From NCBI RefSeq assembly GCF_031082295.1, contig NZ_JAVHLD010000029.1, positions 1 to 38,303 on the forward strand: a DNA stretch of 38,303 nucleotides, given 5' to 3'. Made by a program: the position numbers and the translations under genes. Positions 1-38,303 of the stretch are shown here, piece by piece. The notes under the pieces were generated by a model. That model worked only from the letters and a program-made list of their open reading frames with translations. It did no database searches and was not told where the DNA came from. This DNA is from Humidesulfovibrio sp. (GTDB lineage Bacteria; Desulfobacterota; Desulfovibrionia; Desulfovibrionales; Desulfovibrionaceae). The number at the start of each line of letters is the position of its first letter. Position 1 is the stretch's first letter.

Positions 1-35
1 ACCGCCCCGCACTCCGCCGGGAACCAATGGGGTGT

Positions 36-58
36 CCAGAGGGCCTCAGGCCCTTTGG
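36..58. repeat. Intergenic inverted repeat of the CCAGAGGGCC type
   Basis: AGGGCC at 40-45 pairs with GGCCCT at 49-54 around a TCA loop, and the flanking CCA (36-38) and TGG (56-58) extend the symmetry past one mismatch. A short T run follows on the plus strand, so it may also terminate a gene left of the window. A similar hairpin sits at 37529-37547. Such CCAGRGG-type repeats are, to my knowledge, common between genes in Desulfovibrionaceae. Bases 59-205 hold no gene I can support; a small hairpin GCCAG/CTGGC lies at 104-119, ahead of the recombinase. Confidence 0.45.
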
Positions 59-205
59 CGGGGAGCACAGAAGAATTATCTTACCCAAAGCGAAACAAAC
101 TTCGCCAGCAATTTCTGGCAATTGTCGCTTTTGGCGTCGTCAGGCACGGCCTGACCCCCAAAAAACTCCTGGCATCATGAAAAGACGAAGCCGCAGGATG
201 CTCTC

Positions 206-2455
206 ATGAAAAATACAAACCTCACCCCACCCACGGCGTCACAGGCATACATTTATATCCGACTGTCATCCCAGTCGCAAGCATGGGGCGACGGCGAACG
301 GCGGCAGCACGACGCCGCCATGCGGTTCGTCGAAACCCATAACCTGCCGGTTGCCGAGACCTTGCAAGACATCGGCGTGTCGGCATTTCGTGGCGACAAC
401 GCGCTGACGGGTGAGCTCGGCCGCTTCCTCCAGCGATGCGAGAGCGGTGAAGTACCGCCGGGCTCAGTGCTTGTCGCGGAATCCCTTGACCGTTTGACCC
501 GCAACCGTGTCAACGAAGCACTGCTGTTGTTGCTCAATATCACCCAGCGTGGTGTCAAAATCGGCCTCACAGCGCAAAACGTCATCCTGGACCTCGCCTC
601 GTACGCGGCCTTCTTCCCGATCCTGGCGGACATGATGCGTTCGAACAGCGAGAGCGAGCACAAGTCTTTCCGGTCGCTTGCGAACTGGCAGACAAAGCGC
701 AAATTGGCAAAGACCGGCGTCATCGTGACGAGCCAGGTCCCGCGCTGGCTTGAAGCTCGCGACGGCAAGATTCATGTGCTCGAAGAGCGAGCGCAGCTCG
801 TCCGTCGCATCTTCGACATGTACGTGAGTGGCTACGGGCGTGGCGTCATCGCCCGGACCCTCATAAAGGAGGGCATTCCGGCTTGGAATACTCGCAAACC
901 CGTGTGGCACGAAAGCTACGTCAACAAGCTCCTGTGCAATCGCGCTGTCGTCGGCGAATACATCGCTGAATTCAAGACCGAAGAGGGCGTCATGGGGCAG
1001 GAGGTCATTGTCGGCTACTACCCCGAGGTCATTGACCGTGCGACGTTCGACCGTGTTCAGGACATGGCGTTCCTTCGCAAGAAAGGGCAGCGGGGCAGGA
1101 AGGGCAAGAAGTTCGCGAATCTCTTCCAGAAGCTTGCGCGTTGCTCGGTGTGCGGCGGAACCATGGGCTATCACAACGCCACAGTGGACAAGACGAGAAA
1201 GAACGGCGTCAGGCCGTGGGCGCATTACCTGACGTGCAACTCCGCTCATGCCGGGCACGGCTGCGCAAATCGTCGGTACTTCAACTACCTCTATCTCGAG
1301 AACTTCGTGCTCTCCGGCACGATGGACGACCTCGACATCGTCGCTGCCGTTGGCATTCACAGCACCGCCCTCAAACAGCACACGGACCGCATCGCCGCCC
1401 TCGAGGCGCAGCTGGAAAATGCGGACGCCAGGATCCAGAAGCACGTGGCCCTGCTCGTCGACAATGACCTCGCAGAGCTTGAAGAGCTAGGCCAGCAGCT
1501 TGCCGAGCTGAAGCGCAAGCGCGTCGCGCTGCGCGCGCAACTCATGAAGGCGCGCGCAGAGGCGACGGCAGCACGCCAAGCGGCGGAAGACTCAACTCAA
1601 TTCCGTGGACGTTCCGACGCTGACGTGCTGTCATCTGACACTGGCCTGCCGGGATACGTCGACATGTCGGACGAGGCGGTATACGCGCGCCGTGCGCGCA
1701 TCGCGATGCAACTGCGCAGCGTTGTCGAATCCGTCACGTGCAGCCCGGACAAGGGCGTCAAGATCGTGATGAAGAGCGGCACGACGTACGAGCTGGTTGA
1801 AAAAGAGTGGATCTGCACGAAGCAAGGCCCGCTCACGCCTGCTGGCAAGTCGGCGGTCGCACGCTTCTTCGTTGGCCGCGCGACGTGGCAACTCGGGCAG
1901 GTGGAGGAGTCAGATCCCGACGGGCGTGAGGATGGAGCCGGTGGTTGCTCCGAGCACTCCTGCGGCGCCGCCAAGGGCAAGAGACCCCCTAAAGCCACAA
2001 GCCAAAGGCCCCGGAGCGTCGCCACCCCGGAGCCTCACGAACTCTGCCGGAAAGTGCCGAGTCTACTCGGCCGGAGCCGGGTCCATCCAATGCTCAAAGA
2101 ATGGGCGCAGGAACATATGGTCGGCGCTGACACGCTTGCCAGACCTGCTCACGCCGTTCTTCCAGATGACAACGTCGAGTGCGGGGCCGGACTTGAGCGA
2201 CAGCGCCTCACTTCCGGGGTTCTTGTCGATGAACCGCAAGACATGCTCCTGCGTGAGCGCGATGTGCTCGCGCCTGGGGAACATGGCTTCCATCCTCGCC
2301 GCGGATCGATGTGCTTTTTCGTCCGGAGCGGCGGGCAGCCAATCGGACCAGGCGGCGGCGTTCCTGCGCACGAAGCGCTCGGCCAGGGCGTCGGGGTAGG
2401 CGGCGGCAAGGATCACCCCGGCGGAACTCGCGAACGAAAGGATCGCGCTGGATGA
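206..2455 (+). CDS. Large serine recombinase (resolvase/invertase superfamily)
   Basis: Site-specific DNA recombinase that would integrate, excise or invert DNA through a phosphoserine link. The N-terminal resolvase domain (about residues 14-150) has a YIRLS motif with candidate nucleophile Ser21 and the conserved SLDRLTRNR segment near 90-100. A recombinase domain follows (about 180-290), then a zinc beta-ribbon with CSVCGG near residue 314 and later Cys pairs. A coiled coil rich in Ala, Leu, Glu and Lys spans roughly 390-460, as in large serine recombinases. The start has an AGGATG ribosome site nine bases upstream. Oddity: the last 130 or so codons (from 2063) run antisense through the next gene and are of low quality, rich in Gly, Arg and Pro. 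A TGA in another frame at 1927-1929 suggests the native stop was lost by a frameshift near 1900. Probably the enzyme of a mobile element; attachment sites were not identified. Confidence 0.9.
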   Translation: MKNTNLTPPTASQAYIYIRLSSQSQAWGDGERRQHDAAMRFVETHNLPVAETLQDIGVSAFRGDNALTGELGRFLQRCESGEVPPGSVLVAESLDRLTRNRVNEALLLLLNITQRGVKIGLTAQNVILDLASYAAFFPILADMMRSNSESEHKSFRSLANWQTKRKLAKTGVIVTSQVPRWLEARDGKIHVLEERAQLVRRIFDMYVSGYGRGVIARTLIKEGIPAWNTRKPVWHESYVNKLLCNRAVVGEYIAEFKTEEGVMGQEVIVGYYPEVIDRATFDRVQDMAFLRKKGQRGRKGKKFANLFQKLARCSVCGGTMGYHNATVDKTRKNGVRPWAHYLTCNSAHAGHGCANRRYFNYLYLENFVLSGTMDDLDIVAAVGIHSTALKQHTDRIAALEAQLENADARIQKHVALLVDNDLAELEELGQQLAELKRKRVALRAQLMKARAEATAARQAAEDSTQFRGRSDADVLSSDTGLPGYVDMSDEAVYARRARIAMQLRSVVESVTCSPDKGVKIVMKSGTTYELVEKEWICTKQGPLTPAGKSAVARFFVGRATWQLGQVEESDPDGREDGAGGCSEHSCGAAKGKRPPKATSQRPRSVATPEPHELCRKVPSLLGRSRVHPMLKEWAQEHMVGADTLARPAHAVLPDDNVECGAGLERQRLTSGVLVDEPQDMLLRERDVLAPGEHGFHPRRGSMCFFVRSGGQPIGPGGGVPAHEALGQGVGVGGGKDHPGGTRERKDRAG

Positions 2456-2962
2456 GTTCCGCGCGAAATCACCATTCTCCCAGAGCAGCCCGACAGCGCG
2501 GAATGGCGGCTTGAGCGGGTCCACGGACGGGACGAGCATGCCATGCGTGGTCGCCAGCCTGGCCACTACATCGCCGTTCGGCGTCGGCCATGCGCCGTAG
2601 TTGTCCATGCCGTCCGCGAGCCGGAGCGACCTGTAGTCAAACAGCGTTCCGGTGGTATCCATTTCGAAGTTCGCGGCGGTGCCCTCATCGAGCGCTCGCA
2701 CGATTGCGTCGCCTTGCGTCAATTCGCGAGCGTTGGCGATGCTGCGCGTCTGAAGCCGCACATTGTCGCGCACGGCGGTCCGAAACACGCGCCCATTTCG
2801 GTCGCGGCAGCCAACAAGCCGCACCGGGCCGTCAATCTCGACGATAAGCCACCGCGTTTGCACGGCCCGGCAGGGCGCGCCGGTGCGGCGTGACAGGGCG
2901 GGAACCACAATGCCATGAGAGAGAGTGAGCAGAATCCGCCTGGGTGCCGATTTGTTGGCCAT
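2063..2962 (-). CDS. Unrecognised protein, 299 aa, antisense to the recombinase tail
   Basis: I do not recognise the family. The product starts MANKSAPRRILL; I chose the ATG at 2962 because AGGAG lies seven bases upstream on the minus strand, although the frame stays open to 3145. It is a mixed alpha/beta-looking soluble protein without membrane segments or obvious catalytic motifs. The balanced amino-acid composition (for example GMDNYGAWPTPNGDVVA in the middle) supports real coding, unlike the overlapping plus-strand frame. It converges with the recombinase gene and overlaps its 3' end by 393 bases. It probably belongs to the same mobile element; function unknown. Confidence 0.7.
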   Translation of the reverse strand: MANKSAPRRILLTLSHGIVVPALSRRTGAPCRAVQTRWLIVEIDGPVRLVGCRDRNGRVFRTAVRDNVRLQTRSIANARELTQGDAIVRALDEGTAANFEMDTTGTLFDYRSLRLADGMDNYGAWPTPNGDVVARLATTHGMLVPSVDPLKPPFRAVGLLWENGDFARNSSSAILSFASSAGVILAAAYPDALAERFVRRNAAAWSDWLPAAPDEKAHRSAARMEAMFPRREHIALTQEHVLRFIDKNPGSEALSLKSGPALDVVIWKNGVSRSGKRVSADHMFLRPFFEHWMDPAPAE

Positions 2963-3573
2963 GATCCATCTCCTGTTGAGGTGAAAGGGATCATGATCTC
3001 CCAGAGTACTACGGAAAAGTCGACCCAGAGAATCTGATATTCGAGAGTCTCGAGTGGCTGAATTTCTTGATGGTTTTTCTCTTGAGCGACGACAGGAGTA
3101 AGATTTTTTTTGGGACGCCCCGGGCGATGACCAGCAGCCGGGCATGACGGTCCCACTCCTCCTTATCCTCAGCTAGACCATCGCAACGAACACGGTAGCA
3201 CGAGCACGACGTGCGGCAAGTCAACCCCTGACGGGGGCGGCTACGCCGCGCCTTGCCGCCCGTCGTTTGCTCGTGCAGCGCACCGCTATGGGGCGACGGT
3301 CGAAGATGCCTCGCCTCCGGCGGGGGCTCTGGTCATAGATTGTGTAGAGGTGGAGTACCCGCCCGTCTTGAAAGGGTGAGGGCATCTTCCACAGGGCATA
3401 TGAGCGTTGACCGTCAGCGGAGTACCCATGCGCTTGCGTCCAGTTCTGGACGGCTAGCCGACCCGTAAGCGAGTGCCTGTAAACATCTGAAGTCGATCAC
3501 TTTTTCCTGGGCTCCATTTGCGTTCTGTGCTATGGATCAATTTCCAAAACGCACAAACCAGCAAGGAGAAAAT
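2963..3573. other. Gene-poor 610-bp stretch with leader elements
   Basis: No gene I can defend. On the minus strand, upstream of the 299-aa gene, a TTGACT (3219-3224) could be a -35 box, but the -10 match is poor. A run of eight A residues (minus strand, about 3106-3113) separates two open frames that both look weakly protein-like, so a decayed or frameshifted short gene is possible. The plus strand between 3225 and 3330 is GC-rich with short hairpins. The stretch from 3480 to 3573 must hold the promoter of the Ser/Asp-rich gene, but I see no convincing boxes. Confidence 0.4.
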
Positions 3574-4029
3574 ATGGAAGGAATCATACTCTGCGGAGTC
3601 GTTCTCGCCGCCATCGTGTTCCTCCGGAGCCAGGATCAGGAAACCGGGACGGGCGCTTATGCGGCGGTTCGTAATGACTCGAACGACGACAGTGCCGCTG
3701 ACGCCTTCACCGCGACCAGCAGCACCTGTCTGTTTGAGCATTCGCCGTTTTCGAGCGACGACGACTGGCCGACCAACAGCGCGACGTACGACAGCACCAT
3801 ATCCTTCAGTTACGACTCGGATACGAGCCGGTGGACCGACCCTATGTACGCGTACGAGCCGGATAACATTTACCACGGCACGGTGATCGACCCAACTCAC
3901 CACGACGACGACTGGTCCAGCAGCACATCCAGCTTCGACGACTCATTCTCGTCGAGTAGCTCGGACGATAGCTGGTCGAGCAGCAGCTCTACCGACTCGC
4001 TCTCCTCTTGCAGCAGCTTCGACGACTAG
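3574..4029 (+). CDS. Small membrane-anchored Ser/Asp-rich low-complexity protein
   Basis: 151-residue protein of unknown function. I start it at the ATG at 3574, which has AAGGAG seven bases upstream. The N-terminus (about residues 3-17, GIILCGVVLAAIVFL) is a single hydrophobic segment, so the protein is likely anchored in or exported across the membrane. The rest is acidic, with several DDD runs. The last 45 residues are almost only Ser and Asp in repeats such as SSSSSDDSWSSSSSTDS. Low-complexity acidic tails of this type occur in secreted, calcium-binding or disordered proteins; no enzymatic motif is visible. It converges on the 3' end of the first large RNA and shares its bidirectional terminator. 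The second RNA has the same arrangement with an unrelated small gene. Confidence 0.75.
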   Translation: MEGIILCGVVLAAIVFLRSQDQETGTGAYAAVRNDSNDDSAADAFTATSSTCLFEHSPFSSDDDWPTNSATYDSTISFSYDSDTSRWTDPMYAYEPDNIYHGTVIDPTHHDDDWSSSTSSFDDSFSSSSSDDSWSSSSSTDSLSSCSSFDD

Positions 4030-4062
4030 CCGCAAAATAACCACGCCGTACCGAGACGGCAC

Positions 4063-4090
4063 AAAAATAGGGGGCCTTGCGGCCCCCTTT
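4063..4090. terminator. Bidirectional rho-independent terminator (gene 3574 / RNA copy 1)
   Basis: GGGGGCC at 4070-4076 pairs with GGCCCCC at 4081-4087 around a four-base loop. Read on the minus strand the loop is GCAA, a GNRA tetraloop, and the stem is followed by TATTTTTG, a good U tract. Read on the plus strand the loop is TTGC with only TTT after it. The minus-strand reading is therefore stronger, marking the 3' end of the large RNA. Confidence 0.8.
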
Positions 4091-5210
4091 CTCGTTCGAT
4101 GATCCATACTATTCGGAATCCTGCCTTGACCGACCTGGTCTCCTTTGCCCGGACGCATTTCCTCGTCCCGCCTGCCCTTCGCTTACAGTTCGGTAGCCAA
4201 CCGAATCTTGCCACGGATTGTTCGTCCGTGGTCGGGTGCAGGCGTTGCCATTGCTGGGGGTTACAATGAGACCTCTGTGTCCTGCACGCCAGGACGGCGC
4301 ACAGGGTACATCCTCGATTTCGCGGAAACGGCACTTTCCAAGCCAGCTGATAGCCAACTGATATCTTGTCAGTACGCCGTCGTGGGCTTTTACCCCACAT
4401 GCCGATATCATCCGCCTTAGGCGCTATCTGTGCTCATGTTTTCACCGCCAGGGCATTCTTCCTGGCATCTGCTTCTTTCGGCCCCCGAGGTGTCACAGCG
4501 GGGCGTTACTCCAAGGCTAGTGCATGAGTTTTAGCGATAGTTCCTCTTGTCCCCGTAGCGGTGCGGGTCGGGCTTTCGCCCTTGAACGCAGCTGCTCTAA
4601 CCGCATCGAGCTTATGCCGGGGGCCATCCGGTTTTCGCCTCGTGCGGTCGCTGCGTCCCTTTTCACGTCACGATCCAAGCCCGTGAGGGCGTAGGTGTCG
4701 TCCCGTGGCCCTGGGTACCAGGGCTTGCGGCATTCAACGAACGAAGATGAGATGGCGTTCTATGGCGCCGTGGAAACCAACGACAGCACGATGAAAGTTG
4801 TCCGCAATGAGGCCTTACACTTCATCGCACGTGAACTTGTGGACCCCGTACGCAGGAACGACACCATCGATTAGCCCTTGCGTGAGAACGTGCAGGCCAA
4901 GTTACAGGTGCAGGTTAAACCAAATCCTGCGCCAATACGGCTATCCGCCCGACAAACAGGAAAATAGACCTAGGCTGTGCTCGACTAGGCGGCGTTGCTG
5001 TCGAGTGAATGGGCGATGTGGGCATGTATGGTCCTTCCCGTCCGGTATGAGCATCATCTCTTGCCTCGTCCGACCGCGACGTGGCCCCCCCAAGGCACTT
5101 TATATCGCGCCGTCGGGCCTGACGACAAGCGCGCCCACCTATTCGTTAGGGTGTTCGCATAGATTCACTTCTCGCCCCCTATACAACGCTATCTCCTTCG
5201 GTTAAAGTTA
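4063..5210 (-). ncRNA. Candidate large structured RNA, copy 1
   Basis: No open frame here looks like protein, yet the segment is similar over at least 850 bases to 8278-9470, with base changes that preserve helices. Examples in plus-strand coordinates: TTCGGT/ACCGAA (4189-4194/4200-4205) against GCTGGT/ACCAGC in copy 2; CCACGGA/TCCGTGG (4211-4217/4225-4231); ACGGC/GCCGT (4328-4332/4376-4380) against GCAGC/GCTGC; CCCTGG/CCAGGG (4709-4714/4718-4723) against CCCTAG/CTAGGG. A GGGC-GAAA-GCCC hairpin (minus strand, 4570-4581) is identical in both. Minus strand is chosen because loops read as GNRA, G-U wobbles occur only that way, and the 3' terminator is best that way. The 3' end is about 4063. The 5' end is uncertain: similarity is clear to about 4950 and the next gene starts at 5264. 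I do not recognise the family; GOLLD- or ROOL-like giant RNAs are comparable only in size and complexity. Confidence 0.7.
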
Positions 5211-5263
5211 ATAAGAATCCTTCATTGTCTAGCGCATGTTGACATTCTCAGGAGGTCTCACCC

Positions 5264-7399
5264 ATGCTTTCTGCCTTCCGCTCCCTGCCCATCCGCACCA
5301 AGCTGCTTGTGCTCATCGTGGTGCCGTTGTCCGCACTGCTGTTCTTCGCCATCCTCGCGATCCAGTCAAAGCGGGTCACCGTCACGGCTATGGACAACGT
5401 TGCTGAGCTCGCCTCACTCTCGGTGGACATCGGCAATGCCGCCCACGAGCTGCAAAAAGAGCGCGGGCTGTCCTCCGGGTATCTGGCCAGCAAGGGCGAA
5501 AAGTTTGGCCCGGAGCTGGCCGCGCAGCGCGGTGAGTCCGACAAGGTCGTTGAAACTTTGCGCAAGCACATCAAGGCCTTCCCTGTCGTCCGCTTCGCCC
5601 CGGAGCTCAAGCAGGCCATGGATAAGGGGGCCGCTGGCATGGAGGCCGTTTCCGGCAAACGCAGGGAGGTGGATACCAAGCCCCTGAAGCCCGCAGAGGC
5701 CATCGCCTATTACTCGGCCACCATTGCTGCCCTGCTTGACATTAACGCTTCCATTCTGCGCACCAGTGCGGATACCGAGGTTCTGAAGGCCATTGCCGCG
5801 TACGACGCCCTGCTGTGGGCCAAAGAATACGCGGGCCGAGAGCGCGCAACCCTGAACGGAGCCTTTGCACAGAACACGTTCCCGGCTGACCTGTTCAAGG
5901 GTTGGATCACCGTCCTATCCGCCCAGCAGGAGCGCCTGGCCGGATACCGCGCCTTCGCCTCGGAGGAGCAAACCACCTTCTACGACCAGAAGGTTTCCGG
6001 CCCGTTGGTGGAGCAGGTGGAACAGATGCGCAGGCTGGCGCTGGACAACGCCAGGGCAGAGGCCCTGGGGGGAGACGCCCCGGCCTGGTTCAAGGCATCC
6101 ACCGGTCGCATCGAACAGATGCGCGAAGTGGAGGCGCGCCTCGCCATAGACCTTATGGCGCTGACCGCCCGGCGCGGGGCGGAGGCGCGCTTTGCCATGT
6201 ACCTGTACATCACCATGAGCCTTGGCGCGGCCTTCGTCACCCTTGCCGTAGGCTTAATTGTGGTGCGGGCCATCAACACGCCGCTGGGCAGCGCAGTCGC
6301 CTTCGCGCAGGCGATCAGCTCAGGCAATCTGGATCACCCGCTGGATGTTCGGCAAAAGGATGAAATCGGCGTGCTGTGCGCCTCCATGACCATGATGGTT
6401 ACCAACCTCAAGGCGAAGATCGCCGAGGCCAAGGAGCAGACCGAACTGGCGGCCCGCGAGACGGAAGCCGCGCGCTTGGCCCAGGCCGAGGCCGACGAGG
6501 CCCGCGCCCAGGCGGAACGCGCCCGGCGCGAGGGCATGTTGCAGGCCTCCAGCCGCATTGAAGGCGTTGTGCACAAGCTCACACTGGCCTCAGAGCAGAT
6601 CGCCGCACAGGTGGAGCAGTCCAGCAAGGGGGCCGTTGTCCAGCGTGACCGCGTGACGGAGACGGCCACGGCCATGGAAGAGATGAACGCCACGGTGCTG
6701 GAGGTGGCGCAGAACGCCGGGCACGCCTCGGAAAGCTCCCACCGCGCCACGGAGATGGCCCAGGAGGGCGCCTCCACCGTGCGCAAGATGGTGCAAACCA
6801 TTGCCGAGGTGCGCTCCCAGGCTCTTGGCATGAAGGAAAGCATGGAAGTGCTGGGCAAAAGCGCTGGAGGCATCGGGCAGGTCATGGGCGTAATCAACGA
6901 CATCGCCGACCAGACCAACCTGCTGGCGCTCAACGCCGCCATAGAGGCCGCGCGCGCGGGCGATGCCGGGCGCGGCTTCGCCGTTGTGGCCGATGAGGTG
7001 CGTAAGCTGGCCGAGAAGACCATGGCCGCCACCCGCGAGGTGTCCGACGCCATCCGGGGCATTCAGGAGGCCACCACCCTGAACGCCAAGAGCGTAGAGC
7101 GCACCGTGGGCACCATAGAGGAGGCCAATGTCCTTGCGGACGATTCCGGCAAGTCGCTGGCGCACATAGTGGACATGGTGGAACAGTCCAACGACCAGGT
7201 GCGCGCCATCGCAGCGGCTGCGGAAGAGCAATCCGCCGCCAGCGAGGAGATCAACCGCTCGCTGACAGACATCAACGCCATTTCAGCCGAGACGGCGGAC
7301 GGCATGCGTAGCTCCGCCCGGGCCGTGGCGGAACTTTCCGACCAGGCGGAGGATCTTGGACGACTCGTCGCCGAGATGGCCGCCGAGGGACGCGGATAG
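5264..7399 (+). CDS. Methyl-accepting chemotaxis protein with NIT sensor domain
   Basis: 711-residue transmembrane chemoreceptor that would signal through CheW/CheA. TM1 is at about residues 12-36. The periplasmic region (about 37-310) carries the [11 protein letters not shown] signature of the NIT (nitrate/nitrite sensing) domain. TM2 is at about 312-338, followed by a HAMP domain. A long Ala/Glu coiled coil leads to the cytoplasmic signalling domain, whose hairpin tip ([18 protein letters not shown], about 547-565) is intact, with methylation-type [10 protein letters not shown] near 650. There is no C-terminal NWETF-like CheR-docking pentapeptide. The start has AGGAGGT eight bases upstream. 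The ligand is an inference from the domain name. The gene is divergent from RNA copy 1 and lies between the two RNA copies. Confidence 0.93.
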
Positions 7400-7486
7400 C
7401 AGCACCCACAACAGCGGAACGGAAAGGGCCGGAGGCGCGCAGTGGCGTCTCTGGCCCTTGTGTTTGCTCAGGGGGCCGTAGGCTAT

Positions 7487-7760
7487 GCACGGAGGCGAGG
7501 AGGCGTCGACCTCCCGCTTGAGGTCCGCCACCTGAGCGAGCCACTTGCTGGTCTGGACAGTCAGTTTGCGGATAGCCGTGGTGGTTTCCTGCATGCTGTT
7601 GGTCGTCTGCGTGTCGATGCCGTTTCTCTGCTCAACGGCCTAGTTGGTCTCCTTGCTCGCGGCGGGCTGTTCCTCTGCGTCGGTGGTGGTGCCTCGCACC
7701 TACCGGGCCGTGCTCTGGCTCATCTTGACGATCTCGCCCAAGGCTTGGCTGGATACACCG
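7487..7760 (-). pseudogene. Decayed C-terminal fragment of a second chemoreceptor
   Basis: One minus-strand frame reads, in order, GVSSQALGEIVKMSQSTAR, stop, VRGTTTDAEEQPAASKETN, stop, AVEQRNGIDTQTTNSMQETTTAIRKL. This is the end of a typical MCP signalling domain ([17 protein letters not shown]-type) with two in-frame TAG stops and no N-terminal part. The tail then runs through QVADLKREV into random sequence. It lies just downstream of the intact receptor but on the opposite strand, and differs in sequence from it, so it is a remnant of another receptor gene. The rest of that gene is absent; the 159-aa gene begins where it stops. Confidence 0.75.
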
Positions 7761-7784
7761 CAAGCCTCACAAGGAGCAGTAAAG

Positions 7785-8264
7785 ATGATACAGAAGGGCG
7801 ATGTGTACATGTTGTCCGCTTTGGACAACAGCGGGTTCGAGGTCTGCCTCGGCGTGTTTGCTTCAAATGAGGAGTGCATGGATATCTGCGAGCTCACCAT
7901 GCGTGAGGAAGCGGCTAAAGTGTTGAGCCCGGGTTTTGTCAAACTGATCAAAAGCACAGATGGCAAGGCAATGAAACTCTGGGGCAAATCGTGCTTCGTG
8001 CCGGCGGTCATCGTGCTCTGGATCTATGTCACGAAAAACCACCCGGTTTATGGCAGACGCGGTTTCTGTCCTACTGCCAAGGAGGTCTACGAGGACGCAG
8101 CTGAAGCGATTAAGGCGCGCGATGAATGGCTGGCAGAGCCTGGCGTGGATTCCGTCGACATGGTGACTGTGCCGCTCTACAAGCATATCGCGCCGGGTGA
8201 GGATAATAATCATCTGCAGGACATCCTGCGCCAGCTTCGAGACGATCCAAACGAATGGTCGTAA
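7785..8264 (+). CDS. Unrecognised protein, 159 aa, partner of RNA copy 2
   Basis: Start at the ATG at 7785, with AAGGAG about ten bases upstream. The product (MIQKGDVYMLSALDN...) is soluble-looking overall, with one hydrophobic stretch at about residues 71-83 (CFVPAVIVLWIYV) that may be a buried strand or a membrane segment, and an Asp/Glu-rich helical C-terminal half. I see no catalytic motif and do not recognise the family. It ends 16 bases before the terminator that also ends RNA copy 2 from the other side, repeating the small gene/terminator/RNA layout at 3574-5210. Its sequence is unrelated to the Ser/Asp-rich protein of that first unit. The reading frame and composition are convincing for real coding. 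Confidence 0.75.
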   Translation: MIQKGDVYMLSALDNSGFEVCLGVFASNEECMDICELTMREEAAKVLSPGFVKLIKSTDGKAMKLWGKSCFVPAVIVLWIYVTKNHPVYGRRGFCPTAKEVYEDAAEAIKARDEWLAEPGVDSVDMVTVPLYKHIAPGEDNNHLQDILRQLRDDPNEWS

Positions 8265-8277
8265 CATGCACACAACG

Positions 8278-8305
8278 AGAAAGGGGGCCTTTCGGCCCCC
8301 TTTTC
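8278..8305. terminator. Bidirectional terminator (gene 7785 / RNA copy 2)
   Basis: AAAGGGGGCC at 8280-8289 pairs with GGCCCCCTTT at 8294-8303 around TTTC on the plus strand, which is GAAA on the minus strand. T runs flank both sides. The hairpin and the adjoining TCGTTYGATGATCCAT motif match those at 4070-4106 by RNA copy 1. Confidence 0.85.
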
Positions 8306-9470
8306 GTTTGATGATCCATGATTCGGAATCACTGCCAAGACCGACCTGGTCTCCTTCGCCTCGGCGCATTTTGGCGCCGCGTCTGTCCTTCGCTTACACG
8401 CTGGTAGCCAACCAGCAATTGCCCCAAACTATTTACCTGGGGTCGGACGCAGGCGTTGCCCTTCCGGGAGGTTACTACGAGACCTCTGTGTCCTGCTGAC
8501 TTGGGTAGTCGACAGGTTTCATCCCTGATTCAACGGACGCAGCACTTTCAAGCGAACGGTTTGAGAACCGATACGCTTGAAGTACGCTGCTGTGAGCTTC
8601 TGCCTCACATGTCGCTATTCGCTTTAGGTGCCTTCTGTGCCCGAGCCTTCACGTCTGGGGCATTGCTCCCAGAATGCGCTCCTTTCAACTTCCGAGGTGT
8701 CGCAGCAAAGTGTTACTACGGCGTTATCTCTCGGGTTTTAAACGAAGGTTCCTCTCGTCACCATTGCGAACCGGGTCGGGCTTTCGCCCTTTTCCGAAGC
8801 TGCTCCAACTGCATCGTGCTTATCTCCAGGAGCCACCTGGTTTCGTCACGCGCAGCCGCTCCGTCCCTAACGCGTCACGGCCCATGCTCATAGAGCGAAG
8901 GTACCGTCCCGCGACCCTAGTTTCTAGGGCATACGACATCCCGCCTATCCAGGCGCACCAACTCTTGGGAAGCATGAACTCAACGACACTTCACACCTTC
9001 CGCTAACGCAAAAGTAGCTTGTGGCGCTGGTTCCCGAACCGTACAGGCGCGTTTCCGTCGCATACGGCTCTCCGGTTGCGAGCAAACTTGATGAGACCGT
9101 CGTTGGCTAGACGACGGTTACTGGTTGGCTACCAGAAGTTTGCTCTCGGTCAAAACGGCAGGGTTACGATTCCGATGGCATGGCGAAGACGAGCGCCTTG
9201 GTTTTGGAGCGCACGTCTCCTGATCTATTTCCTCCTTCATGTACGGGTTCACGCACCCTTCTGCGGCTCGTGGTGACGTCACGGCGGGCCGTGCTGGTTT
9301 GGCGGCCAGCTTCAAGCGATGCGGGTCTGCGTCCATCATACCACCTCTGGCCAGACGCTGCGCAAGGGCAGTCGGCGCGAAAGGCTCGAAGACAGTCCAC
9401 CTCAACAATGAAGCCGTTTTCATATGTAATTATTGTACGTTGCATGACATCGAATGGACTAACCACATCA
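8278..9470 (-). ncRNA. Candidate large structured RNA, copy 2
   Basis: Diverged homologue of the stretch at 4063-5210, again without a credible protein frame. Matching helices (plus coordinates) are GCTGGT/ACCAGC at 8400-8416, CCCCAGG/TTTGGGG read on the minus strand at 8422-8442 with two G-U pairs, GCAGC/GCTGC at 8539-8590, GGGC-GAAA-GCCC (minus) at 8778-8789, and CCCTAG/CTAGGG at 8915-8929. The conserved block ATACGGCTCTCCG (9062-9074) matches 4935-4947. Near the RNA 5' end a ten-base stem (9080-9089 with 9136-9145) closes a three-way junction holding two hairpins (9097-9117 and 9121-9135). Both of these carry AGCCA in their minus-strand loops, complementary to the TGGCU loop of the 3' hairpin at 8406-8410. 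The 3' end is at about 8278; the 5' end is guessed between 9150 and 9500. Confidence 0.7.
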
Positions 9471-9603
9471 CAGCGAGCCATGGCAGGGCGAAAAATATTT
9501 TGGGTGCCCCCCACATTTCACATTGACGGATTTCTCTGGCGCGACCAGACGTGATTTCATGGCCCCTCTCTCCGCAACCTTCAACCAGTATACGGAGGTA
9601 TAC

Positions 9604-9843
9604 ATGCCCATTCTCAAGAAGTCGCCAAAGGCCGAGGCTCAGCTCAACGTCAAGATTAGCGCCCAGACACACGCCCGGTATCTGGCAGTCAAGGAGGCAT
9701 GCCGCCAGAAGAGCTGGGAGTTTACGCTCCAGCCGGAGTTCGAAACGTGGCTGAACGTACAGCTCGCCGCGGCGGAAAAGGAGCTTGCCGCTGCCGACAA
9801 GACCGAGGCTAAGTCGGCTACCCAGGCGGACGCGAGCGCGTAG
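9604..9843 (+). CDS. Small unrecognised protein, 79 aa
   Basis: Starts at the ATG at 9604 with a strong CGGAGGT eight bases upstream; a longer frame from 9523 lacks this signal. The product is highly charged: a short beta-like segment (AQLNVKIS) is followed by helices, ending in an Ala/Glu/Lys tail. The QLNVKI strand followed by two helices recalls ribbon-helix-helix or relaxosome accessory proteins, but I cannot assign it. It is the first gene of a compact three-gene plus-strand operon (9604-11318) probably belonging to the mobile element. It is divergent from RNA copy 2. Confidence 0.7.
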   Translation: MPILKKSPKAEAQLNVKISAQTHARYLAVKEACRQKSWEFTLQPEFETWLNVQLAAAEKELAAADKTEAKSATQADASA

Positions 9844-9845
9844 CG

Positions 9846-10898
9846 GTGGGCATCGTCCGGGAACCTCATCGGCCAGGGCCGGGTGACGTTGCGCTTGTTC
9901 GCAGAGCGCAGCGCTCCCTTGCCCTGGCCGGGCGCCACCATGATCTGATGCGGTACCTCGAACGTGACAGCTTTCAGACCGTCGCCGGGGCACTGGTCGA
10001 GCGCTACATGCCGCGCTCGACGAAGAAGCAGCTTGAGATAGCCGACGTGTTTCGCGAGCTCTACGCCACCTGGCTTGTCCTGGCGCCAATCGCCAACAGG
10101 GCCCAGGGGTATTGGCGGCCCTGGTGGTCGCCGGGCATCATGACCAGCTGGATGCGTATCCAGTCCAACCGCTTCCATCGCTTCTGGCTCGGGGCCGTCC
10201 CCTACGATTGGGCTACCGCGCAGGTGGCCTCTGGTGCGGCGGCGCACATCACCGACGAGGCGTTCATCGCCCACGCGCAGGGCCTGCTTGACCATGCGAC
10301 GGGGGACACGCTGCGCGCCAGCTTCGCCCGATACGTCCTCGGCAGCTTGGTCTGGCGGCACGCGTCCGAGGCTGTGTTGCCTGTCGCCCGCGAATACCAC
10401 GCCGGTATGTTGTGGTCAGAAGACGGCTGCTGGCTCATGGCCGCGAAACCGTTCGAGGAGAACGGCGCAGTGTGGTGCGATCTGCGCGAGCGTCCGGTGG
10501 ATATCATGCATTGGTCGGCACACGTAGCCGACGGCTTGCTGCACATCAAGATGAATGAAGCAGCGGTGCAGCGGTTCAAAGAGAGCGTGCGGGTGGCGCT
10601 GGCATCGGACGCCTTGCCGGAGCACAAACTCCGCCACATCAACGCCACCGCGCGTAGCTTCCATCATTTTGCGCGCTACGCGTTCGATGCCCGGCAGCAG
10701 GCGCAAGAGCTTGAGGCATGGGTATGGCGGCGCGCTTCACGGCACATCGTGCAGAATACGCCTGCATTAGCCCAGCGGTACTTCAACCTCCGGCTGGCCC
10801 AGTGGGACACCCGGCTGCACTTTGAACGAAAGTCGTACCTGCTTGACCGGGATGTCTCCGAGGAACAGTGGCTATATCTGTGGAATCCGCGGCGCTAG
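9846..10898 (+). CDS. Unrecognised protein, about 350 aa, accessory operon
   Basis: The frame opens with GTG at 9846, two bases after the stop of the 79-aa gene, suggesting translational coupling; the next in-frame ATG is at 9950, so the start is uncertain. The protein is rich in Trp, Arg and aromatic residues (YWRPWWSPGIMTSWMRIQSNRFHRFW), mostly helical, and has no transmembrane segment or known catalytic signature that I can see. The composition is convincing for coding. It sits between the 79-aa gene and the 134-aa gene. Function unknown; an element-encoded helper is possible. Confidence 0.7.
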   Translation: MGIVREPHRPGPGDVALVRRAQRSLALAGRHHDLMRYLERDSFQTVAGALVERYMPRSTKKQLEIADVFRELYATWLVLAPIANRAQGYWRPWWSPGIMTSWMRIQSNRFHRFWLGAVPYDWATAQVASGAAAHITDEAFIAHAQGLLDHATGDTLRASFARYVLGSLVWRHASEAVLPVAREYHAGMLWSEDGCWLMAAKPFEENGAVWCDLRERPVDIMHWSAHVADGLLHIKMNEAAVQRFKESVRVALASDALPEHKLRHINATARSFHHFARYAFDARQQAQELEAWVWRRASRHIVQNTPALAQRYFNLRLAQWDTRLHFERKSYLLDRDVSEEQWLYLWNPRR

Positions 10899-10913
10899 AC
10901 GGAGGGTACGACC

Positions 10914-11318
10914 ATGAGTCTGAATTACGACAAAGATGGCTTCAAACTGTCTATCACTGCCGGAGTGGCGGACGAAGCTAAAGGCAAACGCCGGTGGACG
11001 CGGGTGTCGGCGAGCCTCATGGGATTTCCCTGCTCCGACCTTGAGGCGCTGGCGTCCCTCAAGGCATGCCTCGACTGCTTCCGCCGGGGGCAGATTGTGA
11101 AAGCCGAGCCACAGCTGCTGCGTGGCACGGGTGAAGATGGCGTGCTGTTCGCTCTGCGGCAGAAAGACAAAGTGCAGTATCTGCACGTGCAGCGCGTGGC
11201 CGATGGCCGCCTAGTCACCGAGGCGTACCTCGCTCATCTCGACGTCGCCCGGCTTGAGGTTGTTGTCGGCAAGGCGCTCCAGTTTCTTGCTCCTGCAACT
11301 GTCTGGGGGCCGGAGTAG
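10914..11318 (+). CDS. Unrecognised protein, 134 aa, last gene of the accessory operon
   Basis: ATG at 10914 has GGAGGG nine bases upstream and lies 15 bases after the preceding stop. The product begins MSLNYDKDGFKLSI and looks like a small alpha/beta protein of alternating strands with no Cys-rich or membrane region. The middle (LEALASLKACLDCFRRGQI) is a likely helix. No family recognised. It is transcribed with the two genes upstream, so the three probably act together. Confidence 0.7.
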   Translation: MSLNYDKDGFKLSITAGVADEAKGKRRWTRVSASLMGFPCSDLEALASLKACLDCFRRGQIVKAEPQLLRGTGEDGVLFALRQKDKVQYLHVQRVADGRLVTEAYLAHLDVARLEVVVGKALQFLAPATVWGPE

Positions 11319-11699
11319 TAAAACAAGCGAAGCGGCAGGGGCGTTCGCCAGGGATCGACCATCAGCCTCAAACTCATTTCGCGGCTGCGGCCTGTCTCGA
11401 CCGAGAAGATTGGCCCGCCCCTGCGCACGCTCCGTGCCTGGCGGAAAAAGTGCCGTTTCGATCCCAACAAGGCAGGGCTGCTTGTGAAAGTCGGAAAGCT
11501 CATGTCCTCCGAGTGGAGGAAAGCCATTCCGTGCTTCGCCTGGCACAGCCGCGCGTTTGCAGGCTTTGCAGCAGTGATTCGCCCCCGCAAAATATCTTTC
11601 AATTTTCTGCAGAAAGGCCTCTTTCTGCCCTGGACTTCAGCTCTTGCGCGATGGTTTCATTCAATCACGGGCCCAGATCCGAACAGAGGAGGAAAACGA
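11319..11699. other. Intergenic stretch with an uncertain open frame
   Basis: A plus-strand frame stays open from 11322 to 11855, with a first possible start GTG at 11484 that has no good ribosome site. The translated part looks basic and only partly protein-like. I would not annotate a gene upstream of 11700 without homologues. No promoter was recognised. Confidence 0.35.
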
Positions 11700-11855
11700 A
11701 TGATCAGACGATTGGTCGCATCTGCGACGCGCTTCAAAGCTGCGTTGGCGAAGCGCTTGTTCGCGCGGCGTCTCGTGCTCCGCCGCGAAACCAACTTTCT
11801 CCACTCGTCCTTGGCGTATGCCAAGATCACTGTGGAGAAGCCGCGAATCCGGTGA
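11700..11855 (+). CDS. Very basic small protein, 51 aa
   Basis: ATG at 11700 follows GAGGAGG with an eight-base gap, the best ribosome site in the area, and opens a 51-residue frame. Thirteen residues are Arg and several more are Lys (for example MIRRLVASATRF, RLFARRLVLRR), with scattered hydrophobics, so it could be an amphipathic nucleic-acid- or membrane-binding peptide. The same frame continues upstream, so a longer product from the GTG at 11484 cannot be excluded. It is followed by about 140 bases with hairpins and then a strong terminator. Confidence 0.5.
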   Translation: MIRRLVASATRFKAALAKRLFARRLVLRRETNFLHSSLAYAKITVEKPRIR

Positions 11856-11880
11856 CCACCGGCAGCGCGGCACAACGTAT

Positions 11881-12022
11881 GTGAGCCCTGGCTCACCGGC
11901 AGGCCGTAAGGCCCACCATCGCCTCGTCGGCAATCCCAGCCCTTGCAACTGGATTCACGGCAGAACGGGGCGCAACTGTAGTCTCCCACCCCACCATAAG
12001 GCGGCCCGAAAGGGCCGCCTTT
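11881..12022 (+). terminator. Hairpin-rich 3' region ending in a strong terminator
   Basis: GTGAGCC/GGCTCAC (11881-11896) is a tight seven-pair hairpin. The terminator proper is AAGGCGGCCC (11998-12007), loop GAAA, GGGCCGCCTT (12012-12021), then T. The GAAA loop on the plus strand argues that it ends the 51-aa gene transcript. It may also stop the convergent exbD transcript, whose stop is at 12050. I saw a faint resemblance to riboswitch-like pieces here but not a full consensus. Confidence 0.7.
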
Positions 12023-12049
12023 CCCATTCGCGAAACAGTGCCACCTTCG

Positions 12050-12490
12050 CTACGGGGACACCGCCCCAACAGCCCCCGCCTCGCTCGACTCCGCCACCAC
12101 GCCCAGCTTCTCGATGCCCACGCTCTTGATCTCGCCCATGACCTTGACCACCACGCCGTAGGCCACATCCTTGTCGGCGCGCAGGTACAACTGCTTGTTC
12201 TGCGACACCACCAGGTTCTGCAAATGGTTGCGCAGGTCCTCAAAGGGCACGTTGTACTCGTCGAGGTAGATCGCGCCGTCCTTCTTGATCGAGAGCACCA
12301 GGTGGTCGCTGCCCGCGGGCAGGGTGCGCACGCTTCTGGTCTTGGGCAGGTCCACGTCCACGCCCTGGGTCAGCATGGGCGCGGTGACCATGAAGATGAT
12401 GAGCAGCACCAGCATCACGTCCACAAATGGCGTGACGTTGATTTCGGCCATGAAGCGGCCCGTGCCGCCCACGCTGGCGCCCACAGTCAA
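12050..12490 (-). CDS. exbD: ExbD/TolR-family proton-channel subunit
   Basis: Inner-membrane protein that works with ExbB to couple proton flow to TonB- or Tol-driven transport. The sequence has a short cytoplasmic N-terminus and the signature [24 protein letters not shown], whose Asp (about residue 24) is the proton-binding residue of the family. A periplasmic domain follows and includes LPKTRS. The 146-aa length is normal. The start is the TTG at 12490, which overlaps the exbB stop (TTGA) and has GGAAGGA upstream, so the two are translationally coupled. It is last in a minus-strand tonB-exbB-exbD order. Confidence 0.9.
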
Positions 12491-13188
12491 CCGTCCTTCC
12501 GGGCGTCATGGCCCCAGCTCACCTCGCGCTCCACGCGGTTGAGGAAGGCGCCTGCGAAGTTGACCATCTCGGCCTCCACGTCGCCCAGTCGGGCCAAGAG
12601 CGAGTTGTAGGCGATGGTGGCGGGGATGGCCACCACAAGGCCGATGGCCGTGGTCACCAGCGCCTCGGAGATGCCCGGGGCAACCGTGGCCAGCGCAGCG
12701 GATTGCGACAGCCCGATGGAGTGGAAGGCGTGCATGATGCCCCACACCGTGCCGAACAGGCCGATGAAGGGCGCGGAGTTGGCGCAGGTGGCCAGGAAGG
12801 ACAGGGACGCGCCCAGGCGCTTCATCTCGTCCGTGATGCCCCTGCGCAGAACGCGCCTGAGCGTGTCTGCAGCCAACGCGCGCTTGCGGTCCGGTTCGAC
12901 GTCGGCGCGCTCCAGCTTGCGCATGGAGGCCACGGCCAGCGCGCCGACCCGCGCCAGCGGGGATTCCGCGTCGCGGCCCAGGGCCTGGAGCGCGGCGGCG
13001 AAATCCCCGGCCTCGCCGAACAGGGCCGAGCCCTCGGCCACCTGCTTGCCCGCTCTGCGGTAGGCTATGAGCTTCTGTAGGATGATGGCCCAGCTCCACA
13101 GGCTCATGAGCACGAGAAAGACCAGCACGATCTGCACGCCCAGGGTTGCCCCCAGCATCATGCCCAGAAAACCGGACTCGGGAATCAT
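12487..13188 (-). CDS. exbB: ExbB/TolQ/MotA-family proton-channel subunit
   Basis: 233-residue inner-membrane protein with three transmembrane helices. TM1 is about residues 11-38 ([27 protein letters not shown]). TM2 and TM3 lie in the C-terminal half, around [19 protein letters not shown] and the [20 protein letters not shown] segment, the two conserved motifs of the family. The ATG at 13188 is preferred to the TTG six bases upstream; GGAGGGG precedes it. It forms the motor with the adjacent ExbD. The partner TonB gene upstream is damaged, so the motor may now serve another TonB or a Tol-Pal-like role. Confidence 0.9.
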
Positions 13189-13218
13189 GGTCAAAGCCCC
13201 TCCAGGCCCAAGAGGTTG

Positions 13219-13600
13219 CTATCGCCCATCCAGCGCGAAGCGCACCGGCAGGGTCATCCAGATGCCCACCGGCGCGCCTTTGAAAACTGCAGGCTCGAAG
13301 CGCCACTTGCGGGCGGCCTCCACGGCCTTTTCCTCGAACACGCCCGCAGGCTCCGCCGCCTGCACCTGCACCTCGCGCACGCCGCCCTCGGCGTCGACGA
13401 AAAGCCGCAACGTCACCTGGCCGGAGATGCCGCGCCGCCGCGCATCCATGGGGTAGAACGGCTTCACGCGCTTCACCGCCACGGGCATGCGGTCCACGGC
13501 GATGCCGCCCTGGCCCGTGCCGCTGCCGACGGATTGGCCGGAGCCCGTTCCCTGGCCGCCGCCCGTGCCGCCGCCCGCCCCTCCAGTGGAGGCTGTGGTC
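13219..13600 (-). pseudogene. TonB-family protein, C-terminal domain only (truncated or frameshifted)
   Basis: The frame encodes a Gly/Thr/Gln linker followed by a clear TonB C-terminal domain: AVKRVKPFYPMDARRRGISG, then the strand-turn VTLRLFVDAEGG and the closing KWRFEPAVFKGAPV. The N-terminal membrane anchor and Pro-rich spacer of normal TonB are missing. In this frame a TGA lies at about 13606. The only good start signal, ATG at 13609 with AAGGAGG six bases upstream, opens a different frame. Either a one-base frameshift plus deletion has broken the gene, or a short version starts at the GTG at 13497 (92 aa). The gene order with exbB and exbD supports its origin as tonB. Confidence 0.65.
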
Positions 13601-13630
13601 GCCCTTCATGATGGCCTCCTTGGTGGTCAT

Positions 13631-13873
13631 GGTGCATCACTTCTGGCTCCAATATAATGCCGTGACGCGCACGGGTACAGCCCCAACTTTTGTGTTGCCA
13701 ATCGAGTTATACGGAGGAACCATTCATCCTGCTTCCATAATTCGAAAGCCAGCTGGACACTAGACAACTATTCAATTATAGGTTCTTGACTTTCAAAGAA
13801 ACCTCATGATTGAATCATTCAGGGCAGCATAAGATGTGAGCGCAACCTCAAATAAACGCAGAAGGGGCACAGA
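13631..13873. other. Intergenic region between divergent genes
   Basis: AT-richer than its surroundings. On the minus strand ATTATATTGG near 13650 resembles a -10 element for the tonB-exbBD set, but no matching -35 is clear. On the plus strand TTGACT near 13787 could be a -35 for the gene at 13874, with only a weak -10. No gene seen. Confidence 0.35.
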
Positions 13874-14275
13874 GTGAACGGCGAGATCGAAGCATTTGTT
13901 GATACGCTGAACCTGGACGAATTGGTGGAGCTTCAGGCTGTTGTATCCAGAAGGATCGAAGCGCATTTGCCAAAGCAAATGCGCATCGTGCAGGTGTTTA
14001 GAGGGTACAACGAGAAACGTTGCTCAAAGCCGTGGATAGCCGCAGTGACGTCTTGGCCTGTTGGCAGAAGTCCGGTCCTGCACTTCGGAGAATACCTCGG
14101 AACAGATGCTGGAGGCCCTGCCGAGATTTTGGCCAGGCCGGGTGATGTCGTCAGGTGGGGACAAAAAGACAATCGGAACGAGAATCATACCGTTGCGAAC
14201 TGGGGGGTCGTCGAGGCGGATGGAAGCATCCGCAAATGTTCTAAAGAAGAGGCTCGTGAGGCTTTCGGAAGCTGA
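13874..14275 (+). CDS. Unrecognised protein, 133 aa
   Basis: Starts with GTG at 13874, with AAGGGG nine bases upstream. The N-terminal 25 residues form a predicted helix (DTLNLDELVELQAVVSRRI), and the rest looks like a small beta-rich domain containing GYNEKRCSKPWIAAVTSWP. No membrane segment, signal peptide or catalytic motif is seen. It stands alone on the plus strand between the TonB remnant and the convergent restriction operon. Probably an accessory gene of the island. Confidence 0.6.
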   Translation: MNGEIEAFVDTLNLDELVELQAVVSRRIEAHLPKQMRIVQVFRGYNEKRCSKPWIAAVTSWPVGRSPVLHFGEYLGTDAGGPAEILARPGDVVRWGQKDNRNENHTVANWGVVEADGSIRKCSKEEAREAFGS

Positions 14276-14392
14276 ACATGCTGGCAGGCTCGACCCCGTC
14301 AGAGCACTTACAACTTGCCAAGGCAGACTCCCACCTAGGGCATTGCCACGAGGATATTCTCAACTCGTCAGATCGTTGGCCGTAGCAGAAAA

Positions 14393-14414
14393 GGGGGCCG
14401 CAAGGCCCCTCTTT
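14393..14414. terminator. Bidirectional terminator at the end of the restriction operon
   Basis: GGGGCC (14394-14399), loop GCAA, GGCCCC (14404-14409), then TCTTTT on the plus strand; AAAA precedes the stem, giving a U run on the minus strand too. It separates the 133-aa gene from the convergent metallopeptidase gene that ends at 14415. The 115 bases before it hold no gene. Confidence 0.75.
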
Positions 14415-15137
14415 TCACTCTATCTGGTGCGGCTCCAGTGCCAGCCTCGCCCTCCGCTCCTGCCAGTCCGGCATGAGGGTGGAGAGCAACTCGTAGAATT
14501 CTGTGGTGTGGCCGTGGTGCCGCAGGTGGCACAGTTCATGGGCTATCACGTACTCCACGCAAAGCATTGGCGCCCTGACCAGATGCCTGTTGAGGGTAAT
14601 CGTGCCGGCACGCGAGCAACTGCCCCACCGGCTGGACATGGCCCGCACAGTGACACGCTCCGGTGCGCCAATGCCATGTGCGCCGTACCGCGAACTCAAC
14701 TCGTCGAGGATACGGCCAAAGACAACACGAGCGCGGTGCAGGTACCACAGGTCAAGAAGCTCACGAACCTTTTCGCTGTGTGGGGGATTGGCGGTCGTCA
14801 CCTCGAGGAATCGGCCAGCAAGGCGGACATCATTCCGGTCGCCCTGGCGGACCCGAAGCCTGTAGTTGCGTCCAAGGTATTTGTGGGTCTCCCCGCTGAC
14901 ATGCTCGCGGGGAAGCGCCAACCGCCTCACTTCGCGAAAGCGTTCAAGATGGCGAAAGATCCATGTCGACTTCGCCTGGGTACGGGCCGTGATAAGGGCG
15001 AGCGGCGTCCCTTGAGGAGCCCGAACGCTCACGAGGCCCTCGGGGCGCACGGATATGCGCAGAGTCCGGAACCCGTCAAAGACCACCTGCACTGGAATGC
15101 GATGGACTCCATGTACGATTTCAAGAATGGGTGTCAT
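14415..15137 (-). CDS. SprT/YgjP-like zinc metallopeptidase (M48-related, DUF45)
   Basis: 240-residue predicted zinc metalloprotease. The diagnostic C-terminal block is VEYVIAHELCHLRHHGHTTEFY: HELCH is the HExxH zinc site, with a further His after it as expected in the family. SSRWGSCSRAGTITLNRHL just before is also conserved. The N-terminal half has the strand/Arg-rich pattern of YgjP proteins. The start ATG overlaps the hsdR stop (ATGA), so it is translated with hsdR. Genes of this family often sit directly downstream of type I restriction genes; their role there is not established. Confidence 0.85.
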   Translation of the reverse strand: MTPILEIVHGVHRIPVQVVFDGFRTLRISVRPEGLVSVRAPQGTPLALITARTQAKSTWIFRHLERFREVRRLALPREHVSGETHKYLGRNYRLRVRQGDRNDVRLAGRFLEVTTANPPHSEKVRELLDLWYLHRARVVFGRILDELSSRYGAHGIGAPERVTVRAMSSRWGSCSRAGTITLNRHLVRAPMLCVEYVIAHELCHLRHHGHTTEFYELLSTLMPDWQERRARLALEPHQIE

Positions 15138-18100
15138 GCTCTCACTTGGTGCTGCGCTGTGGCGATGCGCATGCAGGCGTCGAGGATGGCGTCGATGACC
15201 GCTGGCGGAAGCACCAGTCCCTCGTCTCCATCGCCCGCGTCGAAAAACCAGTCGTCCATGCGCTGGAGCATGCTGTTCTTCACGTCTTCGTTGCTCGTCC
15301 AGTTTACCACGTTGAGTTCCTGGACGATGGCGTGCACGTTGAGCGCGGCCTCGACGCAGAACATCTCGACCTTCGCCGCCGGCTCTTGCGAGGAGCTTTC
15401 CTGGAAGTGCTGGCGCACCAGTTCGAGAATGCGCCCGTAATACGCCCGGGCGTCGTCCTCCGCGCGCAGACGTTCGGGGATGCCATCCACCACGCGATCT
15501 CGTACAGCCACCATCAGCTTTTTGACTTCCTTGAGGTACTCCGAGTCCTTGAGCCGGCCCTGCCGGAACGCGTCGATGGCCGACTTCAGCAGCTCGGAAA
15601 ACTTCCGGTAGAACGCTGGATCCTCTTCCATCTTCTCCGTGATGGTCAGCATGGTGCGGTGGGCAATGGCGTCAGCCTTGGCCCCGTCGCCATGAACACG
15701 TTCCACCTCACGCGCAAACCGCTCCTGGTCGAAGATGTTGACCGGCTCCGTGATCAGCTCGACATCGACCACGCCCACATGGGTGTTCACGATCTTCTGG
15801 ATGCGTGCCTCGTACTCTCCATAGTCCACCGCCTCCGCGTAGCGCAGCCGGACCGCCCGGCGCAGCCGCTCGAAAAACAGCAGGTCCCGGCGGTAGCGCT
15901 CCTGCAACGCGGCGTCCGTCTGCTCCAGAAACGTCGCCGAGGAAAAGCTCAAGCCCACGCACCGCGCAAAGGCCGACAGCCGCTCGTAGAACCGCTGGCG
16001 CTCCTCGACGTCCGCGAGATGACGCTCGTAGGCCTCCTCGTCGCGCCTGTTGGACACGGTCTTGAAGACATCGAGCAGGGCGGCGTGCAGGCCCGGCAGG
16101 CGCACGGTCGCCTCGGAGACGTTGGCGACGATGCCCTGGAGCTGCTCCGGGTCGTAGTTCTCGGCGGCGAATTCCTCCATGGCCTTGGCGAGGTGGTCCA
16201 GCACGCCGACATAGTCCAGGATGTAGCCGTACTCCTTCCCCTCGTGCAGCCGGTTCACGCGGGCGATGGCCTGCAGCAGGGTATGGTCCTTCAGCGGCCG
16301 CGCGAGGTACAGCACCGTGTTGCGCGGCTCGTCGAAACCCGTGAGCAGCTTGTGCACCACTATGAGGATTTCCAGCTCCTCCCCGGACTTGAAGGCGTTG
16401 ATGACCTGCTTGTTGTACGCTTCCTCCGTGCGGTAGCGCTCCATCTTCCTGCGCCAGAACTCTTGGACCAGCGTGGCGTCCTCGGCCCCATCGCCCTCCG
16501 GCTCGTCTCCTTTCTCCTCCGCACGTGTCTGCGGACCGGAGATGAGCACTTCGGAGGTCACCAGGCCGTAGCTGTCGAGCGCCTGCTTGTAGCGGATGGC
16601 CGCGGCCTTGGACGGCGCCACAAGCTGGGCCTTGAAGCCCGTGCCCTGCCAGTTCTGCTCAAAGTGCAGGCTCACGTCCATTGCGACTTGGTTGATGAAG
16701 TTGCCGATGCGCGGGATGTGCCCTGCGCTGGCGAACTTGCGTTTGAGGTCGGCGCGCTGCTCCTGGGTCAGGCCGCGCGTGATGAGCTCGAAGGCCTGGT
16801 CCAGCGGCGTTTCGCTCGGCGCAAGGTTCACGTGCCGACCCTCGTAGAGCAGCGGCACCACGGCCTGGTCGGCCACGGCGTCCTTGATGGTATAGGAATC
16901 GATGATTCCGCCGAACTGTCGGACCACGCTGCCGTCCTTCTTGTGCACCGGCGTGCCGGTGAAGCCGATGAAGCACGCGCGCGGCAGCGCGGCGCGCATC
17001 CAGGCATGCAACTTGCGGAAGTTGGAGCGGTGCGCCTCGTCCACCAGCACGAAGATGTTGGCGGCGTCGAGCTTGAGCTTGGCCTTGGTGGCGGCGTCCT
17101 CGAACTTGTGGAGCACGGTGGTAACGATGGGCTTGCCGCCCTGCTCCAGCTTGCGCGCTAGGTCGCGGCCGGAGTCCGCCTGCTCCAGGTGCAGGCCGCA
17201 ACTGCGGAATGTGCCGTAGATCTGGTCGTCCAGGTCCGTGCGGTCCGTCACCAGCACGATGCGGTAGTCGCCGATGTCCGAAGCGAGCGCGATGCGCCGG
17301 GCCAGCATGACCATGGACAGAGACTTGCCGCTGCCCTGGGTGTGCCAGACCACGCCGCCGGGCCGCGTGCCATCGGGCCGCACGGCCCGGATGCGCTCCA
17401 TCATCCTGCGCAGGGCGAAGAACTGCTGGTAGCGGGCAACCTTGCGCTGGCCAGCGTCGAACACCGTGCAGTGGTACACCAGCTCCAGCAGCCGGGCGGG
17501 CCGGCACAGGCTCCATAGGGCCGCGTCCTGCGCCGTTGGGGTGCGCTCCCCGGCCTCCCACTCTTCGATGTAGGGCCGCCAGTGCGTGTAGGGTTTCTCG
17601 AACAGGGCCTCACGCTCCGCCACGGGCAACGGCGTATTGATGAGCACGCGCAACGACTCGTCCAGGCGCTCCGGCGGCAGGTCCTTCTCCTTCCACACGC
17701 TCCAGAACTTGGCCGGGGTGCCGGTGCAACCGTACCGGGCCTCGTTCTTGGTCAGGGCCAGCAGCAGCTGGGCGCAGGCGTAGAGGCTCGGGGCCTGGTC
17801 CTCACGCTGCTTGAACAGGTGGTCGGCGATGGCGGCCTTGAGCGCGTCCTTGTCGTCCGGGCGCTTGCACTCGATGATCACGAAGGGGATGCCGTTGACG
17901 AAGAGCACGATGTCCGGCTCCAGCACGTCGGCCGAGGCGGTCTTGGCCACGGCGTACTCGCTGGTGACGTGGTACACGTTGGCCTCGGGCCGCTCCCAGT
18001 CCACGTAGCGCATGGTGAAGCTCTTGGAGTCGCCGCCGACGAGCTGCTTGAAGCTCTTGCCGTAGCAGAGGATGTCGTAGACGGCGCTGTTGGCCTGCAG

Positions 18101-18370
18101 CACGGTCGTGTCCTTGGGGTCGGCCACGGCGGCCACGGCGGCGGCGATGTTGGCCTCGGAGAACTGGTGGGTGCGGCCCTTGTACTCGATGCTGTTGAGA
18201 CGGCGAAGCTGCTCGGCCAGCACGTCACGCAGCACCACCTCGCGCGCGCGGCCGCCGCGCAGCCGCCTGGCCTCGGCCGGGGGCAGGTAGCTCCAGCCCA
18301 GGCGCTGCAAGGTGCGGATGGCCGGAATGTGGCTGGTGGACGCTTCGTTGAAGATGGCGCTGTCGGACAT
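15134..18370 (-). CDS. hsdR: Type I restriction enzyme, motor/nuclease subunit HsdR
   Basis: 1078-residue ATP-dependent translocase and endonuclease of a type I restriction-modification complex (R2M2S). The N-terminal PD-(D/E)xK nuclease has Asp153 and Glu167-Cys-Lys169 in the segment EPDIVLFVNGIPFVIIECK. The superfamily-2 helicase motor has Walker A VWHTQGSGKS (341-350) and DEAH (444-447), followed by FTGTP (motif III). The C-terminal helical region docks on HsdM. Full length for the family. ATG at 18370 has GGAGG nearby. It lies 22 bases after hsdS and overlaps the peptidase gene. All key residues are present, so it looks active. Confidence 0.95.
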   Translation of the reverse strand: MSDSAIFNEASTSHIPAIRTLQRLGWSYLPPAEARRLRGGRAREVVLRDVLAEQLRRLNSIEYKGRTHQFSEANIAAAVAAVADPKDTTVLQANSAVYDILCYGKSFKQLVGGDSKSFTMRYVDWERPEANVYHVTSEYAVAKTASADVLEPDIVLFVNGIPFVIIECKRPDDKDALKAAIADHLFKQREDQAPSLYACAQLLLALTKNEARYGCTGTPAKFWSVWKEKDLPPERLDESLRVLINTPLPVAEREALFEKPYTHWRPYIEEWEAGERTPTAQDAALWSLCRPARLLELVYHCTVFDAGQRKVARYQQFFALRRMMERIRAVRPDGTRPGGVVWHTQGSGKSLSMVMLARRIALASDIGDYRIVLVTDRTDLDDQIYGTFRSCGLHLEQADSGRDLARKLEQGGKPIVTTVLHKFEDAATKAKLKLDAANIFVLVDEAHRSNFRKLHAWMRAALPRACFIGFTGTPVHKKDGSVVRQFGGIIDSYTIKDAVADQAVVPLLYEGRHVNLAPSETPLDQAFELITRGLTQEQRADLKRKFASAGHIPRIGNFINQVAMDVSLHFEQNWQGTGFKAQLVAPSKAAAIRYKQALDSYGLVTSEVLISGPQTRAEEKGDEPEGDGAEDATLVQEFWRRKMERYRTEEAYNKQVINAFKSGEELEILIVVHKLLTGFDEPRNTVLYLARPLKDHTLLQAIARVNRLHEGKEYGYILDYVGVLDHLAKAMEEFAAENYDPEQLQGIVANVSEATVRLPGLHAALLDVFKTVSNRRDEEAYERHLADVEERQRFYERLSAFARCVGLSFSSATFLEQTDAALQERYRRDLLFFERLRRAVRLRYAEAVDYGEYEARIQKIVNTHVGVVDVELITEPVNIFDQERFAREVERVHGDGAKADAIAHRTMLTITEKMEEDPAFYRKFSELLKSAIDAFRQGRLKDSEYLKEVKKLMVAVRDRVVDGIPERLRAEDDARAYYGRILELVRQHFQESSSQEPAAKVEMFCVEAALNVHAIVQELNVVNWTSNEDVKNSMLQRMDDWFFDAGDGDEGLVLPPAVIDAILDACMRIATAQHQVRA

Positions 18371-18392
18371 GGGGCCTCCTGGGGCCGGGCGT

Positions 18393-19634
18393 TTAGGGAA
18401 CCCGGACCTTGCCTGTGAGCAACTGCTGCATAAGCCCGCGCTTCTGGCGCTTCAGGGCGTCCAGCTCCGCGCGGTGCAGGGCGATTTCGCGGTCGGCGTC
18501 TTCGAGCACTTCCACGATGGCGCGCTGCTCGCGAATGGAGGGAAGCGGGATGCAGATTTCCGAGAAGTGGCTCCAGCGCAGGCTCCCACGCCGGTCCACG
18601 GAGGCGTTCGTGTGCTTTTGGAACAACTGCCTGTACCACTCCGTTTTCAGCAGCCGGAACAGGAAGGAGTCGTCAACCTGCTCCGTGGTCTGAAAGACGG
18701 TGTAGATGGGACTGATGAGCGCCAAATCGTAGAGGTCCTGGTAGCCGATGGAGCCTTCCTCGATGTGGTTGGTCGCGTAGGCGAACGTTCCCCGCGGCAC
18801 CAGTTTGTAGGCGCTGGTCTCCTCGCTGAAGACTCGTTTGCCGAAGTAGTCCAGCGAGCTGACGAGCCCCTGGTGCTTGGTGCAGGACAACACCGGCAGA
18901 TCCGCCGCATCGGAGTTCCGGCCGGTGAGCTCGCGGCAGACCTTGCCGATGCGGACATAGGCCCAGTCCTTCGGCAAAGGATACGGATGCGTCGGCACGG
19001 TTCCTGGCTGCTTTACGAACCCCGGCAGCCGCGCCTTGCCCGTCAGCAGCCGCTGGGCCAGCGCTTGGCGGCGGCGTTGCTTGGCGGCGATGAGCTGCTC
19101 ACAAAGCATGATAGCCTCGTCACCGGACGAAAGGACTGCCGCTATGGCTCGCTGCTCCACGAGGCTCTCGGGGATTACGAGGACAACACTTGAATATGCT
19201 CCAACATTCAAATGCCGGATTGCGAGTCCACCCTCCATGGCGCTAACCTGCCGCTTAACGAGCGAAGAATTGTTGAGATTGCAGAGTAATTCAGGAATGA
19301 TGCGCCCTGTGTTGGGCCGAGCAAAAACAATATCAATGCAGTTAGAACCCGCATGGGCCTTATCGACAACGCACGAGATGCCGGGCGCACCAGACCGCAC
19401 GAGCAGGACATCTCCCTCTTTGAGGATGGACTTTTTGTTCGTCTTGTGCCCTGACTCCGAAATATACACCCAATCCGAGTCGTCGATTTTTCCTTCTTTG
19501 ATGTTGGCGGACCTAAAGGCCTTGATGCCTTTTCCAGGAGCGACATAGTACTGCGTGGGCTTAACGACGATCCCAACACGAATTTCTGTGCAGAGCTCGT
19601 CCAGGGGGAACTCTTTCCAGCCTGCCGGAATCAT
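18393..19634 (-). CDS. hsdS: Type I restriction specificity subunit HsdS (two target domains)
   Basis: 413-residue DNA recognition subunit. Two target-recognition domains are each followed by a helical spacer ending in a similar phrase: RRRQALAQRLLTGKARLPGF near residue 200 and KRQKRGLMQQLLTGKVRVP at the C-terminus. This is the internal repeat typical of HsdS. Each half-site is read by one domain, and the complex binds HsdM through the spacers. The start overlaps the rhuM stop (ATGA). A second, half-length S-like gene lies upstream of hsdM, giving this locus two specificity proteins. The recognition sequence cannot be read from the protein. Confidence 0.93.
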   Translation of the reverse strand: MIPAGWKEFPLDELCTEIRVGIVVKPTQYYVAPGKGIKAFRSANIKEGKIDDSDWVYISESGHKTNKKSILKEGDVLLVRSGAPGISCVVDKAHAGSNCIDIVFARPNTGRIIPELLCNLNNSSLVKRQVSAMEGGLAIRHLNVGAYSSVVLVIPESLVEQRAIAAVLSSGDEAIMLCEQLIAAKQRRRQALAQRLLTGKARLPGFVKQPGTVPTHPYPLPKDWAYVRIGKVCRELTGRNSDAADLPVLSCTKHQGLVSSLDYFGKRVFSEETSAYKLVPRGTFAYATNHIEEGSIGYQDLYDLALISPIYTVFQTTEQVDDSFLFRLLKTEWYRQLFQKHTNASVDRRGSLRWSHFSEICIPLPSIREQRAIVEVLEDADREIALHRAELDALKRQKRGLMQQLLTGKVRVP

Positions 19635-20638
19635 TTCCCTCTCCCCAGCCGCTTCACGGCCCTGTCGAAGTCGCCCTCCAGGCTGGCCTCATCCGTGCGG
19701 CGGCGCTCCTCGAAGCGTTCGTACTGCCGCTCGGCCCTGGCCTTGGCCAGCACGGCGGAGATGCTGCCCGCATTGTCCAGCACTTCCCGCTCGTTGAAGC
19801 GCAGGAAAGCGTTGAGCCGCTCTATCCAGTCCTTCATGTGCATGGCCACATGGCGCGTGGCCTGGTCTTCGGCGAAGTCCAGGTACATGGTGACGATGCG
19901 GTTCAGCCCCCGCAGTTCCTCCTCGTTCAGGTAGTTCTTGGCCACGTGCACGTCGGCCTTGCGCACCTTGGCCCCCTTCCAGGAGGTGAGGCCCATGTTG
20001 GGTGCGTCGGCGTCCGCGCGGCGGGCCACAATCTCGGCGGCGGTCTGCCCGGTGATGGCCCAGTGCAGCTTGTTCTGAACCGTGGCGAAGAACTCCTGGC
20101 TGATGGGCGCGTGAGCGTCGTAGTCCACGGAGGTGGCGTAGATGTCGGTGATTTTCTGGTAGAAGCGCTTCTCCGAGCTCCGTATGTCGCGGATGCGCTC
20201 AAGCAGCTCGTCGAAGTAGTCCGCGCCGAAGGGTGTAGCCACGGCCTTCAGCCGGGCGTCGTCCATGGTGAAGCCCTTGACCATGTATTCGCGCAACCGC
20301 TCCGTGGCCCAACGACGGAACTGCGTGCCCCGGTACGAGCGCACCCGGTAGCCCACAGCGATGAACACTTCAAGGTTGTAGAGCTTCGTTTTGTAACGTT
20401 TTCCGTCGGTTGCAGTTAGCAAATAGTATTTGTGAACTGCGGCTTCACCCAACTCGCCCTCTTTGAAGATATTGCTCAAATGGTGGCTGATGTTCTGGGG
20501 CGTCACTTGGTAAAGCTCTGCCATGTGCTTTTGCGAAAGCCAGACCGTGCCGTCTTCCAGGCGCACGTCGATGCGCGTCTGGCCATCCTCGGTCTGGTAG
20601 AGCAGAATCTCGGACTGCGTGGCGATCTCGTCGGCCAT
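19631..20638 (-). CDS. rhuM: RhuM-family protein within the restriction operon
   Basis: 335-residue protein of the RhuM family. The N-terminus has the winged-helix block VRLEDGTVWLSQKHMAELYQ followed by TPQNISHHLSNIF, suggesting DNA binding. The central part carries the family phrases AVGYRVRSYRGTQFRRWAT and GFTMDDARL. RhuM proteins often sit between hsdM and hsdS of type I systems, as here; their role is unknown (an old link to virulence gave the name). The gene begins two bases after the hsdM stop and overlaps hsdS by ATGA, so it is co-translated with them. No catalytic motif is visible. Confidence 0.9.
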   Translation of the reverse strand: MADEIATQSEILLYQTEDGQTRIDVRLEDGTVWLSQKHMAELYQVTPQNISHHLSNIFKEGELGEAAVHKYYLLTATDGKRYKTKLYNLEVFIAVGYRVRSYRGTQFRRWATERLREYMVKGFTMDDARLKAVATPFGADYFDELLERIRDIRSSEKRFYQKITDIYATSVDYDAHAPISQEFFATVQNKLHWAITGQTAAEIVARRADADAPNMGLTSWKGAKVRKADVHVAKNYLNEEELRGLNRIVTMYLDFAEDQATRHVAMHMKDWIERLNAFLRFNEREVLDNAGSISAVLAKARAERQYERFEERRRTDEASLEGDFDRAVKRLGRGK

Positions 20639-20639
20639 G

Positions 20640-22226
20640 CTACTCCCCCTTGGCGGGCACGAGGCCCAACTGCGCGAGGTGCTCGTTCATTTTGGTCCGC
20701 ACCTCGGCGAGGTCCACCTCCAGGCGGTCGATCTCCTTCTGCACCTGGGCGATGTCGATCTCCTCTTCTTCCTCGAAGGTGTCCACGTAGCGCGGGATGT
20801 TCAGGTTGAAGTCGTTGCCGCGAATCTCCTCCTGCGTGGCCCGGTGGGCGTACTTCTCCACCTCGGCGAAGGCCTCGAAGGTCTCCACGATGTGGGCGAT
20901 GTGCTCATCGGTGAGGATGTTCTGGGTGCGGATGGACGCGAACTCGCGGCTGGCGTCGATGAACAGCACGTCCGTGCCGACGTGCTGCGCCTTGGCGCGG
21001 TCGAAGATGAGGATGGCGGCGGGAATGCCCGTGCCGAAGAAGAGGTTTGCGGGCAGCCCGATGACGGCCTTGAGCAGGTTCTCCTCCACCAACTGCCGCC
21101 GGATGGCGCCCTCCGCCCCGCCGCGGAACAGCACGCCGTGGGGCACCACCACGGCCATGCGGCCGGTTTCCGGCTTCATGGCCTCCACCATGTGGCTGAT
21201 GAAGGCGTAGTCGCCTTTGCTCTTGGGCGGCACACCGCGCCAGAAGCGCTTGAACGGGTCGGCCGCCGCGTGCTCCGCGCCCCATTTGTCCAGGCTGAAG
21301 GGCGGATTAGCCACAACGATGTCGAAGCGCATGAGCGCGCCGCCGTCGAGGAGCTTGGGGCTGTTCAGCGTGTCGCCGCGCTCGATGCGCGCCGCGTCCA
21401 TGTCGTGCAGGAACATGTTCATGCGCGCCAGAGACCACGTGCCGTAGTTGCTCTCCTGGCCGCAGAGGGCGAAGTCGCGCCGCTCCTGGTCCGTGGCGGC
21501 GGTGCGCTTGATTTCCTCGGCCACGCGGATCAGCAGCGAGCCCGAGCCGCAGGCGGGGTCGCAAATTGTGGAGCCGGGCCGGGGCGCAATGAGCCGCGCC
21601 ATGAGCTGGGCCACCGGGCGCGGCGTGTAGAATTCGCCGCCCTTCTTGCCCGCGTCGCCGGCGAACCGCTCGATGAGGTACTCGTATGTGTTGCCGATGA
21701 TGTCCTGGCCGCCCAGCCGCGACGGGCGCAGATCGAGTTCGGGCTTGTTGAAATCGCCCAGCAGGTTGGCGAGGCGGCGGTGGCGGTCCTTGGTGTCGCC
21801 CAGCACCTCGGAGTTGAAGTCGATGGTCGAGAAGACGCCTTCGAGCTTCTTGGGGTTGGCTTCTTCCAGCTTGGCGAAGGCGATGTTGAGCCGCTCGCCA
21901 AGGCTGTAGGGCTTCTCCTCATCGTGCGTGAGGTGTCCGGGGAGCTTCACCTCGGGCAGTTCCCGCTGCGCGTGGAGGCTGTAAAAGTCGCAGCCATCCG
22001 GGATGGTGAAACGCTCCCGCGCGATGGCGCGGGCCACACGGGCCGCGTCGCCATCATAACGCCCCTCATGCGCGGCTTTTTTCTCGAGCCACAGGTCGCT
22101 CATATACTTGAGGAAGAGCAGCGCGAGCACGTAGTCCTTGTAGAAAGCTCCGTCGAGGGCGCCCCGCAGGCTGTCGCAGGCCGACCACGCGGCGTTGTTG
22201 ATGGAATCCTGGCTGATGGTGGTCAT
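20640..22226 (-). CDS. hsdM: Type I restriction-modification methyltransferase HsdM
   Basis: 528-residue adenine-N6 DNA methyltransferase. It has an N-terminal helical HsdM domain (about 1-150), an AdoMet site DPACGSGSL (223-231) and the catalytic NPPF (307-310) in VVANPPFSLDKWG. EFYTPRPVAQLMARL just before the AdoMet site is also standard. The C-terminus is an acidic coiled coil that contacts HsdS. ATG at 22226 has AGGAG seven bases upstream. It follows the half-HsdS gene by ten bases and starts the main hsdM-rhuM-hsdS-hsdR-peptidase series. Motifs are intact. Confidence 0.96.
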   Translation of the reverse strand: MTTISQDSINNAAWSACDSLRGALDGAFYKDYVLALLFLKYMSDLWLEKKAAHEGRYDGDAARVARAIARERFTIPDGCDFYSLHAQRELPEVKLPGHLTHDEEKPYSLGERLNIAFAKLEEANPKKLEGVFSTIDFNSEVLGDTKDRHRRLANLLGDFNKPELDLRPSRLGGQDIIGNTYEYLIERFAGDAGKKGGEFYTPRPVAQLMARLIAPRPGSTICDPACGSGSLLIRVAEEIKRTAATDQERRDFALCGQESNYGTWSLARMNMFLHDMDAARIERGDTLNSPKLLDGGALMRFDIVVANPPFSLDKWGAEHAAADPFKRFWRGVPPKSKGDYAFISHMVEAMKPETGRMAVVVPHGVLFRGGAEGAIRRQLVEENLLKAVIGLPANLFFGTGIPAAILIFDRAKAQHVGTDVLFIDASREFASIRTQNILTDEHIAHIVETFEAFAEVEKYAHRATQEEIRGNDFNLNIPRYVDTFEEEEEIDIAQVQKEIDRLEVDLAEVRTKMNEHLAQLGLVPAKGE

Positions 22227-22236
22227 ACGGGCGCTC

Positions 22237-22830
22237 CTAGCGGTTGACCGCGCGCTCGCAGGCTGCGCGGATGCGTTGCAGGTTGAGGTCGGCGACGCGG
22301 TTCACAAGCTCCCGCTCCTGGCGGGCGAGACGGTCCAGCGCCACGACATGCTCCTGAACCGCAGCAGGCGGAACAGGGACCGGAAGGGTCTGGACATCAG
22401 CCTTGCCCACCAGGGGCATGTGGCTGCCACGGCGGGCCTTCTGCTGCAGGTATTCCTGGGCCTCCGGCCGGTTTATGGCCCAGGCGAGGTATTCCGGCAA
22501 GACTGTCGTCGCGTCTTCCCGGGGGCGCAGGATGAAGAAAAAGCTGGGCGCGATGGTCGGGCGTTCGAATTTGGTGGTGATGGGCACCGCGTAGTTGACC
22601 TGACCACGAGCGAGAAACAGAACATCGCCCTCGTGGACGAGGTAACGCTCGGGCGGCGATGGTGGAAGGACAAGCGCGCGCTCATGGCCGTCTACAGCAA
22701 GGAACCGCCTGTCTGGCCCGATGTCCCTGATCATGATAACGGCATGGGTTCCGTCCGTTTCCGGCTCAATGCGCCCACGGAATTGCATGCCAAGCTGAAT
22801 CTCGCAGAGTTCACCGATATTTTTTTTCAT
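22237..22830 (-). CDS. Half-size HsdS-like specificity protein (single target domain)
   Basis: 197 residues, about half a normal HsdS. One target-recognition domain contains the familiar GDVLFLARGQVNYAV and the IMIRDIGPDRRF strand. It is followed by a single helical spacer (QEHVVALDRLARQERELVNRVADLN) with no second domain. AAGGAAG precedes the start. Half-S proteins can dimerise to recognise a palindromic site, so this may give HsdM a second, symmetric specificity, or it may be a remnant or a BREX/DISARM-type stray S subunit. It lies directly upstream of hsdM in the same transcript. Confidence 0.8.
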   Translation of the reverse strand: MKKNIGELCEIQLGMQFRGRIEPETDGTHAVIMIRDIGPDRRFLAVDGHERALVLPPSPPERYLVHEGDVLFLARGQVNYAVPITTKFERPTIAPSFFFILRPREDATTVLPEYLAWAINRPEAQEYLQQKARRGSHMPLVGKADVQTLPVPVPPAAVQEHVVALDRLARQERELVNRVADLNLQRIRAACERAVNR

Positions 22831-22882
22831 GGCTTCCTTGGCTTCCGCCGGGGGCCAATGCCCCCGGCGGAAGTGTGCTTGG

Positions 22883-23263
22883 CTACTCGACGGTGGAGTT
22901 GGTCACCTTGTACGCGTAGACGTACTTGCTCGTCCCATCCCCTCCGCCGGGGCCACCCTGGCAGCCCTTGTCCAGGAAATGCTGCTCGACCTCGCGCGCG
23001 ATGTCGTCAGTGCTGCACTTGCGGTAGATCCAATGGCCCGTCTGCTTGCTGACGTTATGTTCCGTAAACAGCCGCCGCTCGGGATCGTCAGTGATGCCCG
23101 CGTACCAGGCCGAGAGGCTCCCCCCACAGTCACTGATGTGTTGCTCAATCTCACCCGCGACGCGGGCAGCCTCCGCCGACAGAATCCTCAAACCAAGTCC
23201 GAAACCCATATGCAAGCCCTCATTCGGTGTGGCAGCCTTGACAGAAGCCGGGGGCAGAGGCAT
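22883..23263 (-). CDS. Small GIY-YIG-like protein at the head of the restriction operon
   Basis: 126 residues from the ATG at 23263, which has AGGAA eight bases upstream; the frame stays open to a GTG at 23356, but that reading crosses the pseudoknot leader and lacks a ribosome site. WYAGITDDPERRLFTEHNV (residues 53-71) resembles the second half of the GIY-YIG nuclease core (Y-x-G-x-T, later Arg and His). Glu91 or Glu93 in REVEQHFL could be the metal ligand. The first GIY strand is not recognisable, so activity is doubtful. A Gly-rich loop (GGPGGGDGTSKY) follows. It is the first gene after the TTGACA promoter. Confidence 0.6.
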   Translation of the reverse strand: MPLPPASVKAATPNEGLHMGFGLGLRILSAEAARVAGEIEQHISDCGGSLSAWYAGITDDPERRLFTEHNVSKQTGHWIYRKCSTDDIAREVEQHFLDKGCQGGPGGGDGTSKYVYAYKVTNSTVE

Positions 23264-23292
23264 CTTGAAGTTCCTACGCTTCGTCAGCTCTG

Positions 23293-23370
23293 CCCAGTGA
23301 GATGCATTCTGTGTCCGACTGCCGGGGTTGATGAAATCGAAGCCGAATCCTCTCACTGGGTTCGGCTTCG
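23293..23370 (-). promoter_or_regulatory. H-type pseudoknot in the operon leader
   Basis: Ten-base stem: plus-strand 23338-23347 with 23361-23370 (CGAAGCCGAA/TTCGGCTTCG). Its loop (23348-23360) includes TCTCACTGGG (23351-23360), which is exactly complementary to CCCAGTGAGA at 23293-23302. Both helices are perfect. Read on the minus strand the first stem starts at or next to the predicted transcription start, about 107 bases before the ATG at 23263. It could control translation or stability of the restriction transcript, or be an RNA in its own right. Confidence 0.55.
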
Positions 23371-23375
23371 CTCGT

Positions 23376-23404
23376 TATGTATGTCGACGTGTGCGGTATG
23401 TCAA
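23376..23404 (-). promoter_or_regulatory. Predicted sigma-70-type promoter of the restriction operon
   Basis: Minus-strand TTGACA (23399-23404) is a perfect -35 box, 17 bases before TACATA (23376-23381). The expected start is at about 23369, which would put the ten-base stem at the very 5' end of the RNA. Confidence 0.6.
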
Positions 23405-23451
23405 GCGTGAAAAAGAATGATTGCCTGGTGTGCGGCGGTAAGATTTGAGGT

Positions 23452-23688
23452 CTACCGAGCATTTCTGGCGCATAACCAGATGAACACACTTGAAATCTGA
23501 TTTTTCAACTTTGCCCACAAAGAGTTGCCACTTGTTGGCAGAGAATTCCCCGTGCTATTGCTGGTGTGATCCGTCTGCAGTTTGGCGAGATGGGCGCGAA
23601 TGTCGAACAAGGGGTCGCCAACCTCATCGGCGGGATGATGCGGGCAGGACTTCCCATGCAGCAGCTCCATCCGTGCGCTCGGCTTCAT
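23452..23688 (-). CDS. Small unrecognised protein, 78 aa, coupled to the ThiF gene
   Basis: The ATG at 23688 overlaps the stop of the E1-like gene (ATGA) and has AAGGG six bases upstream, good grounds for a real cistron. The product begins MKPSARMELLHGKSCPHHPADEVGDPLFDI. The Cys-Pro-His-His could bind metal; the C-terminal half is rich in Ser, Asn and Thr, then hydrophobic and basic (VFIWLCARNAR). No Gly-Gly end is present, so it is not a plain ubiquitin-like tail. It may be a partner or substrate of the E1/JAB pair; no homologue known to me. Confidence 0.55.
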   Translation of the reverse strand: MKPSARMELLHGKSCPHHPADEVGDPLFDIRAHLAKLQTDHTSNSTGNSLPTSGNSLWAKLKNQISSVFIWLCARNAR

Positions 23689-24395
23689 CGTGCCCTTGTG
23701 CCGTCGTATTCAAGGTACACGAACTCCAAAAGCTTGGGATGCCACGGGGCGATGATCTGCACCAAAAGCCCAACGGCAGTGGAGGCGAGGACACCATTGG
23801 GCCACACGACTTGCGGCCTGCCGCCCGCAGCTCCGTATGCTTGCGCCTCCTGGGCGAGCCTCTCCTCGGTCACGAGGCCGCAGCACCGCAAGCACGGGCC
23901 ACCAGGCATGGACCGGACCACCTGGCCACTGATCAGAAAACCATTTGGCCCCAAATCGTGCACGTCCATGCCGATGTCGAGGTAAGGGATCAGATGGCGG
24001 CGCGCGAACCGTTCAAGCTGGTCGCGCTCCTTGTAGGAATCCACGGCCCCTACAATGACGTCGCAGACTTTCAGCTCATCCATCGTGGCCAGCCATGTGT
24101 CGGGCACCGCGACTACTCGGGCGTCAGGCTGTACGCCGCGAATGGCACGCTCTGCGATTGTCACTTTCAGAGTCTCTGCTCCGGCATCGGCCAAGGTCCC
24201 GCCCACCAGGCGGTTGGTGTTGGTCAAATCGATTTTGTCGGGGTCGACCAGGACGAATCCGCCCACACCAAGATGCGCGAGTTGCTGGACGACATGGGCC
24301 CCACTGCCCCCGAGGCCGATAAACCCAACCGTGCATTCCCGAAGCAGGCTCTCACTGTCGGGTCCGAGAAAGCTTTGGCGGTCAAGGCGATTCAT
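23685..24395 (-). CDS. ThiF/E1-like adenylyltransferase
   Basis: 236-residue ubiquitin-activating (E1)-like or MoeB/ThiF-type enzyme that would adenylate the C-terminus of a small protein. The nucleotide site is GFIGLGGSGAHV (GxGGSG 27-32). Asp51 in LVDPDKID, Asn60/Arg62 in NTNR, Lys77 and Asp119 (VGAVDS) match the family's ATP and Mg contacts. CLRCC (168-172) could be half of a zinc site or supply the thioester Cys; the usual second CxxC is not seen. The ATG at 24395 is chosen because GGAGG lies five bases before it and it overlaps the JAB stop (ATGA). It sits between the JAB gene and the 78-aa gene. Confidence 0.9.
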   Translation of the reverse strand: MNRLDRQSFLGPDSESLLRECTVGFIGLGGSGAHVVQQLAHLGVGGFVLVDPDKIDLTNTNRLVGGTLADAGAETLKVTIAERAIRGVQPDARVVAVPDTWLATMDELKVCDVIVGAVDSYKERDQLERFARRHLIPYLDIGMDVHDLGPNGFLISGQVVRSMPGGPCLRCCGLVTEERLAQEAQAYGAAGGRPQVVWPNGVLASTAVGLLVQIIAPWHPKLLEFVYLEYDGTRAR

Positions 24396-24895
24396 ATTGT
24401 CCTCCATTTCTTGAGAGGCAAACCCGTCACTGAGAACACGTCAACCGGACGGCAAGGCTGTCGCCGGTCGAACCAGACTTGGCCGTTCGCGGCATCTGTG
24501 GTCAGCACGATGGAGCCATGGACACATTGCGGGGCCACCTTGAAGAAGTCGGGGATGAACTTCGCATTTTCGCGCAGGTCGACTCCGCTGAACCAGGGGA
24601 CGCCGTGCCCACCGTGGCTGTGCACATGGAACAGCGCCACGCGCGAGCCCATGGCCCACTGCAGCGCCTTGCGGATGGCCTCCGGTCCCATCATCGCTCC
24701 GACAGTGCGGTCTGGCAGATAGTCCCCGTCCTCCACCGGCCAGTACTCATGGGCGAGAACCAGCACGTTTTCGGAGGCTGCGGTCAGGCCTGCCGCAATG
24801 AATCCCACGCGTTCCTGCGCGAAGGCATGCGGGCGTCTGAGGTCCGCGCGAATGCGGTTGAGAAGTGTGGCGGTCGTCTTGAAGATGATATTCAT
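24392..24895 (-). CDS. JAB/JAMM-family metallopeptidase (Mov34/MPN/PAD-1-like)
   Basis: 167-residue zinc isopeptidase-type protein. JAMM features are Glu28 (QERVGF), the His cluster FHVHSHGGHG (His90, 92, 94, 97), then Ser103 and Asp106 in FSGVD. The His-to-Asp spacing is one residue longer than in the canonical HxHx10D (counting from His94), so the ligand assignment is not certain. The family removes ubiquitin-like modifiers or trims their precursors. The ATG at 24895 overlaps the preceding small gene (ATATGA), and its own stop overlaps thiF. E1 plus JAB pairs occur in bacterial ubiquitin-like conjugation systems, but no E2-like or ubiquitin-like gene is recognisable here. Confidence 0.85.
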   Translation of the reverse strand: MNIIFKTTATLLNRIRADLRRPHAFAQERVGFIAAGLTAASENVLVLAHEYWPVEDGDYLPDRTVGAMMGPEAIRKALQWAMGSRVALFHVHSHGGHGVPWFSGVDLRENAKFIPDFFKVAPQCVHGSIVLTTDAANGQVWFDRRQPCRPVDVFSVTGLPLKKWRTI

Positions 24896-25140
24896 ATGAG
24901 TACCCTCAAATGGGCGCAGAGCATGGCGGGACATGGCTGTTCCGCCGACACCCCCTGCCAGGGCTGAGCCCACCAGGCCCGGCTGAGGACTTGGTGCTGC
25001 GTCCAATTCTGTCCCTTCCCGTCCACCCTCTCCTTGAAGAGAGCCGTGGCCGAGCAGACTCGCCCGCTTAGGGGCATCTCGTAAACGGGGCCATGCCCGC
25101 CAGGGGGTGACAAGGTCCACATTTTCTTGAGAATCGACAA
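24892..25140 (-). CDS. Small unrecognised protein coupled to the JAB gene
   Basis: The open frame runs from a TTG at 25140, or the ATG at 25122, to a TGA that overlaps the JAB start. It gives 82 or 76 residues (MWTLSPPGGHGPVYEMPLSG...). Neither start has a strong ribosome site. The sequence contains Trp-rich NWTQHQVLSRAWWAQPW and ends CPAMLCAHLRVLI. It lacks a C-terminal Gly-Gly and does not resemble an E2. The coupling is the main support. It might be a divergent modifier, a carrier, or a chance frame in the operon leader. Confidence 0.4.
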   Translation of the reverse strand: MSILKKMWTLSPPGGHGPVYEMPLSGRVCSATALFKERVDGKGQNWTQHQVLSRAWWAQPWQGVSAEQPCPAMLCAHLRVLI

Positions 25141-25165
25141 CAGAAAGAGTTCGTCTCAAAGCCAG

Positions 25166-25194
25166 TTGCATTTTTTCTCTGCTAGTGTATAGTC
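25166..25194 (+). promoter_or_regulatory. Possible promoter for the leader ORF and dksA-like gene
   Basis: TTGCAT near 25167, about 16 bases before TATAGT near 25189. The -10 is good and the -35 weak. It lies about 40 bases before the leader ORF at 25232 and is the only reasonable promoter upstream of the attenuator-like terminator. Confidence 0.4.
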
Positions 25195-25231
25195 AAAACT
25201 TTAGAGGTACATTTTTGCCTGGAGAACACAC

Positions 25232-25333
25232 GTGAAGCGCAGCCAGACCAACATGCACACCATCCCCGCCGTGGCCGGACAGGCCCAGCGGCTGGAGCAC
25301 GTCCTCTTTCTGATGGAGGGGGCCGTCGTGTAG
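25232..25333 (+). CDS. Possible 33-aa leader peptide upstream of the DksA-like gene
   Basis: GTG start with GGAG seven bases upstream opens a 33-residue frame, MKRSQTNMHTIPAVAGQAQR to the end, followed by TAG. It is too short to judge by composition. It lies between a predicted promoter and a strong terminator hairpin placed just before the next gene, a layout like that of leader peptides in attenuation. No run of a single regulatory codon is obvious. Confidence 0.35.
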   Translation: MKRSQTNMHTIPAVAGQAQRLEHVLFLMEGAVV

Positions 25334-25361
25334 CGCGTCACATCCAGGCGCAGGCACGCGG

Positions 25362-25397
25362 GCCCCACCTTTCCGGACGTCGGAAGGTGGGGCTTTT
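25362..25397 (+). terminator. Strong rho-independent terminator or attenuator
   Basis: GCCCCACC-TTTCCG (25362-25375) pairs with CGGAA-GGTGGGGC (25381-25393), giving 13 pairs with one bulged T and a five-base loop, followed by TTTT. The dksA-like start is only 28 bases further on and no promoter fits between. The hairpin may therefore attenuate that gene rather than simply end a transcript. Confidence 0.8.
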
Positions 25398-25425
25398 CAT
25401 TTCACCCGAACACAAGGAGGTTCCC

Positions 25426-25767
25426 ATGACTGCGGAACAGCTATCGCGCTTGCGAGAAATCGTCCAAGCCGAGATCAACGAAATCGTCCAGGCCGTGGCT
25501 GTATGGCGCGACTGCAATGGACAGGACGAGAACGGCGTGCAGCGCATTCAGGATCACACTGCGCGCATGTCCTCGCTCGAATGGAAGTACGGCATGGACC
25601 GCCGCTTCCAGGAACTGTTGCGCCTGCTGTGCCGCATGGAGCACGACGACTTCGGCGTCTGCGAGGAATGCGGAGAGGACATCTCCATAAGGCGGCTGGA
25701 GCTTTTGCCCACCACCTCCTTCTGCTCCACCTGCATGGGCCGCAGGGAGACGGCCCGGGCGGTGTGA
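25426..25767 (+). CDS. DksA/TraR-family C4 zinc-finger protein
   Basis: 113 residues from the ATG at 25426 (AAGGAGG six bases upstream). An N-terminal helical pair (about 1-75) is followed by the zinc finger CEECGEDISIRRLELLPTTS and then FCSTCMG, i.e. CxxC...CxxC, which defines the TraR/DksA family. Such proteins bind RNA polymerase's secondary channel with ppGpp and adjust transcription under stress. It is shorter than E. coli DksA (151 aa) and has no clear DxxDxA tip, so it may be a TraR/YbiI-like relative. A terminator lies directly upstream. Confidence 0.88.
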   Translation: MTAEQLSRLREIVQAEINEIVQAVAVWRDCNGQDENGVQRIQDHTARMSSLEWKYGMDRRFQELLRLLCRMEHDDFGVCEECGEDISIRRLELLPTTSFCSTCMGRRETARAV

Positions 25768-25802
25768 GGGCCTCCCCTCACGCCCCACCACCTGGAGCAG
25801 CC

Positions 25803-26888
25803 ATGAACATCAGACCCAAAGCCATGACCTCCTTGTACCCCACGGATATCCTCTTCCAGACGCCCTGCTGGGCGCGGGTCAAGGCCCGGCTGGGCCTCAG
25901 CCCCAAGGCTTTCGACATACCCGCCGTCGGGCCTGGCAAGGATGTGTTGGTCCTGCTGAAGTCCTTTGGCAACCATAAGCTGGCCCTAGTGCCCCAAGGA
26001 CCGGAGTACGCGCCGTCCGAGGAGCAGTACGGCCCCTTTCTGGAGGACTTCTCCCAGGCCCTGGCGGCCCGGCTTGGGCCGGACGTGGCGTTCATCCGCT
26101 ACGACCTGCCCTGGGCCTCCCCCTACTCCGAGCAACTTGCGCGAGATGGACAGCACGCGATGCCGGAGCCAAGGCTGCGCGAACTGCGCATGAACATGGG
26201 CACCAGTTCCTGGAACATTCGCAAGGCGCCGGAGGACATGACCCCAGCCAATTCCTTGGTGGTGGACCTCACGGGCGAAGAGGCGGACCTGCTCGCACGC
26301 ATGAAGCCCAAGACGCGCTATAATATCGGCCTGGCTCGGCGGAGGGGCGTGGTGGTGCGCCCGGCCTGTGAGGCCGACTTGCCCAGCTTCTACTCCTTGT
26401 ATCGGCAGACTGCGCGGCGCAACGGCTTCGCCCCCAGCGGGGCCGCCCACTTTGCGGCCGTGTTCCAGGGCCGGGCAGACGAACTCCCGGGCCAGGACTT
26501 CCTCTTTCTGCTGGCGCGGCACGGTCGGGATGTGCTGGCCGGGGCCATCGTGGGCGTCTCCGAGGGCACGGCCACCTTCCTTTACGGGGCCTCCTCCGAT
26601 TTCAAGCGCAACCTCATGGCCCCGGCCCTCATGCATTGGGGAGCCATGCGCCTCGCACGCGCACGGGGCTGCTCTCGCTACGACATGGGCGCAGTATCGC
26701 CTGGGGACGACCCGGCCCATCCCTTCCACGGCCTGTACCGGTTCAAGGCTGGCTTCGGTGGCCAGATCGAGTACAGGTCCGGCATGTGGGACTACCCACT
26801 GCGTCACGATGTGTACGCCCTGTATCACGAAGCGGAACTCTGGCGCGGATTGATTGAGAGACGTGGACTGGGCCAGTCGGCACCATGA
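25803..26888 (+). CDS. FemAB/GNAT-like aminoacyltransferase
   Basis: 361 residues from the ATG at 25803 (GGAG five bases upstream, 35 bases after the dksA-like stop, so probably the same operon). It resembles the FemX/FemAB family of peptidoglycan bridge enzymes and related GNAT-fold proteins: TGEEADLLARMKPKTRYNIG followed by LARRRGV is the family's best-conserved central motif. LMAPALMHWGAMRLARARGC and YRFKAGFGGQ follow in the second GNAT domain. It may add amino acids to lipid-linked or other acceptors. In Gram-negative bacteria the substrate is generally unknown. No signal peptide; cytoplasmic. Confidence 0.88.
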   Translation: MNIRPKAMTSLYPTDILFQTPCWARVKARLGLSPKAFDIPAVGPGKDVLVLLKSFGNHKLALVPQGPEYAPSEEQYGPFLEDFSQALAARLGPDVAFIRYDLPWASPYSEQLARDGQHAMPEPRLRELRMNMGTSSWNIRKAPEDMTPANSLVVDLTGEEADLLARMKPKTRYNIGLARRRGVVVRPACEADLPSFYSLYRQTARRNGFAPSGAAHFAAVFQGRADELPGQDFLFLLARHGRDVLAGAIVGVSEGTATFLYGASSDFKRNLMAPALMHWGAMRLARARGCSRYDMGAVSPGDDPAHPFHGLYRFKAGFGGQIEYRSGMWDYPLRHDVYALYHEAELWRGLIERRGLGQSAP

Positions 26889-26950
26889 CCCTGTAGGCGT
26901 CAGCGAATAGGGCAGAAACAATCAGTATAACCATTCAAGGAACTAGACAG

Positions 26951-27172
26951 ATGAAAAACAACAGAAACCTCGCCTCCCAGCCCTCCGGCTCCCCCAAAAA
27001 GCCAAAACGGCCCACCAGTCGAGACCTTACGTTGGCCCGGATAGAAACCGTGCGTCTTTCCCAACGCCAAGAAGGACACTTCGACTGCTTCGGTCGCGCC
27101 GTCGATGGCTATTGTGATCAGGGCGGGTGCACATACCATCCAGAGTGCTTAAGCGTTTCACGTCTACTATGA
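26951..27172 (+). CDS. Small unrecognised Cys-containing protein, 73 aa
   Basis: ATG at 26951 has AAGGAA nine bases upstream. The first 25 residues are basic and Ser/Pro/Lys-rich (disordered). The second half, GHFDCFGRAVDGYCDQGGCTYHPECL, holds four Cys residues and a His that could form a zinc knuckle. I do not recognise the family. It stands alone between the FemAB-like gene and the hemerythrin promoter. Confidence 0.6.
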   Translation: MKNNRNLASQPSGSPKKPKRPTSRDLTLARIETVRLSQRQEGHFDCFGRAVDGYCDQGGCTYHPECLSVSRLL

Positions 27173-27257
27173 CCCATGGCCTTCTGACCTGCCCCCCCTA
27201 AACCTGAGCCTGGGATTTTGTTAGTCTCTGGCCAACGGAACCCATGGTTCACCGGTC

Positions 27258-27286
27258 TGTACAAGGATAGGCGCCTTTGGTATATT
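27258..27286 (+). promoter_or_regulatory. Predicted promoter of the hemerythrin-flavodiiron genes
   Basis: TGTACA (27258-27263), 17-base spacer, TATATT (27281-27286). The transcript would begin about 18 bases before the ATG at 27312, which has AAGGAGG at 27299-27305. Confidence 0.55.
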
Positions 27287-27311
27287 GTGAGTAAGAACAA
27301 GGAGGATCGCC

Positions 27312-27848
27312 ATGCTCGCCACGGACGACTTGCGTGCTGAACACCAGGGCATCTTGAAAATGCTCGCCATTTTGCGGGCTATCGCTGCTGGCCTGAAACC
27401 CGGCGCCCCTCTGCCCCGGAGGCAACTGGGAGACATCCTCGAGTTCTTGCGTGTCTTTGCCGACAAATGCCACCACGGCAAGGAGGAGGACATTCTGTCC
27501 CCTGCGCTGGAGCAGGCCGGCATGCCGCGCCAGGGCGGCCCCATCGCCGTGATGCTGCACGAGCATGAGTTGGGCCGGGGGCACATCCGCGACATGGGCG
27601 CGGCCCTGGAGGCCGGCGACCCCGCCGCCTTCGCCGCAGCCGGCCTGGCCTACGCGGATCTGCTCACCCCGCACATCGCCAAAGAGAACACCGTGCTCTT
27701 CCCCATGGCCGAACGCCTGCTGGGGGCCGAGGCCCTCACAGCCATGCAGGAGGACTTCGAGCGCCTGGAGGCCGAGCGCATCGGCCCCGGCCGGCACGAG
27801 GCCTTCCACGTCCTGCTGGACGAGCTTTCGGCCCTGTACCTTTCCTGA
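27312..27848 (+). CDS. Hemerythrin-domain protein
   Basis: 178-residue four-helix non-haem di-iron protein. Likely iron ligands are His11 (AEHQGI), His54/His55 with Glu59 (CHHGKEEDIL), His83/His85/His91 (LHEHELGRGH) and His121 with Glu125 (HIAKENTVLF), in the usual order for the DUF438/hemerythrin cation-binding family. Such proteins bind oxygen or NO, or repair iron centres. A flavodiiron oxygen reductase gene starts 27 bases later, so a shared role in oxygen or NO defence in an anaerobe is likely. Strong AAGGAGG ribosome site. Cytoplasmic. Confidence 0.9.
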   Translation: MLATDDLRAEHQGILKMLAILRAIAAGLKPGAPLPRRQLGDILEFLRVFADKCHHGKEEDILSPALEQAGMPRQGGPIAVMLHEHELGRGHIRDMGAALEAGDPAAFAAAGLAYADLLTPHIAKENTVLFPMAERLLGAEALTAMQEDFERLEAERIGPGRHEAFHVLLDELSALYLS

Positions 27849-27875
27849 TCACCGCAACCCGACGGAGACGACCCG

Positions 27876-29066
27876 ATGAGTCTGAAGATAACCGACGCCG
27901 TGACCTGGGTGGGCAAACGGGACTGGGAGCTGCGCCGCTTCCACGGCGAGGAGTATTCCACCCACAAGGGCAGCACCTACAACTCCTACCTGGTGCGCGA
28001 CGAGAAGACCGTGCTCCTCGACACGGTCTGGGGCCCCTACGCCCAGGAGTTCGTGCAGCAGCTGGCCGCCACCGTGGACTTGGCGAGCATCGACTTCGTC
28101 GTCATGAACCACGCCGAGCCGGACCACAGCGGCGCGCTGCCGGAGCTGATGCGCCACATCCCGGGCGTGCCCGTGTACTGCACGGCCAACGCCGTGAAAT
28201 CCATCACCGGCCAGCACCACGTCGACCTGAACTTCCAGGTGGTCAAAAGCGGCCAGCGGCTGAGCCTGGGCAAGCGCGAACTCATCTTCATCGAGGCGCC
28301 CATGCTGCACTGGCCGGACACCATGTTCAGCTACCTGACGGGCGAGGACATCCTGTTTTCCAACGACGCCTTCGGGCACCACCTGGCCACGGAGGGCATG
28401 TACAACGACCTGGCCGACCCCTGCGCCCTGGAGGCCGAGTGCCTGAAGTACTACGCCAACATCCTTACGCCCTTCAGCCCGTTGGTGAAGCGCAAGATCG
28501 AGGAGTTCGCGGGCCTGGGGCTGCCGCTCAAGATGATCTGCCCCAGCCATGGCACCATCTGGCGCAAGAACCCCATGTGGATCGTGGGCAAGTACCTGGA
28601 GTGGGCGGGGGACTACCAGGAGGACCAGGTGACCATCGCCTACGACACCATGTGGAACAGCACCCGGCGCATGGCCGAGGCCATCGCCGAGGGCCTGGGC
28701 GAGGCCGCCCCCGGCCTTACGGTGAAGCTCTTCAACGCCGCACGCACGGACAAGAACGACATCATCACCGAGGTCTTCCGCTCCAAGGCCGTGCTCGTGG
28801 GCTCGCCCACCATCAACCGGGGCTTCCTGTCGTCCCTGGGCGGCCTGCTGGAAATGATGCGCGGGCTGGGCTTCAAGAAGAAGAGAGCCGCGGCCTTCGG
28901 CTCCTACGGCTGGAGCGGCGAGAGCGTGAAGATGCTCAACGAGCACCTGCGCCACGCTGGCTTCGAGGTGCCGGACGAGGGCCTGAGTGAGCTGTGGGCT
29001 CCGGACGGCGAAGCGCTGGAGCGCTGCCGTGAGTTCGGGAAGACGTTCGCCTTGATGCTTGGCTAG
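27876..29066 (+). CDS. roo: Flavodiiron protein (rubredoxin:oxygen/NO oxidoreductase)
   Basis: 396-residue flavodiiron protein that reduces oxygen to water or NO to nitrous oxide, taking electrons from rubredoxin in Desulfovibrio. The metallo-beta-lactamase-like N-terminal domain carries the di-iron ligands His79-x-Glu81-x-Asp83-His84 (HAEPDH), His145, Asp164 and His225 (SHGTIW). The C-terminal flavodoxin domain (from about residue 250) starts VTIAYDTMWNSTRRMA, the FMN phosphate loop, with the SPTINRGFL and GSYGWSGE loops after it. Length and motifs match Roo. GGAGACG precedes the start. No rubredoxin gene is next to it. It is probably cotranscribed with the hemerythrin gene. Confidence 0.94.
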   Translation: MSLKITDAVTWVGKRDWELRRFHGEEYSTHKGSTYNSYLVRDEKTVLLDTVWGPYAQEFVQQLAATVDLASIDFVVMNHAEPDHSGALPELMRHIPGVPVYCTANAVKSITGQHHVDLNFQVVKSGQRLSLGKRELIFIEAPMLHWPDTMFSYLTGEDILFSNDAFGHHLATEGMYNDLADPCALEAECLKYYANILTPFSPLVKRKIEEFAGLGLPLKMICPSHGTIWRKNPMWIVGKYLEWAGDYQEDQVTIAYDTMWNSTRRMAEAIAEGLGEAAPGLTVKLFNAARTDKNDIITEVFRSKAVLVGSPTINRGFLSSLGGLLEMMRGLGFKKKRAAAFGSYGWSGESVKMLNEHLRHAGFEVPDEGLSELWAPDGEALERCREFGKTFALMLG

Positions 29067-29071
29067 GATAT

Positions 29072-29100
29072 TTCACTAAAGTCGATTCCAAGTCTACAAT
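29072..29100 (+). promoter_or_regulatory. Predicted promoter of the GGDEF gene
   Basis: TTCACT (29072-29077), 17-base spacer, TACAAT (29095-29100), immediately after the roo stop and about 24 bases before the ATG at 29124. Confidence 0.5.
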
Positions 29101-29123
29101 GGTCAACATCCAAGGTGTTGACT

Positions 29124-30335
29124 ATGGACGAACATTTCCCGGAGCAAACTCGTATGTGGTTTTCCTGGTCGCAAACACTCTATGGCAGGCTCACCTTGCG
29201 ATATTGCTTGGCGTTGGGAATGGTTGCCGTGCTCATTCTCCTTGGCTACTGGCTGGAGCGGACCAAGGTGCATGACGAAAGATTGAGTGAGTACATGTTC
29301 AACCTGGCAGCTCGTCAGCGCATGCTCACGCAACGCGTGGAGGTACTGCTACTCCGTGCCATGCAGGCCAAAGCTGATCAACAGGTCGGCCTGCTGAGGG
29401 AACACGGTGTCGTGTTAGACCAATACACAACCGCCCACGAGCAACTATTGCATGGCCCGGCCCGAGACTTGGGAATGACCGAGAATTCCTTAGTTTTTGT
29501 AGATTCTCGTAATCGCGGCACCAAGTATGATGCGCTTGCTCACGAATTTATCTCGTTGGCTCGTGTCTCGGCGGAGGAGATAGGCAAGGCAGGCAGTCTA
29601 AAGTCTCCCGTGCTGGAACTGGAACGGCTGACTCGACTGGGGGATGACCTCTTGGCGAGCCATGACATGCTCGTGAAGGAACTGCAGGACCAGGGGACGG
29701 TCCTGCAACGGCGTCGCGATTGGCTCCTGGCCGGCATCAGTCTTTCTGGCTTGGCAACCCTGCTCGCATCCGGTTTGTTCCTCTTTCGTCCCATGGCGGC
29801 CAGCGTGGCCCACTCCCAGGCGAGTCTCGAGGCCATGAATATCAGACTGCAGGAGCAGGCCACCTGCGATCCCTTGACTGGGGCTTACAACCGCCGGTAT
29901 TGGGCGCAGGTACTCCCCCACGAAATGGCCAGGGCCGGACGCCAGAATACCCTGCTATGCCTCATTATGGTCGATCTGGACCATTTCAAACATGTCAACG
30001 ACACGTATGGGCATCCAAGAGGTGACCAGGTGCTCAAAGAATTGGCCAAGCGCCTGCGCAAAAGCGTGCGCGCCACCGATACCTTGTTTCGCCTTGGAGG
30101 CGAAGAATTCGCCGTGCTCATGCCGGGCACAGACCTCGAGCAGGGGGGGGCCGTCGCAGAAAAGCTGCGTGTTCGAGTGGCAGCACAACCAATGGCCGGA
30201 GATTTGGAAATAACGGCCAGCTTTGGGGTGAGCATAACCAGAGGCCAGGAACCGCAAGAGGATTTCATATGCCGTGCGGATGAGGCCTTGTACGCGGCAA
30301 AGACCAAGGGCAGGAATAGGGTGGAGACCGCCTAG
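29124..30335 (+). CDS. Membrane diguanylate cyclase (GGDEF) with PilJ-type sensor
   Basis: Makes cyclic-di-GMP. I prefer the ATG at 29124 (AAGGTG seven bases upstream) to an in-frame TTG nine bases earlier. TM1 is at about residues 25-45 (LGMVAVLILLGYWL). The periplasmic part begins with NLAARQRMLTQRVEVLLLRA, the signature of the type IV pili methyl-accepting (PilJ/NIT-like) four-helix sensor. TM2 is at about 205-225, followed by a short linker and the GGDEF domain starting DPLTGAYNRRYW. The active site is GGEEF, and an RxxD inhibitory site (RATD) lies five residues before it, so the enzyme should be active and feedback-inhibited. It lies next to the oxygen/NO defence genes; the sensed signal is unknown. 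Confidence 0.92.
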   Translation: MDEHFPEQTRMWFSWSQTLYGRLTLRYCLALGMVAVLILLGYWLERTKVHDERLSEYMFNLAARQRMLTQRVEVLLLRAMQAKADQQVGLLREHGVVLDQYTTAHEQLLHGPARDLGMTENSLVFVDSRNRGTKYDALAHEFISLARVSAEEIGKAGSLKSPVLELERLTRLGDDLLASHDMLVKELQDQGTVLQRRRDWLLAGISLSGLATLLASGLFLFRPMAASVAHSQASLEAMNIRLQEQATCDPLTGAYNRRYWAQVLPHEMARAGRQNTLLCLIMVDLDHFKHVNDTYGHPRGDQVLKELAKRLRKSVRATDTLFRLGGEEFAVLMPGTDLEQGGAVAEKLRVRVAAQPMAGDLEITASFGVSITRGQEPQEDFICRADEALYAAKTKGRNRVETA

Positions 30336-30364
30336 GGGCGGAACTATACGCTTTTTCAGCCACC

Positions 30365-30397
30365 GTGCAGGACTGCCGCTCTACCTGCACGTTTTGC
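30365..30397 (+). terminator. Weak terminator after the GGDEF gene
   Basis: GTGCAGG (30365-30371) pairs with CCTGCAC (30384-30390), followed by GTTTTG. Long loop and a short T run, 30 bases after the stop codon. Confidence 0.45.
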
Positions 30398-30810
30398 ATC
30401 GGTCATGCAGCGTTCGCAAAGCCACGGGGGTACAAAAAACGAATCGCTTGGTGTGCCCAGCGCAGACATCATTGCAAAAGCCGTCCAACGCGTCGCCCAA
30501 ACGCACTGGACGGCTTTTCTTTTGTCCCCCAGTCGCAACCTTCAGAGGCAATTTCTACGACCAGCCGTTTCGGCGTCTCGGCATGGGGGGAGTGACCCCC
30601 CCAAGTATCAAGCGGGATGCCCAAAGCTTCGACTGTCTTCGTGGGAATCGTGTTGATGCCGGTGAGAGAACAATGGTCCCCTCGCTGGCTGCGAACTGTC
30701 ATTCCGCCGCAACTGCGAAGGCGCGCACTTGGGCATTGGTCTACTCTCCATATGGGCATCCAGTCTGGAACGAGCAATGGCAATTGGGCACTATTACTCC
30801 CGGCGCGGTA
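30398..30810. other. Intergenic region with a second terminator, no gene supported
   Basis: AAAAGCCGTCCA (30476-30487) pairs with TGGACGGCTTTT (30507-30518) and is followed by CTTTTG: a good terminator without an obvious gene just upstream. A short unannotated RNA between 30400 and 30520 is possible. Short frames here look random. No tRNA found. Confidence 0.5.
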
Positions 30811-30857
30811 TTGACAACAGATTGGCTGGGCACTAGTTAGTGTTCAACCACTAACTA
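30811..30857 (+). promoter_or_regulatory. TetR-gene promoter with operator palindrome
   Basis: TTGACA (30811-30816) lies 17 bases before TAGTTA (30834-30839). A perfect nine-base inverted repeat, TAGTTAGTG (30834-30842) and CACTAACTA (30849-30857) with spacer TTCAAC, covers the -10 and start region. It ends 12 bases before the TetR start codon, the classic place for autorepression. Confidence 0.75.
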
Positions 30858-30869
30858 CGGAAGGCATTC

Positions 30870-31469
30870 GTGGCCATACGCAAGAACAGCATCGACAGAA
30901 AGACGGAGATCGTGGCAGCAACCCTCGATCTCGTCGCCGAACTCGGACCAGAAGGCGTGACGACCCAGGCGGTGGCCGGACGGGTCGGCATCACCCAGGC
31001 CGGAGTGTTCCGACATTTTCCGGCCAAGCGCGATCTTTGGCTCACTGTTGCGGAATGGACCGTGACGGAGGCCCGACGCCGCTGGTCCGAGGCTTGTCGG
31101 AACGAAGAAAGTCCCCTCGCGAGCATCAGGCGGGTCATAGAGGCGCACCTCCAATTCATACAGGGCACTCCTGCGATCCATTCCCTTATCTTCTCACGTG
31201 AGCTGCACACCCAGAACGAGGAGCTGCGCCAGGTCTTTCACAACATGGCCAAGGATTTCCATGCCGTGCTGACGGACTTGTCGCGCCAGGCCCAGGCAGC
31301 CGCAGATCTGCCCGGAAACATAGCGCCCCAGGAAATCGCCAAGCTGTTGTTGTCATTGCCTTCCGGGCTGGCCACTCAATGGTCTCTCAGCGGCCGTTCC
31401 TTCGACCTCGCTGAAGAGGGCCGCAGGCTTTTGGAAATCTTGCTCGACTGCCTGCACAAGGCACGTTGA
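30870..31469 (+). CDS. TetR-family transcriptional repressor
   Basis: 199 residues from the GTG at 30870 (GGAAGG six bases upstream). The N-terminal helix-turn-helix is typical: EIVAATLDLVAELGPEGVTT then VAGRVGITQAGVFRHFPAK (recognition helix about 40-48). The C-terminal helical domain (about 60-199) would bind an inducer and dimerise. It is first in a run with the HlyD-like adaptor, FtsX-like permease and ATPase genes (gap of 18 bases to the next start), and the palindrome upstream is its likely operator. It therefore probably represses its own exporter operon. The inducer is unknown. Confidence 0.93.
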   Translation: MAIRKNSIDRKTEIVAATLDLVAELGPEGVTTQAVAGRVGITQAGVFRHFPAKRDLWLTVAEWTVTEARRRWSEACRNEESPLASIRRVIEAHLQFIQGTPAIHSLIFSRELHTQNEELRQVFHNMAKDFHAVLTDLSRQAQAAADLPGNIAPQEIAKLLLSLPSGLATQWSLSGRSFDLAEEGRRLLEILLDCLHKAR

Positions 31470-31487
31470 CCTTTCAGGAGTCCGGTC

Positions 31488-32651
31488 ATGCTCCGACCTC
31501 GCAAGCGAATCCTGATCCTGGCCGCCGCAGGCGTGGCCGCCGTCCTCGTGTCGGTTTACCTCTATGCGTTCCGCCCCATTTCCGTCCCGGTGTTGGAGCC
31601 GGCGCAAAAGGCGCCGCTCCAGGTATTCGGGCTGGGCACCGTGGAGGCTCGGGTGCTCTCCAAGGTGGGCTTCAAGGTGAGTGGGATCCTGCGGGAGTTG
31701 AAGGCCGACCATGGCGATTCGGTCGAGGCGGGCCAGCCGTTGGCGTTTCTGGACAGAAGCGAACAGGAGAACCAGGTGGCCAAGGCCGTGGCCAACCTTG
31801 AAAGGGCGAAGGCCAATCTACAGCTGGCCCAGGCCAATCTACAGAAGGCTCGCACAAATTTCGACCTGAAGCAGCAGAACAGCCGCCGACGCCAGGTGCT
31901 GCACCAGCAAGGCGTCCTGGCCGGCGAGGAGGCCGAAGTGTCGCTGGCGGCGGCGCAGACCGCCGGGGCCGAGGTGACTCAGGCGGAAGCGGAGGTGGGG
32001 GCGGCGAATGCCGCCGTAAGGGACGCCCAGGCCCAGGCCGGTTTTGAAAAGGAGCGTCTGTCCCAGCACGTCTTGGTGGCCCCGTACGGCGCCGTGGTCA
32101 TCGGCCGACACAAGGAGCTGGGGACCGTCCTGCCGACCGGCGAGCCGGTCTTCACCCTGGCGGACCCCTGCTCCGTCTGGGTGCGGGCCTTTGTGGACGA
32201 GGCCAAGGCCGGTCACATCGCAGTCGGACAGCCTGCCGAGGTGAGGCTGCGCTCCCTGCCCGGGCAGCGGTTTGCCGGCAGGGTTGCGCGCATTGACTTG
32301 GAGAGTGACCGAGTCGGCGAGGAACGCCGGGTGTACGTGACCTGGGGGGATTGTCCCCGGGAGTTTCATCTGGGCGAGCAGGCTGAAGTAGTGATCGACA
32401 CCGGTCTTCTGGACAATGCCGTGCTGGTCCCGGAAGCCCTCGTTCAGGGCCGCGAGGGCAATGGCGGGCAGATATGGATCATGGAGGATGGTCGGCTCAA
32501 CCTGCGCCGGGTGGTTTTCGGGCAGGGCACCCTGGACGGTCGCCTGCCGGTGATCCAGGGGTTGCCAGAGGGAGCTCGTGTTCTCGCAGCTTTGCCGTCA
32601 GGCCTGCGCCAGGGACGGCGGGCGACGGCACAATCCGGAGACCGGCCATGA
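31488..32651 (+). CDS. HlyD/RND-type periplasmic adaptor of an ABC exporter
   Basis: 387-residue membrane-fusion protein. An N-terminal anchor (residues 8-27, ILILAAAGVAAVLVSVYLYA) is followed by the first half of a biotinyl-lipoyl domain (GILRELKADHGDSVEAGQPLAFLD). A long coiled coil (about 90-180) is rich in Ala, Gln and Leu. The second lipoyl half is VLVAPYGAVV, and beta-barrel domains complete the protein. This is the DevB/MacA-like architecture that links an inner-membrane ABC pump to an outer-membrane channel. Its stop overlaps the permease start (ATGA). No outer-membrane factor is encoded nearby. Confidence 0.9.
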   Translation: MLRPRKRILILAAAGVAAVLVSVYLYAFRPISVPVLEPAQKAPLQVFGLGTVEARVLSKVGFKVSGILRELKADHGDSVEAGQPLAFLDRSEQENQVAKAVANLERAKANLQLAQANLQKARTNFDLKQQNSRRRQVLHQQGVLAGEEAEVSLAAAQTAGAEVTQAEAEVGAANAAVRDAQAQAGFEKERLSQHVLVAPYGAVVIGRHKELGTVLPTGEPVFTLADPCSVWVRAFVDEAKAGHIAVGQPAEVRLRSLPGQRFAGRVARIDLESDRVGEERRVYVTWGDCPREFHLGEQAEVVIDTGLLDNAVLVPEALVQGREGNGGQIWIMEDGRLNLRRVVFGQGTLDGRLPVIQGLPEGARVLAALPSGLRQGRRATAQSGDRP

Positions 32652-33781
32652 ACCTGGCGCTGCGTGACATCCGGCACAATCTGGGGCGCTTTGTGCTGAC
32701 TTGCCTGGGGCTCAGCCTGCTGCTGGGTCTGGTGCTCTCCATGATCGGCATCTACCGAGGGCTTGTGGAAGAGGCGCTGTCCCTGTCCAGAACCCCTCGG
32801 GCCGACCTGTGGGTGGTGGAGGCTGGAAAGCGGGGGCCTTTCGCAGAGTCTTCCCGGATACCGGGAGACACCCGTGAAGTGATCGCCAGTCTATCCCGGG
32901 TGGCCGCGGCAGGCTCCTTGACCTATCAGTCGGTGGAGGCATTGCGCTCCGGGGGCAAGTTGCGGCTCTACGTGGTGGGCTACGAGCCAGGGCGGCCGGG
33001 AGGTCCGGAGAACGTGACCGCCGGCCGCACCATGGGCCGCAGCCATTACGAGATGCTGGCGGACGTCAAGAGCGGCCTGGTCTTGGGAGAGCAAGTGCGC
33101 CTGGGGCGGAACGTCTTCACCGTGGTCGGCCTGACCCGGGACCAGGTCTCCTCCGGGGGCGACCCCGTGGCCTATCTGATGCTGCAGGACGCCCAGCGCC
33201 TGCAATTCGAGCTTGAGCCTCCGGTGGCCCGTCGGGAGGCCGAGCGTGGCGCGCCTCCGGCCACCACGGATGTCGTCAACGCCGTGGTGGCCAGGGTCGC
33301 CCCGGGCACAGCTCCCGGCCAGTTGGTCGAGGCTGTGGGACGCTGGAAGCATCTCACCGCCCTGAGCCAGTCCGCCCAGGAGGATGTTCTGACCAAGTCG
33401 GTGGTGGACAAGTCCCGCCGCCAGATCGGGCTGTTCACCGTGATCCTCCTTGCCGTCTCCTCCGTGATCATCGCCCTCATCCTCTACACCATGACCATGG
33501 ACAAGGTGCGTGAGATCGCCACCCTCAAGCTCATCGGAGCGCCGGACGCCACCATCATAGGGCTCATCATCCAGGAGGCCGTCGCCATGGCAGTGATCGG
33601 CTTCTCCCTGGGCGCCCTGCTCATCAACCTCGCCAAGGACTTCTTTCCCAGGCGGGTGATACTGCTGCCGGGGGACGGGCTGGCGCTCGCCGTTGTGGTG
33701 CTGGTCTTGTGCGTGCTGGCCAGCGGGATGGGGGTGCGCCTGGCCCTGAAGATAGAGCCTGCGGTGGCGCTGGGGGGATAA
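32648..33781 (+). CDS. FtsX/MacB-type ABC transporter permease
   Basis: 377 residues from the ATG at 32648 that overlaps the adaptor stop. TM1 is at about residues 16-36. A large periplasmic domain (about 40-265) follows, then three C-terminal helices (FTVILLAVSSVIIALILYTM, the AVAMAVIGFSLGALLI segment, and LALAVVVLVLCVLASGMGV). REIATLKLIGAPDATI is the FtsX-family coupling motif. It matches DevC-type permeases. It pairs with the ATPase that starts three bases after its stop. The substrate is unknown. Confidence 0.92.
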   Translation: MNLALRDIRHNLGRFVLTCLGLSLLLGLVLSMIGIYRGLVEEALSLSRTPRADLWVVEAGKRGPFAESSRIPGDTREVIASLSRVAAAGSLTYQSVEALRSGGKLRLYVVGYEPGRPGGPENVTAGRTMGRSHYEMLADVKSGLVLGEQVRLGRNVFTVVGLTRDQVSSGGDPVAYLMLQDAQRLQFELEPPVARREAERGAPPATTDVVNAVVARVAPGTAPGQLVEAVGRWKHLTALSQSAQEDVLTKSVVDKSRRQIGLFTVILLAVSSVIIALILYTMTMDKVREIATLKLIGAPDATIIGLIIQEAVAMAVIGFSLGALLINLAKDFFPRRVILLPGDGLALAVVVLVLCVLASGMGVRLALKIEPAVALGG

Positions 33782-33784
33782 GCG

Positions 33785-34528
33785 ATGGCCGCCTCCATCA
33801 CCACGCCCCCCCTGGTGGACATCCAGAACCTGTCCAAGTCCTTTGGACAGGGCGATGGCCGCGTCGATGCCCTCAAGCACATAGACCTACAGGTCTATGC
33901 CGGCCAGGTCGTGGGCCTGCTCGGCCCCAGCGGCTCCGGCAAAAGCACCCTGCTCAACGTCATCGGTTGCATCCTGGAACCAAGCAGTGGGCGCGTGGCG
34001 CTGGACGGGCAGGTGGTCTACGACGGCCGGTGGCTGCAAAAGGACTTGCGCCGCCTGCGCCTCGACCGCATCGGATTCATCTTCCAGTTCCACAACTTGC
34101 TGCCGTTTCTCAACGTCTTGGAGAATGTGGCCGTGGTTCTCGAGATCGCCGGTGCCGGCACCGGGCCGGCCCGCCAGCGCGCCCTGGAGCTGCTGCAGTA
34201 CCTGCAAGTGGAGCACCGCCGCGAAGTCATGCCCTCCAGCCTGTCTGGAGGAGAGGCGCAGCGTGTGGCCATAGCCCGGGCTCTGGCCAATCGCCCCCGC
34301 ATCATCCTGGCCGACGAACCCACGGCGGCCCTGGACTCGGAACGCGCGGGCGTGGTGATGGACCTGCTGCGCAAGGTGGCGGCTGAACAGGGAGCGGCCG
34401 TGCTGGTCGTTACCCATGACGAGAAGATTTTCGATCGGTTTGACCAGATGTTCTACCTGCGCGACGGAATGTTGGCGGACATTGACGGTCCGCACACTAG
34501 GTCGAAAGACGTTGCCGAGCGGCGGTAG
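33785..34528 (+). CDS. ABC transporter ATPase (LolD/MacB/DevA type)
   Basis: 247-residue ATP-binding subunit. Walker A GPSGSGKST (47-54), Q-loop in FIFQFHNLLPF (near 100), signature LSGGEAQR (near 153), Walker B ILADEPTAALD (near 173-182) and H-loop VTHD are all intact. FIFQFHNLLPFLNVLENV is characteristic of the LolD/FtsE-like group that works with FtsX-type permeases. Last gene of the TetR-regulated operon. Confidence 0.94.
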   Translation: MAASITTPPLVDIQNLSKSFGQGDGRVDALKHIDLQVYAGQVVGLLGPSGSGKSTLLNVIGCILEPSSGRVALDGQVVYDGRWLQKDLRRLRLDRIGFIFQFHNLLPFLNVLENVAVVLEIAGAGTGPARQRALELLQYLQVEHRREVMPSSLSGGEAQRVAIARALANRPRIILADEPTAALDSERAGVVMDLLRKVAAEQGAAVLVVTHDEKIFDRFDQMFYLRDGMLADIDGPHTRSKDVAERR

Positions 34529-34757
34529 CTGCTCCCCTTGGTGCGCGCAGCGTCCAGGCTTGGCATCCGGCAGTCAGCTAGTCGCCGTCAGGTGACCTCC
34601 TCGCCTTGTTTCTAGTATTGCATCACTCCCATGCTCGGCACGGTCTGGCGAAAGCCACGGCCCGCATTCAACCACAGCATTGCGTTTTCCCATACGGCAT
34701 GGCCGACGATTCGAAAATCACCTGGAGGTTTAAGGAGGGGCTTGAGGTCGAGAACGA
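34529..34757. other. Intergenic region before the NO reductase gene
   Basis: No gene supported. I looked for a sigma-54 -24/-12 element (GGCACG occurs near 34638) and for FNR/HcpR-type TTGTGA or TTGAT palindromes and found no full match. The regulatory inverted repeat listed next is the only clear element. Confidence 0.4.
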
Positions 34758-34777
34758 ATTTCTGGTACATAACCAGA
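34758..34777. promoter_or_regulatory. Inverted repeat upstream of the NO reductase gene
   Basis: TCTGGT (34761-34766), spacer ACATA, ACCAGA (34772-34777), 19 bases before the start codon and just upstream of the AAAGGAGG ribosome site. It could be an operator or a 5'-UTR hairpin. A near copy (18 of 20 bases) lies at 23461-23480. Confidence 0.45.
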
Positions 34778-34796
34778 CCCAAAAGGAGGACAGCAA

Positions 34797-37034
34797 ATGG
34801 TTACCTCACGGGTTAAAGCGGTTTTCCTGTTTTGCCTTGCGCTGACATTTGGCGTCCTGATTTTCGGCGGCTACCTCATCAACAAGGAGAAACCGCCCAT
34901 CCCCGCCCAGGTCATGGATCCTGCCGGCAAGGTCCTCTTCAAGGGCGAAGACGTCATCGCCGGTCAAAACTACTATTACAGCAGGGGCGGGCAGCACATC
35001 GGGACGATCTGGGGACACGGGGCGTACCTCGCGCCAGACTGGTCCGCCGATTTTCTGCACCGCATGGGGCTTTTCCTGGCGGCGCGCCACCACGGCCTGG
35101 ACGCTGCGCAGGCGCGGTCGTTCACCCAGGAGGATTTCAAGAAGCTGGACCCGACGGAGCAGGCCCGGCTACAGGTCCTGGTGACGCAGGACATGAAGAA
35201 GAACCGCTACGACCCGCGCACGGGCACGCTGGCTCTGACGGAGTTCCAGACCGAGGCTCTTGCGGCCTTGACCGGATATTACACGGAGCTTTTTCAGAAC
35301 GGCAACAGCCGCATGGGGCTGCAGTCGGGAATCGTGCGGACGGCCGAGGAAGGCCGCGTCATGGCGGACTTCTTCGCCTGGCTTTCCTGGGCGGCGGGCA
35401 CACAGCGGCCAGACGCGGCCTATACCTACACCACCAACTGGCCTTACGACCCCCTTGTGGGGAACAACCCGCTGCCGGATTTCCTCATCTGGTCCATCGT
35501 CAGCGTCATCCTGCTCATTTTCGGCATTGCGGGATCGCTGTTCGTCTACCAGCGGTACGTCGGCCTGGGCGAGTACGAAAGCAACCTGCTGCTTGATTTC
35601 CCTGAGCCGCAGCCCTCGCCAAGCCAGAAGGCGACGCTGGTGTTCTTCCTGACCGCCATCGCGCTTTTCACTCTGCAGTTGGGCCTTGGCGCGGTGACGG
35701 CCCACTTCACCGTCGAGGGCACCTCGTTCTTCGGCTTCCCGATTGCCTCGTTCCTGCCGTACGCGGCCGTGCGGACATGGCACATCCAGCTGGCCATCTT
35801 CTTCATCGCCACGTGCTTCCTGGCCACCGGCCTCTTCGTCGGCCCCTTCGTCGGGGTGGAGCCGAAGGGACAGGCGGCCTGGGTCTACATCCTCTTCGGG
35901 GCGTTGGTCGTTGTTGTGCTGGGTACACTTGGCGGGACTTGGCTTTCCGTCTCGGGCTTCTTCGGCGGCGAAGGCTTTTGGTTCGGCCACCAAGGCTACG
36001 AATACATCGAACTCGGCCGGGTGTGGCAGCTGCTGCTCATCGCCGGCATGATCATCTGGCTCGTCCTTGTCTGGAGGGCCATCCGACCGGCGGTCAAAGG
36101 CGAGAGCGACAGCGGCGGGCTGACGCACATGCTGCTGTACAGCGCCGTGACGATCCCGCTGTTCTATATGGCAGGGCTTCTCTACGGCAAGGGCAGCCAC
36201 CTCTCTGATGCGGAATACTGGCGCTGGTGGGTCGTGCACCTGTGGGTCGAAGGCTTCTTCGAGGTCTTCGCCACCGTCGTCATGGCGTTCCTGCTTTCGC
36301 ACATCGGCGCCGTCAGCAAGAAGTTCGCCTTGACCAGCGTGTACTTCATCATCTTCCTGTATCTCGGCAGCGGTGTCATCGGCACTTTCCACCACTTGTA
36401 CTGGAGCGGCTCCCCGACCATCGTCATCGCTCTGGGCGCGGTGTTTTCCGCCCTGGAGGTGGTGCCGCTGTCGTTGCTGGGATTCGAGGCCGCCCACAAT
36501 CTGAGAATCGTGGATGACGGCGGACGAGGGTATGCATACAAGTGGCCCATCTATTTCTTTGTGGCCGTGGCGTTCTGGAATCTCGTCGGGGCCGGGGTGT
36601 TCGGCTTCCTGATCAACCCTCCAATCGTCCTGTACTATGCCCAGGGCATCAACACCACGCCGATTCATTCGCACGGCGCGTTGTTCGGCGTGTACGGCAT
36701 GCTCGCCATCTCCCTGATGCTCTTCTCGGTGCGCCACATCGTCACCAGGGCTTCGTGGTCTGACCACCTGCTCAAATGGAGCTTTTGGGGGCTCAATGGC
36801 GGCCTTGCCGGCATGATGGTCTTGAGTCTTATCCCCTCAGGATTCTATCAGTTCTACTTCGCCGTCAAGGAAGGCATGTGGTATGCGCGTAGCCCGGAAA
36901 TCACCTCCGGCGAGTTCATCCGCACGGTGACGTGGCTCCGCATGCTGCCGGATGTTGTCTTCGCGGTGGGGGCGTTTTCCTTGCTGCTTTTCCTCCTGCG
37001 GTCAATCTGGTTGAGCTACTTCAGGAAGTCATAG
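34797..37034 (+). CDS. norZ: Quinol-dependent nitric oxide reductase (qNor)
   Basis: 745-residue inner-membrane haem-copper superfamily enzyme that reduces NO to nitrous oxide with electrons from quinol. The first TM (about 8-26) and periplasmic cytochrome-c-like domain without a CxxCH motif (about 30-215) mark it as the fused, single-subunit qNor form. The NorB core follows with about 12 further helices. Metal ligands are visible: haem His in RTWHIQ (about 328), FeB His and the conserved Glu in HLWVEGFFEV (about 481-485), the His pair in GTFHHLYW (about 532), and haem ligands in HSHGALFG (about 623-625). Full length and all key residues suggest activity. Strong AAAGGAGG site. It probably detoxifies NO. 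Confidence 0.95.
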   Translation: MVTSRVKAVFLFCLALTFGVLIFGGYLINKEKPPIPAQVMDPAGKVLFKGEDVIAGQNYYYSRGGQHIGTIWGHGAYLAPDWSADFLHRMGLFLAARHHGLDAAQARSFTQEDFKKLDPTEQARLQVLVTQDMKKNRYDPRTGTLALTEFQTEALAALTGYYTELFQNGNSRMGLQSGIVRTAEEGRVMADFFAWLSWAAGTQRPDAAYTYTTNWPYDPLVGNNPLPDFLIWSIVSVILLIFGIAGSLFVYQRYVGLGEYESNLLLDFPEPQPSPSQKATLVFFLTAIALFTLQLGLGAVTAHFTVEGTSFFGFPIASFLPYAAVRTWHIQLAIFFIATCFLATGLFVGPFVGVEPKGQAAWVYILFGALVVVVLGTLGGTWLSVSGFFGGEGFWFGHQGYEYIELGRVWQLLLIAGMIIWLVLVWRAIRPAVKGESDSGGLTHMLLYSAVTIPLFYMAGLLYGKGSHLSDAEYWRWWVVHLWVEGFFEVFATVVMAFLLSHIGAVSKKFALTSVYFIIFLYLGSGVIGTFHHLYWSGSPTIVIALGAVFSALEVVPLSLLGFEAAHNLRIVDDGGRGYAYKWPIYFFVAVAFWNLVGAGVFGFLINPPIVLYYAQGINTTPIHSHGALFGVYGMLAISLMLFSVRHIVTRASWSDHLLKWSFWGLNGGLAGMMVLSLIPSGFYQFYFAVKEGMWYARSPEITSGEFIRTVTWLRMLPDVVFAVGAFSLLLFLLRSIWLSYFRKS

Positions 37035-37045
37035 GGCAGACATGC

Positions 37046-37074
37046 GGGGAGGGACGGCGCGTCTGTCCCTTCCC
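37046..37074. other. Hairpin between the NO reductase and DUF488 genes
   Basis: GGGGAGGGAC (37046-37055) pairs with GTCCCTTCCC (37065-37074), ten pairs including one G-U, with no T run after it. Probably an intercistronic RNA structure affecting stability rather than a terminator. Confidence 0.45.
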
Positions 37075-37091
37075 GCCAGCAGGAGCGTGCA

Positions 37092-37436
37092 ATGGGCATT
37101 TTCATCAAAAGGGTCTACGAGCCGGTCGGAGAGGATGGGGTCCGGATTCTGGTGGACCGTCTTTGGCCACGGGGCTTGAAGAAGGAGGAACTTCACGGGC
37201 TGTGGTTCAGGGAGATTTCCCCCAGCGCAGCCCTGCGCAAGTGGTTCAACCACGATCCAGATAAGTGGCCGGAGTTCAAGAATCTATATTTTGCCGAGTT
37301 GGACGGGCATCCGCAAGAGGTCGAAAAGATCATCACGCTCCTGCGCGAAGGCTCCGTGACGCTTCTCTATGCCAGCCGGGAGAGGGAGCGCAATCAGGCC
37401 GTCGCCTTGCGCCAATACCTGGAGATGAAGGGATAA
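37092..37436 (+). CDS. DUF488-family protein (YeaO-like)
   Basis: 114-residue small cytoplasmic protein of the DUF488 family. It shows the N-terminal IKRVYEPVGEDGVRILVDRL followed by WPRGLKK, the FNHDPDKWPEF segment, and the C-terminal VTLLYASRERERNQAV. The function is not established; members frequently sit next to stress or redox genes. The start is 57 bases after the NO reductase stop with AGGAG nearby, so it is likely in the same transcript. Full length for the family. Confidence 0.88.
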   Translation: MGIFIKRVYEPVGEDGVRILVDRLWPRGLKKEELHGLWFREISPSAALRKWFNHDPDKWPEFKNLYFAELDGHPQEVEKIITLLREGSVTLLYASRERERNQAVALRQYLEMKG

Positions 37437-37528
37437 GTTTCCCGTCGATGCTCCTGGGACTTCTCACCTCATGGCGGCAACTCATGACCTCTTAATGCAG
37501 GTGTCACATTTCTTCCCTTGACCGGGGT

Positions 37529-37547
37529 CCAGGGGCAGAGCCCCTGG
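37529..37547. repeat. Intergenic inverted repeat CCAGGGGC/GCCCCTGG
   Basis: CCAGGGGC and GCCCCTGG around AGA, between the convergent DUF488 and phage-type genes. It may act as a terminator for either, although T runs are weak. It resembles the repeat at 36-58 and the dispersed repeats I associate with Desulfovibrionaceae. The rest of 37437-37557 holds no gene. Confidence 0.5.
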
Positions 37548-37557
37548 TCCCGCTGGC

Positions 37558-38139
37558 CTACCTGCCCATTTTGGCGGCCAGCCAGGAGGTGGGTGCCGGG
37601 GCCGGGATGGGCGAGGCTTCGCGGGCGTCGACGCCGCGGGCTTCGCGCAGCTTGTCAGCGTAGATGGCCCAGAAGGCCTGGCCCAGGGCGGTGGAGGCGG
37701 TGAGGGGGTAGGCCAGGGTGGCGGCCAGGCGCGCGGCGAGGGTTTCGCAGAGCAGGGCGTCGAACAGTCGCGGGTCTTCCACGCGGCGGATGTAGGCGAC
37801 GCTGAGCGGCCCGGTTTCGTCGCACAGCACGCTTCCGGCCTGGACCTCCCAGGCGGAGAGGTTGGCGCCGCCGCTGGCCACGAAGAGCACGCGCAGGCAG
37901 TCTGTTGGCAGCGGGTAGCTGGCGGACCATCTCCAATTCGGCGAGACGGCGCTTGAGGCCAGCTCGGTGAGGGTCGTGGCGCAGTTCCAGGGGTGCGCGC
38001 GCAGCACGGCGTCGCGGCAGGCGGCCCAGCGCTGGTTGCACAGCCGCGCGGCCTTGGTGTTGTCGGCCAGCGAGGCGATGGCCTCTTCGCCGAGGTCGAT
38101 GAGGGCGTTGTTGCAGATTTCGATGACGCTTGTGGCCAT
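37558..38139 (-). CDS. Phage structural protein, T7 gp11/tail-tubular-like
   Basis: 193 residues from an ATG preceded by GGAGG. The N-terminus (ATSVIEICNNALIDLGEEAIASL) and the following RLCNQRWAACRDAVLRAHPWNCA are typical of podovirus tail tubular protein A/head-tail adaptor proteins (gp11-like) found in tailed phages and prophages. WSASYPLPTDCLRV in the middle also fits. The C-terminus is Ala/Pro-rich. It lies at the window edge on the minus strand, so any further prophage genes would be to the right. The exact structural role is an inference. Confidence 0.7.
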   Translation of the reverse strand: MATSVIEICNNALIDLGEEAIASLADNTKAARLCNQRWAACRDAVLRAHPWNCATTLTELASSAVSPNWRWSASYPLPTDCLRVLFVASGGANLSAWEVQAGSVLCDETGPLSVAYIRRVEDPRLFDALLCETLAARLAATLAYPLTASTALGQAFWAIYADKLREARGVDAREASPIPAPAPTSWLAAKMGR

Positions 38140-38303
38140 GGTGGCTTCCTCCGGTGGGTTTGCGCGCCGGGCGGGATGCCCGATGCAAATGGCGGAAGTC
38201 TACCACGGGGTTTTGGGGTCGGACAAAAATGACCTGTTTTTGGCCGGTAAAAGGACAAAAATGGCGGCTTGACAGGGTTTGGTGGGGGGGGGCGTTCCGG
38301 GGC
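38140..38303. other. Upstream region of the phage-type gene with spaced direct repeats
   Basis: GGACAAAAATG occurs at 38221-38231 and 38253-38263, 32 bases apart (about three helical turns). On the minus strand TTGTCC, an 18-base spacer and TAGACT could form a promoter overlapping one repeat. No gene seen in the remaining bases. Confidence 0.4.

Follow-up and report, generated by a model that had tools for sequence, protein, structure and literature searches.

The closest described relatives of the RNA reported here are the circularly permuted (CP) group II RNAs (T-large RNA) of Roth, Weinberg, Vanderschuren, Murdock and Breaker (2021; PMC8637638), whose domains follow the order D5-D6-D1-D2-D3-D4. 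In the description given there, the 5' splice consensus is GGGCG, the 3' splice site is NU, the linker is 15-86 nt long and a loop-loop pseudoknot connects P2 with D2. The authors describe a frequent association with AcpG, and also CP RNAs without AcpG. Five CP RNAs tested by these authors react in vitro without protein, and the reaction produces a branched RNA and a circle.

The window, the whole stretch of DNA analysed, comprises 38,303 nucleotides of Humidesulfovibrio sp. A first-pass annotation had proposed that it holds two diverged copies of a large structured RNA with compensatory base changes. Blastn confirms that there are two copies, with 71.7% over 669 nt (E 2e-89), and the reading as a large structured RNA was right. 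The annotation had read the plus strand and recognised no known family. The Rfam search that it suggested returns RF00029 at 46.2 bits, which is domain 5 of copy 2 on the minus strand, and group II D5/D6 exceeds the Rfam gathering score in the window and in 13/13 relative loci scanned; Rfam labels just this D5/D6 piece of the permuted RNA. The annotation's further statement that the RNA is not a complete group II intron holds for the canonical order only, D1 to D6 with splice sites at the ends, which copy 2 does not have; D5-D6-D1 and so on is the published CP architecture. Judged from its sequence, copy 2 (about 9145-8283, minus strand) is a circularly permuted group II ribozyme, which on the minus-strand reading would be transcribed leftward, in the order D5, D6, 15-nt linker, GUGCG, D1 and the remaining domains (Table 1).

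Table 1. Features of the two RNA copies and of the neighbouring genes in the window
Feature	Position	Strand	Basis or remark
Copy 1, truncated: D1-D4 region and 3' hairpin (4087-4070)	4062..4739	-	sequence comparison
Decayed hsdR C-terminus at the copy 1 breakpoint	4740..5001	+	PF11867, two pieces searched apart
Conserved GC-rich 3' hairpin, terminator-like, probable RNA end	8283..8300	-	alignment
D2-D4 position, structured	8301..8523	-	consensus fold and held-out test; hairpin 8416-8400, loop UUGGCUA
Domain 1	8524..8958	-	opens with GUGCG (8958-8954); base helix CCUGG (8953-8949) with UCAGG (8528-8524)
15-nt linker between reversed splice sites, predicted RNA circle	8959..8973	-	by analogy with the CP RNAs of PMC8637638; 3' end is candidate IBS1
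Domain 6, candidate branch-point A at 8980	8974..9035	-	RF00029 alignment, A1; CAU end at predicted 3' splice site 8974/8973
Domain 5 with AGC triad, GAAA loop	9036..9072	-	RF00029, 46.2 bits; alignment A1
Stem GAGCAAAC/GUUUGCUC enclosing two hairpins, loops UAGCCA	9080..9145	-	position of P1/P2 of CP RNAs
Leader block UGAGGUGGA	9396..9404	-	12/12 aligned rows; one of only two invariant leader stretches of at least 6 nt
Gene A, 79 aa, first gene of divergent cassette	9604..9843	+	
Gene B, 350 aa, maturase-like	9846..10898	+	profile comparison
Gene C, 134 aa	10914..11318	+	

The AGC triad (A5 G6 C7) and the bulged branch-point A (A94) occupy invariant columns of alignment A1. The D1-D4 region has no match to the Rfam D1-D4 models at E up to 5, and the identity of this part therefore rests on its position, on GUGCG, on the helix at the base of D1 and on the EBS1 candidate. 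The second invariant stretch of the leader is CUAGCCA. The UAGCCA loop could pair with loop UUGGCUA (8411-8405), to which it is complementary, and is a candidate for the P2-D2 loop-loop pairing; UAGCCA and UGGCUA are nearly invariant, so this pairing shows no covariation, and the partner loop was not found in locus L095. In several copies the 3' hairpin is followed by U-rich sequence on the minus strand; a strict terminator scan called no terminator, this hairpin included.

The consensus fold of 11 intact copies contains 252 pairs, 111 of which show two-sided change. All four helices that the first-pass annotation had listed are paired in it; three were verified pair by pair (6/6, 5/5 and 7/7) and the fourth, CCCUAG/CUAGGG, by eye on the consensus fold. 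A fold predicted from 5 copies is canonical in 1565 of the 1684 pair cells (92.9%) of 7 held-out rows, compared with only 34-41% when the partners are slid by 1-3 columns. The molecule represented by the intact copies is under strong structural constraint, and the covariation is very strong.

A search of 348 Desulfovibrionales genomes with model R1 finds 16 loci that score at least 94 bits, distributed over 10 of the genomes. D5-D6 lies upstream of D1 in all 16, the copy of genome G153 being cut by the contig end inside D1. In copy 2 and the 15 others, which come from two families, the D5-D6-D1 order and the proximity to gene B are retained. Gene B occurs in the same 10 genomes in the same copy numbers and is adjacent to the RNA and divergent from it in 16/16 cases. 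Defence genes lie beside several copies. Ten of the weaker R1 loci (L066-L075) look, by their sequence features, like ordinary introns: an ORF with YADD is nearby in 4/10, and none has a D1-D4 match. Under strict filters, no canonical-order relative of the D1 of copy 2 was found in 347 genomes of the order. A plasmid collection searched for the RNA and viral contigs searched with a D1 pattern gave no match. In genome contigs the same pattern picked out 17 stretches; 11 match loci already found, and the other 6, with nhmmer scores of at most 5.9 bits and no Rfam hit, share the pattern and nothing else.

The splice sites look canonical, GUGCG/AU. GUGCG stands at the start of D1 in 12/12 rows of A1, and the domain order together with the GUGCG...AU ends is kept in all 12 aligned copies and in L095. 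Domain 6 ends in CAU. The linker measures 14-16 nt in the 12 rows; for L095, taking GUGCG as the splice site gives 21 nt. A putative EBS1, CACCUC (8699-8694, in domain 1), is invariant in 13/13 rows of alignment A4; its pairing with the putative IBS1 reaches 5/6 in 10 of 12 rows and 4/6 in the other 2, and is never complete. An alternative reading places the RNA among the ordinary CP RNAs of Roth et al., its 5' splice site being the invariant GGGACG at 8910 and its circle of 63 nt containing the conserved hairpin CCCUAGAAACUAGGG. Known CP RNAs have a comparable stem-loop in their linker, and the Thermus CP linkers likewise hold a hairpin before GGGCG. GGGACG itself resembles GGGCG and is present in 12/12 rows of A1 and in copy 1. 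When pairing was searched at all positions, the GGGACG anchor also did better than GUGCG: over six positions the bases before it find partners that score 0.88 (columns 758 and 221), where GUGCG reaches 0.80, and over five positions the score is 0.96 (column 231). However, GUGCG is the canonical 5' end and lies directly 5' of the D1-closing helix in the consensus fold, and L095 keeps GUGCG and has GGGGCA in place of GGGACG. Moreover, the CP RNA of Thermus pTT8 gives no sequence-profile or R1 match to RNA of the copy 2 kind, the published-kind CP sequences compared being only those of pTT8 and three further Thermus plasmids. We consider splicing at GGGACG unlikely.

The gene that accompanies every copy found points to a possible protein partner. 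By profile comparison, residues about 205-305 of gene B (10458-10760) correspond to the last part of the RT domain and to domain X in group II intron proteins: hhalign of the B family against 5 intron proteins gives E 3.3e-5 and a score of 41, while the maximum of 120 column shuffles is 23.4. Residues 1-204 reach E 0.12 against the five full intron proteins, the [YF]xDD motif is absent from 15/15 B rows of alignment A6, and no RVT_1 reverse transcriptase match was detected in the genome of the window. An HMM built from the 5 intron proteins places 14 of the 15 B proteins in ranks 1-14 among 1430 ORFs; the window's own B scores no more than 9.6 bits, at E 0.05, and rank 15 goes to a product of gene A (L046). 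In single-sequence Pfam searches, GIIM (PF08388) is the family matched by most B members (7/15, best E 0.0045, below the curated cut-off); the other 8, the window's B included, and the protein of G294 have no GIIM match. A six-frame GIIM search of 59 genomes has B as the best match in 4 of 8 B-carrying genomes (G000, G004, G007, G011); in G001, G005, G008 and G012 B is not listed. The B family probably carries a group II maturase-type domain (domain X) without an RT signature, and the product of gene B is probably a maturase-like partner of the CP ribozyme. In L045 and L051 gene B is shorter, some 67 residues being absent from the start. The AlphaFold model (pLDDT 41.5) is uninformative, and a PDB sequence search with B gave a best E of 0.23. 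Searches of NCBIfam and PHROGs with A, B and C of the window found no match; PADLOC found nothing for B and C, and its one weak match for A (E 0.0075) was not credited. Plasmid and phage collections contained no match to gene B, and a phylum-wide sample of 395 genomes returned the gene's own genus and two weak 47-residue matches.

Gene B could instead be linked to the RNA as a regulator or a mobility factor, its maturase likeness being due to chance or very ancient, and the RNA could react unaided. The single-sequence GIIM matches are weak, and absent in 8/15, and the five CP RNAs that Roth et al. assayed in vitro react without protein. Against this, three results concur, namely the 120 column shuffles, the genome-wide GIIM search and the rank of the B proteins among ORFs, and the neighbour of the gene is a group II ribozyme; such an alternative link appears rather improbable.

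The first-pass annotation had aligned copy 1 over 4063-5210; homology holds for 4062-4739, and the remainder to 5210 is not homologous. The block ATACGGCTATCCG/ATACGGCTCTCCG that it took to be shared is a coincidence, being domain 5 in copy 2 and, in copy 1, supplied by the decayed hsdR C-terminus that abuts it. PF11867 matches 4740-4871 with E 1.7e-9 and 4876-5001 with E 0.01; the pieces are consecutive in the profile and the remnant is frame-shifted. Copy 1 lacks D5, D6, the linker, GUGCG with the 5' splice site, and the cassette A-B-C, and it is a truncated copy, which would be unable to react alone. The possibility that it is a conserved D5-less form acting in trans was set aside: 10 of the 28 changes peculiar to copy 1 fall on conserved columns, compared with 3 of 28 for its sister, which favours decay, although the numbers are small and a simpler count (8 of 277 invariant columns altered, as against 0-10 in intact copies) did not show decay. 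The truncation and the excess of changes would suit a reading of both copies as what rearrangement has left of a canonical group II intron, without function. This holds for copy 1 and is contradicted for the intact copies, which keep their order and gene B in two families and their helices in the 12 copies tested, so that as an account of both copies it is very improbable. A new structured RNA class on the plus strand, as first proposed, is hardly tenable. Helices are similar on either strand, but it is the minus strand that has D5/D6, GUGCG and the 3' hairpin, with U-rich sequence after the hairpin in several copies.

Like the CP RNAs (PMC8637638), the RNA has the D5-D6-D1-D4 order, reversed internal splice sites, the AGC triad and the branch A, contains no intron-protein ORF, and carries pre-D5 hairpins with a loop complementary to a loop of the 3' domain. 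It differs from them in having GUGCG in place of GGGCG, if GGGACG is not the splice site, in its predicted linker of 14-21 nt, in its own cassette A-B-C with a maturase-like gene, and in sharing no match with pTT8; AcpG was not found. The best AcpG candidate in the genome of the window (E 0.009 over 51 aa) was rejected, as it runs antisense to an ORF of 612 aa whose sequence suggests a histidine kinase; profile comparison gives no match between AcpG and B, and a kinship of AcpG with maturases was likewise rejected. A motif search of pPNAP05 did not locate the known CP RNA. With canonical bacterial group II introns that encode a protein, the locus shares the D5/D6 sequence, the GUGCG...AU ends and a partner with a maturase-type domain; unlike them, its order is permuted and its protein, without RT motif, is encoded outside the RNA, divergently. 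Organellar maturases (MatK, nMAT) keep domain X while their RT part is lost or inactive. B resembles them in having domain X without a working RT part, a likeness assessed for domain X only; it is bacterial and would serve a permuted ribozyme. The CP architecture itself was already known, and the new element is a CP group II ribozyme variant with a probable maturase-like partner.

It is likely that copy 2 is an intact, leftward CP group II ribozyme that forms a branch and a 15-nt circle, that gene B encodes its maturase without reverse transcription, and that the truncated copy 1 cannot react alone. This reading starts from the observed position of D5-D6 before D1-D4, the structural constraint and the presence of gene B with every copy found. 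In a first step, A8980 of D6 would attack at 8959/8958, the phosphate that precedes GUGCG; the 3' OH set free would then attack the 3' splice site (8974/8973). This would release the 15-nt circle and leave a 2'-5' branch between D5-D6 and D1-D4, as in the in vitro reaction of other CP RNAs (PMC8637638). The gene B protein may stabilise the permuted fold, and the product would be a branched RNP with a free EBS1 able to attack RNA or DNA with GAGGUG-like sites.

A more far-reaching and tentative idea, which we regard as doubtful, is that these RNAs form a separate CP group II lineage, served by an RT-less maturase of its own and working as an RNP whose RNA guide is frozen and directs it to GAGGUG sites. 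EBS1 is invariant in the 13 aligned rows while the linker IBS1 drifts, and GAGGUG (9403-9398), also present in the L095 leader, is the only invariant leader 6-mer complementary to an invariant core 6-mer, matching EBS1 exactly. The guide would then act on GAGGUG sites including that of its own leader, a form of self-control. CACCUC is also the anti-Shine-Dalgarno core (the 16S end was sought in this assembly and not found), so that, if the guide is frozen, ribosome-binding sites of other messages could be targets; such action would be in keeping with the defence genes mentioned above.

Since all 16 copies stand beside a gene with a probable maturase-type domain and no RT signature, in the window's case in a genome without a detected RVT_1, the locus offers a genetic and biochemical handle on the function of the RNA. 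The puzzling permuted ribozymes gain a possible protein partner, and the permuted architecture is extended to Desulfovibrionales. Organelles and the spliceosome suggest that a group II ribozyme and its protein can give up mobility and persist as an RNP, and the present locus could be a bacterial case of this.

When the whole window is searched with Rfam, a single match reaches the gathering score: RF00029, the D5/D6 region of group II introns, which scores 46.2 bits on the minus strand between 9072 and 8974. The first-pass annotation had claimed two diverged copies of an RNA of no recognised family. The copies are borne out by blastn, in which they align with 71.7% identity over 669 nt; the family is supplied by the D5/D6 match in copy 2. 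Because this match places the molecule on the minus strand, the rest of the RNA was read on that strand, and the order of its parts, read directly, puts D5-D6 ahead of D1-D4, as in the circularly permuted (CP) RNAs of Roth et al. (2021; PMC8637638). Judged by its sequence, copy 2 is an intact group II ribozyme of this CP type, and copy 1 is a truncated copy. In CP RNAs of five species, according to the main text of Roth et al. (PMC8637638), the linker is excised as a circle and branched RNA is formed in vitro.

Parts of the RNA in copy 2 and the divergent cassette (window coordinates)
Feature	Position	Strand	Basis or remark
Leader	5' of the 9145-9080 stem	-	first in minus-strand order
Stem enclosing two hairpins	9145-9080	-	between leader and D5
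D5	9072-9036	-	RF00029
D6, bulged A at 8980, 3' end CAU	9035-8974	-	RF00029 and alignment
Linker, 15 nt	between D6 end and GUGCG	-	alignment
GUGCG	8958-8954	-	D1 start
D1 closing helix	CCUGG directly after GUGCG, paired with UCAGG 8528-8524	-	consensus fold
EBS1 (guide) candidate	hairpin loop CACC inside GACACCUCG	-	sequence
D2-D4 region	between D1 and 3' hairpin	-	order on minus strand
GC hairpin	8300-8283	-	3' end of parts
Cassette A-B-C	9604-11318	divergent from RNA	A 79 aa, B 350 aa, C 134 aa

The consensus fold of 11 copies (RNAalifold) contains 252 pairs, 111 of which show two-sided change. As a guard against circularity, a fold was predicted from five copies and tested on seven others, including copy 1 and the copy of G294, a genome of another family. 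In these held-out rows 1565 of 1684 pair cells are canonical (92.9%), and 283 two-sided changes are spread over 117 pairs. When the partner was slid by 1-3 columns, only 34-41% of cells were canonical and two-sided changes fell in 16-25 pairs. The G294 row by itself has 190 of 234 pair cells canonical (81%). Three of the four covarying helices proposed earlier recur pair by pair in the consensus fold, and the fourth can be followed by eye.

The stretches originally given to the two copies, 4063-5210 and 8278-9470, do contain them, but the homology of copy 1 ends at 4739, within the start of D1. Upstream of this breakpoint the plus strand carries what is left of an HsdR C-terminus (PF11867), broken by frame shifts; its YGYPPD codons make up the ATACGGCTATCCG formerly taken as a block common to both copies. 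This remnant finds no match in the window's own HsdR, which is of a different kind. Copy 1 and the copy on contig C3 of the same genome (G000) have 89% identity, and a Ser/Asp-rich ORF neighbours both. Of 28 changes specific to copy 1, 10 fall on columns invariant in eight other copies, versus 3 of 28 for the sister copy; the truncated copy is therefore probably decaying. By a cruder count decay is not visible, with 8 of 277 invariant columns changed in copy 1 and 0-10 in intact copies. A large serine recombinase (206-2455) and the Ser/Asp-rich ORF of 165 aa (3532-4029) lie near copy 1, and relatives of both are also found near the full copy of loci L042/L050.

The predicted intron ends of the new RNA, GUGCG and AU, are those of canonical group II introns; the ends in CP RNAs known so far are GGGCG and NU. 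At the EBS1 candidate, CACCUC is the same in all 13 rows. The six bases that precede GUGCG pair with it, as the best result of a search, at 5/6 positions in 10 rows and 4/6 in two (n=12). Alternatively, the 5' splice site would lie at GGGACG inside D1 and the circle would measure 63 nt; in the same search the bases before GGGACG obtained better partners (0.88 vs 0.80 for GUGCG). The leader has just two stretches of at least 6 nt without variation across the 12 rows, UGAGGUGGA and CUAGCCA. Within the leader, GAGGUG complements CACCUC exactly, and no other invariant leader 6-mer is complementary to any of 30 invariant core 6-mers; the leader alignment was trimmed with the GAGGUGGA motif as landmark, which leaves the presence of the motif independent but not its position. 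In the window and most copies, a 3' hairpin carries the loop UUGGCUA, to which UAGCCA is complementary; this pairing was not found in G294. Neither pairing, GAGGUG/CACCUC or UAGCCA/UUGGCUA, shows covariation. By eye, two Thermus plasmids (L143, L145) have four bases directly ahead of GGGCG (CAUC, GGUU) that match a loop before UCGUAG (GAUG, AACC), an EBS1 candidate placed like CACCUCG in the new family. The fit holds in two of the four Thermus loci (L019, L143-L145) and is incomplete in pTT8 and L144.

The window is part of contig 21 of G000, a genome with three copies that have D5-D6 and the truncated one, and blastn matches were found in 8 of 15 genomes of the genus Humidesulfovibrio. A model running from D5 to the start of D1 (R1) gave 16 matches of at least 94 bits in 10 of 348 genomes of the order Desulfovibrionales: eight are Humidesulfovibrio, G153, in which a contig end interrupts the copy, shares their family, and the tenth is G294. 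Thirteen further genomes score at most 46 bits; ten such weak loci (L066-L075) include four with a YADD-containing ORF and none with a D1-D4 match, as expected of ordinary introns. A D1 model (R2), run over 347 genomes under Infernal's stricter filters, recovered those 10 genomes plus two with marginal scores (21.6 and 18.7 bits), and thus no canonical-order intron sharing this D1 was seen in Desulfovibrionales. Isolated matches of 32-36 nt to the 3' hairpin, without other RNA parts, occur at G000:C23:14490-14521 (L005) and in G235 (L018).

At every one of the 15 loci that carry an R1 copy (the window and L041-L054; L055, a tail match only, was left out), gene B lies divergently upstream of the RNA, with A and C alongside. 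A profile of B, run over the 348 genomes, finds the 10 that R1 found, each with as many copies; beyond these it gives a fragment at a contig edge in G021 and a match of 22 residues in G013. The G294 protein is 27% identical. Genes A and C belong to no known family and were not found in G294 by tblastn; a 107-aa ORF there, in the other orientation, is A-like by eye. Gene B has no match in plasmid or phage collections.

The C-terminal part of B resembles group II maturases. In a profile-profile comparison, B residues 206-305 match the C-terminal portions of five Desulfovibrionales intron proteins (E 3.3e-5, score 41.0), versus controls of at most 23.4 (60 column shuffles per side), 15.1 (reversed profile) and 18.9 (recombinase). 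An HMM of these five proteins, run over 1430 ORFs of 16 loci, placed 14 of 15 B proteins on top and the fifteenth at rank 16, ranks that are not independent since the proteins are close relatives; the window's B stands at rank 14 (9.6 bits). Ranks 15, 17 and 18 go to gene A proteins, from L046, L044 and L049, with weak scores (9.2, 6.8 and 6.1 bits). Scanned singly at loose E, 7 of 15 B proteins match the maturase domain family GIIM, the best at E 0.0045, below the Pfam cut-off; the other eight, including the window's B, and the G294 protein do not. In a GIIM search of 59 whole genomes, B is the best match in G000 (C37 and C3 copies), G004, G007 and G011, and is not among the matches listed for the B-carrying G001, G005, G008 and G012. 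The [YF]xDD motif is absent from B in 15 of 15 rows, residues 1-204 have no resemblance to reverse transcriptase, and G000 has no match to RVT_1 and none to GIIM above the cut-off. On the basis of sequence comparison, B is taken to be maturase-like and to lack reverse transcriptase. AcpG, the protein associated with published CP RNAs, was not found in G000 and has no profile match to B; as for ORFs of intron proteins, the main text of Roth et al. (PMC8637638) reports none within CP RNAs or near them.

Everything from the RNA 3' hairpin through gene C behaves as one block. Loci L044 (6190-10008) and L046 (6193-10008), from different species, have 3829 nt in common at 87.6% identity and nothing in common outside this block in about 14.8 kb each. 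Because such a block lies between otherwise unrelated flanks, the RNA and cassette appear to form a unit that moves or recombines. One flank of L046 is common to L041 and the other to L048, the units there differing. No target-site duplication was seen by eye. Type I restriction genes lie near copies in the window and L048, and serine recombinases near copies in the window, L042 and L051. In L054 (178-5680) the copy has Gabija (GajA and GajB) and a type I methyltransferase no more than 10 kb away. A TerB/SngA-like gene is near the copy in L043. In the window a RhuM-family gene (19631-20638) lies between hsdM and hsdS of a type I system, and an ARAGORN call of tRNA-Leu(CAG) within the minus-strand hsdR (17151-17246, plus strand) is probably false. 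The G294 copy (L095) neighbours HipBA and two integrase-like genes, one Pfam-confirmed. Its stretch 4512-11925, with a HipA-like gene and an upstream small regulator-like ORF, the permuted RNA, gene B, the ORF that is A-like by eye and the two integrase-like genes, is probably an integrated element in another family.

Among the matches listed from the open PMC literature, the others judged by title or the start of the abstract, one paper (PMC8637638) is devoted to natural CP group II ribozymes. Its main text has no words beginning Desulfo-, Shine or 16S, and its set of about 290 CP sequences may include relatives of the new RNA. The CP group II ribozyme is already known as a kind; what is new here are the predicted splice sites, the host range and, above all, the constant maturase-like partner.
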